DNA of 64,000 bases from Rhodocyclaceae bacterium (GTDB lineage: Bacteria > Pseudomonadota > Gammaproteobacteria > Burkholderiales > Rhodocyclaceae), in contig JAUXXJ010000045.1 of assembly GCA_030681195.1 (NCBI GenBank), forward strand, positions 310,001 to 374,000, written 5' to 3'. Shown in pieces: positions 1 through 64,000 of the stretch. Numbering within the stretch: position 1 is the stretch's first letter; each line of letters opens with the position of its first letter. A program made the position numbers and the translations under genes. The notes beneath the pieces are model-generated. The model was not told the DNA's origin. It saw only the letters and a program-made list of their open reading frames with translations, and did not search any database.

Positions 1-190
1 ACTCGCCGGTGTGCCGGTGGTGGGCGACGCGCTGCGCGACCTGCAGGCCGCCCTGGCCGTGGGCGCGCGGCCGCTGCTGGTGCTCACCGGCAAGGGCCAG
101 AAAACCCGCATTGACCCGGCCCTGCCGCCCGACATCCCGGTCTTTGCCGATTTGGCCGAGGCGGTCAAAAGTCTCACGACAGATAAATGA
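1..190 (+). CDS. gmhB: D-glycero-D-manno-heptose 1,7-bisphosphate 7-phosphatase, C-terminal end (partial)
   Basis: The reading frame is open from base 2 to a TGA at 188-190, and the start lies upstream of the window. The 62 visible residues contain GVPVVGDALRDLQAA, which is the HAD-family motif IV region typical of GmhB, followed by an alanine-rich tail with LVLTGKGQKT. GmhB removes the 7-phosphate from heptose bisphosphate during cytoplasmic synthesis of the LPS inner-core heptose precursor. The stop overlaps the next start as ATGA, so translation is probably coupled. The order gmhB then plsC-like then ygjP is common in betaproteobacteria and supports the call. Other HAD phosphatases are possible because only the C-terminus is seen. 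Confidence 0.8.
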   Translation, partial: LAGVPVVGDALRDLQAALAVGARPLLVLTGKGQKTRIDPALPPDIPVFADLAEAVKSLTTDK

Positions 191-951
191 TCTTCCTGCG
201 CTCGGCCCTGTTCATGCTGGCGATGGTCATTACCACGCCGCTGATCGTGCTGGCGCTGCTGTGCGTATTCTGGATGCCGTCCCGCCAACGCCGACTTTTC
301 GTGATGCCCTGGGTCAGGCTGGTGATGGGGATGATCCGCCATGTGCTCGGCATCGACCATCGCATCGAAGGCAGCGAGAACATCCCGACCTCGCCCTGCG
401 TGATTCTTTGCAAGCACCAATCGGCCTGGGAAACCTTCGCCTTGCAGGTGGTCTTTCCGCTCACCTCATTCGTCTACAAGCGTGAACTGCACTGGCTGCC
501 TTTCTTCGGCTGGGGTATCAAGCTGATGCCCTTTGTCGGCATTGATCGCACCTCGGGCAAGGCCGCGCTCAAGCAGGTGGTTGAACGTGGCAAGTTGCGT
601 CTCGACGAGGGCTACAGCGTGGTGATTTTCCCTGAAGGCACCCGCATGGCGCCCGGCGCGACGCGCGAATTCAAGATCGGTGGCGCCTGGCTGGCGGCGG
701 CGGCGGGCGTGCCGGTGGTGCCGGTGGCGCTCGATTCCGGCGAATTCTGGCGCCGTAATGCCTTTCTCAAGCATCCCGGCACGGTCACCGTGAGCATCGG
801 CCCGGCCATCACGACCACCGGCAAAAAGGCGGGCGAGATCAATGCACTGGCCGAACGCTGGATCGACACCGAGATGCGCCGCATCAGCCCGCATCGCTAC
901 CCCAAGGAAGCCCATGAAACCGCGCACCCCGCAACTCACGCTGCGGCTTGA
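187..951 (+). CDS. 1-acyl-sn-glycerol-3-phosphate (lysophospholipid) acyltransferase
   Basis: The 254-residue protein has an N-terminal hydrophobic segment (about 5-28) and the acyltransferase blocks: HQSAWE at 77-82 (H-x4-E form of the catalytic H-x4-D/E motif), GIDRTSGKAAL at 118-128 and FPEGTR at 148-153. The family acylates lysophosphatidic acid or a related lysolipid at the inner face of the membrane. It overlaps gmhB by four bases (ATGA). A copy of the 24-bp dispersed repeat encodes residues 30-38 (PSRQRRLF) in the loop just after the membrane anchor. The substrate cannot be told from sequence. Confidence 0.9.
   Translation: MIFLRSALFMLAMVITTPLIVLALLCVFWMPSRQRRLFVMPWVRLVMGMIRHVLGIDHRIEGSENIPTSPCVILCKHQSAWETFALQVVFPLTSFVYKRELHWLPFFGWGIKLMPFVGIDRTSGKAALKQVVERGKLRLDEGYSVVIFPEGTRMAPGATREFKIGGAWLAAAAGVPVVPVALDSGEFWRRNAFLKHPGTVTVSIGPAITTTGKKAGEINALAERWIDTEMRRISPHRYPKEAHETAHPATHAAA
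276..299 (-). repeat. 24-bp dispersed repeat, copy 1 (inside acyltransferase gene)
   Basis: Read on the minus strand: AAAAGTCGGCGTTG then GCGGGACGGC. It is in frame in the acyltransferase and gives PSRQRRLF. It is preceded by AT on the plus strand, extending the ATGCCGTC end. Confidence 0.9.
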
Positions 952-1375
952 TGCCGCCACGTCGATACCGGATGCCGACTGGGGCGCCGGGACGACAATT
1001 GCCTACTTGGGCGGCCGGCTGACGCTAGTGCTCGACACGGCGTGTCGGGTGGCCATGCGCATCGGCGACGAGCTGCATGTACCGCTGCCGCCCGCCGCCA
1101 GCGCGCGCCAGATTTGCGATGCGGCCGAGAGTTGGCTGCGCGAGGAAGCGCTGCGCCTCTTTACGGAAAAGTCGGCGTTGGCAGGACGGCAAGCGGTCAC
1201 GGTCAAGCTGGTGTTTGGCAAGCGCAGCGACTGGGCGCGGCTGGAAGGCCAGCAGTTGCGCTGTCATTGGCGCCTGATCGAACAGCCGCTGGCAGTAATC
1301 AGCCAGGTGCTGACCCAGGCATTGGCCAGCCAGACACCTGCGCTGCAATCCGACGATCTGTTTGCGTTGGCCTGA
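914..1375 (+). CDS. Degenerate YgjP-like (M48-related) protein without metal-binding motif
   Basis: The 153-residue protein starts at the ATG at 914, which overlaps the end of the acyltransferase. It can be aligned by eye to residues about 94-207 of the YgjP-like protein encoded next: LGGRLTLVL with LGETVRVCV, DELHVPLPPAASA with GELWLAARPAADL, and WRLIEQPLA (119-127) with WRLIHLPLP. The chain continues only through a changed segment where the neighbour has VVAHEVAHL, so the HEXXH zinc site is absent. It may be an inactive paralogue or a partner of the enzyme. Residues 85-93 (EKSALAGRQ) come from a dispersed repeat and fall where the paralogue has a poorly conserved alanine-rich stretch. Its stop overlaps the next start as TGATG. 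Confidence 0.65.
   Translation: MKPRTPQLTLRLDAATSIPDADWGAGTTIAYLGGRLTLVLDTACRVAMRIGDELHVPLPPAASARQICDAAESWLREEALRLFTEKSALAGRQAVTVKLVFGKRSDWARLEGQQLRCHWRLIEQPLAVISQVLTQALASQTPALQSDDLFALA
1167..1190 (+). repeat. 24-bp dispersed repeat, copy 2 (inside degenerate YgjP-like gene)
   Basis: AAAAGTCGGCGTTG then GCAGGACGGC. It is in frame and encodes EKSALAGRQ. Confidence 0.92.
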
Positions 1376-2118
1376 TGCCCGAACAGTTCGAACTGTTTCA
1401 CGCCCCCAGCAGTCTTGATACGCCGCCGCCGAACCGGCACCTCGTTCTGCACGGGCGCATCGTCGCTTACGCATTGCGGCGTAATCGGCGGCGACTGGCC
1501 TTGCACATCGACGAGCGCGGCTTGCGCGTCGGCGCCCCGCGCGTGTTTCCGCTGGCCGACATCGAGGCTTTTATCCAGACCCATGCGGACTGGGTGGTAC
1601 GCAAGCTCGATGAATTCTCCAACCGCACAGCCCCGCGTCATCTCCCCCTCCATGATGGCGCCGAACTGCCGGTGCTGGGTGAAACGGTACGGGTCTGCGT
1701 TACCGCAGGTGGCAATCGCGGCTACTGGAAAAAAGGGGAACTTTGGCTGGCAGCGCGTCCTGCGGCCGACCTTGCTGCCTTGGCCCGTCGTGCCCTGCAA
1801 CGGCGCGCACTGGAAGTGTTTCAGCCGCGCATTGCCGCAGCAGCAGCGCAACTCGGCGTGACCACGCCCGCCCTTGCCCTGTCGTCTGCCCGCACGCGCT
1901 GGGGCAGTTGCAGCACCCACAGCGGCATTCGCCTCAACTGGCGTCTGATCCACCTGCCGCTGCCTTTGGTCGATTACGTCGTCGCCCATGAGGTGGCGCA
2001 TCTGGTCGAGATGAACCACAGCCCGCGTTTCTGGGCACAGGTGGCGAGGCTTTGCCCGGACTGGCGCAGCGCCCGCGCACAACTCAAGCAGCAGGGGGCG
2101 GCCCTGCCGCTGATCTGA
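1375..2118 (+). CDS. YgjP-like SprT/M48-type zinc metalloprotease family protein
   Basis: The 247-residue protein carries HEVAH at 205-209 and a third ligand candidate, H215, in MNHSPRFW, plus the family-specific RTRWGSCS at 173-180. This is the DUF45/YgjP-like metallopeptidase family, whose substrate is not known. The TGATG overlap with the preceding degenerate paralogue suggests coupled translation of the pair. The last gene of the plus-strand block, it converges on the HD-GYP gene 14 bases away. Confidence 0.85.
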   Translation: MPEQFELFHAPSSLDTPPPNRHLVLHGRIVAYALRRNRRRLALHIDERGLRVGAPRVFPLADIEAFIQTHADWVVRKLDEFSNRTAPRHLPLHDGAELPVLGETVRVCVTAGGNRGYWKKGELWLAARPAADLAALARRALQRRALEVFQPRIAAAAAQLGVTTPALALSSARTRWGSCSTHSGIRLNWRLIHLPLPLVDYVVAHEVAHLVEMNHSPRFWAQVARLCPDWRSARAQLKQQGAALPLI

Positions 2119-2132
2119 CCGGTTATTCGCGT

Positions 2133-3176
2133 CTATTCCTCATCCGGGTCGCGGAACTGATCGCGCACCGCGATCACCGCTTTCTGGACAGCGAGGAAGG
2201 CATCCGTGCAAACGGGATCAAAATGCGTCCCGCGACCTTCGGCAATAAAGGCCCAAGCCCTGTCGAGTTCCCATGCCGCTTTGTAGGGACGTGCCGAGGT
2301 CAGGGCATCGAAGACATCGGCAATGGCCACGATGCGGCCGAACAGGGGAATCTGCTCGCCGGCCAGGCCGCGCGGATAACCGCTGCCATCGTATTTTTCA
2401 TGGTGGGTATGGGCGATCTCGGCGGCCACCTGCAGCGTCGGGGCGGCTGAGCCCTTGAGAATTTCCCAGCCAATGGTTGCATGCTGCTTCATCACAGCAA
2501 ACTCTTCCGGCGTCAGCTTGCCGGGCTTGAGCAGGATCATGTCCGGCGTGCCGAGCTTGCCGACATCGTGCATCGGGGCGGCTTCGAGGATCAGATCCTG
2601 TTGTGCCCGATCCAGGCCGAGCTGGGCAGCAATCAGCTTCGAGTAGTGGGCCATGCGCTGGATATGCGCGCCGGTCTCGGGATCGCGGAACTCAGCCGCG
2701 CGCGCCAGTCGGAACACGGCCTCGCGTTCTCTTTCGCGAATCTCCGCCGTCGCCTTGCCCACTTCTTCGGCCAGCCAGGCGGCACGGTCGGTAAGCGCCA
2801 GATGGCTCCTGCGGATGGCCAGCATGTTCTTCACCCGCGAGGTAAATTCGATGCGGTCGACCGGCTTGGTGAGGAAATCATTGGCGCCAGTCTCCAGCGC
2901 GCGGTAGCGTACTTCCTTCTCGTGGTCGGCGGTCACCATCAGGATCGGCAGCTCCGCCTTGTCTGGTTCGGCGCGCAGGCGCTGGATGAATTCGATGCCA
3001 TCGGGCGCCGGCATCATATAGTCGACGATGACCAGATCCGGCTGGTTGGTCAGGCACCAGGCCAGTCCGGCGGCCGAGTCGGTGAAGCAGACTGGTTTGC
3101 AGCCGTCGATGCGATTGACCAGCGCCTGCATCAAGGTGACATTGATCTGGGTGTCATCGACAATGACGACGTTCAT
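2133..3176 (-). CDS. Response regulator with HD-GYP domain, predicted cyclic-di-GMP phosphodiesterase
   Basis: 347 residues. Residues 1-120 form a receiver domain with acidic pocket D7-D8, phospho-acceptor D52, T82 and K104. A helical linker (about 125-155) precedes an HD-GYP domain with HD at 203-204, HTHHEKYDGSGYP at 256-268 and the full GYP signature. HD-GYP enzymes hydrolyse cyclic di-GMP, so this is probably a phosphorylation-controlled phosphodiesterase. It sits 14 bases downstream of the cyclase-hemerythrin gene on the same strand and is likely co-transcribed. No histidine kinase is nearby. Confidence 0.9.
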   Translation of the reverse strand: MNVVIVDDTQINVTLMQALVNRIDGCKPVCFTDSAAGLAWCLTNQPDLVIVDYMMPAPDGIEFIQRLRAEPDKAELPILMVTADHEKEVRYRALETGANDFLTKPVDRIEFTSRVKNMLAIRRSHLALTDRAAWLAEEVGKATAEIREREREAVFRLARAAEFRDPETGAHIQRMAHYSKLIAAQLGLDRAQQDLILEAAPMHDVGKLGTPDMILLKPGKLTPEEFAVMKQHATIGWEILKGSAAPTLQVAAEIAHTHHEKYDGSGYPRGLAGEQIPLFGRIVAIADVFDALTSARPYKAAWELDRAWAFIAEGRGTHFDPVCTDAFLAVQKAVIAVRDQFRDPDEE

Positions 3177-3190
3177 AAAAACTCCTTTTC

Positions 3191-4636
3191 TTAACGCAGC
3201 TGGTCCGCCTTGACCCGCTCGGACAGGAAGCGTTCGAGGTGGCGGTCGGTGATGCTGATGTGGCTGATAAACCAGTCGAGCAACAGGAACTGGCTGCGGA
3301 AGGCGAGGCGCAGGGCGGGGGTCTTGCCATCATGAATGCCCGCCGCCAGACTTTCGAGGAACTCACGGAATTTTTGGTGCTGCTGACGGTGTTCGAGAAA
3401 AGGCGAACGCGGGTAGCCATGTGCTTCCATCATGCGTTCTTCGGATTCGAAATGTTCGCGCGTCCATTCCACCAGCTTGACAACGATCTGGCTGGCCGTG
3501 CCGGCCTGCTCTTCCTGCAGGGCATTCGCCAGCGAAACAATGTGGCTGAAAATGACCTGGTGCATATCGTCGAGGCCGGCAAAGCCGAGCAGGTATTCGG
3601 GACGCCAGTGGGTGGCACTATCCGTCTCGCCGGCCTCGCCGGTATGGGCGCGGTTGGCCTGGCGGCAACGCTGCCAATACACGGCGGCGGGCGTATCGCC
3701 CGGGTTCTGTTCGAGACAGTCGCCGAATAGCCCGAGGGCATCTTCCATGCGGCGGAAATGGTAATGTGCCAGCGCGTCCTCGAACGTATCGCGATAAGCC
3801 AGCTTGGCGGCCTTGATCGGCGCCGGATCGGCATCGAAGACCTCGTAGATGGACTGCGCCTGATGTTTGCCGCGCACGCGCACGCGGTCGATAAAACGAA
3901 TCGAAAAATCGGTCGGATGGCGAATGCTGTTGAGCGTGTGCTGGGTGATCAGGATCGGCGTCTGGTAAGTCTTGGTCAAGGTCTCGACGCGCGAGGCGAC
4001 GTTGACCGCATCGCTGATCACCGTCACTTCCATGCGGTTTGCGCCGCCGATGACGCCGAGCATCAGCAGACCGGAGTTCATGCCAATGCCGATCTGTACA
4101 TCGCCGGTCGTACGCCGGTCGGCATGCTCAAGTGGCAGTTCGTTTTGCAATACGGCACGCTGGGCATTGAAATGATTCAGTTCAGCCAGCATGCCGAGGG
4201 CCGCCTTCAGTGCATCATCGCCACGCGCCGGGAACAGGGCCATGACCGAATCGCCAATGTACTTGTCGATGAAGCCGCCGTGCGCCAGCACCACTGGTTC
4301 CATGAAGCTCAGGTAGGCATTGATGAAATCGAAACACTGCTGCGGCGACATGCGTTCCGACATCGAGGCAAAGCCGCGGATGTCGGAAAACAGAATGGTC
4401 ATCTTCTTCTCGGCCTGATGCCCCCAATCGACATCGAGGATACTTTCCTTGCCGAGCAGCTCCAGCAATTGCGGTGGCACAAAGCGCGAATAGGCCGACT
4501 GCAGCTGCACAAGGCGCTGTTCAACGCCCTGACGGGTGGCGACCTCGGCTTCCAAGCGCGCACGCAAACGCCGCAGCTCGTCGTCTGCGTCGCTGGTCAG
4601 TACCGAAGGGTTTGGGGTGATACCTGGGATCGTCAT
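3191..4636 (-). CDS. Class III nucleotidyl cyclase fused to a hemerythrin domain
   Basis: 481 residues. A charged helical N-terminus (15-50) leads to a class III cyclase domain (about 76-265) with both metal aspartates (FSDIRGF, D85; YIGDSVMALF, D129) and the transition-state pair N212 and R216 in DAVNVASR. After a helical linker comes a hemerythrin domain (about 348-475) with ligands H359, H395-x3-E399, H416, H420, H459 and D464. Hemerythrin binds a di-iron centre and O2, so oxygen or NO control of cAMP or cGMP synthesis is an inference. No membrane segment is seen. Adenylate versus guanylate specificity cannot be told by eye. Confidence 0.88.
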   Translation of the reverse strand: MTIPGITPNPSVLTSDADDELRRLRARLEAEVATRQGVEQRLVQLQSAYSRFVPPQLLELLGKESILDVDWGHQAEKKMTILFSDIRGFASMSERMSPQQCFDFINAYLSFMEPVVLAHGGFIDKYIGDSVMALFPARGDDALKAALGMLAELNHFNAQRAVLQNELPLEHADRRTTGDVQIGIGMNSGLLMLGVIGGANRMEVTVISDAVNVASRVETLTKTYQTPILITQHTLNSIRHPTDFSIRFIDRVRVRGKHQAQSIYEVFDADPAPIKAAKLAYRDTFEDALAHYHFRRMEDALGLFGDCLEQNPGDTPAAVYWQRCRQANRAHTGEAGETDSATHWRPEYLLGFAGLDDMHQVIFSHIVSLANALQEEQAGTASQIVVKLVEWTREHFESEERMMEAHGYPRSPFLEHRQQHQKFREFLESLAAGIHDGKTPALRLAFRSQFLLLDWFISHISITDRHLERFLSERVKADQLR

Positions 4637-4706
4637 TCAGCACATTGTAGTTAATATGATTACCAATGGCGCAAGCCTTTTGGCGCACCATGCCGATGAG
4701 CGACGA

Positions 4707-5189
4707 CTAGATCAGGTACGCACGTTCGATGGCGGTTTGCAGGTGGAAGGCGATTTCTTCCATGGTTTCGATGTCCTCAGCACAAAACGTATCACCGGAT
4801 TTCTTGTTAACCGCCTGAATCGCGCCAACCATTTCCGCCCGGAAAACGCTTTTGACCGGGACGCAAAGCATGTTGCGCGTCACAAAGCCGGTGTTTTTCT
4901 CGACCGATTTGTGCGCGCCCTCTTTGGCGCGAAGATTGTCCTCGATGGCCAACTCGCCCGAAGCGATCACTTTACCTACAACCGAATTTTTGGCATCCAC
5001 TTCGATCTGCCGCTCAACCACGCCGGTGCCGCACTTCAGCCAAATCTTGTTGTTCACCGGATCTTTGACAAAAATGCTGCAGCGCTCGACATCCAGCAGC
5101 TTTTCGACGATCCGCACATAGAAACTGAAGAGTCGCTGATCGTTGCTCGAAGTTGCGTTGCCTTGCGCGATTCGATAGTTAGTCATCAT
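4707..5189 (-). CDS. GAF-domain protein
   Basis: About 160 residues, almost wholly one GAF domain: VERCSIFVKDP, then GKVIASGELAIEDN, then VGAIQAVNKK near the C-terminus, a typical GAF core. GAF domains bind small ligands such as cyclic nucleotides or haem, but no output domain is attached. The start is one of two consecutive ATGs at 5189 and 5186; they overlap the upstream stop as ATGATG, so translation is coupled to the membrane protein. It lies 70 bases upstream of the cyclase-hemerythrin gene, and binding of the cyclase product is an attractive but untested idea. Confidence 0.8.
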   Translation of the reverse strand: MMTNYRIAQGNATSSNDQRLFSFYVRIVEKLLDVERCSIFVKDPVNNKIWLKCGTGVVERQIEVDAKNSVVGKVIASGELAIEDNLRAKEGAHKSVEKNTGFVTRNMLCVPVKSVFRAEMVGAIQAVNKKSGDTFCAEDIETMEEIAFHLQTAIERAYLI

Positions 5190-6025
5190 GCATCCGGCCT
5201 TGCTAACTGAGGCCACATAGGAGGAGCAACTGTCATCCCTTTCACCATACCCCACAATATCCAGATGAGAAGCAAAGGCAAGACCAACGTCTGAAGAAGA
5301 AATATCACCATGAGCCTGATGGCGTTTTCGATAGCCTGTTCTGCGGCTTCCTTGAGGCCGGTGAGTTGAGGGCGTATATCCAGATTCTGCGTAGACCACC
5401 CCTTTATCTTGTCCCAAATACTTTTCTCCTGTGCAACTTGTGGCGCAGAGTCATTCATGGAGGGCAACTGGCCAGACACCGTTTCAATACTTTTCTGGCT
5501 AGACATATAGTCATCCGCCATGAACTCATGAAACATCTTGTCGCTACCGATGATGGCAAGCGGCACGGCAAACCGGACCATGATCAGCATGGCCAGTACC
5601 TTGGTGAGCAGGGCGGGCAGCGGTCTTTGACGGAATATGTAATAGGCGCACATTACCGCGATGGCCGTAATCACCAATGACACCATCCAGTAAGCGCCAA
5701 TGCTTATCAGGATTTTCTCGATGCCGAAGGCAATGCTGGCCGCCAACATCAGCTGGGAAAACTGTTCGACAACATCGTTTACCGGGTCAAGTATCTGCCC
5801 GACAGAGAGCTGTACGCCAATCCCCGCTGGCGTTGCTGCAATCTCGGTACCTTGAGCAACCGAGATCACGGCATTCAAGGCGCGGGCGGATGCAAAGCTC
5901 ACCAGGGCGCGTTTGAGACCGGCATCCACATGCTCGGTGGCTGCCTTGTCGAGGGGAATGATCCATGCGCCCATGACAACGAGCCCCAACAAAAGCCCCC
6001 AGACAATTTGGCGTGAATATTTCAT
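5186..6025 (-). CDS. Membrane protein of unknown function
   Basis: I do not recognise this 279-residue protein. The ATG at 6025 is preferred over one 33 bases upstream because GGGAG lies just before it. Hydrophobic segments are seen near the N-terminus (about 8-25), at about 90-150 (two or three helices), at about 160-175 and near the C-terminus (about 240-270). A soluble region with QEKSIWDKIKGW lies between. It overlaps the GAF gene and heads the four-gene minus-strand signalling cluster, so a sensory or transport role for that cluster is possible but not shown. Confidence 0.7.
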   Translation of the reverse strand: MKYSRQIVWGLLLGLVVMGAWIIPLDKAATEHVDAGLKRALVSFASARALNAVISVAQGTEIAATPAGIGVQLSVGQILDPVNDVVEQFSQLMLAASIAFGIEKILISIGAYWMVSLVITAIAVMCAYYIFRQRPLPALLTKVLAMLIMVRFAVPLAIIGSDKMFHEFMADDYMSSQKSIETVSGQLPSMNDSAPQVAQEKSIWDKIKGWSTQNLDIRPQLTGLKEAAEQAIENAIRLMVIFLLQTLVLPLLLIWILWGMVKGMTVAPPMWPQLARPDA

Positions 6026-6082
6026 CGTTCGCTCCCTCACGTTATCGGCCAGCAGCACCCTATACAGAGTACCGCAAAGACA

Positions 6083-6114
6083 AAGCCCCGCAGGTCATAG
6101 GACGAGCAGGGCTT
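6083..6114 (-). terminator. Probable terminator after tRNA-Ile2
   Basis: On the minus strand AAGCCCTGC and GCGGGGCTT pair over 9 bp (one G-T) around a 14-base loop, followed by a T-rich TGTCTTT. It lies directly 3' of the tRNA. Confidence 0.6.
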
Positions 6115-6121
6115 AGAAGGA

Positions 6122-6200
<79 letters not shown>

Positions 6201-6237
6201 TCGCAAGCACACAAGATGCCCCGTGTGCCGCTGAAAC

Positions 6238-8547
6238 TTACTCGCTGCCGTCGAGGAAGCTGCGCAGCTTCTCCGAGCGTGAGGGATGGCGCAACTTGCG
6301 CAATGCCTTGGCTTCGATCTGGCGGATACGCTCGCGGGTGACGTCGAATTGCTTGCCGACTTCTTCCAGCGTGTGGTCGGTGTTCATCTCGATGCCGAAG
6401 CGCATGCGCAGCACCTTGGCTTCGCGCGGCGTCAGGCTGTCGAGCACTTCCTTGGTGATGAAACGCAAGGAAGCAAACAGCGCTGCGTCGGCCGGGGCCA
6501 GGGTGGATTGGTCCTCGATGAAGTCGCCCAGATGGGAATCGTCGTCGTCGCCGATCGGCGTTTCCATCGAGATCGGCTCCTTGCTGATCTTGAGGATCTT
6601 GCGAATCTTGTCCTCGGGCATTTCCATCTTGATCGCCAGCGTGGCCGGGTCGGGTTCGCTGCCGGTTTCCTGAAGGATCTGGCGGCTGATGCGGTTCATC
6701 TTGTTGATGGTTTCGATCATGTGCACCGGGATACGGATGGTGCGCGCCTGATCGGCGATCGAGCGGGTGATGGCCTGACGAATCCACCATGTCGCGTAGG
6801 TCGAGAATTTGTAGCCGCGACGGTATTCGAACTTGTCCACCGCCTTCATCAGGCCGATGTTGCCTTCCTGGATCAGATCAAGGAACTGCAGGCCGCGGTT
6901 GGTGTATTTCTTGGCGATGGAGATGACCAGACGCAGGTTGGCCTCGGTCATCTCGCGCTTGGCGCGGCGGGCCTTGGCTTCGCCAGTGGACATCTGCTTG
7001 TTGATGTCCTTGAGTTCCTTGAGCGGAATGCCAATGCGGTTCTGCAGATCGATCAGCTTCTGCTGCTCTTCGAGAATGGCCGGTGCCTGACGCATCAGCA
7101 CGCCAACATAGGGTTTGCCCGACTGGATTTCGTGCTTGAGCCACTCCATGTTGGTCTCGTTGCCGGGGAAGACCTTGATAAAGTGCGGGCGCGGCATGTG
7201 TGCTTTGTCGACACAGAGATGCAGAATCTTGCGTTCGTGGCTGCGCACAGACTCGACCATGCCGCGCACCGAATCGCACAGGCGCTCGATGGCGCGGGCG
7301 GTAAAGCGGATGTTCATCAGCTCGTCGGAAATCTGCTTCTGGACGCGCAGGTAAGTCTTGTCCTGCGAGCCGCGCTTGGCCAGTGCCGGCATCAGCTTTG
7401 AGTAAAAATCGAAGATGGCGCTGAAGCGCATCAGCGCGTCCTGCTTGAGTTGCATCAGCGAAGCGGAAACGCGGGCTTCGCCGTCCTCGCCTTCTTCCTC
7501 CTCATCGTCATCAATGCCGAGGTCTTCGTCATCATCGCTGCTGGCTGCGCCGAAGCTTTCTTCCGGGGCATTCGGATCGATCAGGCCATCGACCAGCTCG
7601 TCGATACGCATCTCGTCCTTGGCCACCTTGTCGGCCATTTCGAGAATCTCGACGATAGTGGTCGGGCAGGCGGAAATGGCCAGCACCATGTGCTTGAGGC
7701 CTTCCTCGATGCGCTTGGCGATTTCGATTTCGCCTTCGCGCGTCAGCAACTCGACCGTGCCCATCTCGCGCATATACATACGCACCGGGTCGGTGGTGCG
7801 GCCAAATTCGGAGTCGACCGAGTTGAGTGCTTGTTCGGCCTCTTCCTCGGCTTCGTCGGCATCAACTGGCGCAGCGCTCTGTTCGGCCAGCAGAATTTCC
7901 TCTGGTGCCGGGGCATGGTCATAGACCTGGATGCCCATGTCGCTGAAGGTGGTGATGATCGACTCGATCTGCTCGGCATCGACGATGTCATCGGGCAGGT
8001 GGTCATTGATCTCGGCATAGGTCAGGTAACCACGCTCCTTGCCGAGGGTGATCAGGGTTTTCAGGCGGATACGGCGTGCTTCGAGATCGATCGTGGCCGG
8101 TTGTGAGAGTTCGAGCGCGGCGAGCATTTGCTTGTCGCGCAATTTTTTAGCGGCCTTGGCCGACAGGGGCTTCGCCGGTGCCGCGTTTTCCACGGCAGCG
8201 GGGGCGGGAGTGGGCTCCACGGGTGAGACGGGTGGCATATTGGCAGCGATGACCTTTTCGGATTTGGTGCTCGGCTTACCGACTTTGGCCGGCTCGGTTT
8301 TAACAACGGGTTTAGCCTTCGCCACCAGCTTTGGTGCAGGCTTGGCAGCCACCTTGGCGACCGGCTTTGCAACCGCTTTGGCGGGGGCCTTGGCCACTGA
8401 CTTTGGAGCAGGCTTGGTCGCTGGCTTAGGCGCTGATTTTTGGGCAGCTTTCGCGATGGGCTTGGCGCCCGGTTTGGCCGTCTTGGCGACAGGCTTGCGG
8501 GAAGCTGCCGTTGCTTTGGCTGCCGGCTTGGCGGTTGGCTTGGTCAT
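6238..8547 (-). CDS. rpoD: RNA polymerase primary sigma factor RpoD (sigma-70) with long Lys/Ala/Pro-rich N-terminus
   Basis: 769 residues against 613 in E. coli. Residues 1 to about 120 are histone H1-like, made of repeated AKPVAK/KPAPK units. Region 1.1 follows ([20 protein letters not shown]), then an acidic non-conserved region with [16 protein letters not shown]. Regions 2-4 include [17 protein letters not shown] and the C-terminal helix-turn-helix [19 protein letters not shown]. It directs core polymerase to housekeeping promoters. It lies 46 bases downstream of dnaG in the macromolecular-synthesis cluster, and that gap carries a TATAAT. Confidence 0.98.
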
Positions 8548-8578
8548 GGGCTCGACTCGAAATTCGGCGAAACGTTAA

Positions 8579-8584
8579 ATTATA
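8579..8584 (-). promoter_or_regulatory. Candidate -10 element for rpoD
   Basis: TATAAT on the minus strand, 31 bases before the rpoD ATG in an AT-rich gap. No convincing -35 is seen, so an independent rpoD promoter is only possible. Confidence 0.35.
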
Positions 8585-8593
8585 TATGATTTA

Positions 8594-10327
8594 TCAAGCT
8601 TTTTTACGTGCGAGCAGGCTGGCCAGCGTCTGGCGCTCCTCGCTACTCAGGGTACTGGCACGCGCTTGAGACGTCAGGACGTCAATCTGGCGTTCCAGGG
8701 AAAGCTGATGCAGGCGCTGAATGGCATCGAGGAAGACGGTCTCCTGCTCTCCTTCGTCCTCCGCCTCCCGCTCGGCCTGACTCGCCAGTCCGGCAATCAG
8801 GTCGGCATGCGGGCTGCCGCGAAAGTGCTCCATCAACAAGCCAAGGTTGCCTGCGGGCAGGGCGACCTGATCGATTGCCTCGGCCACGGCAAGGAGCGCA
8901 GCGCCTTCGGCACTGTCCTGCGTAATCAGCTCAATGGGCAAGCGTGCTGCCCGCTCGGGGCGACGCAAAACAGTGAGCAGCAGAATGCGTTCGAGGGCAT
9001 TGGGCGCCGGATGCGGGCGGGCGCGCGGTGGGGCAGGGCGACCGCGTGCCTGGGGCTTGAGGCCGCATTGCGATTCCACTTCAGCGGGTGTCAAAGCCGC
9101 TGCCTCGGCCACCGCGCGCGTCAGTTGTAGACGCAGCATCGGCGCCGCCAGTTTGGCTAGATAGGGCTTGGCTTCGTGCACGAGGCGCGCGCGTCCCTCT
9201 GCCGTAGCCAGATCAAGATCGGCCTTCAATTCACGCATCAGGAATTCGGTCAGCGTGGTCGGCAGGGCCGCCAGGCGACGAAAGGCCTCCGCACCCTCGG
9301 CGCGCACAAAACTGTCCGGGTCGTGCTCGGCCGCCAAGAACAGGAAGCCCACCAGCTTGTCGTCGGCCAACAGTTCCAGGCTGGATTCGAGCGCCCGCCA
9401 GGCCGCCTTGCGACCGGCCTTGTCGCCATCGAAACAGAACACCACCTGACTGGCCTGACGCAACAGCTTGCGCACATGATTCGGCGTGGTCGCCGTGCCC
9501 AGCGTTGCCACGGCATTGCCGATGCCGTACTGGGCCAGCGCCACCACATCCATATAGCCTTCCACGACGATGATGCGGTCGTCGTCGCGAATCGCCTGAC
9601 GCGCTTGCGGCAGCCCGTAGAGTTCTTCGCCCTTGTGAAACAGCACGGTCTCGGGCGAGTTCAGGTACTTCGGCTCCCCTGCACCGAGCACACGGCCGCC
9701 AAAACCGATGACATTGCTGCGCTGGTCGAGGATCGGAAACATGATCCGGTCCCGGAAACGGTCATAACGTCGCCCTTGTTCGCTGTCGATGACAAGGCCG
9801 CATTCGGCCAGCGCCGGGCCGGCGTAATCATCAAAGACGCGCTGCAGTCCCTGCCATTCATCCGGCGCATAGCCCAGGCCATAGCGTGCGGCAATCTCGC
9901 CGGTCAGCCCGCGTCCCTTCAGGTACTCGATGGCTTTGGGCGAGGCTTTTAGCTGCTCCTTGTAGAACCGGGCCGCTTGTCCCATGCGCTCGGTCAGCGG
10001 CTGCTGCTTGGCTTTTTCCTGGGAGCGGGTACTGACTTCCTGGGGAACCGCCAGCCCCAGATGGCCAGCCAGATCCTCCACCGCTTCGACAAACCCCAGG
10101 CCGGCATATTGCATGACAAAGCCGATGGCGCTCCCATGCGCGCCGCAACCGAAGCAGTGATAGAACTGCTTGGATGGACTGACGGTAAAAGACGGCGTCT
10201 TCTCGGAATGAAACGGACAGCAGGCCTGATAGTTGGCGCCCGCTTTCTTGAGCGTGATGTGGCGCTCGACGACGTCGACGATGTCGACGCGCGAGAGCAG
10301 TTCCTGAACGAATGAGTCTGGGATCAC
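8594..10327 (-). CDS. dnaG: DNA primase DnaG
   Basis: 577 residues. The N-terminal zinc finger has C37-x2-H40 and C58-x2-C61. The TOPRIM core shows VVEGYMDVVALAQYG and CFDGDKAGRKAA. The C-terminal region matches the DnaB-interacting domain in position. It makes RNA primers for lagging-strand synthesis. It lies between yqeY and rpoD, as in the classical rpsU-dnaG-rpoD operon. Confidence 0.97.
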   Translation of the reverse strand: MIPDSFVQELLSRVDIVDVVERHITLKKAGANYQACCPFHSEKTPSFTVSPSKQFYHCFGCGAHGSAIGFVMQYAGLGFVEAVEDLAGHLGLAVPQEVSTRSQEKAKQQPLTERMGQAARFYKEQLKASPKAIEYLKGRGLTGEIAARYGLGYAPDEWQGLQRVFDDYAGPALAECGLVIDSEQGRRYDRFRDRIMFPILDQRSNVIGFGGRVLGAGEPKYLNSPETVLFHKGEELYGLPQARQAIRDDDRIIVVEGYMDVVALAQYGIGNAVATLGTATTPNHVRKLLRQASQVVFCFDGDKAGRKAAWRALESSLELLADDKLVGFLFLAAEHDPDSFVRAEGAEAFRRLAALPTTLTEFLMRELKADLDLATAEGRARLVHEAKPYLAKLAAPMLRLQLTRAVAEAAALTPAEVESQCGLKPQARGRPAPPRARPHPAPNALERILLLTVLRRPERAARLPIELITQDSAEGAALLAVAEAIDQVALPAGNLGLLMEHFRGSPHADLIAGLASQAEREAEDEGEQETVFLDAIQRLHQLSLERQIDVLTSQARASTLSSEERQTLASLLARKKA

Positions 10328-10335
10328 CCGGCGGA

Positions 10336-10785
10336 TTATGCCGGAGTCAGTTTGGCCTTGACGAGCTTCGACACCTCGCCCATGTCGGCTCGGCCAGCCA
10401 GTTGTGGCTTCACCAGCCCGATGACTTTGCCCATGTCGGCCGGCCCCTTGGCACCGGAGTCCGCGACCGCCTTGGCGACAATCGCGGCGACCTCGTCGGC
10501 ACTCATGGCCTGCGGCATGTAAGCCGACAGCACCCCGACTTCGAACTTCTCGGCATCGGCCAGATCCTGACGCTGGGCCGCTTCATACTGGGTAATCGAA
10601 TCCTTGCGCTGCTTGAGCATCTTTTCGATGACCGCGATCACGGCGGCATCGTCAAGCTCGATGCGCTCATCCACTTCCTTTTGCTTGATGGCGGCGAGCA
10701 GCAGGCGAATGGCACCGAGGCGCGCCGTTTCCTTCGCCTTCATGGCGGACTTCATATCGTCAGTAATGCGGGCTTTCAGCGACAT
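10336..10785 (-). CDS. GatB/YqeY domain protein
   Basis: 149 residues from the ATG at 10785, which has AGGAGA before it. The start MSLKARITDDMKSAMKAKE and the body AYMPQAMSADEVAAIVAKAV match the YqeY family, which shares the tail domain of GatB and may act on tRNA or amidotransferase partners, though its role is not settled. In many proteobacteria it lies between rpsU and dnaG, as here. Confidence 0.93.
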   Translation of the reverse strand: MSLKARITDDMKSAMKAKETARLGAIRLLLAAIKQKEVDERIELDDAAVIAVIEKMLKQRKDSITQYEAAQRQDLADAEKFEVGVLSAYMPQAMSADEVAAIVAKAVADSGAKGPADMGKVIGLVKPQLAGRADMGEVSKLVKAKLTPA

Positions 10786-10810
10786 GCAATTCTCCTGGAT
10801 CAGAAACGAC

Positions 10811-10840
10811 AAAACCGCCCGCGGCACTGACCGGGGCGGT
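10811..10840 (-). terminator. Attenuating terminator between rpsU and yqeY
   Basis: On the minus strand ACCGCCC pairs with GGGCGGT and is followed by TTTT. It lies directly after rpsU, where E. coli also has an rpsU-dnaG attenuator, and probably sets S21 above primase and sigma levels. Confidence 0.7.
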
Positions 10841-10880
10841 ATCGACTGCTGGCGCCTGCGTCAGCAGGCCACCAGAGAAA

Positions 10881-11093
10881 TCAATACATCTTGGGCGGCA
10901 GGAGCTGGCTGCGGATGCGCTTGTGATGGCGCTTGACGGCAGCGGCGAGCTTGCGCTTGCGTTCGGAAGTGGGCTTCTCGTAGAACTCGCGCGAACGAAG
11001 TTCGGTGAGCGTGCCGGCCTTTTCGATGGTGCGCTTGAAGCGACGAATGGCAACTTCGAAGGGCTCGTTTTCCTTGAGACGAATACCAGGCAT
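10881..11093 (-). CDS. rpsU: 30S ribosomal protein S21
   Basis: The 70-residue basic protein [19 protein letters not shown]... ending QLLPPKMY is an S21 of normal length. It is a late-assembling small-subunit protein. It heads the minus-strand macromolecular-synthesis operon and is preceded by a strong promoter. Confidence 0.97.
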
Positions 11094-11130
11094 GCGAATT
11101 TCCTAGACTTGATTGGGTGAAAGGGGGCGA

Positions 11131-11158
11131 ATTCTAGCCATTTCACGGCACTTGTCAA
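11131..11158 (-). promoter_or_regulatory. Sigma-70 promoter of rpsU operon
   Basis: On the minus strand TTGACA (11158-11153), a 16-base spacer and TAGAAT (11136-11131), 37 bases before the rpsU ATG. It shares the 79-base gap with the divergent tsaD start. Confidence 0.8.
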
Positions 11159-11172
11159 AGTAAAATTTCGTC

Positions 11173-12189
11173 ATGCTGGTACTCGGTATCGAATCTTCCT
11201 GCGACGAAACAGGCATCGCCCTCTACGACACCGAGCGCGGACTGCTGGCGCACGCCGTGCATACGCAGGTCGCGATGCACGAGGCTTATGGCGGTGTGGT
11301 GCCCGAGTTGGCCTCGCGCGACCATATCCGTCGGCTGATTCCCCTGCTGGAAAACGTGCTGGCCGAGGCCGGTGCAACACACAAGGACATTGAGGCCATC
11401 GGCTACACCGCCGGACCCGGACTCGCCGGCGCGCTGCTGGTCGGCGCCAGCTTTGCCGAGGCGCTGGCGCTGGCCCTCGATATTCCGGCCCTGCCGATCC
11501 ACCACCTTGAAGGCCACCTGCTTTCCCCGCTGCTCTCAAAAGACCCCGCGACTTTTCCCTTCATCGCCTTGCTAGTTTCTGGCGGTCACACCCAGCTGAT
11601 GTGTGTCACGCAAGTGGGCGCTTACGAGCTGATGGGCGAATCGCTCGACGATGCCGCTGGCGAAGCCTTCGACAAGACCGCCCAACTGCTAGGCCTCGGC
11701 TATCCCGGTGGGCCGGCATTGGCGAAACTGGCCGAGCAGGGCACCCCGGGCAAGTTCAAGCTGCCGCGCCCGATGCTGAACAGCGGCGATTTCATGTTCA
11801 GTTTTTCCGGCCTCAAAACGGCTGTGCTGACGGCTGTGCGTGAGCGCACACTGACCGAGCAGGACAAGGCCGATCTGGCTACCGAGTTTCAGGAAGCCGC
11901 CACCGAAGTGGTGGCCACCAAGGCCCTCGCAGCCTGTCGCCAGCGCCGCTTGTCCACATTGGTCGTCGCCGGTGGCGTCGGCGCCAACCAGCGGCTGCGC
12001 CAGCGCCTGGATCTGGCCGCCGTGAAACAGCGTGTGCGGGTCTGTTATCCAGAAATGGCGCTGTGCACCGACAACGGCGCAATGATCGCTTTCGCCGCCG
12101 CGCAACGCTTGCTGGCCGACAAAGCCGAAACAGCGAATCGCAACGGTGCCTTTGCGGTCAAACCCCGCTGGCCACTGGCGACGATCTAG
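11173..12189 (+). CDS. tsaD: tRNA N6-threonylcarbamoyladenosine synthase subunit TsaD
   Basis: 338 residues, the normal length. The start [16 protein letters not shown] and the metal-binding HHLEGH (H111, H115) are diagnostic, with [10 protein letters not shown] in the C-terminal half. TsaD transfers the threonylcarbamoyl group to A37 of ANN-decoding tRNAs, with TsaB and TsaE. It is transcribed divergently from rpsU, the conserved arrangement. Its TAG shares a CTAG palindrome with the convergent plsY stop. Confidence 0.97.
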
Positions 12190-12782
12190 GCTTTCTTCTT
12201 GCCGATCCGGCCTTCGGTGCCTTCTACAAGGCGCACGATATTCGCCTTGTGGCGCACGATCAACAGCAGGCACATCACCCCAACGACAATCGACACCGCA
12301 CCGATGCCGTGATTGCTCAATGCCAGCGTCGGTGCGACGCAGGCCGCGATGATCGCCGCCAGGGATGAGTAACGCGTGACGACCGCCGTCACCAGCCAGG
12401 TCAGCGCGGTCAGCAGGGCAACCCAGCCATCCAGACCGATCAAGACGCCAATTGCTGTCGCCACGCCCTTGCCGCCTTTGAACTTGAGGAAGACAGGAAA
12501 CAGGTGGCCAAGGAAAGCTGCCAGCCCGGTCAAGGCAACAGCCGTCCCGTCAGCGCCGACTTTTGCGGCGAGGAACATCGCAACCCAGCCCTTGGCCGCA
12601 TCGCCCAGCAAGGTCAACACGGCGGCGGCCTTGTTGCCGGTGCGCAGTACGTTGGTCGCACCCGGATTGCCCGAGCCGAAGCTGCGCGGGTCAGCCAGGC
12701 CAAAGGCTTTCGAGACGATCACCGCGAAGGGCAGCGAACCGATCAGATAACCAAGCGCTAGGTAGATGAACAGGGTTTCCAT
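12186..12782 (-). CDS. plsY: Glycerol-3-phosphate acyltransferase PlsY
   Basis: 198 residues with about five membrane helices. It shows [14 protein letters not shown] (37-50) and [10 protein letters not shown] (101-110), the acyl-phosphate and glycerol-3-phosphate binding loops. PlsY uses acyl phosphate to make lysophosphatidic acid in the inner membrane. It converges on tsaD with a four-base overlap. Residues 73-81 (KVGADGTAV) are encoded by a dispersed repeat read in its second frame, in the loop between membrane segments. Confidence 0.96.
12541..12564 (-). repeat. 24-bp dispersed repeat, copy 3 (inside plsY)
   Basis: Minus strand: AAAAGTCGGCGCTG then ACGGGACGGC. It is in frame in plsY, encoding KVGADGTA. 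Confidence 0.9.
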
Positions 12783-12814
12783 AGAATGGTCAGCATTCTA
12801 AACGAGGCAGTTTC

Positions 12815-13165
12815 ATGGACTTCATCTTCATCGAGGACATGCGCGTCGAAGCGCATGTCGGCATTTACGACCGCGAACGGGCCGCGCCGCAAACGCTAGA
12901 CATCTCGCTCACCTTCGGCGTGCCCGACGAGGCCGCACAGGATGACGACATCACCAAGACCATCGACTACGCCGTCGTGATCGAGCGCATCCGCACCGAA
13001 CTCGCGGCCCGCCATTTCAACCTGCTTGAAACGCTGGGCGAATACGTCATCGGCCTGTTGCTCGACGAATTCCGCGCGCCTTGGTGCAAGGTTTCAATTG
13101 CCAAAGTGGGGATTGCCCGTGGCGTCAGGCGTGTCGGCGTGCAGATCGAGCGGGCGCGCGGCTAA
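12815..13165 (+). CDS. folB: Dihydroneopterin aldolase FolB
   Basis: 116 residues, the usual length. VEAHVGIYDRERAAPQ, TIDYAVV and NLLETLGEYV are FolB blocks. The enzyme cleaves dihydroneopterin to 6-hydroxymethyl-dihydropterin in cytoplasmic folate synthesis. It is divergent from plsY by 32 bases. The final A of its TAA stop is the first base of a dispersed repeat. Confidence 0.95.
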   Translation: MDFIFIEDMRVEAHVGIYDRERAAPQTLDISLTFGVPDEAAQDDDITKTIDYAVVIERIRTELAARHFNLLETLGEYVIGLLLDEFRAPWCKVSIAKVGIARGVRRVGVQIERARG

Positions 13166-13188
13166 AAAGTCGGCGCAGGCGAGACGGC
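13165..13188 (+). repeat. 24-bp dispersed repeat, copy 4 (touching folB stop)
   Basis: AAAAGTCGGCGCAG then GCGAGACGGC. It starts at the last base of the folB stop and ends three bases before the converging unknown gene. Confidence 0.9.
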
Positions 13189-13190
13189 AC

Positions 13191-13880
13191 CTACCAGTTC
13201 AAATGCAGCAGTATGGCAGGGCCATCAACACATTGCTCAACAGTAATTGAGCGATGCGCTTTACGGCTGCCCTCCGCATTCAACCGCTGGATGCCACGCA
13301 AGTGATCGGGGTTGATGCAACAGCCGCAGAACATAAACGACTCTGGTGCATGTTCGGGATCGCCATCACAAAAGTGACCCAGTGCTTCCATGTGACAGGT
13401 GGCGATGTCTTCGTGATACTGGCCGCTTGAGGAAAGATGGGATATCGCCAGCTTGCGTGCCCCCCATTTGCGGCAGGCAAAAACAATCGCCTCGTAGCTG
13501 ACGTTGTAATAGAAATTACGATTCGGCCGCGGGTCGTATGAGCGCACAAACGGCTGATAACTTCGCGTGTTGCTGCCGGGTGCGAGGATGATTCCCCTCA
13601 ACTGGCTACCTTCCCGCTGACTGCTTATTGCCGCGAGCGTAACCCGGTCATTCTCGTTGCGGTTCCAATCAGCAAGGCGGCTGATCTCCTTCACGGGCAC
13701 GCCAAGATCAGCGGCGAAAAACTCCTTCGATATACCAAGCGGTGAAAAACCATCCTCGGTCGAAACGATGGCAACATCAGCCTCCCCGCGCTCTGCCAGT
13801 TCCTTGAAAGAGGCGTGGAGATCGTAGCCGATGGCTGTACGGTGGCCGTGCCTTGATTCAAGGTTGGAGAGTAGCGACAT
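13191..13880 (-). CDS. Protein of unknown function
   Basis: I do not recognise this 229-residue protein. No membrane segment or signal peptide is seen. Notable stretches are YDLHASFKELAERGEADVAI near the start, and an HxxC-containing segment DIATCHMEALGHFCDGD followed by FMFCGCCINPDHL, a cysteine/histidine cluster that might bind metal. It overlaps the GIY-YIG-like gene by TGATG, so the two are probably one translational unit. The pair is flanked by repeat copies 4 and 5 and looks less GC-rich than its neighbours, consistent with acquisition. Confidence 0.7.
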   Translation of the reverse strand: MSLLSNLESRHGHRTAIGYDLHASFKELAERGEADVAIVSTEDGFSPLGISKEFFAADLGVPVKEISRLADWNRNENDRVTLAAISSQREGSQLRGIILAPGSNTRSYQPFVRSYDPRPNRNFYYNVSYEAIVFACRKWGARKLAISHLSSSGQYHEDIATCHMEALGHFCDGDPEHAPESFMFCGCCINPDHLRGIQRLNAEGSRKAHRSITVEQCVDGPAILLHLNW

Positions 13881-14590
13881 CAGCGCGTCTCTTTTTGAAC
13901 GATTCCGACTATGCGCTCGATTTCATCAACGGTTGTAACGAACCACTCCGAACCCGGGGCATCCGATTTCCAATGCCCGGACAGTTTTAGAAGTCCCTGC
14001 ACAGTGCGCTCGGTCAGTGAGACCTGATTCACTCGCCATGACCTCATAATTTTGGGCTGGCTGAAAAAAGCCGAGCCCTTGCATTGATCTGCAACACGCT
14101 CCTCAACGTCTCGGATGGTCATACCGACCTTGATGGGGAATGGCTCGTTCTTGATAAGTTCGGGAAAGGTGAAGGCGTAAATCCAGCCATCCGTAGCCGC
14201 ACCAGCCTCCTCGGCGATTTCTTCCTCGATTTCATCCCCACTGGTGGCGGCCTCCTGTTCTCCTGTGGGCATCCGATACCAGCCACGCTGAACGAACTCG
14301 ATAATGTTATTGTCCTTTCCTACATATCGGACATACCAGCGAATGGTGTCAAGAACAGATTCAGGTCTGCCGTTTGGCCGCAGATAGGTTGCCTGCTGTT
14401 CTTCCCGTGTCAGATACTCATCTGTTATTGCTTGAAGCATTGGCGAAAGTTGGAATGGTTGGCCGCTTCTGAATTCCTCGCCCTCCGTAATGCGCGGAAG
14501 CACCAGAAACTTTGAGAAGCGATATCCAAAACTGCTCGAAACCGTATATTCCAGTGGTCCGGTGGTTGTTTCAATCGGCTTAAGGGGCAT
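13880..14590 (-). CDS. GIY-YIG-like (T5orf172/MUG113-type) domain protein
   Basis: 236 residues from the ATG at 14590, which has GAGGAG ten bases upstream; an in-frame TTG at 14611 is less likely. The C-terminal half has GWIYAFTFP, then PIKVGMTIRDVEERVADQ and finally GSEWF, matching the W-I-Y / K-V-G / R / E pattern of T5orf172-type GIY-YIG domains. Such domains cut or bind DNA in phage and mobile contexts. The N-terminal half is not recognised. It is the upstream gene of a two-gene unit bounded by dispersed repeats. Confidence 0.65.
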   Translation of the reverse strand: MPLKPIETTTGPLEYTVSSSFGYRFSKFLVLPRITEGEEFRSGQPFQLSPMLQAITDEYLTREEQQATYLRPNGRPESVLDTIRWYVRYVGKDNNIIEFVQRGWYRMPTGEQEAATSGDEIEEEIAEEAGAATDGWIYAFTFPELIKNEPFPIKVGMTIRDVEERVADQCKGSAFFSQPKIMRSWRVNQVSLTERTVQGLLKLSGHWKSDAPGSEWFVTTVDEIERIVGIVQKETR

Positions 14591-14646
14591 TTTCAGTAAC
14601 TCCTCGTTCAAAATCAGCTTGACTCATTGTATTCGCACATGGCATA

Positions 14647-14670
14647 GAAAGTCGGCCCTGGCAGGACGGC
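14647..14670 (+). repeat. 24-bp dispersed repeat, copy 5 (intergenic)
   Basis: GAAAGTCGGCCCTG then GCAGGACGGC, followed by AT. Two mismatches to consensus. It lies between the GIY-YIG-like gene and the sirtuin gene. Confidence 0.85.
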
Positions 14671-14676
14671 ATCATC

Positions 14677-15510
14677 TCAAAGCACACTACCCCAAACCTC
14701 ATCGATCAACTCCGGCAGCACTTCGGCTGCCTTGCCTTGAAGGAATGCGTCGGCGTGAAGGGACAACGTTGTCGGCTTGGGATTGATTTCGATAATTGAC
14801 GCGCCATTCCGTTTCGCCCGCATCGGAATGCTGGCCGCCGGTTGCACTTCGAGCGAGCTGCCAATGCAGATCAGCAGGTCACAGGTATCGGTCGCGCTCC
14901 AGGCGGCGTCAAGTACGTCCACGGCCAGCGGTTCGCCGAACCAGACGATGTCGGGCCGCAGCAGCGCCCGGCATCCCGGGCAGCGTGGCACGGGGCCGGC
15001 TTTCAGTTCGATGGCGGCAAGGTCTTCCTTGCTGGCGTAATGGTCGCACTCCTCATCCAGGGCATAACCGTCGCAGATCGGGCAGATGATGGGGCTGCGG
15101 TCGCCGACAAACAGATCATCCGCATCGACGAAGGCAGTGAGACGAAACAGGTTTCCGTGAAGTTCGAGCACATCGCGACTGCCGGCGACCTGATGCAGGT
15201 TGTCGATGTTTTGGGTGATGACGATGAGGCGGGGCGCGAGTTCTGCCAGTCGCGCCACGGCAACGTGGCCGGCATTCGGTCTGGCCTGACGGATCGCGTC
15301 GGCGAGATACACATGCCAATCCCACACCAGTTGAGGGTTAGCACGGAAAGCCTGCGGTGTGGCCACCTCTTGGGGATCGTACTTGGCCCAAAGCCCCTCG
15401 AAGCGGTCGCGGAAGGTGGGAATGCCACTCTCGGCCGATATCCCCGCGCCGGTGAAGACGACGATGTTCCGGCAGGCGCGGAGGTGCTGGCGGAGCGGGC
15501 CAGGGATCAT
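14677..15510 (-). CDS. NAD-dependent protein deacylase, sirtuin family
   Basis: 277 residues with FTGAGISAESGIPTFRD (19-35), TQNIDNLH (99-106), catalytic H118 in ELHG, and zinc-ribbon cysteines in CPIC and CPGC. Sirtuins remove acyl groups from lysine using NAD. The general layout (GLWAKYDPQEVATP) is like bacterial CobB/SIRT5 relatives, but the Tyr-x2-Arg desuccinylase signature is not clear, so acyl preference is open. It is a single-gene block between repeat copies 5 and 6. Confidence 0.93.
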   Translation of the reverse strand: MIPGPLRQHLRACRNIVVFTGAGISAESGIPTFRDRFEGLWAKYDPQEVATPQAFRANPQLVWDWHVYLADAIRQARPNAGHVAVARLAELAPRLIVITQNIDNLHQVAGSRDVLELHGNLFRLTAFVDADDLFVGDRSPIICPICDGYALDEECDHYASKEDLAAIELKAGPVPRCPGCRALLRPDIVWFGEPLAVDVLDAAWSATDTCDLLICIGSSLEVQPAASIPMRAKRNGASIIEINPKPTTLSLHADAFLQGKAAEVLPELIDEVWGSVL

Positions 15511-15519
15511 AGCGAGGTC

Positions 15520-15543
15520 AAAAGTCGGTGCTGGCGGGACGGC
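15520..15543 (+). repeat. 24-bp dispersed repeat, copy 6 (intergenic)
   Basis: AAAAGTCGGTGCTG then GCGGGACGGC. It lies between the sirtuin start and the vapC stop. Confidence 0.9.
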
Positions 15544-15584
15544 AAAAGATTAGCAACCGCCATGCTCAGGAGGTGAGCATGGGC

Positions 15585-15992
15585 TTACGCCAGCCAGTTC
15601 TGCACCCTCAACCCCGGCACCCGCTTGAACTCACCCACGTTGTCGGTCACAAGAGTCAGCCCGCCGTCCAGCGCCTGCGCGGCAATCAGGAGATCGTTGG
15701 GGCCGATGATCTGGCCGCTGCGTTCCAGTGTGGCGCGAATGAGGCCATAGTGCCGGTCGGCATCGGGTTCGAGCGGCACTATTTCCAGCGGCGCGAGTAT
15801 GGCTTCCAGTTGCTCGCTCAGCCGTGGCGAACCTTTCTTTGCCGCGCCGTAGCGCAGTTCGCAGGCGACGATGATGCTGGTGCACACCATCGCTTCGCCG
15901 ACCTTGGCGATCTTGCGCGCAATCTTGCCCTGGGGGTTGCGCACCAGATCGGAGAGGATATTGGTGTCGAGCAGGTAACGCTGTTCCGCCAT
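15585..15992 (-). CDS. vapC: VapC-type PIN-domain toxin ribonuclease
   Basis: 135 residues. The PIN acidic residues are visible in LLDTNILSDLVRNP (D9), E45 in ACELRYG, GPNDLLIAAQAL and the final LVTDNVGEF. VapC toxins cut tRNA or rRNA in a metal-dependent way. It follows vapB with three bases between stop and start, the usual antitoxin-toxin layout. Confidence 0.92.
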   Translation of the reverse strand: MAEQRYLLDTNILSDLVRNPQGKIARKIAKVGEAMVCTSIIVACELRYGAAKKGSPRLSEQLEAILAPLEIVPLEPDADRHYGLIRATLERSGQIIGPNDLLIAAQALDGGLTLVTDNVGEFKRVPGLRVQNWLA

Positions 15993-15995
15993 CGC

Positions 15996-16229
15996 TCAAA
16001 GCTCCACCGGTTCGACCGGCAATTCCTCGATGGGCGGGAATGTTTCCGCCAGCGGCTGGAGGCCGGCCAGCACCGCCAACAGGGAATGCGGCGCAGCTGG
16101 TTCGACAATCAGGCGGTTGCCTTCCTTGCGCACGATGGCCTCGTTGCCGGGCAACTCGAATTCGCGTGGAATACGCAACGCCTGATTACGCCCGTTGCGG
16201 AATAGTCTGACTTGGCGTTCTGCTTGCAT
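15996..16229 (-). CDS. vapB: VapB-type antitoxin (AbrB/SpoVT fold)
   Basis: 77 residues beginning MQAERQVRLFRNGRNQALRI, the swapped-hairpin AbrB DNA-binding fold of VapB, with a proline- and glutamate-rich C-terminus that would bind VapC. It probably autoregulates the pair. It starts 72 bases from repeat copy 7. Confidence 0.88.
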   Translation of the reverse strand: MQAERQVRLFRNGRNQALRIPREFELPGNEAIVRKEGNRLIVEPAAPHSLLAVLAGLQPLAETFPPIEELPVEPVEL

Positions 16230-16300
16230 GATTTTGTCCCGACTGGGTTTCTGGTGAGCAAAGCATATGCCAAGACATAGGCCGAAGCAAGGGAAAGCTG

Positions 16301-16324
16301 AAAAGTCGGCGCTGGCGAGACGGC
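16301..16324 (+). repeat. 24-bp dispersed repeat, copy 7 (intergenic)
   Basis: AAAAGTCGGCGCTG then GCGAGACGGC, in the 202-base gap between vapB and ybaK. Confidence 0.92.
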
Positions 16325-16431
16325 AGTGAATACACCGGACAATTTTAGCGATACTGCTCCGCTGCCTGCCACAACCGTTCCGCCACCTTGGAACGCAGGT
16401 GTCGAAGACGATGGGCGCATTCAGCTGCCGA

Positions 16432-16920
16432 TCAGGCCTGCCCGCACTCCACGATTTTCGGCTGCAACACCCGCAGGATGTCATGCGGATGCACACCCAC
16501 GAGATAACCCCGCTGGCCGCCGTTGATGTAAATCAGCGGTAGATCGAGGATGGTTTTTTCCATGCAGAGCGGCAGTTGCTTCTTGGTGCCGAAGGGCGAA
16601 CAGCCGCCGATCATGTAACCCGTGTGGCGGTGGGCGTCTTCGGGCGTGCAGGGGGCAATCTTCTTGACGCCGAGCTGACGGGCCAGTTCCTTGGTGGAGA
16701 CTTTCTTGTCGCCGTGCATCAGCACGATCAGCGGTTTCTTGTCCTCGTCTTCCATCACCAGGGTTTTCACCACCGCATGCTCGGCAACATTCAGTTCGCG
16801 TGATGAGACTTTGGTGCCGCCGTGCTCCTCGTAGGTGTAGAGATGGTTTGAATGCGCAATGCCGTGCTTGTTGAGAAACTTCGTCGCGGGCGTTTCGGGC
16901 GGGCGGTCATCATGTTTCAT
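16432..16920 (-). CDS. ybaK: Cys-tRNA(Pro) deacylase YbaK/EbsC
   Basis: 162 residues, normal length. The motifs VKTLVMEDEDKKPLIVLMHGD, KKVSTKELARQLG and MIGGCSPFGTKKQLP match YbaK, which clears Cys mischarged on tRNA-Pro. The stop of xerD lies four bases upstream, so it is probably the last gene of the proA-ogt-xerD-ybaK transcript. Confidence 0.95.
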   Translation of the reverse strand: MKHDDRPPETPATKFLNKHGIAHSNHLYTYEEHGGTKVSSRELNVAEHAVVKTLVMEDEDKKPLIVLMHGDKKVSTKELARQLGVKKIAPCTPEDAHRHTGYMIGGCSPFGTKKQLPLCMEKTILDLPLIYINGGQRGYLVGVHPHDILRVLQPKIVECGQA

Positions 16921-16924
16921 GGCG

Positions 16925-17836
16925 TTATCCTCGTGGATGATGCGCGGTGTGGAGCGCTTTCAGTCGGGTCCGCGCCACATGAGTATAGATCTGCGTCGTT
17001 GAAATGTCGGCATGACCGAGCAGCAGTTGCACCACGCGCAAGTCGGCACCATGATTCAGCAGATGCGTCGCAAAGGCGTGGCGCATCACGTGCGGCGAGA
17101 TTCTTTCGCGCGGGATGCCGGCAGCAACGGCGTGCTTCTTGATCAGCGTCCAGGCCATCTGGCGCGTCATCCCCTCGCTGTCCTTGCGGCCGGTGACAAA
17201 AACAAAATCGGAATTACGCCCTTTCAGCAACGCGGGACGGCCTTCCTGAAGCCAGCGTTGCAACCAGTCGGCCGCGATTTCGCCAAGCGGTACGAGCCGC
17301 TCCTTGCCGCCCTTGCCAAAGGTGCGCACCACACGGTCGTTGAGGCTGATATTGAAGAGCTTCAAGCCAACCAGTTCGGATACGCGTAGGCCGCTGGCGT
17401 AGACCACTTCGAGCAGGGTGCGATCACGCAGACCGAGCGGCGTATCGACATCGGGCGCGGCCAGCAAGTCCTCGACCTGCTTTTCCGACAGCGTTTTGGG
17501 GAAGCGTTCGGCAGTCACCGGCGGCTGGATGTTGAGCAGCGGATCGACCGTAATCCGTCCCTGCTCGATCAACCAGCGATAGAAGCGTCGCAGGGAGGCC
17601 TGAAAGCGCCGCAAGGTGGTGGGACGCACCTTTTCCTGCCGCGTATGAAGATGGGCCAGCCAGGCATCGATGTCGGCCTCCTGCGCGTCGGGCAGGGCGA
17701 CCTTGCGGCCCGCCAGCCAAGTTGAAAAAAGTGCAAGGTCGGAGCGGTAGGCAGAGAGGGTGTTTTTCGCGAGTCCATCGGCCAGCCAGAGACTGTCGGT
17801 GAATTCGTCGATGAGCGACTTATCGGCTTCGCTCAT
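16925..17836 (-). CDS. xerD: Site-specific tyrosine recombinase XerD
   Basis: 303 residues from the ATG at 17836 (MSEADKSLIDEFTDSLW aligns with the XerD start); another ATG at 17851 is possible. The catalytic set is visible: R in ASGLRVSELVG, HxxR in HVMRHAFATHLL, H in LLGHADIS and the nucleophile Y in TTQIYTHV. XerCD resolves chromosome dimers at dif. The start lies inside the end of ogt, so translation is coupled. Confidence 0.94.
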   Translation of the reverse strand: MSEADKSLIDEFTDSLWLADGLAKNTLSAYRSDLALFSTWLAGRKVALPDAQEADIDAWLAHLHTRQEKVRPTTLRRFQASLRRFYRWLIEQGRITVDPLLNIQPPVTAERFPKTLSEKQVEDLLAAPDVDTPLGLRDRTLLEVVYASGLRVSELVGLKLFNISLNDRVVRTFGKGGKERLVPLGEIAADWLQRWLQEGRPALLKGRNSDFVFVTGRKDSEGMTRQMAWTLIKKHAVAAGIPRERISPHVMRHAFATHLLNHGADLRVVQLLLGHADISTTQIYTHVARTRLKALHTAHHPRG

Positions 17837-18299
17837 GCGCCCGCATTTCATGACCCAGCAGCCAGCGCTTTACGTCGAGCAGAAAACCGCCGCGTTGGCG
17901 CGCAAAACCACCCAGACCCTGATTGGCTGCAATGACACGATGACAGGGTACGACAAGCGGATACGGGTTGGCGCCGCAGGCGTTGCCCACCGCACGCGGG
18001 CCGCTGCCGATGGCCTGCGCCAGTTCGCCGTAGCTTGTCGTCTCGCCGGACGGGATGGCGGCGATGCCGGCCCAGACGCGGCGCTGAAAAGGCGTCCCCT
18101 TGGGCTGCAAGGGCAGCGCAAATTCAAAACGTGCGTCCTTCAGGTAGGCGCGCAACTGGCGCACGGCCTCTTTGGCCAGCAACGTTTGCGGCTTGATCTC
18201 GGCACCGGGTTCGAGATAGACGATCTCGGTAATCTCGTCGTCCGTACAGCGGATGCCGAGACAAAAAGTCGGCGCTGACAGGACGGCATTAAAGTCCAT
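17820..18299 (-). CDS. ogt: Methylated-DNA-protein cysteine methyltransferase
   Basis: 159 residues. GTPFQRRVWAGIAAIPSGET, SYGELAQAIG and the active-site PCHRV are the O6-alkylguanine transferase blocks. It takes alkyl groups from guanine onto the active cysteine. Its ATG overlaps the proA stop as TAATG. A dispersed repeat falls right after the start and encodes residues 5-12 (AVLSAPTF), so the real N-terminus could be later. Confidence 0.92.
   Translation of the reverse strand: MDFNAVLSAPTFCLGIRCTDDEITEIVYLEPGAEIKPQTLLAKEAVRQLRAYLKDARFEFALPLQPKGTPFQRRVWAGIAAIPSGETTSYGELAQAIGSGPRAVGNACGANPYPLVVPCHRVIAANQGLGGFARQRGGFLLDVKRWLLGHEMRAHERSR
18264..18287 (+). repeat. 24-bp dispersed repeat, copy 8 (start of ogt)
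   Basis: AAAAGTCGGCGCTG then ACAGGACGGC, followed by AT. In the ogt frame it reads AVLSAPTF. Confidence 0.9.
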
Positions 18300-19555
18300 T
18301 AGCCGCGAACTTCCCCATTGCCGAAGACGATCCACTTCTGCGAGGTCAGCCCCTCAAGCCCGACCGGGCCGCGCGCGTGGAACTTGTCGGTGGAGATGCC
18401 GATCTCGGCGCCAAGACCGTATTCGAAGCCATCGGCAAAGCGCGTCGAGGCATTCACCATCACCGAGCTGGAATCCACCTCGCGCAGGAAACGCATTGCC
18501 CGCGTGTAGTCCTCGGTGACAATGGTTTCGGTGTGCGCAGACGAATATTGGTTGATGTGGGCGATGGCCTCATCGACATCCGCCACCACCTTGCAGGAAA
18601 TGATCGCCGCGAGGTATTCGGTGTAGTAATCCTCTTCCGTAGCGGCTTTCGCCTGCGGCACGAGTGCTTGCGTCTCGACACAGCCACGGATTTCAACCCC
18701 TTTGGCGATCAGCATCGCCGCCAACTGCGGCAGCAACGCCGCAGCCACCGGGCGTGCAACCAGCAGCGATTCGGCGGTGTTGCAGGTGCCGAGGCGCTGG
18801 GTCTTGGCATTCTCGAGAATCTTCAGTGCCTTTTCTGCATCGGCGGAGGCATCAATATAGACGTGACAATTGCCGTCGAGGTGCTTGATCACCGGCACGC
18901 GCGCCTCTTTCGAAATACGCTCGATCAGGCCCTTGCCACCACGCGGCACGATCACGTCCACAAATTCCGGCATGGCGACGAGATGGCCGACGGCGGCGCG
19001 GTCGGTGGTCTCGACGACCTGCACCGCCGTTTCCGGCAGGCCGGCGGCGGCCAAGCCCTTGCGCACACTGACGGCGATGGCCTGATTGCAGCGAATCGCC
19101 TCTTTGCCGCCACGCAGAATCGAGGCGTTGCCCGACTTGAGGCACAGCGCCGCGGCATCGGCCGTGACGTTTGGCCGCGCTTCGTAGATGATGCCGACGA
19201 CGCCGAGCGGCACGCGCATCTTGCCGACCTGAATGCCGGTCGGGCGGTATTTCATGTCGGTGATTTCACCAATCGGGTCGGGCAGGGTGGCCACTTGTTC
19301 CAGCCCTTGCGCCATCGACTCGACGCCTTTTGCCGTCAGCGTCAGACGGTCAAGCATGGCCGGTTCCAGACCATTGGCGCGGGCTTCGGCCACATCTTCG
19401 GCATTGGCGGCCAGCAGCTCGGCCTGGCGCGCGCGAATATCGGCGGCCATCGCCAGCAGGGCGGCATTCTTCGCGGCGGTACTGGCCTTGGCCATCGCGC
19501 GTGAGGCGGCGCGTGCTTGGCGGCCGAGGGTTTCCATGTAGTCTTTTACATCCAT
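18299..19555 (-). CDS. proA: Gamma-glutamyl phosphate reductase ProA
   Basis: 418 residues, normal length. It shows the aldehyde dehydrogenase fold with [20 protein letters not shown], the catalytic cysteine in [12 protein letters not shown], and HTETIVTED. It reduces gamma-glutamyl phosphate to the semialdehyde in proline synthesis. It follows holA by three bases. Confidence 0.97.
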
Positions 19556-19558
19556 TGC

Positions 19559-20443
19559 TTACGCTTTCGTCAGTCGTAATGAGAGTTGCAGGAATTCGTC
19601 CCAGAGATCACCGCTGGCGACGCCCTTGATGATGCGATCAATCTTCGCCGCATGCAAGAGGGCGGCGCGATGCATGCGCTGACGCGCTTCGTTGGCGAGT
19701 ACCCACAAGACCAGCGGCGGGGCGGCTTCCTCGGCCTTGAGGCCTTCGAGCGTACGGGCACAACGTGCCGTGTCGCGCGCCGTCAGCGCATTTTTCAGAT
19801 CGTCGATGTCGTAGCGTGCCACATTCAGTACCGCGGCTGACACCTGCTGCAGCGTCAGTTCGCCCGCCGGATAGAGCAGTCCCAGCTTCTGGATCTCCTG
19901 ATGCGCCGCCAGCAGGTTGCCCTCGACATGCAGGGCGATGAATTCAAGCGCTTCCGTAGAGGCAGACTGCTGCTGCCGCGCCAGCCGGCGGTTGAGCCAC
20001 TGCGGCAATTGCGCCAGCGGCGGCGCATTGCACTCGATGCTCACGCCAACCGCCACCAGCGCGGCAAACCAGCCCGCCTTCTTCGCCCGCCAGTCCATCT
20101 CGGGCAGGGTAATCAGGGTCAGCGTATCTGCCGGAGGTGCCTTGGCATAGCGCTGCAAGGCATCGCCACCCTCGCGGCCGGGCTTGCCGGTGGGGATGCG
20201 CAGATCGACCAGGGTGCGGCCACCAAACAGGGATAAATTGCCAGCAGCGTGGAACAGTTCTTCCCAGCGGAATGACGGGGTGACCACCAGCACACTGCGT
20301 TCATCAAAGCCCTGTTTGCGCGCGGCGGCGCGCAAGGCATCGCCGGTTTCAATCGTCAGCAGCGGATCGTCACCGTGCAGGACATACAAAGACTGCAGCG
20401 GCTTATCGAGATGGGCGGAAAGTTGTTCCGGGCGCAGTTGCAC
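19559..20443 (-). CDS. holA: DNA polymerase III delta subunit HolA
   Basis: 294 residues from a GTG at 20443 (VQLRPEQLSAHLDKPLQ); AGGCGA precedes it. The clamp-loader delta fold is indicated by LYVLHGDDPLLTIETGDALR and SLFGGRTLVDLRIP, with alpha-helical C-terminal collar sequences. HolA opens the beta clamp. The lptE-holA order is conserved in proteobacteria. Confidence 0.95.
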   Translation of the reverse strand: MQLRPEQLSAHLDKPLQSLYVLHGDDPLLTIETGDALRAAARKQGFDERSVLVVTPSFRWEELFHAAGNLSLFGGRTLVDLRIPTGKPGREGGDALQRYAKAPPADTLTLITLPEMDWRAKKAGWFAALVAVGVSIECNAPPLAQLPQWLNRRLARQQQSASTEALEFIALHVEGNLLAAHQEIQKLGLLYPAGELTLQQVSAAVLNVARYDIDDLKNALTARDTARCARTLEGLKAEEAAPPLVLWVLANEARQRMHRAALLHAAKIDRIIKGVASGDLWDEFLQLSLRLTKA

Positions 20444-20471
20444 GGCAGTGTCGCCTAAGTGTCGCCTGGGC

Positions 20472-20963
20472 CTAGCCCTTGGTGGCGCGGCTACTCGCTG
20501 CAAGACGGCGCAACAACTGCTGCACCAGATCGTTCTGCATTTCCAGATAGATCATGCCTTCTTCCGCTTCCTTGGCGAAGATCTGTTCATCGTCAAAGGT
20601 CATTTCACGCATCAACACGATGGGGCTGGCCGGCAGTAATTCCTTGCCTTTCGCGTCCTGAATGCGATAGACGAAGGTGCGGGTTAGCTGAAATTCGCGC
20701 ACCCGGCCTTTGGCGTTCAGCGACAGGATGCTCTTGGCCTGCTGATCGCTCACAATCATCAGGGAAGCCTGCGCCTCCTTGGCATCCGTGACGATGCGGG
20801 TTTTTGTCGAGGCCTCGATGCTGCGCTTGAGCTGGGCGTACATCGGCGTGTTCTCGCCCATGCCCAGATAGAGCGTATCCCAGGGCAGGGTATAGCTGCC
20901 GCGCAACTGGAAGCCGCAGGCGGCAAGGCCAAGGGCCAGAAGCAGAATGATCAGGCGGCGCAT
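20472..20963 (-). CDS. lptE: LPS-assembly lipoprotein LptE
   Basis: 163 residues from the ATG at 20963, which has GAGGAAAA before it. A lipoprotein signal ends in LAAC, then GFQLRGSYTLPWDTLYL, a typical LptE start. LptE plugs and folds the LptD barrel in the outer membrane for LPS export. It lies between leuS and holA, the usual neighbours. Confidence 0.95.
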   Translation of the reverse strand: MRRLIILLLALGLAACGFQLRGSYTLPWDTLYLGMGENTPMYAQLKRSIEASTKTRIVTDAKEAQASLMIVSDQQAKSILSLNAKGRVREFQLTRTFVYRIQDAKGKELLPASPIVLMREMTFDDEQIFAKEAEEGMIYLEMQNDLVQQLLRRLAASSRATKG

Positions 20964-20977
20964 GGAGTTTTCCTCGC

Positions 20978-23569
<2,592 letters not shown>

Positions 23570-23619
23570 TTATACGCGCCGCCCCTGGCGGCCATGCTCG
23601 GTGAAACGTTTACGAACGA

Positions 23620-23952
23620 TCAGCCGAACGGGACCGGTCGCATCAGGCGCCAGCCGCGCTCGTTGTTCAACGTCAGCGCATCGAGAATCGCCAGCGGTGC
23701 TTGCCACAGGCTGTTATTCAGACGCGTCAGGCGCCGCCAGCCGAATGAGGCCGCATCCTCACGCAGACTTTCCGCTGCCACCAGCTCAAGCAGGCGATCC
23801 ATCGCCGCCGCCCAGTAGGCGGGCGTGTCGGTTTCGCCCGTCGCATGGGTCGCATGGCGTTGGGCCGCGTGCCAGAGAATCTCGGCGCGATGCAGGGAAA
23901 TACTGGCCTTGTGGGCCAGCCAGGGCAGGATCTTGGGGTTGGTGTTTTTCAT
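23620..23952 (-). CDS. Small protein of unknown function
   Basis: 110 residues from the ATG at 23952, which follows AAAGGAATC. The mature text includes LPWLAHKASISLHRAEILWHAA and AASFGWRRLTRLNNSLWQAP, and is basic with many Trp and Leu but no clear membrane span. No domain recognised. It sits alone between leuS and the divergent helicase. Confidence 0.6.
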   Translation of the reverse strand: MKNTNPKILPWLAHKASISLHRAEILWHAAQRHATHATGETDTPAYWAAAMDRLLELVAAESLREDAASFGWRRLTRLNNSLWQAPLAILDALTLNNERGWRLMRPVPFG

Positions 23953-24073
23953 GATGATTCCTTTCTCGCGCAATTTTGTTGCGCTGCAACATTTAACCAT
24001 GAGATGGGGGATTACGCCAAAAGTTCAATAACGAGCGTGTAGACTGCTTGTTTCAACGATAAAAGCTAAGCCA

Positions 24074-26217
<2,144 letters not shown>

Positions 26218-26221
<4 letters not shown>

Positions 26222-26991
26222 AGATTGAAGCCAACGGCATCAACATCCACTACGAAATTTCCGGCAGCGGGCCGGTCGTCATGTTCGCCCACTCGCTCGG
26301 CAGCGATCACTCGATCTGGGCCGCGCAAAAGTCGGCGCTGGCAGGACGGCATACGGTGCTCGCCTACGACCTGCGTGGTCACGGAAAAACAACGGCAAGC
26401 CCCGGTGCCTACACGTTTGACCTGCTGGCCGCCGATGCCATCGCCTTGCTGGATGCACTACAGATCGAAAAAGCCAGCTTCGTCGGCATCTCGCTCGGCG
26501 GCATGATCGGCCAGGCTGTGGCGCTGGCGGCGCCGCAGCGGATCGACAAACTGGTGCTGGCCGACACCACCTGTGCCTATCCGCCGGAAGCGCAGGCCGC
26601 CTGGCCCGAACGCATTCGGCAAATCGCGGCGAGCGGGCTGGAACCGCTGGTGCTGCCCACGCTGGAACGCTGGTTCACCGCGCCCTATCGCGCCGCCCAT
26701 CCTGAAGTAATCGAGCGCATCGGCGCCCTCATTCGCGCCACACCGGTCGCCGGCTATCTCGGCTGCTGCCATGCCATCGCCCAACTTGATTTCAGCGCGC
26801 GCCTCAAGACCCTGCCGATGCCCGCCCTGGTCGTCGTTGGCGACAGCGACCCCGGCATCCCGCTGCCCCTCGCCCAGGCGCTGGCCGTTGCGATCTCCGG
26901 CGCACAGCTGGCCGTCATTCCCGGCGCGGCACACCTGGCCAATATCGAACAGGCGGATGCCTTCAACCAATTGCTGCTGAACTTTTTGTGA
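26218..26991 (+). CDS. Alpha/beta hydrolase, 3-oxoadipate enol-lactonase-like
   Basis: 257 residues starting in an ATGA overlap with uvrD. HSLGSDHSIW (oxyanion-hole region), YDLRGHG, nucleophile motif GISLGG, an aspartate in VVGDSDPGIP and a histidine in GAAHLANIEQ form the hydrolase triad. The closest recognised family is PcaD, of the beta-ketoadipate pathway, but no other pca gene is near, so the substrate is uncertain. Residues 37-45 (QKSALAGRH) come from a dispersed repeat at the place where PcaD proteins have a similar-length segment. Confidence 0.8.
26327..26350 (+). repeat. 24-bp dispersed repeat, copy 11 (inside hydrolase gene)
   Basis: AAAAGTCGGCGCTG then GCAGGACGGC, followed by AT. 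In frame QKSALAGRH. It lies only 294 bases from copy 10 and in the opposite orientation. Confidence 0.92.
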
Positions 26992-27000
26992 GGAACTGAC

Positions 27001-28128
27001 ATGCCCGGCCTATTGCCCCACGTCGATCCCGACGGCCTGCTCGAATACTCGGTGGTCTATACCGACCGTACGCTCAACCACATGTCGCAAGCCTTCCAGG
27101 GGGTGATGCGCGACATCTCGGCCATCCTCAAGCGCACCTACGGTGCTGTGCAAGTCGCCATCGTCCCCGGCGGCGGCACCTATGCCATGGAGGCCGTGGC
27201 GCGCCAGTTCGCCAGCGGGCAGCACTGTCTGGTGATCCGCAACGGCTGGTTCAGCTTCCGCTGGTCGCAGATCCTCGACATGGGCGGCTTTGCGGGTAGT
27301 ACTACCGTCCTCAAGGCTCGTCAGGTCAGTGAGGGCTCGCAAGGGCCCTTTGTGCCGCCGCCCATCGACGAAGTGATCGCCGCGATTCGCAAGCAAGGTC
27401 CCGGGCTCGTCTTCGCGCCGCACGTCGAAACATCCTCCGGCATGTTGCTGCCAGACGACTATCTGAGACAGGTGGCCGCAGCGGTACGCGCGGTCGACGG
27501 CCTGTTCGTGCTCGACTGCATTGCCTCCGGCGCGCTATGGGTGAACATGCGCGACCTGGGCATCGATGTGTTGATCAGCGCACCGCAAAAAGGCTGGAGC
27601 GGCCCCGCCTGCGCCGGCTTCGTCATGCTCGGCGAACGTGCCGCCGCACGCATCGAAACCACGACGAGTTCCAGCTTCGCCTGCGACCTGAAGAAATGGT
27701 TGCAGATCATGGCGGCTTACGAAAACGGCGGCCACGCCTACCACGCGACGATGCCCACCGAAGCCTTGCGGCAAGTCCGCGCGGCGATGCAGGAAACCGA
27801 GGCGTTCGGCATGGAACAAGCCTGTGCGCAGCAACGCGAACTCGGTCGCCAGGTCCGCGCCCTGTTCGTCGAACGCGGTTTTCCCAGTGTCGCGGCCCCC
27901 GGATTCGAAGCACCGGGCGTCGTGGTCAGCTACACCACCGATCCCGAACTGCAGTCAGGCAAGAAGTTCCTCAACCTCGGCCTGCAAACCGCCGCCGGCG
28001 TACCGCTGCAATGCGACGAACCGGCCGATTTCCGCACCTTCCGCGTCGGCCTGTTCGGCCTCGACAAGCTGGGCAATATCGACCGCACAGTGGGCAGCCT
28101 CAGACAGGCGCTGGACCAGTTGGGTTAA
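27001..28128 (+). CDS. Class V PLP-dependent aminotransferase (alanine-glyoxylate/serine-pyruvate type)
   Basis: 375 residues. PGGGTYAMEAVARQF binds the cofactor phosphate, FVLDCIASGALW holds the PLP-ring aspartate and ISAPQKGWSGP carries the Schiff-base lysine. Class V enzymes of this kind transfer amino groups between alanine or serine and glyoxylate or pyruvate. It lies nine bases after the hydrolase stop, so the two are probably co-transcribed. Exact substrates are not determined. Confidence 0.85.
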   Translation: MPGLLPHVDPDGLLEYSVVYTDRTLNHMSQAFQGVMRDISAILKRTYGAVQVAIVPGGGTYAMEAVARQFASGQHCLVIRNGWFSFRWSQILDMGGFAGSTTVLKARQVSEGSQGPFVPPPIDEVIAAIRKQGPGLVFAPHVETSSGMLLPDDYLRQVAAAVRAVDGLFVLDCIASGALWVNMRDLGIDVLISAPQKGWSGPACAGFVMLGERAAARIETTTSSSFACDLKKWLQIMAAYENGGHAYHATMPTEALRQVRAAMQETEAFGMEQACAQQRELGRQVRALFVERGFPSVAAPGFEAPGVVVSYTTDPELQSGKKFLNLGLQTAAGVPLQCDEPADFRTFRVGLFGLDKLGNIDRTVGSLRQALDQLG

Positions 28129-28134
28129 GGCTTA

Positions 28135-28158
28135 AAAAGTCGGCGCTGGCGGGACGGC
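28135..28158 (+). repeat. 24-bp dispersed repeat, copy 12 (intergenic)
   Basis: Exact majority sequence, AAAAGTCGGCGCTG then GCGGGACGGC. It starts six bases after the aminotransferase stop, between converging genes. Confidence 0.93.
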
Positions 28159-28169
28159 GTGAAGGGAGT

Positions 28170-28964
28170 TTAGGCGCGTTTCTTCTGCTTCGCCGGCTGG
28201 CGTGCTTTTTCTAGCGCATCGAACAGGCGGGTGAATTCGTCGGTCAGCTTGTGGCCTTTGTCGAGATGGATCATCGGCTTGGCTTGCTGGTGCGATTCCT
28301 TGATCTTCACCGAGGCCGACAGGAAAGGTTCGAGCACCGGCAGCTTCTCGGCACACAATTCATCAATGATCTGCTGCGGCAAAGTGGCGCGTGACTGGAA
28401 CTGGTTGACGACGATGCCCTCGACGGCCAGTGCCTGATTGTGATCGGCACGAATCTCGGCGACGTTGTCGAGCAGCGTATAGAGCGCGCGGCGCGCGAAC
28501 TCGTCGCAGTCGAAGGGAATCAAACAGCTATCGGCGGCGATCAGCGCCGAGCGGGTGTAGAAGTGCAGGGCGGGCGGGGTGTCAATCCAGATCTGGTCAA
28601 AGTCGAGGGCGTCGAGCGCTTCCTTGAGCTTGTAAATCTTGTAGCGTGATTCAAGTTTGGCCTGCAACTCTTCCAGCGCGGCATCGGCCGGCAAGAGGAA
28701 CAGGTTATCGAAGGGGGTGGCGTGGATGAAATCCTCGGTCGCCTTCGGGCGCAGCTTGAAGTTGAGCATCTGGTCGAAGAATTCGGTCACCGATGATTCG
28801 ATGCTGTCGGCGGCGGCGCCCAGCAGGTAACGGGTCGAGTTAGCCTGGGGGTCAAGGTCAACCACCAGCGTCCGCATGCCGCGTGCAGCGGCAATGGCGG
28901 CCAGATTGCAGGTAATGGTGCTCTTGCCAACACCGCCCTTTTGATTGAAGACGACGCGTTTCAT
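28170..28964 (-). CDS. ParA/MinD-family ATPase without a ParB partner
   Basis: 264 residues from the ATG at 28964 (GGAAG upstream). The deviant Walker A QKGGVGKST, VVDLDPQANS and WIDTPPAL show a ParA-type ATPase. The C-terminus is rich in Lys (KARQPAKQKKRA) and may bind DNA. The chromosomal parA is separate at 40.1-40.9 kb, and no parB flanks this copy, so it may position something other than the origin. It is transcribed divergently from the malic enzyme gene. Confidence 0.88.
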   Translation of the reverse strand: MKRVVFNQKGGVGKSTITCNLAAIAAARGMRTLVVDLDPQANSTRYLLGAAADSIESSVTEFFDQMLNFKLRPKATEDFIHATPFDNLFLLPADAALEELQAKLESRYKIYKLKEALDALDFDQIWIDTPPALHFYTRSALIAADSCLIPFDCDEFARRALYTLLDNVAEIRADHNQALAVEGIVVNQFQSRATLPQQIIDELCAEKLPVLEPFLSASVKIKESHQQAKPMIHLDKGHKLTDEFTRLFDALEKARQPAKQKKRA

Positions 28965-29043
28965 GAGGCTTCCGTCCATAAATGTGATGCGGCATTTTCG
29001 CACAGGGTAAGATTGCGTTTTATCTCATTCACGCTGCGCATCC

Positions 29044-31341
<2,298 letters not shown>

Positions 31342-31351
31342 GGAGAGCAGC

Positions 31352-32326
31352 ATGCCGCATGCGATTCGACTCTATGAAACCGGTGGCCCGGAAGTCATGC
31401 GCTGGGAAGAAGTCGGCGTTGGCGAGACGGCAGCAAATGAAGCACGTGTCCGCCATGAGGCGGTCGGCCTCAATTTCATCGACATCTATTTTCGCAGCGG
31501 GCGCTATCCGCTTGCTTTGCCCAGCGGCCTGGGACTCGAAGGCGCCGGCATCGTCGAGGCGGTCGGCAGTGCTGTTACCGACATCCAGGTGGGTGACCGC
31601 GTCGCCTACGCTGGCGGCCCACCCGGTGCCTACGCCGACGTACGCAACATCCCGGCGGACCGGCTGGTGAAGCTGCCGGATAGCATCGACTTCAAGACCG
31701 CCGCCGCAATGATGTTGCAGGGCATGACGGCGCAATATCTGCTGCGACGCACATTCCGTGTTCAAGCAAATGACACGATCCTGATTCAGGCCGCCGCCGG
31801 TGGCGTCGGCCTGATCGTCTGCCAGTGGGCCAAGGCGCTCGGCGCTACCGTGATCGGTACGGTCAGCTCCGACGAAAAGGCGGCATTGGCTAAAGCCCAC
31901 GGTTGCGACTATCCGATCATCTACACGCGCGAGGATTTTGTCGCCCGCGTCAAGGAAATCACCAGAGGCGAGGGCGTATCCGTTGTCTATGACTCGGTCG
32001 GCGCCGATACCTTCACGAAATCGCTCGACTGCCTGCGCCCGCTCGGCATGATGGTCACCTTTGGCCAGTCGGCCGGTCCGGTAGCTCCCGTTGATACGCA
32101 GGAACTTTCCAAACGCGGCTCGCTGTTCCTGACGCGGCCGACGCTGTTCACCTATGTCGCCAAACGTGCCGACCTTCTGGCCAGCGCCCAGGAACTATTC
32201 GAGATGGTAGCTTCCGGCAAGGTCAAGATCGAAGTCAATCAGACCTATGCACTGAAGGACGCAGCGCAGGCGCACATCGACCTCGCGGCACGCAAGACGA
32301 CCGGCTCGACGATCCTGCTGCCGTAA
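31352..32326 (+). CDS. NADPH:quinone oxidoreductase (zeta-crystallin type, MDR family)
   Basis: 324 residues. The GroES-like N-terminal half has VGLNFIDIYFRSG; the Rossmann half has AAAGGVGLIVCQWAKALGA and VYDSVGADTF. No zinc cysteines, as expected for the quinone-reductase branch. It reduces quinones with NADPH. It follows maeB by ten bases. Residues 19-27 (EVGVGETA) match a dispersed repeat, but the same stretch resembles the normal family sequence. Confidence 0.92.
   Translation: MPHAIRLYETGGPEVMRWEEVGVGETAANEARVRHEAVGLNFIDIYFRSGRYPLALPSGLGLEGAGIVEAVGSAVTDIQVGDRVAYAGGPPGAYADVRNIPADRLVKLPDSIDFKTAAAMMLQGMTAQYLLRRTFRVQANDTILIQAAAGGVGLIVCQWAKALGATVIGTVSSDEKAALAKAHGCDYPIIYTREDFVARVKEITRGEGVSVVYDSVGADTFTKSLDCLRPLGMMVTFGQSAGPVAPVDTQELSKRGSLFLTRPTLFTYVAKRADLLASAQELFEMVASGKVKIEVNQTYALKDAAQAHIDLAARKTTGSTILLP
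31408..31431 (+). repeat. 24-bp dispersed repeat, copy 13 (inside quinone oxidoreductase gene)
   Basis: AGAAGTCGGCGTTG then GCGAGACGGC. One change in the A-run. It reads EVGVGETA and fits the native protein, so common descent with the other copies is less sure here. Confidence 0.7.
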
Positions 32327-32353
32327 AAAACAAGGGCAGCCATAGCTGCCCTT
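32325..32353 (-). terminator. Terminator of atp operon (possibly bidirectional)
   Basis: Perfect 9-bp stem AAGGGCAGC/GCTGCCCTT with a four-base loop. On the minus strand it is followed by GTTTTTT, ideal for the end of atpC; the plus strand has a weaker T tract after the quinone oxidoreductase. Confidence 0.88.
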
Positions 32354-32377
32354 GGTGGTTTTGAAGCAAGTACGCGC

Positions 32378-32797
32378 TTACTTGCGGCGCAGCTTCTGAA
32401 TAGCGGACAGTTGCGCCACGGCTTCGGCCAGCTCTGCTTGCGCACGGGCATAGTCGAGTTCGGCACTGCGGTCGGCCATGGCTTCTTCAGCCTTGCGCTT
32501 GGCATCCAGTGCCTTGGCTTCGTCGAGATCCTTGCCGCGAATCGCCGTGTCGGCCAGTACCGTCACCAGCCCCGGCTGAACTTCGAGTACACCGCCGGCC
32601 ACAAAGATCAACTCTTCCTGATCCTGCTGCGGCAGCTTGAGGCGCACGGCACCCGGCTTGATGGTCGTCATCAGCGGCATGTGGCCGGGCAGGATGCCGA
32701 GCTCACCGGCTTGACCCGGCAGCACGACAAACTCCGCCAAGCCGGAGAAGATCGACTCCTCCGCGCTGACGACATCCACATGAACAGTCATAGTCAT
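32378..32797 (-). CDS. atpC: ATP synthase epsilon subunit
   Basis: 139 residues. The beta-sandwich begins [19 protein letters not shown] and contains [16 protein letters not shown]; the C-terminal helical hairpin is [14 protein letters not shown]. It couples rotation to catalysis and can inhibit hydrolysis. Last gene of the atp operon, before a strong terminator. Confidence 0.97.
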
Positions 32798-32809
32798 GAT
32801 GTGACCTCT

Positions 32810-34225
<1,416 letters not shown>

Positions 34226-34249
34226 TTACTAAATTCATTAACCTGCTCA

Positions 34250-35134
34250 TCAACCGGCGATAGCAGCTGCGCCACCGACAATTTCCGAAATTTCTTTGGT
34301 GATCGAGGCCTGACGCGCCTTGTTGTAGATCAGCTGCAGTTCTTTGATCACGTTACCTGCGTTGTCCGTGGCTGCCTTCATCGCCACCATTCGCGCCGAC
34401 TGCTCCGAGGCCATGTTTTCGGCCACCGCCTGATAGATCAGCGCCTCGATGTAGCGGATCAGCAGATCATCAATGACGACGCGCGCATCCGGCTCATAGA
34501 GGTAGTCCCAGCTGCCCTTCGGCGTGCCGAGGCGATCACCGGTCAGGGGCAGCAACTGCTCCATCACAGGCTCCTGGCGCATGGTGTTGATGAACTTTGT
34601 GTAGACGATATACACCACATCAAGCTCACCCGCCTGAAAGGCGTCGATCATGACCTTGACCGGCCCGATCAACTTGTCGAGGTGTGGCGTGTCGCCCAGA
34701 TGCACGACGTGCGAAACCACATTGGCACCCAGGCGCTGCATGAAACCCAGCCCCTTGTTGCCGATGCATGTCGCTTTGATGGTCGTTGCACCCGCCGCCT
34801 CCCATTGACGCATCGCATTCAGCGTCATGCGCAGCACGTTGGTGTTCAAACCGCCGCACAAGCCCTTGTCTGTGGACACCACGACGATACCGATGCGCTT
34901 GGGCGCCTGTCCCTCCACCATTTTAGAGAGGAAGGGATGCCGATATTCGGTCACATTAGCGGCCGCGAGGTGCGCGGCCAGGCCGCGAATCTTCTCGCTA
35001 TAGGGTCGGGCAGCACGCATCCGCTCCTGCGCTTTGCGCATTTTGGATGCGGCCACCATCTCCATGGCCTTGGTGATCTTGCGGGTGTTTTGGACCGACT
35101 TGATCTTGGTGCGAATTTCCTTGCCGCCTGCCAT
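34250..35134 (-). CDS. atpG: ATP synthase gamma subunit
   Basis: 294 residues. N-terminal [19 protein letters not shown] and the conserved C-terminal coil ending [15 protein letters not shown] form the rotor shaft. It is between atpA and atpD as in all proteobacterial operons. Confidence 0.98.
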
Positions 35135-35154
35135 GGCGCTCTTCTCCTAGTGGA

Positions 35155-36693
35155 TTAGGCCCAAGTTTTCTTGAACGCAGCAACGGCGCTGGACATTTCG
35201 GCTTCGCCTTCCTTGTCCAAATCGTTGGTCGCGGCAATCTTGTCCATCAGTACGGCATGTTGCTGACGCATGTACTGGTGCAAGGCCGACTCGAAAGCAA
35301 GAATCTTGGCGTTATCGACATCGTCGAGGAAGCCCTGGTTGGCAGCGAACAGCGAAACAGCCATATCAGCCACCGACAGCGGTGCAAACTGAGGCTGCTT
35401 CATCAGTTCGGTGACACGACGACCGCGCTCCAACTGCTTGCGCGTTGCATCGTCAAGGTCAGAAGCGAACTGGGCAAACGCCGCCAGCTCACGATACTGA
35501 GCAAGGGCAAGACGCACGCCGCCGCCTAACTTCTTGATGACCTTGGTCTGCGCAGCACCACCGACGCGCGACACCGAGACACCGGCGTTCATGGCAGGGC
35601 GGACACCCGCGTTGAACAAGTCGCTTTCCAGGAAGATCTGACCGTCAGTAATCGAAATGACGTTGGTCGGTACGAAGGCGGACACGTCGCCGGCCTGCGT
35701 TTCAATCACCGGCAGGGCGGTTAGCGAACCCGTCTTGCCGGTCACCTTGCCGCCGGTATGACGTTCAACCCAGGCTTCGGACACGCGCGCGGCACGCTCC
35801 AGCAGGCGCGAGTGGATGTAGAACACGTCGCCCGGATAGGCTTCGCGACCCGGGGGACGACGCAGCAGCAGGGAGATCTGACGATACGCCCAAGCTTGCT
35901 TGGTCAGGTCGTCATAAATAATCAGGGCATCCATACCGTTGTCGCGGAAGTATTCGCCCATCGTGCAACCGGCGTAGGGCGCCAGGAACTGCATGGCTGC
36001 AGAGTCAGAGGCCGTTGCGGCGACGACGATGGTGTATTCCATCGCGCCCTTCTCTTCGAGTTTCCGCACGACGTTGGCAACGGTCGAAGCCTTCTGACCG
36101 ATCGCCACGTAGATACAGAACATGTTCTGACCTTTTTGGTTGATGATGGTGTCGACCGCCACCGCCGTCTTGCCGGTCTGACGGTCGCCAATGATCAACT
36201 CGCGCTGACCGCGGCCCACCGGCACCATGGAGTCGATCGCCTTGAGGCCCGACTGCACCGGCTGGGACACCGACTTACGCCAGATCACGCCCGGTGCCAC
36301 CTTTTCGACCTTGTCGGTCATCTTGGCGGCGATTGGGCCTTTGCCGTCGATCGGCTCACCCAGCGCATTCACGACGCGACCGAGCAACTCGGGGCCAATT
36401 GGCACTTCGAGAATGCGTCCGGTGCATTTGACCGTATCACCCTCGGTGATGTGCTCATAGTCGCCCATGACCACGGCACCGACAGAGTCGCGCTCAAGGT
36501 TCAGTGCAAGGCCGAAGGTATTGCCGGGAAATTCCAGCATTTCGCCCTGCATCACATCAGCCAGGCCGTGAATGCGGCAGATGCCGTCAGTCACCGATAC
36601 CACCGTGCCTTCATTCTTGGCAGTGGCAGCGAGCTGCATATTCTGGATCCGGCTCTTGATCAGATCGCTGATTTCGGAGGGATTAAGGTTCAT
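35155..36693 (-). CDS. atpA: ATP synthase alpha subunit
   Basis: 512 residues. GDRQTGKT is the nucleotide-binding loop; [15 protein letters not shown] and [16 protein letters not shown] are typical. It is the non-catalytic nucleotide-binding subunit of F1. Confidence 0.99.
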
Positions 36694-36702
36694 GAAAAAC
36701 TC

Positions 36703-37236
36703 CTAGTTCTTGAGCGAGACCGCCATGGCGGCGAGTTTGCCGCGGACGGAAGCATCGATAACCTGGTCGCCCAGGGCAATGCGGATACCGCCGATCAGTT
36801 CCGGCGCAATTTCGACGGTTGCCTTGATCTTGCAACCAAATTTGCGCTCCAGATCAGCCACCAGATTTTTAACTTGCGCATCGTCCAGCGGAAAGGCAGA
36901 GCTAACAACGGCTTCGCGCGTATCTTCCTCGGCATTTTTGAGCTGCTCGAAGAGTTCGCTGATTTCTGGCAGAACCGTCAGGCGACGATTCTCGGCCAGC
37001 AAATTGGCAAAGCTGCGCTGCTCGACACTCAGATCGCCAGACACGCCCAGAAAAAGATCGGCGAGTGCTGCCGGTGCAATCCGCGGGTCGGCAATACATT
37101 CGAGCATCTGCGTATCCGCAGAGGCCACTGCCATGCGCGCCAGGGCCCCTTGCCAGGCAGCCAGCGCACCGCCGGCCTTGGCCAGGGCGAAAGCTGCTTC
37201 AGCGTAGGGACGAGCGACGGTGACGTTCTCGGCCAT
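36703..37236 (-). CDS. atpH: ATP synthase delta subunit
   Basis: 177 residues. VARPYAEAAFALAKAGG opens the helical domain and GGIRIALGDQVIDASVRGKLAAM closes the C-terminal domain, both diagnostic. It joins F1 to the b-subunit stator. Confidence 0.96.
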   Translation of the reverse strand: MAENVTVARPYAEAAFALAKAGGALAAWQGALARMAVASADTQMLECIADPRIAPAALADLFLGVSGDLSVEQRSFANLLAENRRLTVLPEISELFEQLKNAEEDTREAVVSSAFPLDDAQVKNLVADLERKFGCKIKATVEIAPELIGGIRIALGDQVIDASVRGKLAAMAVSLKN

Positions 37237-37241
37237 GATGA

Positions 37242-37712
37242 TTACAGTTCCGCTTTCAGCTGGTTGAGCAGATCGGCATGCTTGGCGGCATCGATTTCCT
37301 TGCGGAGAATCCGCTCGGCACCGGCCACGGCCAGCAAGGCGACCTGATCGCGCAAGGCTTCTTTGGCGCGCTGCGCTGCCACACCCGCCTCACCTTCAGC
37401 GGCAGTGCGCGCTGCTGCCACGATGCGGGCTGCTTCGGCTCGCGCCTCATCCAGCACTTGCGCACCCTGACGTTCGGCGCCAGCACGCAGCTCATTGGAT
37501 GTTTCACGCGCCTTGCGCAATTCATCCGTTGCACGACGTTCAGCTAACTGCAGATCGGTTTTCGCTTTGTCCGCCGCCGCCAGACCATCGGCGATCTTGG
37601 ACGCGCGCTCGTCGAGTGCCTTCATGATGGGCGGCCACACGAATTTCATCGTGAACCACGCCAGAATGAAGAACACAACCAGCTGTGCGAATAGCGTTGC
37701 GTTCAGATTCAC
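37242..37712 (-). CDS. atpF: ATP synthase b subunit
   Basis: 156 residues. One N-terminal membrane helix ([20 protein letters not shown]), then a long charged coiled coil. It is the peripheral stalk of F0. Spacing to atpH is five bases. Confidence 0.97.
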
Positions 37713-37747
37713 GGTTTCGCTCCTTTAAGCGTTTAAAGGGGAGCCGC

Positions 37748-38038
<291 letters not shown>

Positions 38039-38045
38039 TTAAAAC

Positions 38046-39219
<1,174 letters not shown>

Positions 39220-39236
39220 AACTGCAAAACCCCGCG

Positions 39237-39265
39237 ACTATAGATCGAAAGATGGAATAAGTCAA
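39237..39265 (-). promoter_or_regulatory. Sigma-70 promoter of atp operon
   Basis: On the minus strand TTGACT (39265-39260), a 17-base spacer and TATAGT (39242-39237), 17 bases before the atpI GTG. Confidence 0.82.
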
Positions 39266-39299
39266 TAGAATTTCTGCAGTGCAACATACTTATCCTCCT

Positions 39300-40151
39300 T
39301 CAATCGCGCAGGCGCTTCAGGATGCCCTCCAGTTGATCAAGACTGGAAAAACGAATGGTCAGAGCACCCACCCCCTTGCGATTGGCCGCCACACTGACGA
39401 CCGCACCAATGGCATCCGCCAACTCCTCCTCAAGACGCACCAGATCGCGACTCTTGTCCTGCATTGCCTTGTGCGCCGGCGGATGCAGTTCGCGCGCCAC
39501 GCGGCGCTCGGTTTCTCGCACCGAATAGCCCTTGTCGGCCACCTCAGCCGCCAGCCGGCCCTGCTCATGCTTCGGTGCCGCCAGAATGGCGCGCGCATGG
39601 CCCATCTCGATATCACCCGCCATCAGCAAGTCCTGCGCCGGCTTGGCCAATTGCAGCAAACGCAGCAGGTTGGAAGCCGCCGAACGCGAACGCCCGACCG
39701 CATCGGCCGCCTGCTGATGGGTCATACCAAACTCGTCGATCAGACGCTGCAGACCCGCCGCCTCTTCGAGCGGGTTCAAATCCTCGCGCTGGATGTTCTC
39801 GATCAGCGACATCGCCAGCGCCGCATCATCAGGGATGTCGCGAATCAGCACCGCCACCTCGGTCAGCCCGGCAATCTGCGAGGCCCGCCAGCGTCGCTCA
39901 CCGGCAATGATCTCGTAGCGACCGTTGTCGACAGGGCGCACGGAGATCGGCTGAATCAGACCCTGCGCCTTGATCGACGCCGCCAGATCTTCCAGCGAAC
40001 CCGGGTCCATGCGCGTACGCGGCTGGTACTTGCCCGGCTGCAGGCTGCCAATCGGCAAGGTTTCCTGACGCTGTGACTCTGCCGTCTCGGCATTGCCCGC
40101 CAGCAACACATCCAGGCCGCGGCCCAGCCCCTTCATCTTTGGTGGATTCAC
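39300..40151 (-). CDS. parB: Chromosome partitioning protein ParB
   Basis: 283 residues from a GTG at 40151 that overlaps the parA stop as GTGA and has GCAGGAA before it; an ATG at 40136 (MKGLGRGLDVLLAG) is the alternative. GERRWRASQIAGL is the CTPase box, and the helix-turn-helix is in MTHQQAADAVGRSRSAASN. ParB binds parS and spreads to load SMC. Two parS sites lie 3.4 kb upstream at 43.5 kb. Confidence 0.97.
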   Translation of the reverse strand: MNPPKMKGLGRGLDVLLAGNAETAESQRQETLPIGSLQPGKYQPRTRMDPGSLEDLAASIKAQGLIQPISVRPVDNGRYEIIAGERRWRASQIAGLTEVAVLIRDIPDDAALAMSLIENIQREDLNPLEEAAGLQRLIDEFGMTHQQAADAVGRSRSAASNLLRLLQLAKPAQDLLMAGDIEMGHARAILAAPKHEQGRLAAEVADKGYSVRETERRVARELHPPAHKAMQDKSRDLVRLEEELADAIGAVVSVAANRKGVGALTIRFSSLDQLEGILKRLRD

Positions 40152-40927
40152 GATTCCTGCTCCCATGTATTAACGCGTTCGATCATTTCCTTGGCAAACG
40201 CCAGATAGGCCTGCGCGCCCTTCGAGGCCTTGTCGAACAGAACCCCCGGCACGCCGTAGGAGGGTGCCTCGGCCAGCCTTACGTTGCGCGGCACCAGCGT
40301 CTTGAACACCTTGTCGCCAAAATGCTCCTCAAGCTGCATCGACACCTGATTCGACAAGGTCGAGCGCGGGTCGTACATCACGCGCAGCAGACCGATGATC
40401 TTGAGGTCGCGGTTCAGATTCTTGTGCACCTTCTTGATGGTGTTGACCAAGTCAGACAAACCTTCGAGCGCGTAGTACTCGCACTGCATCGGGATGATCA
40501 CCCCATGCGCCGCACACAGGCCATTCAGCGTCAGCATCGACAACGACGGCGGACAGTCGATCAGCACGAAGTCGTAATCATGGCGGCACTCCTGCAGGAC
40601 ACCCTTGAGGCGCATCTCGCGCAGATCGAGATTCACCAGCTCGACCTCGGCGCCCGCCAGATCGCGGTTGGCCGGAAGCACATCGAAAGCAGCGGATGGA
40701 GAAGTCTGGCGCACCTCGGCCAGCGGCTTGAGCCCCACCAGCAACTGATACACCGAACGCGTCAGCCCCCGCTTGTCGATGCCGCAGCCCATGGTGGCGT
40801 TACCTTGTGGATCGAGGTCGACCAGCAAGGTGCGCTTGCCGGCCAACGCGAGGGCGGCCGCCAGATTGACCGAAGTGGTGGTCTTGCCGACCCCGCCTTT
40901 TTGGTTGGCGATGGCAAAAATATGCAT
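40148..40927 (-). CDS. parA: Chromosome partitioning ATPase ParA (Soj)
   Basis: 259 residues. Walker A NQKGGVGKTTTSVNLA, VDLDPQGNATMG and IDCPPSLSMLTLNG are ParA signatures. It moves ParB-bound origins apart. It overlaps rsmG (TGATG) and parB (GTGA), so mnmG-rsmG-parA-parB is a tightly coupled operon. Confidence 0.97.
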   Translation of the reverse strand: MHIFAIANQKGGVGKTTTSVNLAAALALAGKRTLLVDLDPQGNATMGCGIDKRGLTRSVYQLLVGLKPLAEVRQTSPSAAFDVLPANRDLAGAEVELVNLDLREMRLKGVLQECRHDYDFVLIDCPPSLSMLTLNGLCAAHGVIIPMQCEYYALEGLSDLVNTIKKVHKNLNRDLKIIGLLRVMYDPRSTLSNQVSMQLEEHFGDKVFKTLVPRNVRLAEAPSYGVPGVLFDKASKGAQAYLAFAKEMIERVNTWEQES

Positions 40928-41547
40928 CAGTTTTTCTCCAGTTGAAGCAGGTGACGCTCGGCATCGAGGCCGGGAACGACAAGCGGGTGACTCGCCACAA
41001 CCCGCCAGTTATCTGGCAGTGCTGCAATTTCGTCGGCAGGATACGCGCCCTTCATCGCCCACAGGGTGGTCGACAAATGACCGGCCAAGGCGACAAAATC
41101 CGCCAGACTCGCAAAAGCACGGGAAATCACGCCATCAAACCCTTCGGTAAAGGCTTCGACACGGCCGCAGTGAATACTCACGTTAGTCAGTCCCAGTTCG
41201 ATCTTGGCCTGACGCTGAAAGGCGGCTTTTTTCTCGACTGTTTCGACCGACGTCACTTGCCAGTCGGGCCGAGCCATCGCCAGCACAAGCCCAGGCAGAC
41301 CGGCACCGCTGCCAACGTCGGCCAGACGCAGAGCATGCCGTCCTGCCAACGCCGACTTTTGCAAAATCGGCAATGCAGACAATGAGTCAAGCAGATGATG
41401 CGTCACCATCTCCGCCGGATCACGGATGGCGGTGAGGTTGAAGGTCTTATTCCATTTGGCCAGCAGGCCCAGATAAGCGGTCAGCTTTTCTTCTGCCTCC
41501 GCAGGCAGCGACAGGCCCAGCGCAGCAATTCCCGTTTTCAGGTTCAT
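40927..41547 (-). CDS. rsmG: 16S rRNA (guanine-527-N7)-methyltransferase RsmG
   Basis: 206 residues. The SAM-binding motif is [14 protein letters not shown] (77-90). It methylates G527 of 16S rRNA. Its start overlaps mnmG (ATGA). A dispersed repeat encodes residues 63-71 (QKSALAGRH), directly before motif I, and appears to lengthen that loop compared with E. coli RsmG. Confidence 0.95.
41337..41360 (-). repeat. 24-bp dispersed repeat, copy 14 (inside rsmG)
   Basis: Minus strand: AAAAGTCGGCGTTG then GCAGGACGGC, followed by AT. In frame QKSALAGRH. Confidence 0.92.
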
Positions 41548-43424
41548 GCCCGCCCTCGCAGCTTTTTCAGATAGACCAGCAAAATCGAAATCGCCGCCGG
41601 CGTGACCCCCTGAATGCGGCTGGCCTGACCCACCGTCGCCGGACGATGTTGAGCAAGGCGCTGACGCACTTCGATGGAAAGACCGTTGAGCGTCGCGTAG
41701 TCAAGGTCCGCCGGAATCGCCATACCTTCCTGCGCCGCCATCTTCGTCACATCCTCTTTCTGGCGCTCGATGTAGCCGTGATACTTGGCCTGGATATCCA
41801 CCTGTTCGATGACATCCGCTGCTTCCAGCGGTACGCCCGCCCCGGGCAGCGTCATTAATTTCTCATAGCCGACCTCGGGACGCCGCAATAACTCGAACAG
41901 GCTGTATTCGCGCTCGATCGGTTTACCCAGCACTCTTTCCACCTCATGCATGGCGACCACGTTGGGGTTGATCCATACGCCCTTGAGCCGCTCAGCCTCG
42001 GCGCTAATCGCATCGCGCTTGCGGTTAAACACCTCCCAGCGCACATCGTCGACCAGACCCAGTTTGCGACCGGCTTCGGTCAGCCGCAAGTCGGCATTAT
42101 CTTCGCGCAGCGAAAGCCGATACTCGGCACGGCTGGTAAACATGCGATAAGGCTCGGTCACGCCGCGCGTGATCAGGTCATCGGCCATCACGCCCAGATA
42201 AGCTTCATCGCGCCGCGGCCACCAGCCATCGCGTCCCTGCGCCTGACGTGCGGCATTCAGGCCGGCGAGCAAGCCCTGCGCCGCCGCCTCCTCATAACCG
42301 GTGGTGCCATTGATCTGGCCGGCAAAAAACAGACCGCCGATGGCCTGCGTTTCGAAGGTCGCCTTTAAGCCGCGCGGATCGAAGTAATCGTACTCGATGG
42401 CATAGCCGGGGCGTGTGATGTGGCAACACGCCAGCCCCGGAATCGAGCGCACCAGATCGAGCTGGACATCGAAGGGCAGACTGGTCGAGATGCCCTGCGG
42501 GTAGTACTCGTGCGTCGATAGCCCCTCGGGTTCAAGGAAAACCTGATGCGAGTCCTTGCCGGCAAATTTGTGTATCTTGTCTTCAATGGAAGGACAGTAG
42601 CGCGGACCAATGCCTTCAATAACCCCGGTGAACATCGGCGAACGATCAAGGCCGCCGCGAATGATGTCATGGGTTCGCGCATTGGTGTGGGCGATCCAGC
42701 ACGGCACCTGGCGCGGGTGCTGGGCACGATTGCCCAGGAAAGAAAACACCGGCACAGGATCGTCGCCCGGTTGCTCCTGCAGCACTGAAAAGTCGATGGT
42801 CTTACCATCCAGACGCGGCGGCGTTCCGGTCTTGAGACGGCCCACCGGCAGCTTCAACTCACGCAGCCGCGCCGCCAGCGAGAGGGATGGAGGATCGCCA
42901 AAACGGCCGGCGCGGTAGCTTTCCAGCCCGACATGCACCAGGCCATTCAGAAACGTACCGGCCGTCAGCACCACCGTGCCCGCCTCAAAATGCACCCCAA
43001 GCTGCGTGACCACGCCCGTGACGCGCTCACCACTGACCACGATATCGTCCGCCGCCTGCTGGAACAGGGTCAGGTTCGGCTGGTTTTCCAGACGCGCACG
43101 AATCGCCTCGCGATACAAGGCGCGATCCGCCTGTGCCCGCGTCGCCCTGACCGCTGGCCCCTTCGACGCATTCAGGGTACGAAACTGGATGCCGGCTTCG
43201 TCGGTGGCTGCCGCCATGGCACCGCCCAGCGCATCTACTTCCCTGACCAGATGCCCCTTGCCGATGCCGCCGATAGAGGGGTTGCAGGACATCGCACCCA
43301 GTGTCTCGATGTTGTGGGTCAGCAGCAGCGTCTGCGCGCCCATACGCGCCGCCGCCAGTGCCGCCTCGGTGCCAGCATGGCCGCCGCCAATCACAATCAC
43401 ATCAAATCGCTTGGGGAAAATCAT
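41544..43424 (-). CDS. mnmG: tRNA uridine-5-carboxymethylaminomethyl modification enzyme MnmG (GidA)
   Basis: 626 residues. FAD-binding [36 protein letters not shown] and [15 protein letters not shown] are MnmG blocks. With MnmE it modifies the wobble uridine of tRNAs. The sequence before its ATG lacks a Shine-Dalgarno: a dispersed repeat ends four bases from the start. Two parS sites lie 76 and 104 bases upstream. Confidence 0.98.
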
Positions 43425-43428
43425 GGGG

Positions 43429-43452
43429 AAAAGTCGGCGCTGGCGGGACGGC
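43429..43452 (+). repeat. 24-bp dispersed repeat, copy 15 (mnmG leader)
   Basis: Exact majority sequence, AAAAGTCGGCGCTG then GCGGGACGGC. It ends four bases from the mnmG start codon on the opposite strand and takes the place of a ribosome binding site. Confidence 0.93.
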
Positions 43453-43499
43453 GTAAAGAAGGGGGCGAATCATACCCTGAAGAAAACTCACACTAAAAT

Positions 43500-43515
43500 T
43501 GTTTCACGTGAAACC
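43500..43515. other. parS site 1
   Basis: Contains the perfect 14-bp palindrome GTTTCACGTGAAAC (43501-43514), matching the ParB-binding parS consensus at 15 of 16 positions. It lies at the head of the mnmG-rsmG-parA-parB operon. Confidence 0.95.
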
Positions 43516-43527
43516 CAGTTGCCCCAT

Positions 43528-43543
43528 GGTTTCACGTGAAACA
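43528..43543. other. parS site 2
   Basis: A second GTTTCACGTGAAAC (43529-43542), 14 bases from the first and three bases from the livF stop. The paired sites make this a likely origin-proximal ParB loading point. Confidence 0.95.
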
Positions 43544-43545
43544 AA

Positions 43546-44295
43546 TCAATCCTTTTTGCCGCCCAGCCCCAGGTAGGCCTCGACCACCTTGGGGTCATCC
43601 TCAAGCTGATCTGACGGACCTTCAAGGGCAATCTCGCCAGTCTCCAGCACATAACCGTAATCGGAGACCTGCAGGGCGGCGCGCGCATTCTGTTCGACCA
43701 GCAGGATGGCCACCCCCAGCTTGCGCAGGTCTGCAATCACGCGAAAGATCTCGCGCACAATCAACGGTGCCAGACCGAGGCTCGGCTCGTCGAGCATCAA
43801 CAACTTGGGTTGTGCCATCAGCGCCCGGCCGACGGCCAGCATCTGGCGCTCTCCACCAGACAGGGTGCCGGCCATCTGCTGGTGGCGCTCCTTGAGACGC
43901 GGGAAGATCGTATAAACCTTTTCCAGCGTCTGCGCCTCATCGCGGAAGCCGAGACGGCGGCGCATGAAAGCACCCAGCAACAAGTTGTCCGCCACACTCA
44001 TCTCGCCGAACAGTTCGCGCTTCTCAGGCACCAGCGTCATGCCGCGCGCCACCATCTGCTCGATATCGACATGGGCATAAGCATCGCCCTGATAGCTGAC
44101 GCTGCCCCGATTGAACGGCAGCACACCCATGATGGCCGAAAGCAGCGTCGTCTTGCCGGCGCCATTCGGCCCGATCACCGTCACGATTTCGCCGGGGCGC
44201 ACCTTGAGCGAGACATGATGCAACGCCTCGACCTTGCCATAGGACACGCACAGGTCACTCACTTCGAGAATGGGCGCTACCATGGCTTCGCTCAT
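43546..44295 (-). CDS. livF: Branched-chain amino-acid ABC transporter ATP-binding protein LivF
   Basis: 249 residues. Walker A GPNGAGKTTLL, signature LSGGERQMLAVGRALM and Walker B LLMLDEPSLGLAP. It powers uptake of Leu/Ile/Val or related amides. It overlaps livMG by ATGA and ends the liv operon just before parS site 2. Confidence 0.94.
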   Translation of the reverse strand: MSEAMVAPILEVSDLCVSYGKVEALHHVSLKVRPGEIVTVIGPNGAGKTTLLSAIMGVLPFNRGSVSYQGDAYAHVDIEQMVARGMTLVPEKRELFGEMSVADNLLLGAFMRRRLGFRDEAQTLEKVYTIFPRLKERHQQMAGTLSGGERQMLAVGRALMAQPKLLMLDEPSLGLAPLIVREIFRVIADLRKLGVAILLVEQNARAALQVSDYGYVLETGEIALEGPSDQLEDDPKVVEAYLGLGGKKD

Positions 44296-46079
44296 TCCAC
44301 ACCACCGAGATAAGCCTCGATCACGGCCGGATCACTCTGCACCGCATGCGGCAGACCCTCGGCGATCTTCTTGCCGAACTCCATCACCACCACGCGATCG
44401 GCCAGATCCATGACGAACTCCATGTCGTGCTCGACCAGCAGGATGCCCATGCCTTCGGCACGTAACTGTTTCAGCAACTCGGCCAGCGCCTGCTTTTCCA
44501 TGAAGCGCAATCCCGCCGCCGGTTCATCCAGCAGCAGCAGACAGGGATCGGCCGCCAGTGCCCGGGCAATCTCGACGATGCGCTGCTTGCCCAGCGGCAG
44601 GCTGCCCGCCGCATCCTGCAGATGCTCACCCAGCCCGACGCGCTGACAATGCCGCGCCGCCTCGGCCAGCAGGCAATGCTCTTCCTCACGCTCCAGATGC
44701 AGCATCGCCGCCGGCACACCATGCTTGCCGCGCATGTGGGCACCGAGCGCCACGTTTTCCAGCACCGTCATGCCGGCCAGCAGTCGCACATGTTGGAAGG
44801 TGCGGCTCATGCCCATGCGTGCGATCATGCGTGACGTGTGACCATCGACGCGCTCACCCATGAAGCGCACCTCGCCGGCCGTCGGTGGATTGACGCCCGT
44901 CACCAGATTGAAGAAGGTCGACTTGCCGGCACCATTCGGGCCGATCAGTGCCAAGATCTCGCCAGCATTCACGTGCAGGCTCATATGGTCGTTGGCGACC
45001 AACCCACCGAACTGTTTGATGGCATCCTTGACCTCCAGAAGGGGCGACCCGACGGCCGGAACGGGACGGCGAGGTAGTGGGGGCGCATCTCTATGCCGTT
45101 CCGCCAGCGCCGACTTTTCCGGCAGCCAGCGCACCAGCCACGGCCACAATCCATCGCGGGCGCGATGCAAAACAACAATCATCAGCAGGCCGAAGGCGAT
45201 CACCTCAAAATTGCCGGTCGCGCCAAACAACTGCGGGAGCAGATCCTGCAGCCATTGTTTAAGCACCGTGATCAGCGCCGCACCGACCAGCGCCCCCCAG
45301 ACATAAGCCGCGCCGCCAATCACCGCCATGAACAAATACTCGATGCCGATGTGCAAGCCGAACGGGGTGGGATTGACGAAACGTTGCAGGTGGGCATACA
45401 GCCAGCCCGACAGACAGGCGAACAGCGCCGCGATCAGGAAGATGATGGTCTTGGTGCGCGCCGTATCGACCCCCATCGCCTCGGCCATCACCACGCCGCC
45501 CTTGAGCGCACGAATCGCACGCCCGGCCCGCGAGTCGAGCAGGTTATGCGTCAGCCACACAGCCGCCAGCAGCACCGCCCAGATCAGATAGTAATAGTGG
45601 CGCCCATCTCGCAACTCGATACCGGCGATGGACAGGGTCGGAATCCCGCTGATGCCGGTATGCCCGCCGAGAAACTGCAGGTTGCCGAACAGGAAGTAGA
45701 GCGAGATCCCCCAGGCAATCGTCCCCAGCGGCAGATAGTGGCCGGACAGGCGCAAGGTCAGCACGCCCAGCAGGAGGGCGACGGCCGCCGTGACCAGCAA
45801 ACCCGCCAACAACCCCCCCCAGGGATTGGCCAGGGGGAGCAGCCAGGCCGGCAGATCAGTTGCCGTCGTCAGCGCCGCCGTCGCATAGGCGCCGAGACCC
45901 ACAAAGGCCGCCTGACCAAAGGAGGTCAGACCGCCGACCCCCGTCAACAACACCAGCCCGAGTGCCACCAGCGCATACAGGCCGATATAGTTGAGCAACG
46001 TGATGTAGAACTCGGGCAGCACCAGCGGCCCGAGGCCAAGGAGGACAACAAAAACGATCAAGAGGTGCCGGGACGTCAT
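44292..46079 (-). CDS. Fused LivM permease-LivG ATPase of branched-chain amino-acid ABC transporter
   Basis: 595 residues. Residues 1-315 are LivM permease (about eight helices, [19 protein letters not shown]). Residues about 345-595 are LivG, with Walker [12 protein letters not shown], signature-like [16 protein letters not shown] and Walker [12 protein letters not shown]. Fused forms occur in betaproteobacteria. A dispersed repeat encodes EKSALAERH (residues 320-328) in the domain linker. The fusion is in frame with no stop and so is real in this window. Confidence 0.93.
45095..45118 (-). repeat. 24-bp dispersed repeat, copy 16 (LivM-LivG linker)
   Basis: Minus strand: AAAAGTCGGCGCTG then GCGGAACGGC, followed by AT. 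In frame EKSALAERH. Confidence 0.88.
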
Positions 46080-47119
46080 TCCTCTTCCTCGACATGGCGG
46101 GTCGTCAGTGAGCGCCAGACCAGCACCGGGATGATCAGGGTAAACACGATCACTTCCTTGAATGCCGAGGCATGGAAGGAGGAGAAGGCTTCCAGCAAGC
46201 CGACCAGCAATGCACCCGCCGCCGCCACCGGGTAGCTCGCCAGCCCGCCGACGATGGCACCTACAAAGCCCTTGAGGCCGACCAGGAAACCGGTGTCGTA
46301 ATAGATCGTGGTGAGCGGTGCGATCAGGATGCCCGACAGCGCGCCGATGGCTGCAGCCAGCAGGAAGGACAGCTTGCCGGCCAGCGTGGTGGAAATGCCC
46401 ATCAGGCGTGCGCCGGCACGGTTGATCGCGGTCGCCCGCAATGCCTTGCCATACAGGCTGCGTTCAAAGAAAACGTAGAGGGCCACGATCAGCACCAGAC
46501 TGGCGCCCACCACCCACAGACTCTGGCCGCTGATCGTCAGGCCACCTACTTCCAGCGACGCATCCGAAAAGGCCGGCGTACGCGAGCCCTCGGCACCGAA
46601 GAACAACAGGCCCAGCCCGACCAGTGCCAGATGCAGGGCCACGGAAACGATCAGCAGGATCAGCACCGGCGCCTCGGCAATCGGCTGATAGGCCACGCGA
46701 TACAGTTGCGGGCCGAGCGGCACGACCACAGCCAAGGCCAGCAGCACTTGTAGCAGCATCGGCCATTCCTTCGGCTGGGCACCCAGCACCAGCGCAGCAA
46801 TGACAAGCGGATAAGCGATCTGACGCCCAATCAAGCCATAAATCTTCGGCCCGGCTCGACACCCTTGCCGCCAGAGGGCCGGCGCATCCAGCGCGGCGAC
46901 CGCAACGCCGAGCACCATCAGCAGCCAGAGCGTTCCGGGCGTTTGCCCGATCTGGAAACTTGCCAGCGTCAGCGCCCCATAAGCCACAAATTCGCCCTGC
47001 GGAATGAAGATGACGCGCGTGACCGCGAACACCAGCACCAAGGCCAGGGCGAGCAGGGCGTAGATGGCGCCATTGACGATGCCATCCTGAGCCAACAACA
47101 ACGCGATTTGCAGATCCAT
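46076..47119 (-). CDS. livH: Branched-chain amino-acid ABC transporter permease LivH
   Basis: 347 residues from the ATG at 47119; a TTG at 47131 begins a duplicated GGATCTGCAAAT unit, so the start is slightly uncertain. About eight membrane helices; [21 protein letters not shown] and [15 protein letters not shown] are LivH-like. The middle has an extra segment (about 90-130) beyond the core. It overlaps livMG by ATGA. Confidence 0.9.
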
Positions 47120-47143
47120 TTGCAGATCCAAAGAGGCCCATCA

Positions 47144-47184
47144 GAAAAAACAAGGGCGCCCGGTCTTGAAAGGGGGCGCCCCTG
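47144..47184 (-). terminator. Terminator between livJ and livH
   Basis: On the minus strand GGGCGCCC is repeated in inverted form around a 11-base loop and followed by TTGTTTTTT. It would limit read-through so the binding protein is made in excess over the membrane parts. Confidence 0.85.
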
Positions 47185-47202
47185 CTCGAGAACGGCGGGA
47201 TT

Positions 47203-48351
47203 TTACTGGATCAGCTTCCAGTCGCCATTCACGACTTGCACCATCACGCGAGCACGCTGGTCGAAGCCGAGGTGATCCTGTGCCGACATGTTGACGATGC
47301 CATGCGAGACGGTCACATTCTTCAGGCCCTCCAGCGCATCGCGCAGCGCCAGCTTGAACTCTTTGGAGCCCGGTTTGCCTTTCTTGAGCGCCAGCGGCAC
47401 CGCGTTCTGCAGCAGGATACCGGCATCCCAGGCGTGGGCACCAAAGGTCGAGGTACTGCCCTTGCCATGTGCCGCTTCATACTTGCCGACGTAGTCCAGC
47501 GCCACCTTCTTGATCGGATTGTCGGCCGGCAGTTGCGCCGCGACCAGCACCGGGCCTGCGGGCAGGAAGGTGCCCTCACAATCCTTGCCGCAAACACGCA
47601 GGAAGTCTTTGTTGGCCACGCCGTGGGTCTGGTAGTAGGCGCCCTTGAAGCCCTTTTCCTTCAGCGCCTTCTGCGGCAACGCTGCCGGCGTACCCGCACC
47701 GGCGATCAGCACGGCGTCCGGCTTGGCCGCCAGCACCTTCAACACCTGGCCGGTGACGGATGTATCGGCACGGTTGTAACGCTCGTTGGCCACAATCTTG
47801 AGCTTGCGCGCTTCGGCAATCTTGGAAAACTCCTGATACCAGCCCTCACCATAGGCATCGGCAAAGCCGATAAAGGCAACAGTCTTCACGCCGGCGTTGG
47901 TCATGTGTTCAACGATGGCGGTAGACATCTGGATGTCATTTTGCGGCGTCTTGAATACCCACTTCACTTTCGGGTTCGCCGTATCAACGATGCGCGCCGA
48001 GGCGGCCATCGAGATCATCGGGGTTTCAGCCTCGGCCACGATGTCGATCATTGCCAGCGAGTTCGGCGTAATGGTGGAGCCGACGATCACGTCGACCTTG
48101 TCCTCGGTCAGCAGCTTGCGGGTGTTCTTCACCGCCGTCGTCGTGTCGGAGGCATCGTCCAGCACAATGTAATTGACCTTCTCGCCGCCAATGCTGGTCG
48201 GCATCAGGGCAATGGTGTTCTTTTCCGGAATGCCCAGCGAGGCGGCCGGCCCCGTGGCGGAAACAACGACACCGACATTCAGGTCGGCCAAGGCAGGGGC
48301 AGCGAGCGCGGTACAGACGGCAGTGGCAAGCAGTGAACGGGCGATCTTCAT
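47203..48351 (-). CDS. livJ: Branched-chain amino-acid ABC transporter periplasmic binding protein
   Basis: 382 residues. The signal peptide MKIARSLLATAVCTALAAPA ends before ADLNVGVVVSATG. The two-lobed type I binding fold shows VNYIVLDDASDTTTAVKNTRKL and VKTVAFIGFADAYGEGWYQ. It delivers amino acids or related ligands to LivHM. GGAGGAAAC precedes the ATG. Confidence 0.93.
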   Translation of the reverse strand: MKIARSLLATAVCTALAAPALADLNVGVVVSATGPAASLGIPEKNTIALMPTSIGGEKVNYIVLDDASDTTTAVKNTRKLLTEDKVDVIVGSTITPNSLAMIDIVAEAETPMISMAASARIVDTANPKVKWVFKTPQNDIQMSTAIVEHMTNAGVKTVAFIGFADAYGEGWYQEFSKIAEARKLKIVANERYNRADTSVTGQVLKVLAAKPDAVLIAGAGTPAALPQKALKEKGFKGAYYQTHGVANKDFLRVCGKDCEGTFLPAGPVLVAAQLPADNPIKKVALDYVGKYEAAHGKGSTSTFGAHAWDAGILLQNAVPLALKKGKPGSKEFKLALRDALEGLKNVTVSHGIVNMSAQDHLGFDQRARVMVQVVNGDWKLIQ

Positions 48352-48417
48352 GTTTCCTCCGTGAGTTTTTTTGTGTGAAGCGGCGACTGTAACATCGGGC
48401 GACTCAGAACTGCAACC

Positions 48418-49191
48418 TCAGTGCAGCAGCGTATCCCAGCCGATCTTGACGATCAGCAAACTCGTCATCACCAGAAACACCGCGCGCACAAAACCGCTGC
48501 CATGGCGTATCGCCAATTTGCTGCCTATTTGCGCACCGATGATGTTGCAGGCCGCCATGCCAAAGCCCAGCACCCACAGCATATGGCCATGCGGCGCGAA
48601 CAACAGGATGGCGCCCGCATTGGTCGCCGCATTGACGATCTTCGCCGACGCCGACGCATGCAGAAAGTCCATGCCGAACAGGCGCACGAAAACAAAAATC
48701 ATGAAGCTGCCCGCGCCCGGCCCGAAGATGCCGTCATAAAACCCCAGCAGCGCCCCCGCCACCACCGCTGCCCAGAACAGACGCTCGCGTGAAATCCGTG
48801 AGGTCGTCGCCTGCGTGCCGAAATCCGGCTTGGTCCAGGTGTAGAGCGCCACCGCCACCAGCAGTAGCAATACCAGCGGGCGCATCACTTCTTTGGGCAA
48901 CCAGGCCGCCATCGCCGCGCCGCCAAAGGAAAACGCACAGGCAGAGAGTGCCGTCGGTACCACGATAGACCAGGGCATCACCACCTCGCGCGCATACTTG
49001 CGTGCCGCGTTAAGCGTGCCGAAAATCGACGCCAGCTTGTTGGTACCAAGCAGGGTCGCCGGCGCTTCGCGCGGCAGCGCAGCGAATAGGGCCGGTACCT
49101 GGATCAAGCCGCCGCCGCCCGCCACCGCATCCACAAAGCCGGCGAAGGTCGCCGCCACCAGCAGCATCAGCCAGACTGGATCGATCTCCAT
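48418..49191 (-). CDS. TauE/SafE-family membrane permease
   Basis: 257 residues, about eight helices. GFVDAVAGGGGLIQVPAL and the mirrored GFYDGIFGPGAGSFMIF are the family's paired repeats. Such proteins move sulfite or organosulfonates out of or into cells; the ligand is unknown here. Its ATG overlaps the PDC gene stop as TGATG. Confidence 0.9.
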   Translation of the reverse strand: MEIDPVWLMLLVAATFAGFVDAVAGGGGLIQVPALFAALPREAPATLLGTNKLASIFGTLNAARKYAREVVMPWSIVVPTALSACAFSFGGAAMAAWLPKEVMRPLVLLLLVAVALYTWTKPDFGTQATTSRISRERLFWAAVVAGALLGFYDGIFGPGAGSFMIFVFVRLFGMDFLHASASAKIVNAATNAGAILLFAPHGHMLWVLGFGMAACNIIGAQIGSKLAIRHGSGFVRAVFLVMTSLLIVKIGWDTLLH

Positions 49192-50147
49192 CAGACGGCC
49201 CGGTCCCCCAGCCAGAATTCCTTGCCGCGCCCGAGAAATTCCTCATAGGGCACATAGTGCGAGCCGTCGCAGGAAAAAGTGAGACCGACGATGCCATTAA
49301 ACAGATTGACCGTGCCGGAACGCAGATAAAAGGTTTCGTCGATCAGTCGCAGCGGCCGGAAGTTTTCCAGCACCGTGCGCACCTTGTCGGCGGGAATCAG
49401 CGCGTCCGCAGGATAGGGCTGGCGCGGATAGGCCAGACACAAGTCGGGATCGACCAGCGCGTCGATATCCAGCAGGCGGTAGCGGTAGGGATCGGCGATC
49501 TGCCAGATCACCGCACGCGAACTGGAGAAATGCAGCATCAGGTGATACACGCCGTGAAAGCGCATCAACTCGGCCAGTACACCGAGCACGGTGTCAATGT
49601 GGCGGTCCATCTCGCTCTCGGTGCGACATTGCTGGAATACCGTGCCGCGAATCGACGGGTCGCCCTTGATCTGACGCCAAGCGCGCGGTTCCTCGTACAG
49701 GGCGCGCGTCAGCGGTAGATCGCGCAGCCCGAAATAGGCGCCGATCCAGCCCAGCATTTCACCTTCGGCTGTGCGCACCGAGCGCAGCGCCGTCAGGGAA
49801 GGGCGCTTCTCCTTGAGGCTGATGTAGGACTCGGAGAGCAGCAAAGAGGCGCCCTCGACCAACCCCTGCATGTAGGGACGACCGGAACGATCCCGGCCAT
49901 AACCCGCCTGCGGTCCCGCGTGGCTCATGTTGTCGCTGATCTGTACGAAATGGCGATCCACCACATACAAGTGCTGGCAGTAGGGCAATGAGGTGAGCGT
50001 TGCGGCCAGCGCGGCATTGAGGGCTTCGCGCTGACCCCAGACCGTACTGCACTGTGCAGCGAGTTGCTGCAACGGGGCGCGCAGCAGACCCATCAAGGCC
50101 TTGCGCTGATGGGCAATGCTTTGCTTGAGGGTGGCGCTACTTTCCAA
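49191..50147 (-). CDS. PDC (Cache-like) sensor domain protein without output domain
   Basis: About 318 residues if the TTG at 50147 ([14 protein letters not shown]) is used; an ATG at 50093 gives a shorter form. [15 protein letters not shown] and [12 protein letters not shown] are typical of a PDC ligand-binding core. No membrane span, signal peptide, kinase or GGDEF domain is seen, so its output is unknown. The start overlaps the end of mnmE. It is coupled to the TauE permease and may sense the same compound. Confidence 0.72.
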
Positions 50148-51501
50148 TGCAGAAGCGTCCAAAGATTTCGCCCAGCAAATCGTCGGCCGTAAATTCACCG
50201 GTAATGGCGGACAAGGCATTCTGCGCCAGCCGCAGTTCCTCGGCGGCCAGTTCCAGCCGATCCAGTTGCCGTCCTGCCAGCGCCGACTTTTCAGCGGCCA
50301 GCTTCAGGGCGTCGAGATGTCGTTCGCGCGCCAGCAGCACATCTTCGCCATGGCCCGTCCAGCCGGCGATGCGCAACAGCTCGTCGTGGAGCAATGCCAT
50401 GCCCTGACCGGATTTCGCCGACAGACGCAAATGTACCGATTGCACCTGATGCCCGGCCATATAACGACCCGGCTTGGTATCGGCGAGGTCACACTTGTTT
50501 TCGATCACGACGCGCTCGATGCCGGCCGGCAGCTTAACGGCGATGGCATGATCCGCCGGCGTGACGCCCGTGCGTGCATCGACAATCTGCAGGACGACAT
50601 CGGCGCGTTCGATTTCCTGCCAGCTTCTGGCGATGCCGATTTTCTCGACGGCATCCTCGGTCTCACGCAAGCCAGCGGTGTCGATAATGTGCAGCGGAAT
50701 GCCTTCGACCTGAATAGTTTCGCGCAGCGCATCACGCGTCGTGCCGGCAATGTCGGTGACGATGGCGCGCTCTTCGCCCGCCAGCCGGTTCAGGAGTGAG
50801 GACTTGCCCACGTTCGGCAGGCCGGCCAGCACAACATGCAGGCCGCTACGCAGCACCGCCCCCTGACGGGCGCGCGACTGAAGTAGTGCCAGATCGGCAT
50901 TGAGCTTTTCCAGGCGTGCCACGGCGTCAATGTCATGCAACAGCTCCTCGGCGTCGATTTCCTCGTCGGGAAAATCCAGCGTCGCCTCGATCAGCATGCG
51001 CAGTTCGATGAGTTGATCGACGATGGCCTGCACCGCCCGCGAGAATTCGCCGGACAGGGAACGCAACGCCGAACGCGCCGCCTGCGCCGAAGCGGCTTCG
51101 ATCAGGTCGGCAATGCCTTCGGCCTGGGCCAGATCGATCTTGTCGTTTTCGTAGGCGCGGCGCGCAAATTCACCGGGCTGGGCGAGTCGCGCACCCAATT
51201 CGACGCAGCGCACCAACAGCGTTTGCATCACCACCGGGCCACCGTGGCCGTGCAGTTCGAGCACGTCCTCACCGGTAAATGAGTGTGGTGCGGGGAAGTA
51301 AAGCATCAGGCCATGATCAAGCGGCGTGCCATCTGCGGCCAAAAAGTCGGCGCTGGTGACACGACGCGGGGCGGGGGTTTTCCCGCTGATGGCCACCGCA
51401 AAGGACAGCAGGTCGCGGCCGGAGATGCGCACCACGCCAATGCCACCCCGACCGGGTGGTGTGGCGATGGCGGCGATGCAATCAGTGCTTGCTGCTTGCA
51501 C
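50137..51501 (-). CDS. mnmE: tRNA modification GTPase MnmE (TrmE)
   Basis: About 454 residues from GTG at 51501; a TTG at 51507 is also possible, and either overlaps the yidC end. G1 [13 protein letters not shown]2 [10 protein letters not shown]3 DTAGLRET, G4 NKCD and the C-terminal FCIGK are all present. It partners MnmG. A full dispersed repeat gives EKSALAGRQ in the helical domain after the G domain, and a half copy lies near the N-terminus (RVTSADFLA). Confidence 0.97.
50268..50291 (-). repeat. 24-bp dispersed repeat, copy 17 (inside mnmE)
   Basis: Minus strand: AAAAGTCGGCGCTG then GCAGGACGGC. In frame EKSALAGRQ. Confidence 0.92.
51342..51365 (+). repeat. Half copy of the dispersed repeat (inside mnmE)
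   Basis: AAAAGTCGGCGCTGG matches perfectly for 15 bases and then decays (TGACACGAC). In the mnmE frame it reads RVTSADFLA, a third reading frame. It may be a degenerate copy or a chance match. Confidence 0.45.
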
Positions 51502-53110
51502 CTTCAATCATGCGGTTGCACTGCCACTGCTGGGCAATCGACAGGGTGTTGTTGACGACCCAGTACAGCACCAGTCCGGACGGGAACCAGAGGAACATCA
51601 CGGTAAAGGCAACGGGCATCCACAGCATGATTTTGGCCTGGATGGGATCGGGCGGCGTCGGGTTGAGCTTGGTCTGCACAAACATCGTCACGCCCATGAT
51701 CAACGGCAGCACATAGTAGGGATCCATCTGCGACAGATCTTTAATCCATCCAAGCCAGGGGGCACCACGCATTTCCACCGTGCCGAGCAGCACCCAGTAA
51801 AGGGCGATGAAGACGGGAATCTGTACCAGGATGGGCAGGCAGCCGCCGAGCGGGTTGACCTTCTCGCGCTTGTACATCTCCATCATTTCCTGATTCATGC
51901 GCGCGCGGTCGTCGGCGTAGGTTTCCTTCAACTTCATCAGCTTCGGCGTCAGCACGCGCATCTTCGCCATCGACTTGTAGCTGGCGGCGGAGAGCGGGAA
52001 AAATACCGCCTTGATCAGCACCGTCAGCAGGATGATCGCCCAGCCCCAGTTGCCCACATAACCGTGGATCCACTCCAGCACCCAGAACAGCGGCGCGGCC
52101 ACCGGCGTCAGCCAGCCGTAGTCGACCACCAGTGCGAGACCCGGGGCCAGCTTATCGAGTTTGTCCTGCTCCTGCGGACCGGCATACAGCGGCACGGTCA
52201 GCTTGCCGCTGAAGGGCACCACCACGCCAACCGAATACAGACCGCCATCCAGCTTGCGGGTGAAGAACTCGCGATCACCATTGGCCGGCAGCCAGGCCGA
52301 GACAAAATAATGCTGCACCAACGATACCCAGCCATTATCGGCCTGGGCGGGATGCTTGTTCTTGCTGCCAAAATCGCCAAAGTCGACCTTCTTGAATTTG
52401 TCCAGGTCGGTATAAATCGCTCCCCCCGTAAAGGTCATCATCATGGCATTGGCGCCTTCCGGCGGCTTGTCGTCGCGCGTCAGCTGGAAGTAGGCATGCG
52501 CACCGGCCGGTGTGGCAGCATCGACAATGGCATGCTCAACTTCGACCAGATAGCTGCCGCGCTTGAAGATGTAAGTCTTGAGTACCTTGCCACCGCCTTC
52601 AATAGCCGCTTCAAGGGAAAAGTGCAGTTCGTTTTCACCTTCCTTGAGCGCCAGCGTGTCAGTTGGCAGCTTCCAGAGAGTTTTGTGATTCGGCAAACCG
52701 GTGCCGATCAGGCCGGATTGCGCCGCATAAAGATGAACTGGATCGAGCAGAACAAAGTTTGCATCCTTCTTTTCCGTCGCCCGGTGGTGCAGCAGTTCCA
52801 GCCGCACCAGATCGCCCCCTTGCGCTGAAATTTCCGCATTGACGAGATCCGTGCTGACCTTGAGCAACGGCGCAGCAGACTGCGCCGCAGCCGATATATT
52901 AGGAACCGCCGTCGGGCTGGTCGCAAAAGTCGGCGCTGATGGGACGGCGGCATTGCCGGCGCCAGCCGCTGATCCGGTGGCGGCCTGGGTCGCCACCGGC
53001 GCAACCACGCCCGGCTGGGGCTGTCCGTGGCGCTGCCAAGACTCCCACAGCATCATGCAGGAGAAGAAAAAGACCAGCAGCAGTATCAGGCGTTGGGTAT
53101 CCATGGGCAA
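51482..53110 (-). CDS. yidC: Membrane protein insertase YidC
   Basis: 542 residues. One N-terminal helix (about 7-22), a large periplasmic domain, then the insertase core with [23 protein letters not shown] and [19 protein letters not shown]. It inserts proteins such as F0 c into the inner membrane. A dispersed repeat encodes residues 55-63 (AVPSAPTFA) in the linker after the first helix. Standard place after rpmH-rnpA-yidD. Confidence 0.97.
52925..52948 (+). repeat. 24-bp dispersed repeat, copy 18 (inside yidC)
   Basis: AAAAGTCGGCGCTG then ATGGGACGGC. In the yidC frame AVPSAPTF. Confidence 0.9.
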
Positions 53111-53139
53111 TCAACAGGCAATTCAAAAGAGGGGATATT

Positions 53140-53361
53140 CTACGGCACCGGATCATGGCCACCCGGATTCCACGGATGGCAGCGTGCAATCCGTCGCGCA
53201 GCAAGCCATGTGCCCTTGAGCGCACCGTGGCGTTGCAGGGCTTCGATGGCATAACAGGAGCAGGACGGGTAAAAGCGGCAGGAGGGCGGCAACAGCGGGC
53301 TGATCGCCAGTTGGTAGCCGCGAATGATCCAGATCAGCGGCTTACTCAAAAAGGAAGTCAT
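53140..53361 (-). CDS. yidD: Membrane protein insertion efficiency factor YidD
   Basis: 73 residues. [26 protein letters not shown] is the YidD core, followed by GGHDPVP at the end. It assists YidC-mediated insertion. It overlaps rnpA by ATGA. Confidence 0.95.
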
Positions 53362-53780
53362 GTTGTCTTAACCGCCGCAGTCTGCTGCAACTTATCGAAC
53401 AGGCCTTCAATTTCCAAACGCCAGACGGCTTTGCTGGCCTTGTCGAGCCGATAGTCCGGACGATCAATCGGCTGGGCCAGTCGAAATACCAGATCACAAG
53501 GGGGCATTTGTGGACGCTGCCGACGGAACACTTCGCGTATCTGCCGCTTGACGGCATTACGCAGCACGGCGTCGCGCGCATTCTTCTTGGGAATGACCAG
53601 ACCCAGTCTGGCCGACAATACGGGCGGCAGTGGCGACTCTCTCTGCAGCGCGGCGGTCAGGCAATAGTGCAGCGCGAAATGACGGCTGCGCAGCACCCGG
53701 CGGTTCTCGAAAACTTCGGTGTATTCCCGTGGCTGTAACAGCCGAAAGGCCGGCTTGAAACCAGCCGCAGGATCAGACAC
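53358..53780 (-). CDS. rnpA: Ribonuclease P protein component
   Basis: 140 residues from a GTG at 53780 that overlaps the end of rpm[29 protein letters not shown] is the RNA-binding RNR motif region. It is the protein partner of the RNase P ribozyme for tRNA 5' processing. The frame stays open upstream inside rpmH, so a longer N-terminus cannot be excluded. Confidence 0.93.
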
Positions 53781-53907
53781 CCAGGCGCTGGCGACCCTTG
53801 GCACGACGGGCGCGAATGACGGCACGGCCACCACGCGTCTTCATGCGAACGAGAAAACCATGGGTACGCTTGCGACGTACAACGGAAGGCTGATAGGTAC
53901 GTTTCAT
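53773..53907 (-). CDS. rpmH: 50S ribosomal protein L34
   Basis: 44 residues, [20 protein letters not shown] through KGRQRLGV, a complete and highly conserved L34. It marks the classical origin-side gene cluster and is followed immediately by rnpA, whose GTG start overlaps its last codons. Confidence 0.98.
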
Positions 53908-53936
53908 GATTCGGTTTCCTTGCAGAAAAGCGCGCG

Positions 53937-53966
53937 ATTACAACCTGTTAGGTGCGTTATTGTCAA
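53937..53966 (-). promoter_or_regulatory. Promoter of rpmH-rnpA
   Basis: Minus strand TTGACA (53966-53961), an 18-base spacer and TGTAAT (53942-53937), 29 bases before the rpmH ATG. Confidence 0.75.
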
Positions 53967-53996
53967 GTGTTTTTTCTTTGCCTAAATCGGTCGGCT

Positions 53997-54005
53997 TGTG
54001 GATAA
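53997..54005 (-). promoter_or_regulatory. DnaA box upstream of dnaA
   Basis: Perfect TTATCCACA on the minus strand. It overlaps the likely -35 region of the dnaA promoter (TAGAAT at 54022-54027), so DnaA probably represses its own gene. Confidence 0.85.
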
Positions 54006-54021
54006 CTTTCCCTGACTTGGC

Positions 54022-54027
54022 TAGAAT
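54022..54027 (+). promoter_or_regulatory. Candidate -10 element of dnaA
   Basis: TAGAAT, 64 bases before the dnaA ATG. The -35 is not consensus and coincides with the DnaA box. Confidence 0.5.
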
Positions 54028-54091
54028 GCGTCCCTCGATCGCTGGCTAAAAGCGCCCGCATCAAAATAAATAACACATAAAATTCAAATAA

Positions 54092-55468
54092 ATGAGTCAA
54101 TTTTGGACGGATTGCCTGGCGCGCTTCGAGACCGAACTGCCGGCCCAGCAATTCAATGCATGGATCAAGACACTACGGGTTGAGGCGGATGAATCCGGTC
54201 AGCGCCTGCGTCTGATCGCGCCCAATGGCTTCATTCTGCGCTGGGTCCGAGACCGCTATCTGGGTCGCATCGAAGAACTGGCACGTCAATTTTTTCCAGG
54301 GCCGATGAACATAGATCTGGTCATTGATGCCAATCCGGTTGCCATAACCGATACACCAGAACCGACCAGTTCCATCGTGGTTGCATCCGTTGACAAGCGC
54401 AGTTCATCTAACCCGGCACCCTCGGCCGATAATTATCCCGATTACGAAAAAACGCGGCTGAACGCCGAGTTCACTTTTGACAATCTGGTCACCGGCCGCT
54501 CCAACGATCTTGCTCGCGCAGCGGCGCAACAGGTTGCCGCCAACCCGGGCATTTCCTACAACCCACTCTTCATCTACGGCGGTGTCGGTTTGGGTAAAAC
54601 TCACCTGGTGCATGCCCTGGGCAATGAAGTATTGCGCCATGCGCCAGAAAAGGTCATTCGCTATATCCATGCCGAAGACTATTACTCGGATGTGGTGCGG
54701 GCCTTCCAGCAAAAATCCTTTGATATCTTCAAGCGCGCCTATCGCAGCCTGGACGTTCTACTGGTTGATGACATCCAATTCTTCAACGGCAAAGCACGCA
54801 CACAGGAAGAATTCTTTTACGTCTTCAATGCGCTGGTCGAAGCCAAGAAACAGATTGTCATTACCTGCGATACCTATCCCAAGGATATCCAGGGACTTGA
54901 GGAACGACTGATCTCGCGTTTCGACTGGGGCCTGACGGTTCAGATCGAACCCCCCGAACTCGAAATGCGCGTCGCCATTCTCAAGAAAAAAGCCGAGAGC
55001 GAAGCGATTGCGCTCGGCGACGATGTGGCCTTCCTGATTGCCAAGAATCTGCGCTCCAATGTGCGCGAACTGGAAGGCGCGCTCAAGAAAGTACTGGCCT
55101 TCTCCCGCTTCCATGGCAAGGAAATTGGACTGGAACTCGCGAAAGAAGCCCTGAAAGACATTATCGGTGCTCACAATCGCCAGATCACGCTCGACCTGAT
55201 CCAGAAGACCGTGGCGGACTATTACAAGATCAAGGTAGCCGACATGTTCTCGCAAAAGCGCACGCGCGCCATTGCGCGTCCCCGTCAGGTCGCCATGTGG
55301 CTGGCACGCGATTTAACCCCGCACAGCCTGCCCGAAATTGGCGATGCTTTTGGCGGTCGTGACCACACGACGGTCATGCATGCCTGTCGCACCATTAATG
55401 ATCTGCGCGTCAAGGAACACCAGCTCAATCACGACGTTCTGGTTCTGTCTCAAACAATAAAAGCTTGA
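54092..55468 (+). CDS. dnaA: Chromosomal replication initiator DnaA
   Basis: 458 residues. N-terminal DnaB-interacting domain, then Walker [14 protein letters not shown], Walker [12 protein letters not shown], and the C-terminal DNA-binding signature [11 protein letters not shown]. It binds DnaA boxes and opens the origin. It is first of dnaA-dnaN-gyrB. Confidence 0.99.
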
Positions 55469-55693
55469 TTTAAATAGATTTAATATCCTGTGACTAAAAA
55501 ACCTGCACAACCTCTGAATAACTGTGGATAAACCTGAAAAAATGGCAGCCCGTCAATTTGACTCACAATCGCGCACATTCTCTCCCGAGGGTTTTCCATG
55601 GCTTTTTCACCAGACCAAGTCAATGTTCCATAAAGTAAATTCGGCCTTATCCCCAGAAACCTCCGCCCTTCATCATCATCAGGAGTATTAAAT
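55469..55693. other. dnaA-dnaN intergenic region with DnaA boxes
   Basis: 225 bases without a gene. It holds a perfect DnaA box TGTGGATAA (55523-55531) and a one-mismatch TTATCCCCA (55647-55655), with AT-rich stretches at both ends. It may be part of the origin or regulate dnaN. Confidence 0.55.
55523..55531 (-). promoter_or_regulatory. DnaA box in dnaA-dnaN gap
   Basis: Perfect TTATCCACA on the minus strand. Confidence 0.8.
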
Positions 55694-56803
55694 ATGCTTC
55701 TATTTAAAGGATCTAGAGATCAATTCCTGACACCCTTGCAGGCTGTCTGCGGTATCGTCGAAAAGCGTCATACCTTGCCCATTCTTTCGAATGTTCTGAT
55801 CGAAAAAAAGGGCGAACGACTGACCTTGCTGGCAACGGATATCGAGATGCAGATCCGCACCAGCACGCCATCGACCGGACCGGAAGAAGTGGCCGTCACC
55901 GTCGCGGCACGCAAGATGCAGGACATCCTTCGTTCGCTGCCGGAAAGCGCGGAAATCAGCCTGAGTCTGGAAGATCGACGCTTGCAGATGAAGGCCGGCA
56001 AAAGCCGCTTCAACCTGCAAACGCTGCCAGCAGAAGATTTTCCGCGCATGGCGGAAGCTGGCGGGTCGCCCACCGTGCTCAAGCTGACGCAAAAGCAGTT
56101 CAAGCGTCTGCTCAGCCTGGTGCAATACGCCATGGCGCAGCAGGACATTCGCTACTACCTGAACGGTTTGCTGTTGGTGGTCAATCAGAATGAATTGCGC
56201 GTTGTGGCGACCGATGGTCATCGACTGGCGTATGCCAGCGAATCAATCACCGGCATGGCTAATGACGGGCGGATTGACGTCATCCTGCCGCGCAAGACGG
56301 TAATGGAATTATCCCGCCAGCTGGCGGATAACGATGAGCCGCTGGAAATTGCCTTGATGGGCACGCAGGCACGCTTCAGCTTTGGCGATGTTGAATTCAT
56401 CAGCAAACTGATCGACGGCAAGTTCCCCGATTACGAGCGCGTGATACCGCAAAATCAAAACAAATCGATCAAGCTTGATCGTTCGCTGTTGCAGCATTGT
56501 CTGCAGCGTGCCGCGATTTTGACCAATGAAAAATTTCGTGGGGTTCGTCTCGTCTTATCTCCTGGCAGCCTGAAAATTCTTTCGGCCAACGCGGAAAACG
56601 AAGAAGCCCAGGAAGAGCTCGAAGTCGACTACAACGCCGAAGAACTGGATATTGGCTTCAACGTCAATTATCTGGTCGACGTGCTCAATAACGTGGCGAC
56701 TGATGTGATTGAAATTCGTTTGGCCGATAGCAACTCGAGTGCCTTGATGATGCTGCCAGACAACGAGCGTTTCAAGTACGTCGTGATGCCAATGCGCATT
56801 TAA
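55694..56803 (+). CDS. dnaN: DNA polymerase III beta sliding clamp
   Basis: 369 residues. LLFKGSRDQFLTPLQAVCGIV at the start, YYLNGLLLVV, and the C-terminal YVVMPMRI are beta-clamp hallmarks. It forms the processivity ring. CATCAGGAG precedes the ATG. Confidence 0.99.
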   Translation: MLLFKGSRDQFLTPLQAVCGIVEKRHTLPILSNVLIEKKGERLTLLATDIEMQIRTSTPSTGPEEVAVTVAARKMQDILRSLPESAEISLSLEDRRLQMKAGKSRFNLQTLPAEDFPRMAEAGGSPTVLKLTQKQFKRLLSLVQYAMAQQDIRYYLNGLLLVVNQNELRVVATDGHRLAYASESITGMANDGRIDVILPRKTVMELSRQLADNDEPLEIALMGTQARFSFGDVEFISKLIDGKFPDYERVIPQNQNKSIKLDRSLLQHCLQRAAILTNEKFRGVRLVLSPGSLKILSANAENEEAQEELEVDYNAEELDIGFNVNYLVDVLNNVATDVIEIRLADSNSSALMMLPDNERFKYVVMPMRI

Positions 56804-59305
<2,502 letters not shown>

Positions 59306-59346
59306 AAAAATTTTTCGCTCGTTCAACATGTGGAAACGCTGACGCA

Positions 59347-60186
59347 ATGGCGTGGAGTCGACTAGAGGTAGAAGCTACCGTCGCCGACTATTTCCACATG
59401 CTGATGTTGGAGTTGTCGGGTCAGTCCTACAACAAATCAGCACATCGTAAGCTGCTACTGCAACTACTCAGTGGCCGAACGGATGCAGCAGTCGAGAGAA
59501 AGCACCAAAATATTAGTGCCATACTCATCCAGTATGGCGTTCCCTACATATCCGGCTACAAACCCCTTGGCAATTATCAAGCGCTGTTGAGAGAGGTGGT
59601 CGAGGAAAGACTAAAGGTCGACCCTCTCCTTGATCAGGCGGCTGAAGTTGCCTGCTCGACGCCAGCAGCCTCACCTTTGCTTTCCAATTATTCCGGCCTT
59701 CTGGTTGATCCGCCAAAGTTCAATCATGTGGCGCGGGAGCCAGAGGCTGCAGGAGCGTATAGGCCGGTTCCGCAGAAGCGGGATTATCTGGCGAGAGAGG
59801 CTCGTAATATCTCGCTGGGATTGGCAGGAGAGGAGTTTGTTCTCAACTATGAACATTATCGACTCCGATTATTGGGTGAGGATGGCTTGGCAGATCGCGT
59901 AGAGCACGTTTCTAAGACGAAGGGGGATGGGTTGGGGTATGACATCCTTTCGTTCGATGCCAATGGCCGTGAACGCTTCATAGAGGTTAAGACTACTGCT
60001 TTTGGTAAAGAGACCCCATTTTTCGTAAGCCGGGGAGAACTGAGATTCGCCAATGAATACGAAGACGTATTTCACCTCTATCGGCTATTCGATTTTCGAC
60101 GCGAACCGAAACTCTTTGATCTATCGGGGTCGTTAGAGAAACATTGCAGCCTCAATCCTGTGACCTATATCTGTCAATTCTCGTAG
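59347..60186 (+). CDS. DUF3883-domain protein, possible PD-(D/E)XK nuclease of defence type
   Basis: 279 residues. The N-terminal half has RKLLLQLLSGRTDAAVE and KHQNISAILIQYGVPYI with GYKPLGNYQALL, a module I have seen with restriction-type domains. The C-terminal half is DUF3883-like: GLAGEEFVLNYE, GYDILSFD (D199) and FIEVKTT (E213, K215), matching a D...ExK nuclease layout. It lies 41 bases after gyrB and does not belong to the conserved origin cluster; a repeat and a terminator follow. No methylase is near, so type IV-like restriction or an orphan role are equally possible. Confidence 0.7.
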   Translation: MAWSRLEVEATVADYFHMLMLELSGQSYNKSAHRKLLLQLLSGRTDAAVERKHQNISAILIQYGVPYISGYKPLGNYQALLREVVEERLKVDPLLDQAAEVACSTPAASPLLSNYSGLLVDPPKFNHVAREPEAAGAYRPVPQKRDYLAREARNISLGLAGEEFVLNYEHYRLRLLGEDGLADRVEHVSKTKGDGLGYDILSFDANGRERFIEVKTTAFGKETPFFVSRGELRFANEYEDVFHLYRLFDFRREPKLFDLSGSLEKHCSLNPVTYICQFS

Positions 60187-60213
60187 CATCGATAGTCGTC
60201 TCATGTCAGGTCG

Positions 60214-60237
60214 AAAAGTCGGCGCTGGCAAGACGGC
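60214..60237 (+). repeat. 24-bp dispersed repeat, copy 19 (intergenic)
   Basis: AAAAGTCGGCGCTG then GCAAGACGGC, followed by AT. It lies 27 bases after the DUF3883 stop. Confidence 0.92.
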
Positions 60238-60260
60238 ATCCGTTGCTTAGATTGAGACGA

Positions 60261-60289
60261 AAAAATGGCGAGCATTGCTCGCCATTTTT
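60261..60289. terminator. Bidirectional terminator
   Basis: Perfect 13-bp stem AAAAATGGCGAGC/GCTCGCCATTTTT with a three-base loop, between converging genes. T-tracts serve both strands. Confidence 0.92.
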
Positions 60290-60309
60290 CTTGGATGGTA
60301 AAGAACGGC

Positions 60310-61023
60310 TTATTCTGCGCCGACTTCCTTGAGCAGGACGGTGATGACCTTCTTGAGTTCTTCGTCGGTCAGATCGGCTAGACCACCGCGGGCCGGCATG
60401 TTGCCGTGACCACGGATGACGGTCTTGGTAACGGCATCGAGGCCCTTGGAACCGCGCTGGCGCCAGGCCGCCTTGTCAGACAACTTGGGTGCGCCCTGAT
60501 CGCCGGTTTCATGACACTTGAAGCAGGTGGCCTTGGCGATTTCCTCAGGATTCTTGTCGCTCGCTATCGACTTGGTGCCAGCAGCTGGCTCCTTGAAGTT
60601 AGCACCTGACTTATTGGTCATGAAGATAATGGCACGTGCCAGTTCTTCATCAGTTGCATCGGAGCCACCCTTGGGCGGCATAGCGCCTTTACCAGCTTTG
60701 GATGTCTTGGTTAATACATCAAGACCGACGCCAATGCGTGGAGCCCAAGCTGCCTTGTCGCCTGTCTTGGGCGCACCGGCAACGCCAGCCTCATGGCAGG
60801 CACCGCAGATAGCGTTGTAAAGTTCTTCACCTGAACGAGCGCCTGCAGCGGCACTTGAACCTGCCTGAGACCCTGCAAGCTTGATCTTAGCCACGGGCTG
60901 GATGCGCACATTAGTGGCTTCATCATCACCATCCTTGGGGCGTCCGCCCATCGCCATGGCCATGGCGGGTGCCAGAACAAGAAGGCCGGTCATGGCCAGC
61001 GTGCGAGAAAAGTGCTTTTTCAT
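60310..61023 (-). CDS. Diheme cytochrome c (c5-like)
   Basis: 237 residues from the ATG at 61023 with GGGGA upstream. A signal peptide (ALTMTGLL-like hydrophobic stretch ending AMAM) targets the periplasm. Two c-type haem motifs, CGACH and CFKCH, each lie in a similar about 85-residue unit with downstream MPPKGG and MPARGG methionine ligands, so it is an internal duplication. It likely carries electrons to a terminal oxidase or reductase. Confidence 0.9.
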   Translation of the reverse strand: MKKHFSRTLAMTGLLVLAPAMAMAMGGRPKDGDDEATNVRIQPVAKIKLAGSQAGSSAAAGARSGEELYNAICGACHEAGVAGAPKTGDKAAWAPRIGVGLDVLTKTSKAGKGAMPPKGGSDATDEELARAIIFMTNKSGANFKEPAAGTKSIASDKNPEEIAKATCFKCHETGDQGAPKLSDKAAWRQRGSKGLDAVTKTVIRGHGNMPARGGLADLTDEELKKVITVLLKEVGAE

Positions 61024-61059
61024 GCAAATCCCCAAATAATTGATTATTAGCAAGGACTA

Positions 61060-61065
61060 ATTATA
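61060..61065 (-). promoter_or_regulatory. Candidate -10 of the cytochrome c gene
   Basis: TATAAT on the minus strand, 36 bases before the ATG and directly after the tRNA-Arg gene. No consensus -35 is seen. Confidence 0.4.
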
Positions 61066-61069
61066 TATG

Positions 61070-61146
61070 TGGCGCGCCCGGCGCGATTCGAACGCACGAC
61101 CCCTGCCTTCGGAGGGCAGTACTCTATCCAGCTGAGCTACGGGCGC
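61070..61146 (-). tRNA. tRNA-Arg (anticodon CCG)
   Basis: Minus strand, 77 bases with encoded CCA. Acceptor GCGCCCG/CGGGCGC, anticodon stem CTGCC/GGCAG around CTCCGAA, and T arm GTGCGTTCGAATCGCGC. It decodes CGG. Confidence 0.93.
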
Positions 61147-61165
61147 TTTGGGCCAAACGCCGCAT

Positions 61166-61171
61166 ATTATA
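61166..61171 (-). promoter_or_regulatory. Candidate -10 of tRNA-Arg
   Basis: Perfect TATAAT on the minus strand, 19 bases before the tRNA 5' end. No clear -35. Confidence 0.5.
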
Positions 61172-61340
61172 ACCCCCTGGCCCAGGCCGGACGCTTCGGT
61201 GCGTTTTCCGGGTGGGCAAGGGCGGCAAGCCGTCGGATACATGGGGAAAGGCGGGTTTTGATGGCAGTCATTATGAATCAACTGTAAACCCAGGTGCTAG
61301 CATGCGCGGCGGCGCATAAACTGGCCACCCTGACTGAATC

Positions 61341-62840
61341 ATGAACTCCCCTCTTTCCTCCGCACACCGCATCGCCGCCGTCCTGTTTCTCGGATTCGCC
61401 TCTGGTTTACCGCTGGCGCTGACCGGTCAGGCCATGCAGGCCTGGCTGACGGTGGACGGCGTCGATATCGCCACCATCGGCTTTCTTGGCCTGGTGGGTA
61501 TTCCCTACACTTTCAAGTTCCTCTGGGCACCGCTGATGGACCGCTTCGAGCCGCCTTTCCTCGGGCGGCGGCGCGGCTGGCTGGTGCTGACACAACTGGC
61601 GCTGGCAGCGATGCTGTATCTGATGTCCGGCCTGTCGCCCGCTACCGAGCCGCTGCCCTTCGCGGCCGCGGCGGTGCTGGTGGCGTTCCTGTCGGCATCG
61701 CAGGACGTGGTGGTGGATGCCTACCGTACCGATGTACTGGAAGCCCGCGAGCGCGGCCTGGGCGCATCGATGTCGGTGTTCGGCTATCGCATTGCCATGA
61801 TCCTGTCCGGCGGCATCAGCCTGATCTGGGCGGATCAGTGGGGCAGCTGGGGGCAGGTATATCAGGTCATGGCGGCGATCTTCGTGGCCGCCGCCGTTGT
61901 GTCGCTGCTGACTCTGCCGCGCGTCAACAGCGCGCTGAAACCGCTTGCGTCGGCGCCCAGCCGTGAGCTGATCGGCTTCTTCGCCATGCTGGCGGGGGTG
62001 CTGGCCGGCGCCTTCGGTGCACGCTGGCTGCTGATCGGTCTGGGGCTCGATCCCCAGGACGCGAACAAATGGATTCAGTTGCTGTTCATCATGGCCAGCA
62101 TCGTCGCCGCATTGCCGCTGGGCTATTGGGCGGCGCGGCGCGCCGGCTTCGAGACACTGAACCGCTCGTTCGACAGTTTCATGCTGCAACCCGGCGCCAT
62201 CGCCTTCCTGGTTTTGATCGTGCTGTACAAGCTGGGCGACGCCTTCGCCGGGGTGCTGACCACGCCGTTCCTGATCAAGGGCATGGTCTTCTCGCAGGCG
62301 GAAGTCGGCATCGTCAACAAGATCATCGGCATCTGGCTGACCATCTTCGGCGCCCTCGCCGCTGGCGCCATCATGCTGCGCATCAGCCTGTACAAGGCCC
62401 TGCTCATCTTCGGCATTCTGCAATTGCTGTCGAATTTCGGTTTTTACGTGCTTGCCGTGCTCGGCAAGGGCGCCTGGGGCGGTTTCACGCTGCAGCCGTT
62501 CGATCTCGGCTTTGTCGCCATCACCACGCCGGCGGACATCGACTCCTTGCTGATGACGGTGATCGCCTTCGAGAACATCTCCGGCGGCATGGGCACAGCG
62601 GCTTTCGTCGCACTGTTGATGAGCTTGTGCAACCAGCGCTTCTCGGCGACGCATTACGCCCTGCTGTCGGCGCTGGCGGCGGTTGGCCGCATCTACGTCA
62701 GCCCGCTCTCCGGCGTGCTGTCGGAATCGATTGGCTGGCCGGCATTCTTCCTGTTCTCGGTGGTGGCCGCAGTGCCGGGTATCTGGATGGTGTGGCGCAT
62801 GCGCGCGGCGATCAGCGGTCTTAACGGCGCCGTGACATGA
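61341..62840 (+). CDS. ampG: AmpG-like muropeptide permease (MFS)
   Basis: 499 residues, about twelve to fourteen helices. GFASGLPLALTGQAMQAWL, PYTFKFLWAPLMDR and ASQDVVVDAYRTDVL are AmpG hallmarks. It brings anhydro-muropeptides into the cytoplasm for recycling. The region before it (61147-61340) has no gene that I can see. Confidence 0.9.
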   Translation: MNSPLSSAHRIAAVLFLGFASGLPLALTGQAMQAWLTVDGVDIATIGFLGLVGIPYTFKFLWAPLMDRFEPPFLGRRRGWLVLTQLALAAMLYLMSGLSPATEPLPFAAAAVLVAFLSASQDVVVDAYRTDVLEARERGLGASMSVFGYRIAMILSGGISLIWADQWGSWGQVYQVMAAIFVAAAVVSLLTLPRVNSALKPLASAPSRELIGFFAMLAGVLAGAFGARWLLIGLGLDPQDANKWIQLLFIMASIVAALPLGYWAARRAGFETLNRSFDSFMLQPGAIAFLVLIVLYKLGDAFAGVLTTPFLIKGMVFSQAEVGIVNKIIGIWLTIFGALAAGAIMLRISLYKALLIFGILQLLSNFGFYVLAVLGKGAWGGFTLQPFDLGFVAITTPADIDSLLMTVIAFENISGGMGTAAFVALLMSLCNQRFSATHYALLSALAAVGRIYVSPLSGVLSESIGWPAFFLFSVVAAVPGIWMVWRMRAAISGLNGAVT

Positions 62841-62950
62841 AAACCCAAAGGCCGCGACGACGAAAAATAAATGAGCGCTACAATCAACTTTTATCCGGTA
62901 GCGACGTTACGTTGGACATGACGCATCGATCAAGCGCAAGGGAGTTGGAC

Positions 62951-63187
62951 ATGGTGATTGTGATGGATATGAGCACAGGAAAAACAGAAAAGTTGCCGAT
63001 CGAAGTCGAGACGGAAGAGGAATTCGGCCCCTTCGTCGACGAAGTCCTCAATGCCGGGTGGATGCCTCAGCCCGTCGCACGTCTTGAGCCCCGTCCCCAT
63101 GCGGTCGATGCCCTCAGGCCGACCACGGCGGGAAAGGAAATCGACACCGAGGAATTCCTGAGCAATTTGTATCGTCATCAGGAGTAG
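62951..63187 (+). CDS. Small protein of unknown function
   Basis: 78 residues from the ATG at 62951, which has AGGGAG six bases upstream; the frame is open back to an ATG at 62837 that overlaps the ampG stop. It begins MVIVMDMSTGKTEKLPIEVE, is acidic, and has no known domain. It may pair with the gene downstream. Confidence 0.65.
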   Translation: MVIVMDMSTGKTEKLPIEVETEEEFGPFVDEVLNAGWMPQPVARLEPRPHAVDALRPTTAGKEIDTEEFLSNLYRHQE

Positions 63188-63235
63188 CGGCCCTGTTAAA
63201 ATTTTCCGCTATTCATCGCGGCGCAGGGCGGGTAA

Positions 63236-64000
63236 GTGAACTTTTCCGACAACAAGGCAGCAGATACCTCAAAGTTACTTGAGGACATAGAGGCATTCTC
63301 GCGTCAGGGACCGGTGGTGACGAAGGAGCCAGCAAAGCCCGAGATTCATCGGGATGTTCTGGCTTTCCCTGACCTCAACGTGCCACACCATGAAAAACCC
63401 AAGGTGCAATCTCCTGTAAAACCAGCGCCGAATCTTGGTGAGGAAATGCGGCGCGAGGCGCCGCTGGAAAACAGCTTGCTGGCCCGCCTCAAGCAACAGG
63501 CAGAAAGCCTGCAAAAAGACAGCGGCCAGCGCACCGCCGAACAGGAAGCGCGGGCGCAAACCATCAGCGATGCGATTGGTGCGGCCTTCCATTATCTGGA
63601 TGACCTGATCAAGCAACTCAACATCATCAAGCCGGCCATTCCCAAGGAATTTGTTTTCCCCGGCAACATCCTGTTTGCCGACATGACCTGGCTTGAAGGG
63701 GCGACCGATTTCCGCATGGTGCCCTCGGCCAGCGATGATCGTCGTTACGAAGGCCTGACCACCCGGTTCCGCATTGCCTCGGGAAAAAACCTCGTCATTG
63801 ATCGCGAAATGACGACCGTCGAACCCTTCCGCAAACTCTTGCACGACTACAGCATCGTGTTCACGGCCGATGAAAAAATGAATACCCGCAATATTGTCGA
63901 ACGGGCACGCTTCACCTTTCCCTGCGAGATCAAGGCCGGCTTTGTGCTCAAGGCAGATTACGAAATGGGCAATCTCGTCTTGCGCACCCGCAACATCGAT
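63236..64000 (+). CDS. Protein of unknown function, partial (runs off the window)
   Basis: The frame is open from a GTG at 63236 through the last base, 255 codons seen. Residues 1-90 are charged and proline-rich (VNFSDNKAADTSKLLEDIEA), followed by a more ordered region with AIGAAFHYLDDLIKQLNIIKP and FRIASGKNLVIDREMTTVEPF. No membrane span, signal peptide or catalytic motif is seen. I do not recognise the family. It follows the small unknown gene by 48 bases. Confidence 0.7.
   Translation, partial: MNFSDNKAADTSKLLEDIEAFSRQGPVVTKEPAKPEIHRDVLAFPDLNVPHHEKPKVQSPVKPAPNLGEEMRREAPLENSLLARLKQQAESLQKDSGQRTAEQEARAQTISDAIGAAFHYLDDLIKQLNIIKPAIPKEFVFPGNILFADMTWLEGATDFRMVPSASDDRRYEGLTTRFRIASGKNLVIDREMTTVEPFRKLLHDYSIVFTADEKMNTRNIVERARFTFPCEIKAGFVLKADYEMGNLVLRTRNID

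Follow-up and report, generated by a model that had tools for sequence, protein, structure and literature searches.

The window, a stretch of 64,000 nucleotides of DNA from a Rhodocyclaceae bacterium, contains a gene in which a class III nucleotidyl cyclase, a helical linker and a hemerythrin domain form one chain. Because a complete cyclase site and a complete diiron ligand set occur together, O2- or redox-controlled cyclic-nucleotide synthesis is the best-supported reading of this protein, and we put the probability that it is a class III adenylate cyclase switched by O2 or redox state through its C-terminal hemerythrin at roughly 60%. In many of its relatives the O2-binding iron seems to be weakened or gone; the window's genus keeps the full site.

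Architecture and conservation of the fusion protein

The gene and its parts are listed below, with the evidence for each in brackets.

3191..4636, minus strand: whole gene, class III cyclase, helical linker and hemerythrin, 481 aa (ORF, Pfam, NCBIfam, AlphaFold2)
4487..4597, minus strand: N-terminal helix, residues 14-50 (AlphaFold2 secondary structure)
3857..4417, minus strand: class III cyclase catalytic domain, residues 74-260 (PF00211, residues, CyaB alignment)
3650..3823, minus strand: helical linker, residues 272-329, four predicted helices (AlphaFold2; without a Pfam match)
3224..3610, minus strand: hemerythrin domain, residues 343-471 (PF01814, TIGR02481, ligand residues, DcrH match)

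The open reading frame is uninterrupted, begins with ATG and occupies exactly the coordinates given by a sequence-only reading, which took it for a fusion of a nucleotidyl cyclase with hemerythrin. Domain scores above the curated cut-offs confirm that assignment: Pfam Guanylate_cyc (PF00211) matches residues 74-260 with 74.5 bits (cut-off 21.9), Pfam Hemerythrin (PF01814) matches residues 354-467 with 32.2 bits (cut-off 25.3), and NCBIfam hemeryth_dom (TIGR02481) matches residues 344-470 with 76.1 bits (cut-off 51.75). The narrower bacteriohemerythrin family NF033749 scores 78.4 bits, below its cut-off of 84, and the window protein is not assigned there. The AlphaFold2 model (mean pLDDT 86.4, pTM 0.82) shows the N-terminal helix, a cyclase fold, the four linker helices and a C-terminal four-helix bundle made of residues 353-374, 378-405, 410-436 and 441-480.

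A full-length match to the 481-residue protein was found in all 19 searched genomes of the window's genus. The pairwise dN/dS there has a median of 0.122 in the cyclase, 0.142 in the linker and 0.182 in the hemerythrin. Both domains are thus under purifying selection in the genus, with the hemerythrin diverging faster (mean identity 71% vs 87% for the cyclase domain). Since the frame is full-length in 19/19 genomes and dN/dS is low in all three parts, it is neither a chance frame nor a pseudogene.

Complete cyclase site and diiron ligand set

The further proposal that all catalytic cyclase residues and all hemerythrin iron ligands lie in one chain holds without exception: 13 of 13 are present, and all are kept in the 19 genus sequences. 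On the cyclase side these are D85, K125, D129, T205, N212 and R216. We take D85 and D129 to be the metal aspartates, N212 and R216 to be the transition-state Asn and Arg, and K125 with T205 to be the ATP-type base-selecting pair (Lys with Thr or Asp). K125 and T205 align with the K and T of Pseudomonas aeruginosa CyaB at the base-selecting positions, and CyaB (3r5g, 85.9 bits) is the closest solved chain to the cyclase by sequence. In a Foldseek search of the PDB with the model, all 50 matches listed are cyclases, with photoactivated adenylyl cyclases and CyaB on top. The catalytic domain resembles those of CyaB and the class IIIb adenylyl cyclases, down to the same K/T pair, and its product is probably cAMP made from ATP.

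On the hemerythrin side the ligands are H359, H395, E399, H416, H420, H459 and D464, which we take to correspond to H25, H54, E58, H73, H77, H106 and D111 in the usual numbering; from hemerythrin crystal structures, we assume that H25 and H54 are the Fe2 pair. The closest solved hemerythrins by sequence are those of DcrH (2awc, 37.7 bits, and 2avk). The ligand motif of hemerythrin sensors is H-HxxxE-HxxxH-HxxxxD; Fe1 is held by three histidines and Fe2 by two, a Glu and an Asp bridge the irons, and O2 binds at Fe2 (PMC9388753, available in part).

The window genome holds 23 matches to cNMP-binding domains, 22 of them above the cut-off, and 11 matches to hemerythrin domains, so possible cAMP receivers are plentiful, as are other hemerythrins. 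Two loci of this genome merit mention in their own right. Another of its cyclases (L005, G000:C52:387854-388531), outside the window, lies directly before a small cNMP-binding protein (L325, G000:C52:388680-388931). A 342-aa open frame (L315/L317, G000:C56:308780-309535) has two hemerythrin-like matches, the second weak (E 0.006), and may encode a tandem hemerythrin-like protein.

Proposed mechanism and comparison with known sensors

Class III cyclases act as homodimers with two active sites. In the mechanism we propose, such a homodimer would make cAMP from ATP, and the hemerythrin domain would carry a diiron centre that O2 oxidises. The change in oxidation state would reach the cyclase dimer by way of residues 343-352, which form the N-terminal loop of the hemerythrin, and of the helical linker. 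By analogy with the Vibrio Bhr-DGC and the Ferrovum Bhr-HD-GYP, low O2 or reducing conditions would raise the level of cAMP, which would then act on the many cNMP-binding proteins of the genome. O2-controlled cyclic-nucleotide synthesis had already been suggested from the sequence; the complete active site and diiron ligand set in one chain favour that suggestion, while the redox switch itself is one that we infer by analogy with characterised hemerythrin sensors.

Those two sensors, Bhr-DGC of Vibrio cholerae and Bhr-HD-GYP of Ferrovum, likewise join hemerythrin to a cyclic-nucleotide enzyme under redox control, and both are more active when reduced (PMC9388753, available in part). According to the same partial source, they differ in acting on c-di-GMP, which their GGDEF or HD-GYP domains make or degrade, and in having the hemerythrin at the N-terminus, whereas the window protein has a class III cyclase with the hemerythrin C-terminal behind a helical linker. 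The chemoreceptor DcrH of Desulfovibrio vulgaris also has a C-terminal hemerythrin (PMC9388753, in the part available), but its output is chemotaxis and it is a membrane protein; the cyclase-hemerythrin protein has no predicted membrane part. In DcrH the N-terminal loop has an ordered structure in the met form and loses it in the deoxy form (again from the available part of PMC9388753). Because the order of this loop follows the redox state in DcrH, and the same loop joins the linker in the window protein, it is by analogy a plausible redox relay to the linker.

The characterised sensors named in the available part of this 2022 review comprise a chemoreceptor, a diguanylate cyclase, an HD-GYP phosphodiesterase and P-type ATPases, acting on chemotaxis, c-di-GMP and metal transport, and do not include a class III cyclase (PMC9388753). 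If our reading is true, the fusion family extends hemerythrin sensing to cAMP. A count of 56 architectures among long O2-binding hemerythrin sequences (PMC4919030, available in part) may already include the cyclase-hemerythrin arrangement. What we describe is thus a known sensor and a known enzyme in a little-studied combination; in the literature that we searched on hemerythrin with nucleotide cyclases and on missing iron ligands, some of it available only in part, we found neither the biochemistry of the fusion nor the loss of Fe2 ligands described.

Distribution of the fusion

Relatives of the window protein number at least 575 in named genomes. Among the best 80 of these at least 575 loci, 12 carry both cyclase and hemerythrin, with BLAST and HMM in agreement. 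Fusion-bearing records are Rhodocyclaceae SKW65, a Rhodocyclales bacterium, two Sterolibacterium, two Nitrosomonadales, Gallionella, Sideroxydans, Ca. Ferrigenium, Thiomargarita, Ca. Parabeggiatoa and one record labelled Syntrophobacterales. By BLAST or HMM, the other 68 of the best 80 have no hemerythrin domain, and 66 of these 68 stop within 60 residues past the linker; the cyclase-plus-linker module without hemerythrin is common to cyanobacteria, spirochaetes and others. The remaining two of the 68, Parabeggiatoa proteins of the cyclase-plus-linker type (L081, L089), have, where the hemerythrin sits in the window protein, a C-terminal part that by eye resembles a response-regulator receiver.

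We also surveyed samples of genomes at E <=1e-80, counting a fusion when the match extends into the hemerythrin part. The counts may be too low, given that scoring covered at most the best 4 candidates per genome in the order and phylum samples, 5 in the window's family, 11 in the family of genome G059 and 6 in the class sample. The fusion was found in 12 of 399 genomes of the order sample (13 match, one with the cyclase only). In the window's family 70 of 297 genomes match, 64 of them with the fusion and six with the cyclase only. In the family of G059 the fusion was found in 73 of 150 genomes, one of these rows having an internal stop. In the phylum sample, 27 of 398 genomes match and 11 have a match reaching the hemerythrin. 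Judging by the named records that fall among these two families in the tree, the window's family is probably Rhodocyclaceae and the family of G059 probably Gallionellaceae. The fusion is therefore a protein family, frequent in two bacterial families and rarer elsewhere. The sequence-only reading had called the coupling of hemerythrin to a class III cyclase less usual. This stands across the class sample, in which eight of 274 genomes match and only the window's own has a match reaching the hemerythrin, and it agrees with the list of characterised sensors given above; at 64/297 and 73/150 in two families, the coupling is not unique.

Repeated loss of Fe2-side histidines

We compared 159 distinct full-length fusion sequences, which remained from 208 ORFs after removal of duplicates. 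All six cyclase residues are complete in 158 of them. The iron ligands are kept far less evenly, a pattern beyond the reach of any single sequence: H25 in 149, H54 in 68, E58 in 148, H73 in 158, H77 in 159, H106 in 158 and D111 in 158, the single fusion without H106 being an alignment gap. At least one Fe2-side histidine is gone in 95/159 fusions, mostly His54 (91), and an Fe1-side histidine in two, one being the gap. A bridging carboxylate is altered in 12 fusions, and the full set of seven ligands is found in 61. H54 is replaced by a range of residues, among them Leu in 28 fusions, Ser in 14, Asp in 13, and Ile and Ala in 7 each. Because an Fe2-side histidine is gone in 95/159, these sequences indicate that O2 binding at Fe2 cannot be the function of the whole fusion family. 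H25 is still there in 85 of the 91 fusions without H54, and Fe2 may on that account be weakened in them rather than absent.

Other hemerythrin domains from genomes of the window's family served as controls. H54 is present in all 76, and the Fe1-side histidines are changed in four; five controls depart from HHEHHHD, though never at H54, and one row is gapped at H25. The 76 domains were drawn from 79 hemerythrin loci: 11 of the window genome, 28 further loci (21 of the 25 genomes searched gave a match) and 40 hand-picked rows (24 long-frame, 16 short-frame). Two cyclase fusions were removed from this set, which mostly lacks low-scoring rows. Fisher p-values take related sequences as independent and so overstate certainty; tree counts are sounder and do not separate gain from loss. 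We read the change at the Fe2 side as loss because the full ligand set is the usual state of the controls. In a tree of the cyclase part, made by a quick method and with several weak branches, the trait changes at least nine times. A FastTree tree with eight distant fusions added, taken from the phylum sample and outside the 159, gives 10 changes for the Fe2-side trait vs one for the Fe1-side histidines (gap counted as kept). Two of the eight distant fusions are intact and six are without H25, H54 or both, while the Fe1 histidines, E58 and D111 are kept in all eight. For dN/dS beyond the genus the ratios are rough, with synonymous sites largely saturated and 1064 of 4095 pairs usable for the hemerythrin part without H54.

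An alignment artefact at His54 is ruled out: the position precedes E58 by four residues within a single helix, the alignment there is free of gaps, and the fusion counts did not change when fusions and controls were aligned jointly by HMM. Only fusions that bear H54 went into the seed of this HMM, yet it recovered 159/159, including the 91 without H54. We also considered whether H391, one turn before residue 395, could be the ligand moved. It is no general replacement, as it is found in 39 of 51 H54-less fusions of the Gallionellaceae type, in five of eight in a small group and in none of 24 in a second large group, with eight of the 91 rows outside all three groups.

H466, two residues past the bridging Asp, is present in 152/159 fusions (61/68 with H54, 91/91 without). 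The controls usually have another residue at this position (Arg in 18, Ala in 17, then others), and seven of the eight distant fusions lack H466. That it couples the hemerythrin to the linker is only a guess. In genus g215, six of nine fusions (L175, L221, L224, L225, L228, L235) have Gln for E58 as well as Ala for H54, which means that a bridging carboxylate is altered too.

What the hemerythrin may sense

The pattern of loss suggests that the chemistry of the hemerythrin sensor has altered in the evolution of the fusion family. It is tempting to speculate that hemerythrin coupled to class III cyclases was repeatedly turned, through loss of Fe2-side histidines, from a diiron O2/redox site into a metal sensor with Fe1 only or with a labile Fe2, placing cAMP synthesis under the control of iron or of a one-iron centre; we hold this idea tentatively, at somewhat worse than even odds. 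A parallel would be BRUTUS and FBXL5, with a hemerythrin-like bundle that can take up iron, give it off again and undergo oxidation by O2 (PMC12022348, available in part). These are eukaryotic E3 ubiquitin ligases, and their likeness to the H54-less relatives is one of possible working principle only.

If the window protein itself worked in this way, loading and unloading of Fe(II), chiefly at a labile Fe2 site, would set cyclase activity and O2 would act only indirectly. The loss of Fe2-side histidines in 95/159 relatives that retain the Fe1 side (two missing) points in this direction, and iron occupancy would suit those with a weakened Fe2 site. Gallionella, Sideroxydans and Ferrigenium are iron oxidisers, and the family to which their named records belong often has the fusion, but so does the window's own family (64/297). 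The hemerythrin-like domains of BRUTUS give up part of their iron on reduction (PMC12022348, in the part available). All seven ligands are nevertheless kept in 19/19 sequences of the window's genus, and for the window protein we consider iron occupancy unlikely, at perhaps a third of the weight that we give to O2 or redox control.

It is more doubtful still that the hemerythrin is a structural or dimerising module, with ligands kept for folding only and the cyclase free of metal control. One histidine ligand is often dispensable in relatives, and for L064, a fusion with neither of the Fe2-side histidines, the model still shows an ordered bundle (mean pLDDT 88.3). Against this, at least 157/159 fusions retain the histidines of the Fe1 side and the bridging Asp, all seven ligands are kept across the genus, and characterised hemerythrin fusions are redox-regulated (PMC9388753, available in part).

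The unequal fate of the two iron sites would let natural variants show which of the irons carries the signal, by comparing the full site with forms in which His54 is replaced or both Fe2-side histidines are gone. As the window's genus keeps the full diiron form, members of the family can be compared as a natural mutant series, with L060 (full set), L061 (H54 to Leu) and L064 (neither Fe2-side histidine) as examples.

Gene neighbourhood

Three neighbouring genes bear on the context of the fusion.

2133..3176, minus strand: response regulator with HD-GYP-type HD domain, neighbour outside the conserved unit (ORF list, Pfam, locus comparison)
4707-5258 (start uncertain), minus strand: GAF protein, between rpoD and the cyclase (Pfam)
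5186-6058, minus strand: upstream protein without a Pfam match, between rpoD and the cyclase (Pfam)

The HD-GYP gene begins 14 nt past the cyclase gene in the window and may be co-transcribed with it. From this neighbour the sequence-only reading had drawn cross-talk between cAMP/cGMP and c-di-GMP. A relative of the HD-GYP protein adjoins the cyclase in four of 18 testable genus loci (the window, L033, L037 and L042; L039 has too little downstream sequence to be counted), and none, at >=40% coverage, was seen near the 17 non-genus loci compared, one of which (L056) is a cyclase without hemerythrin. This makes weak evidence for cross-talk: a partnership with HD-GYP as a general feature is out, and c-di-GMP cross-talk is possible in the window organism and no property of the fusion family.

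Non-haem diiron centres generally react with NO and peroxide. The best NCBIfam match of the adjacent response regulator is nitric_RR_NosR (NF053512, NosR family), but at 139 bits it is far below the cut-off of 400 and the neighbour is not conserved (4/18), and we regard NO or peroxide, rather than O2, as a very improbable physiological signal at the diiron centre.

Upstream, the comparison took in the 17 other genus loci with enough sequence (L045, with 65 bases, was left out), and the GAF protein and the upstream protein were found in none of them. In the window, the cyclase gene lies downstream of dnaG and rpoD with these two genes in between, and the GAF part shares 32% identity, over 136 aa, with a segment of L003, another cyclase protein of the window genome.
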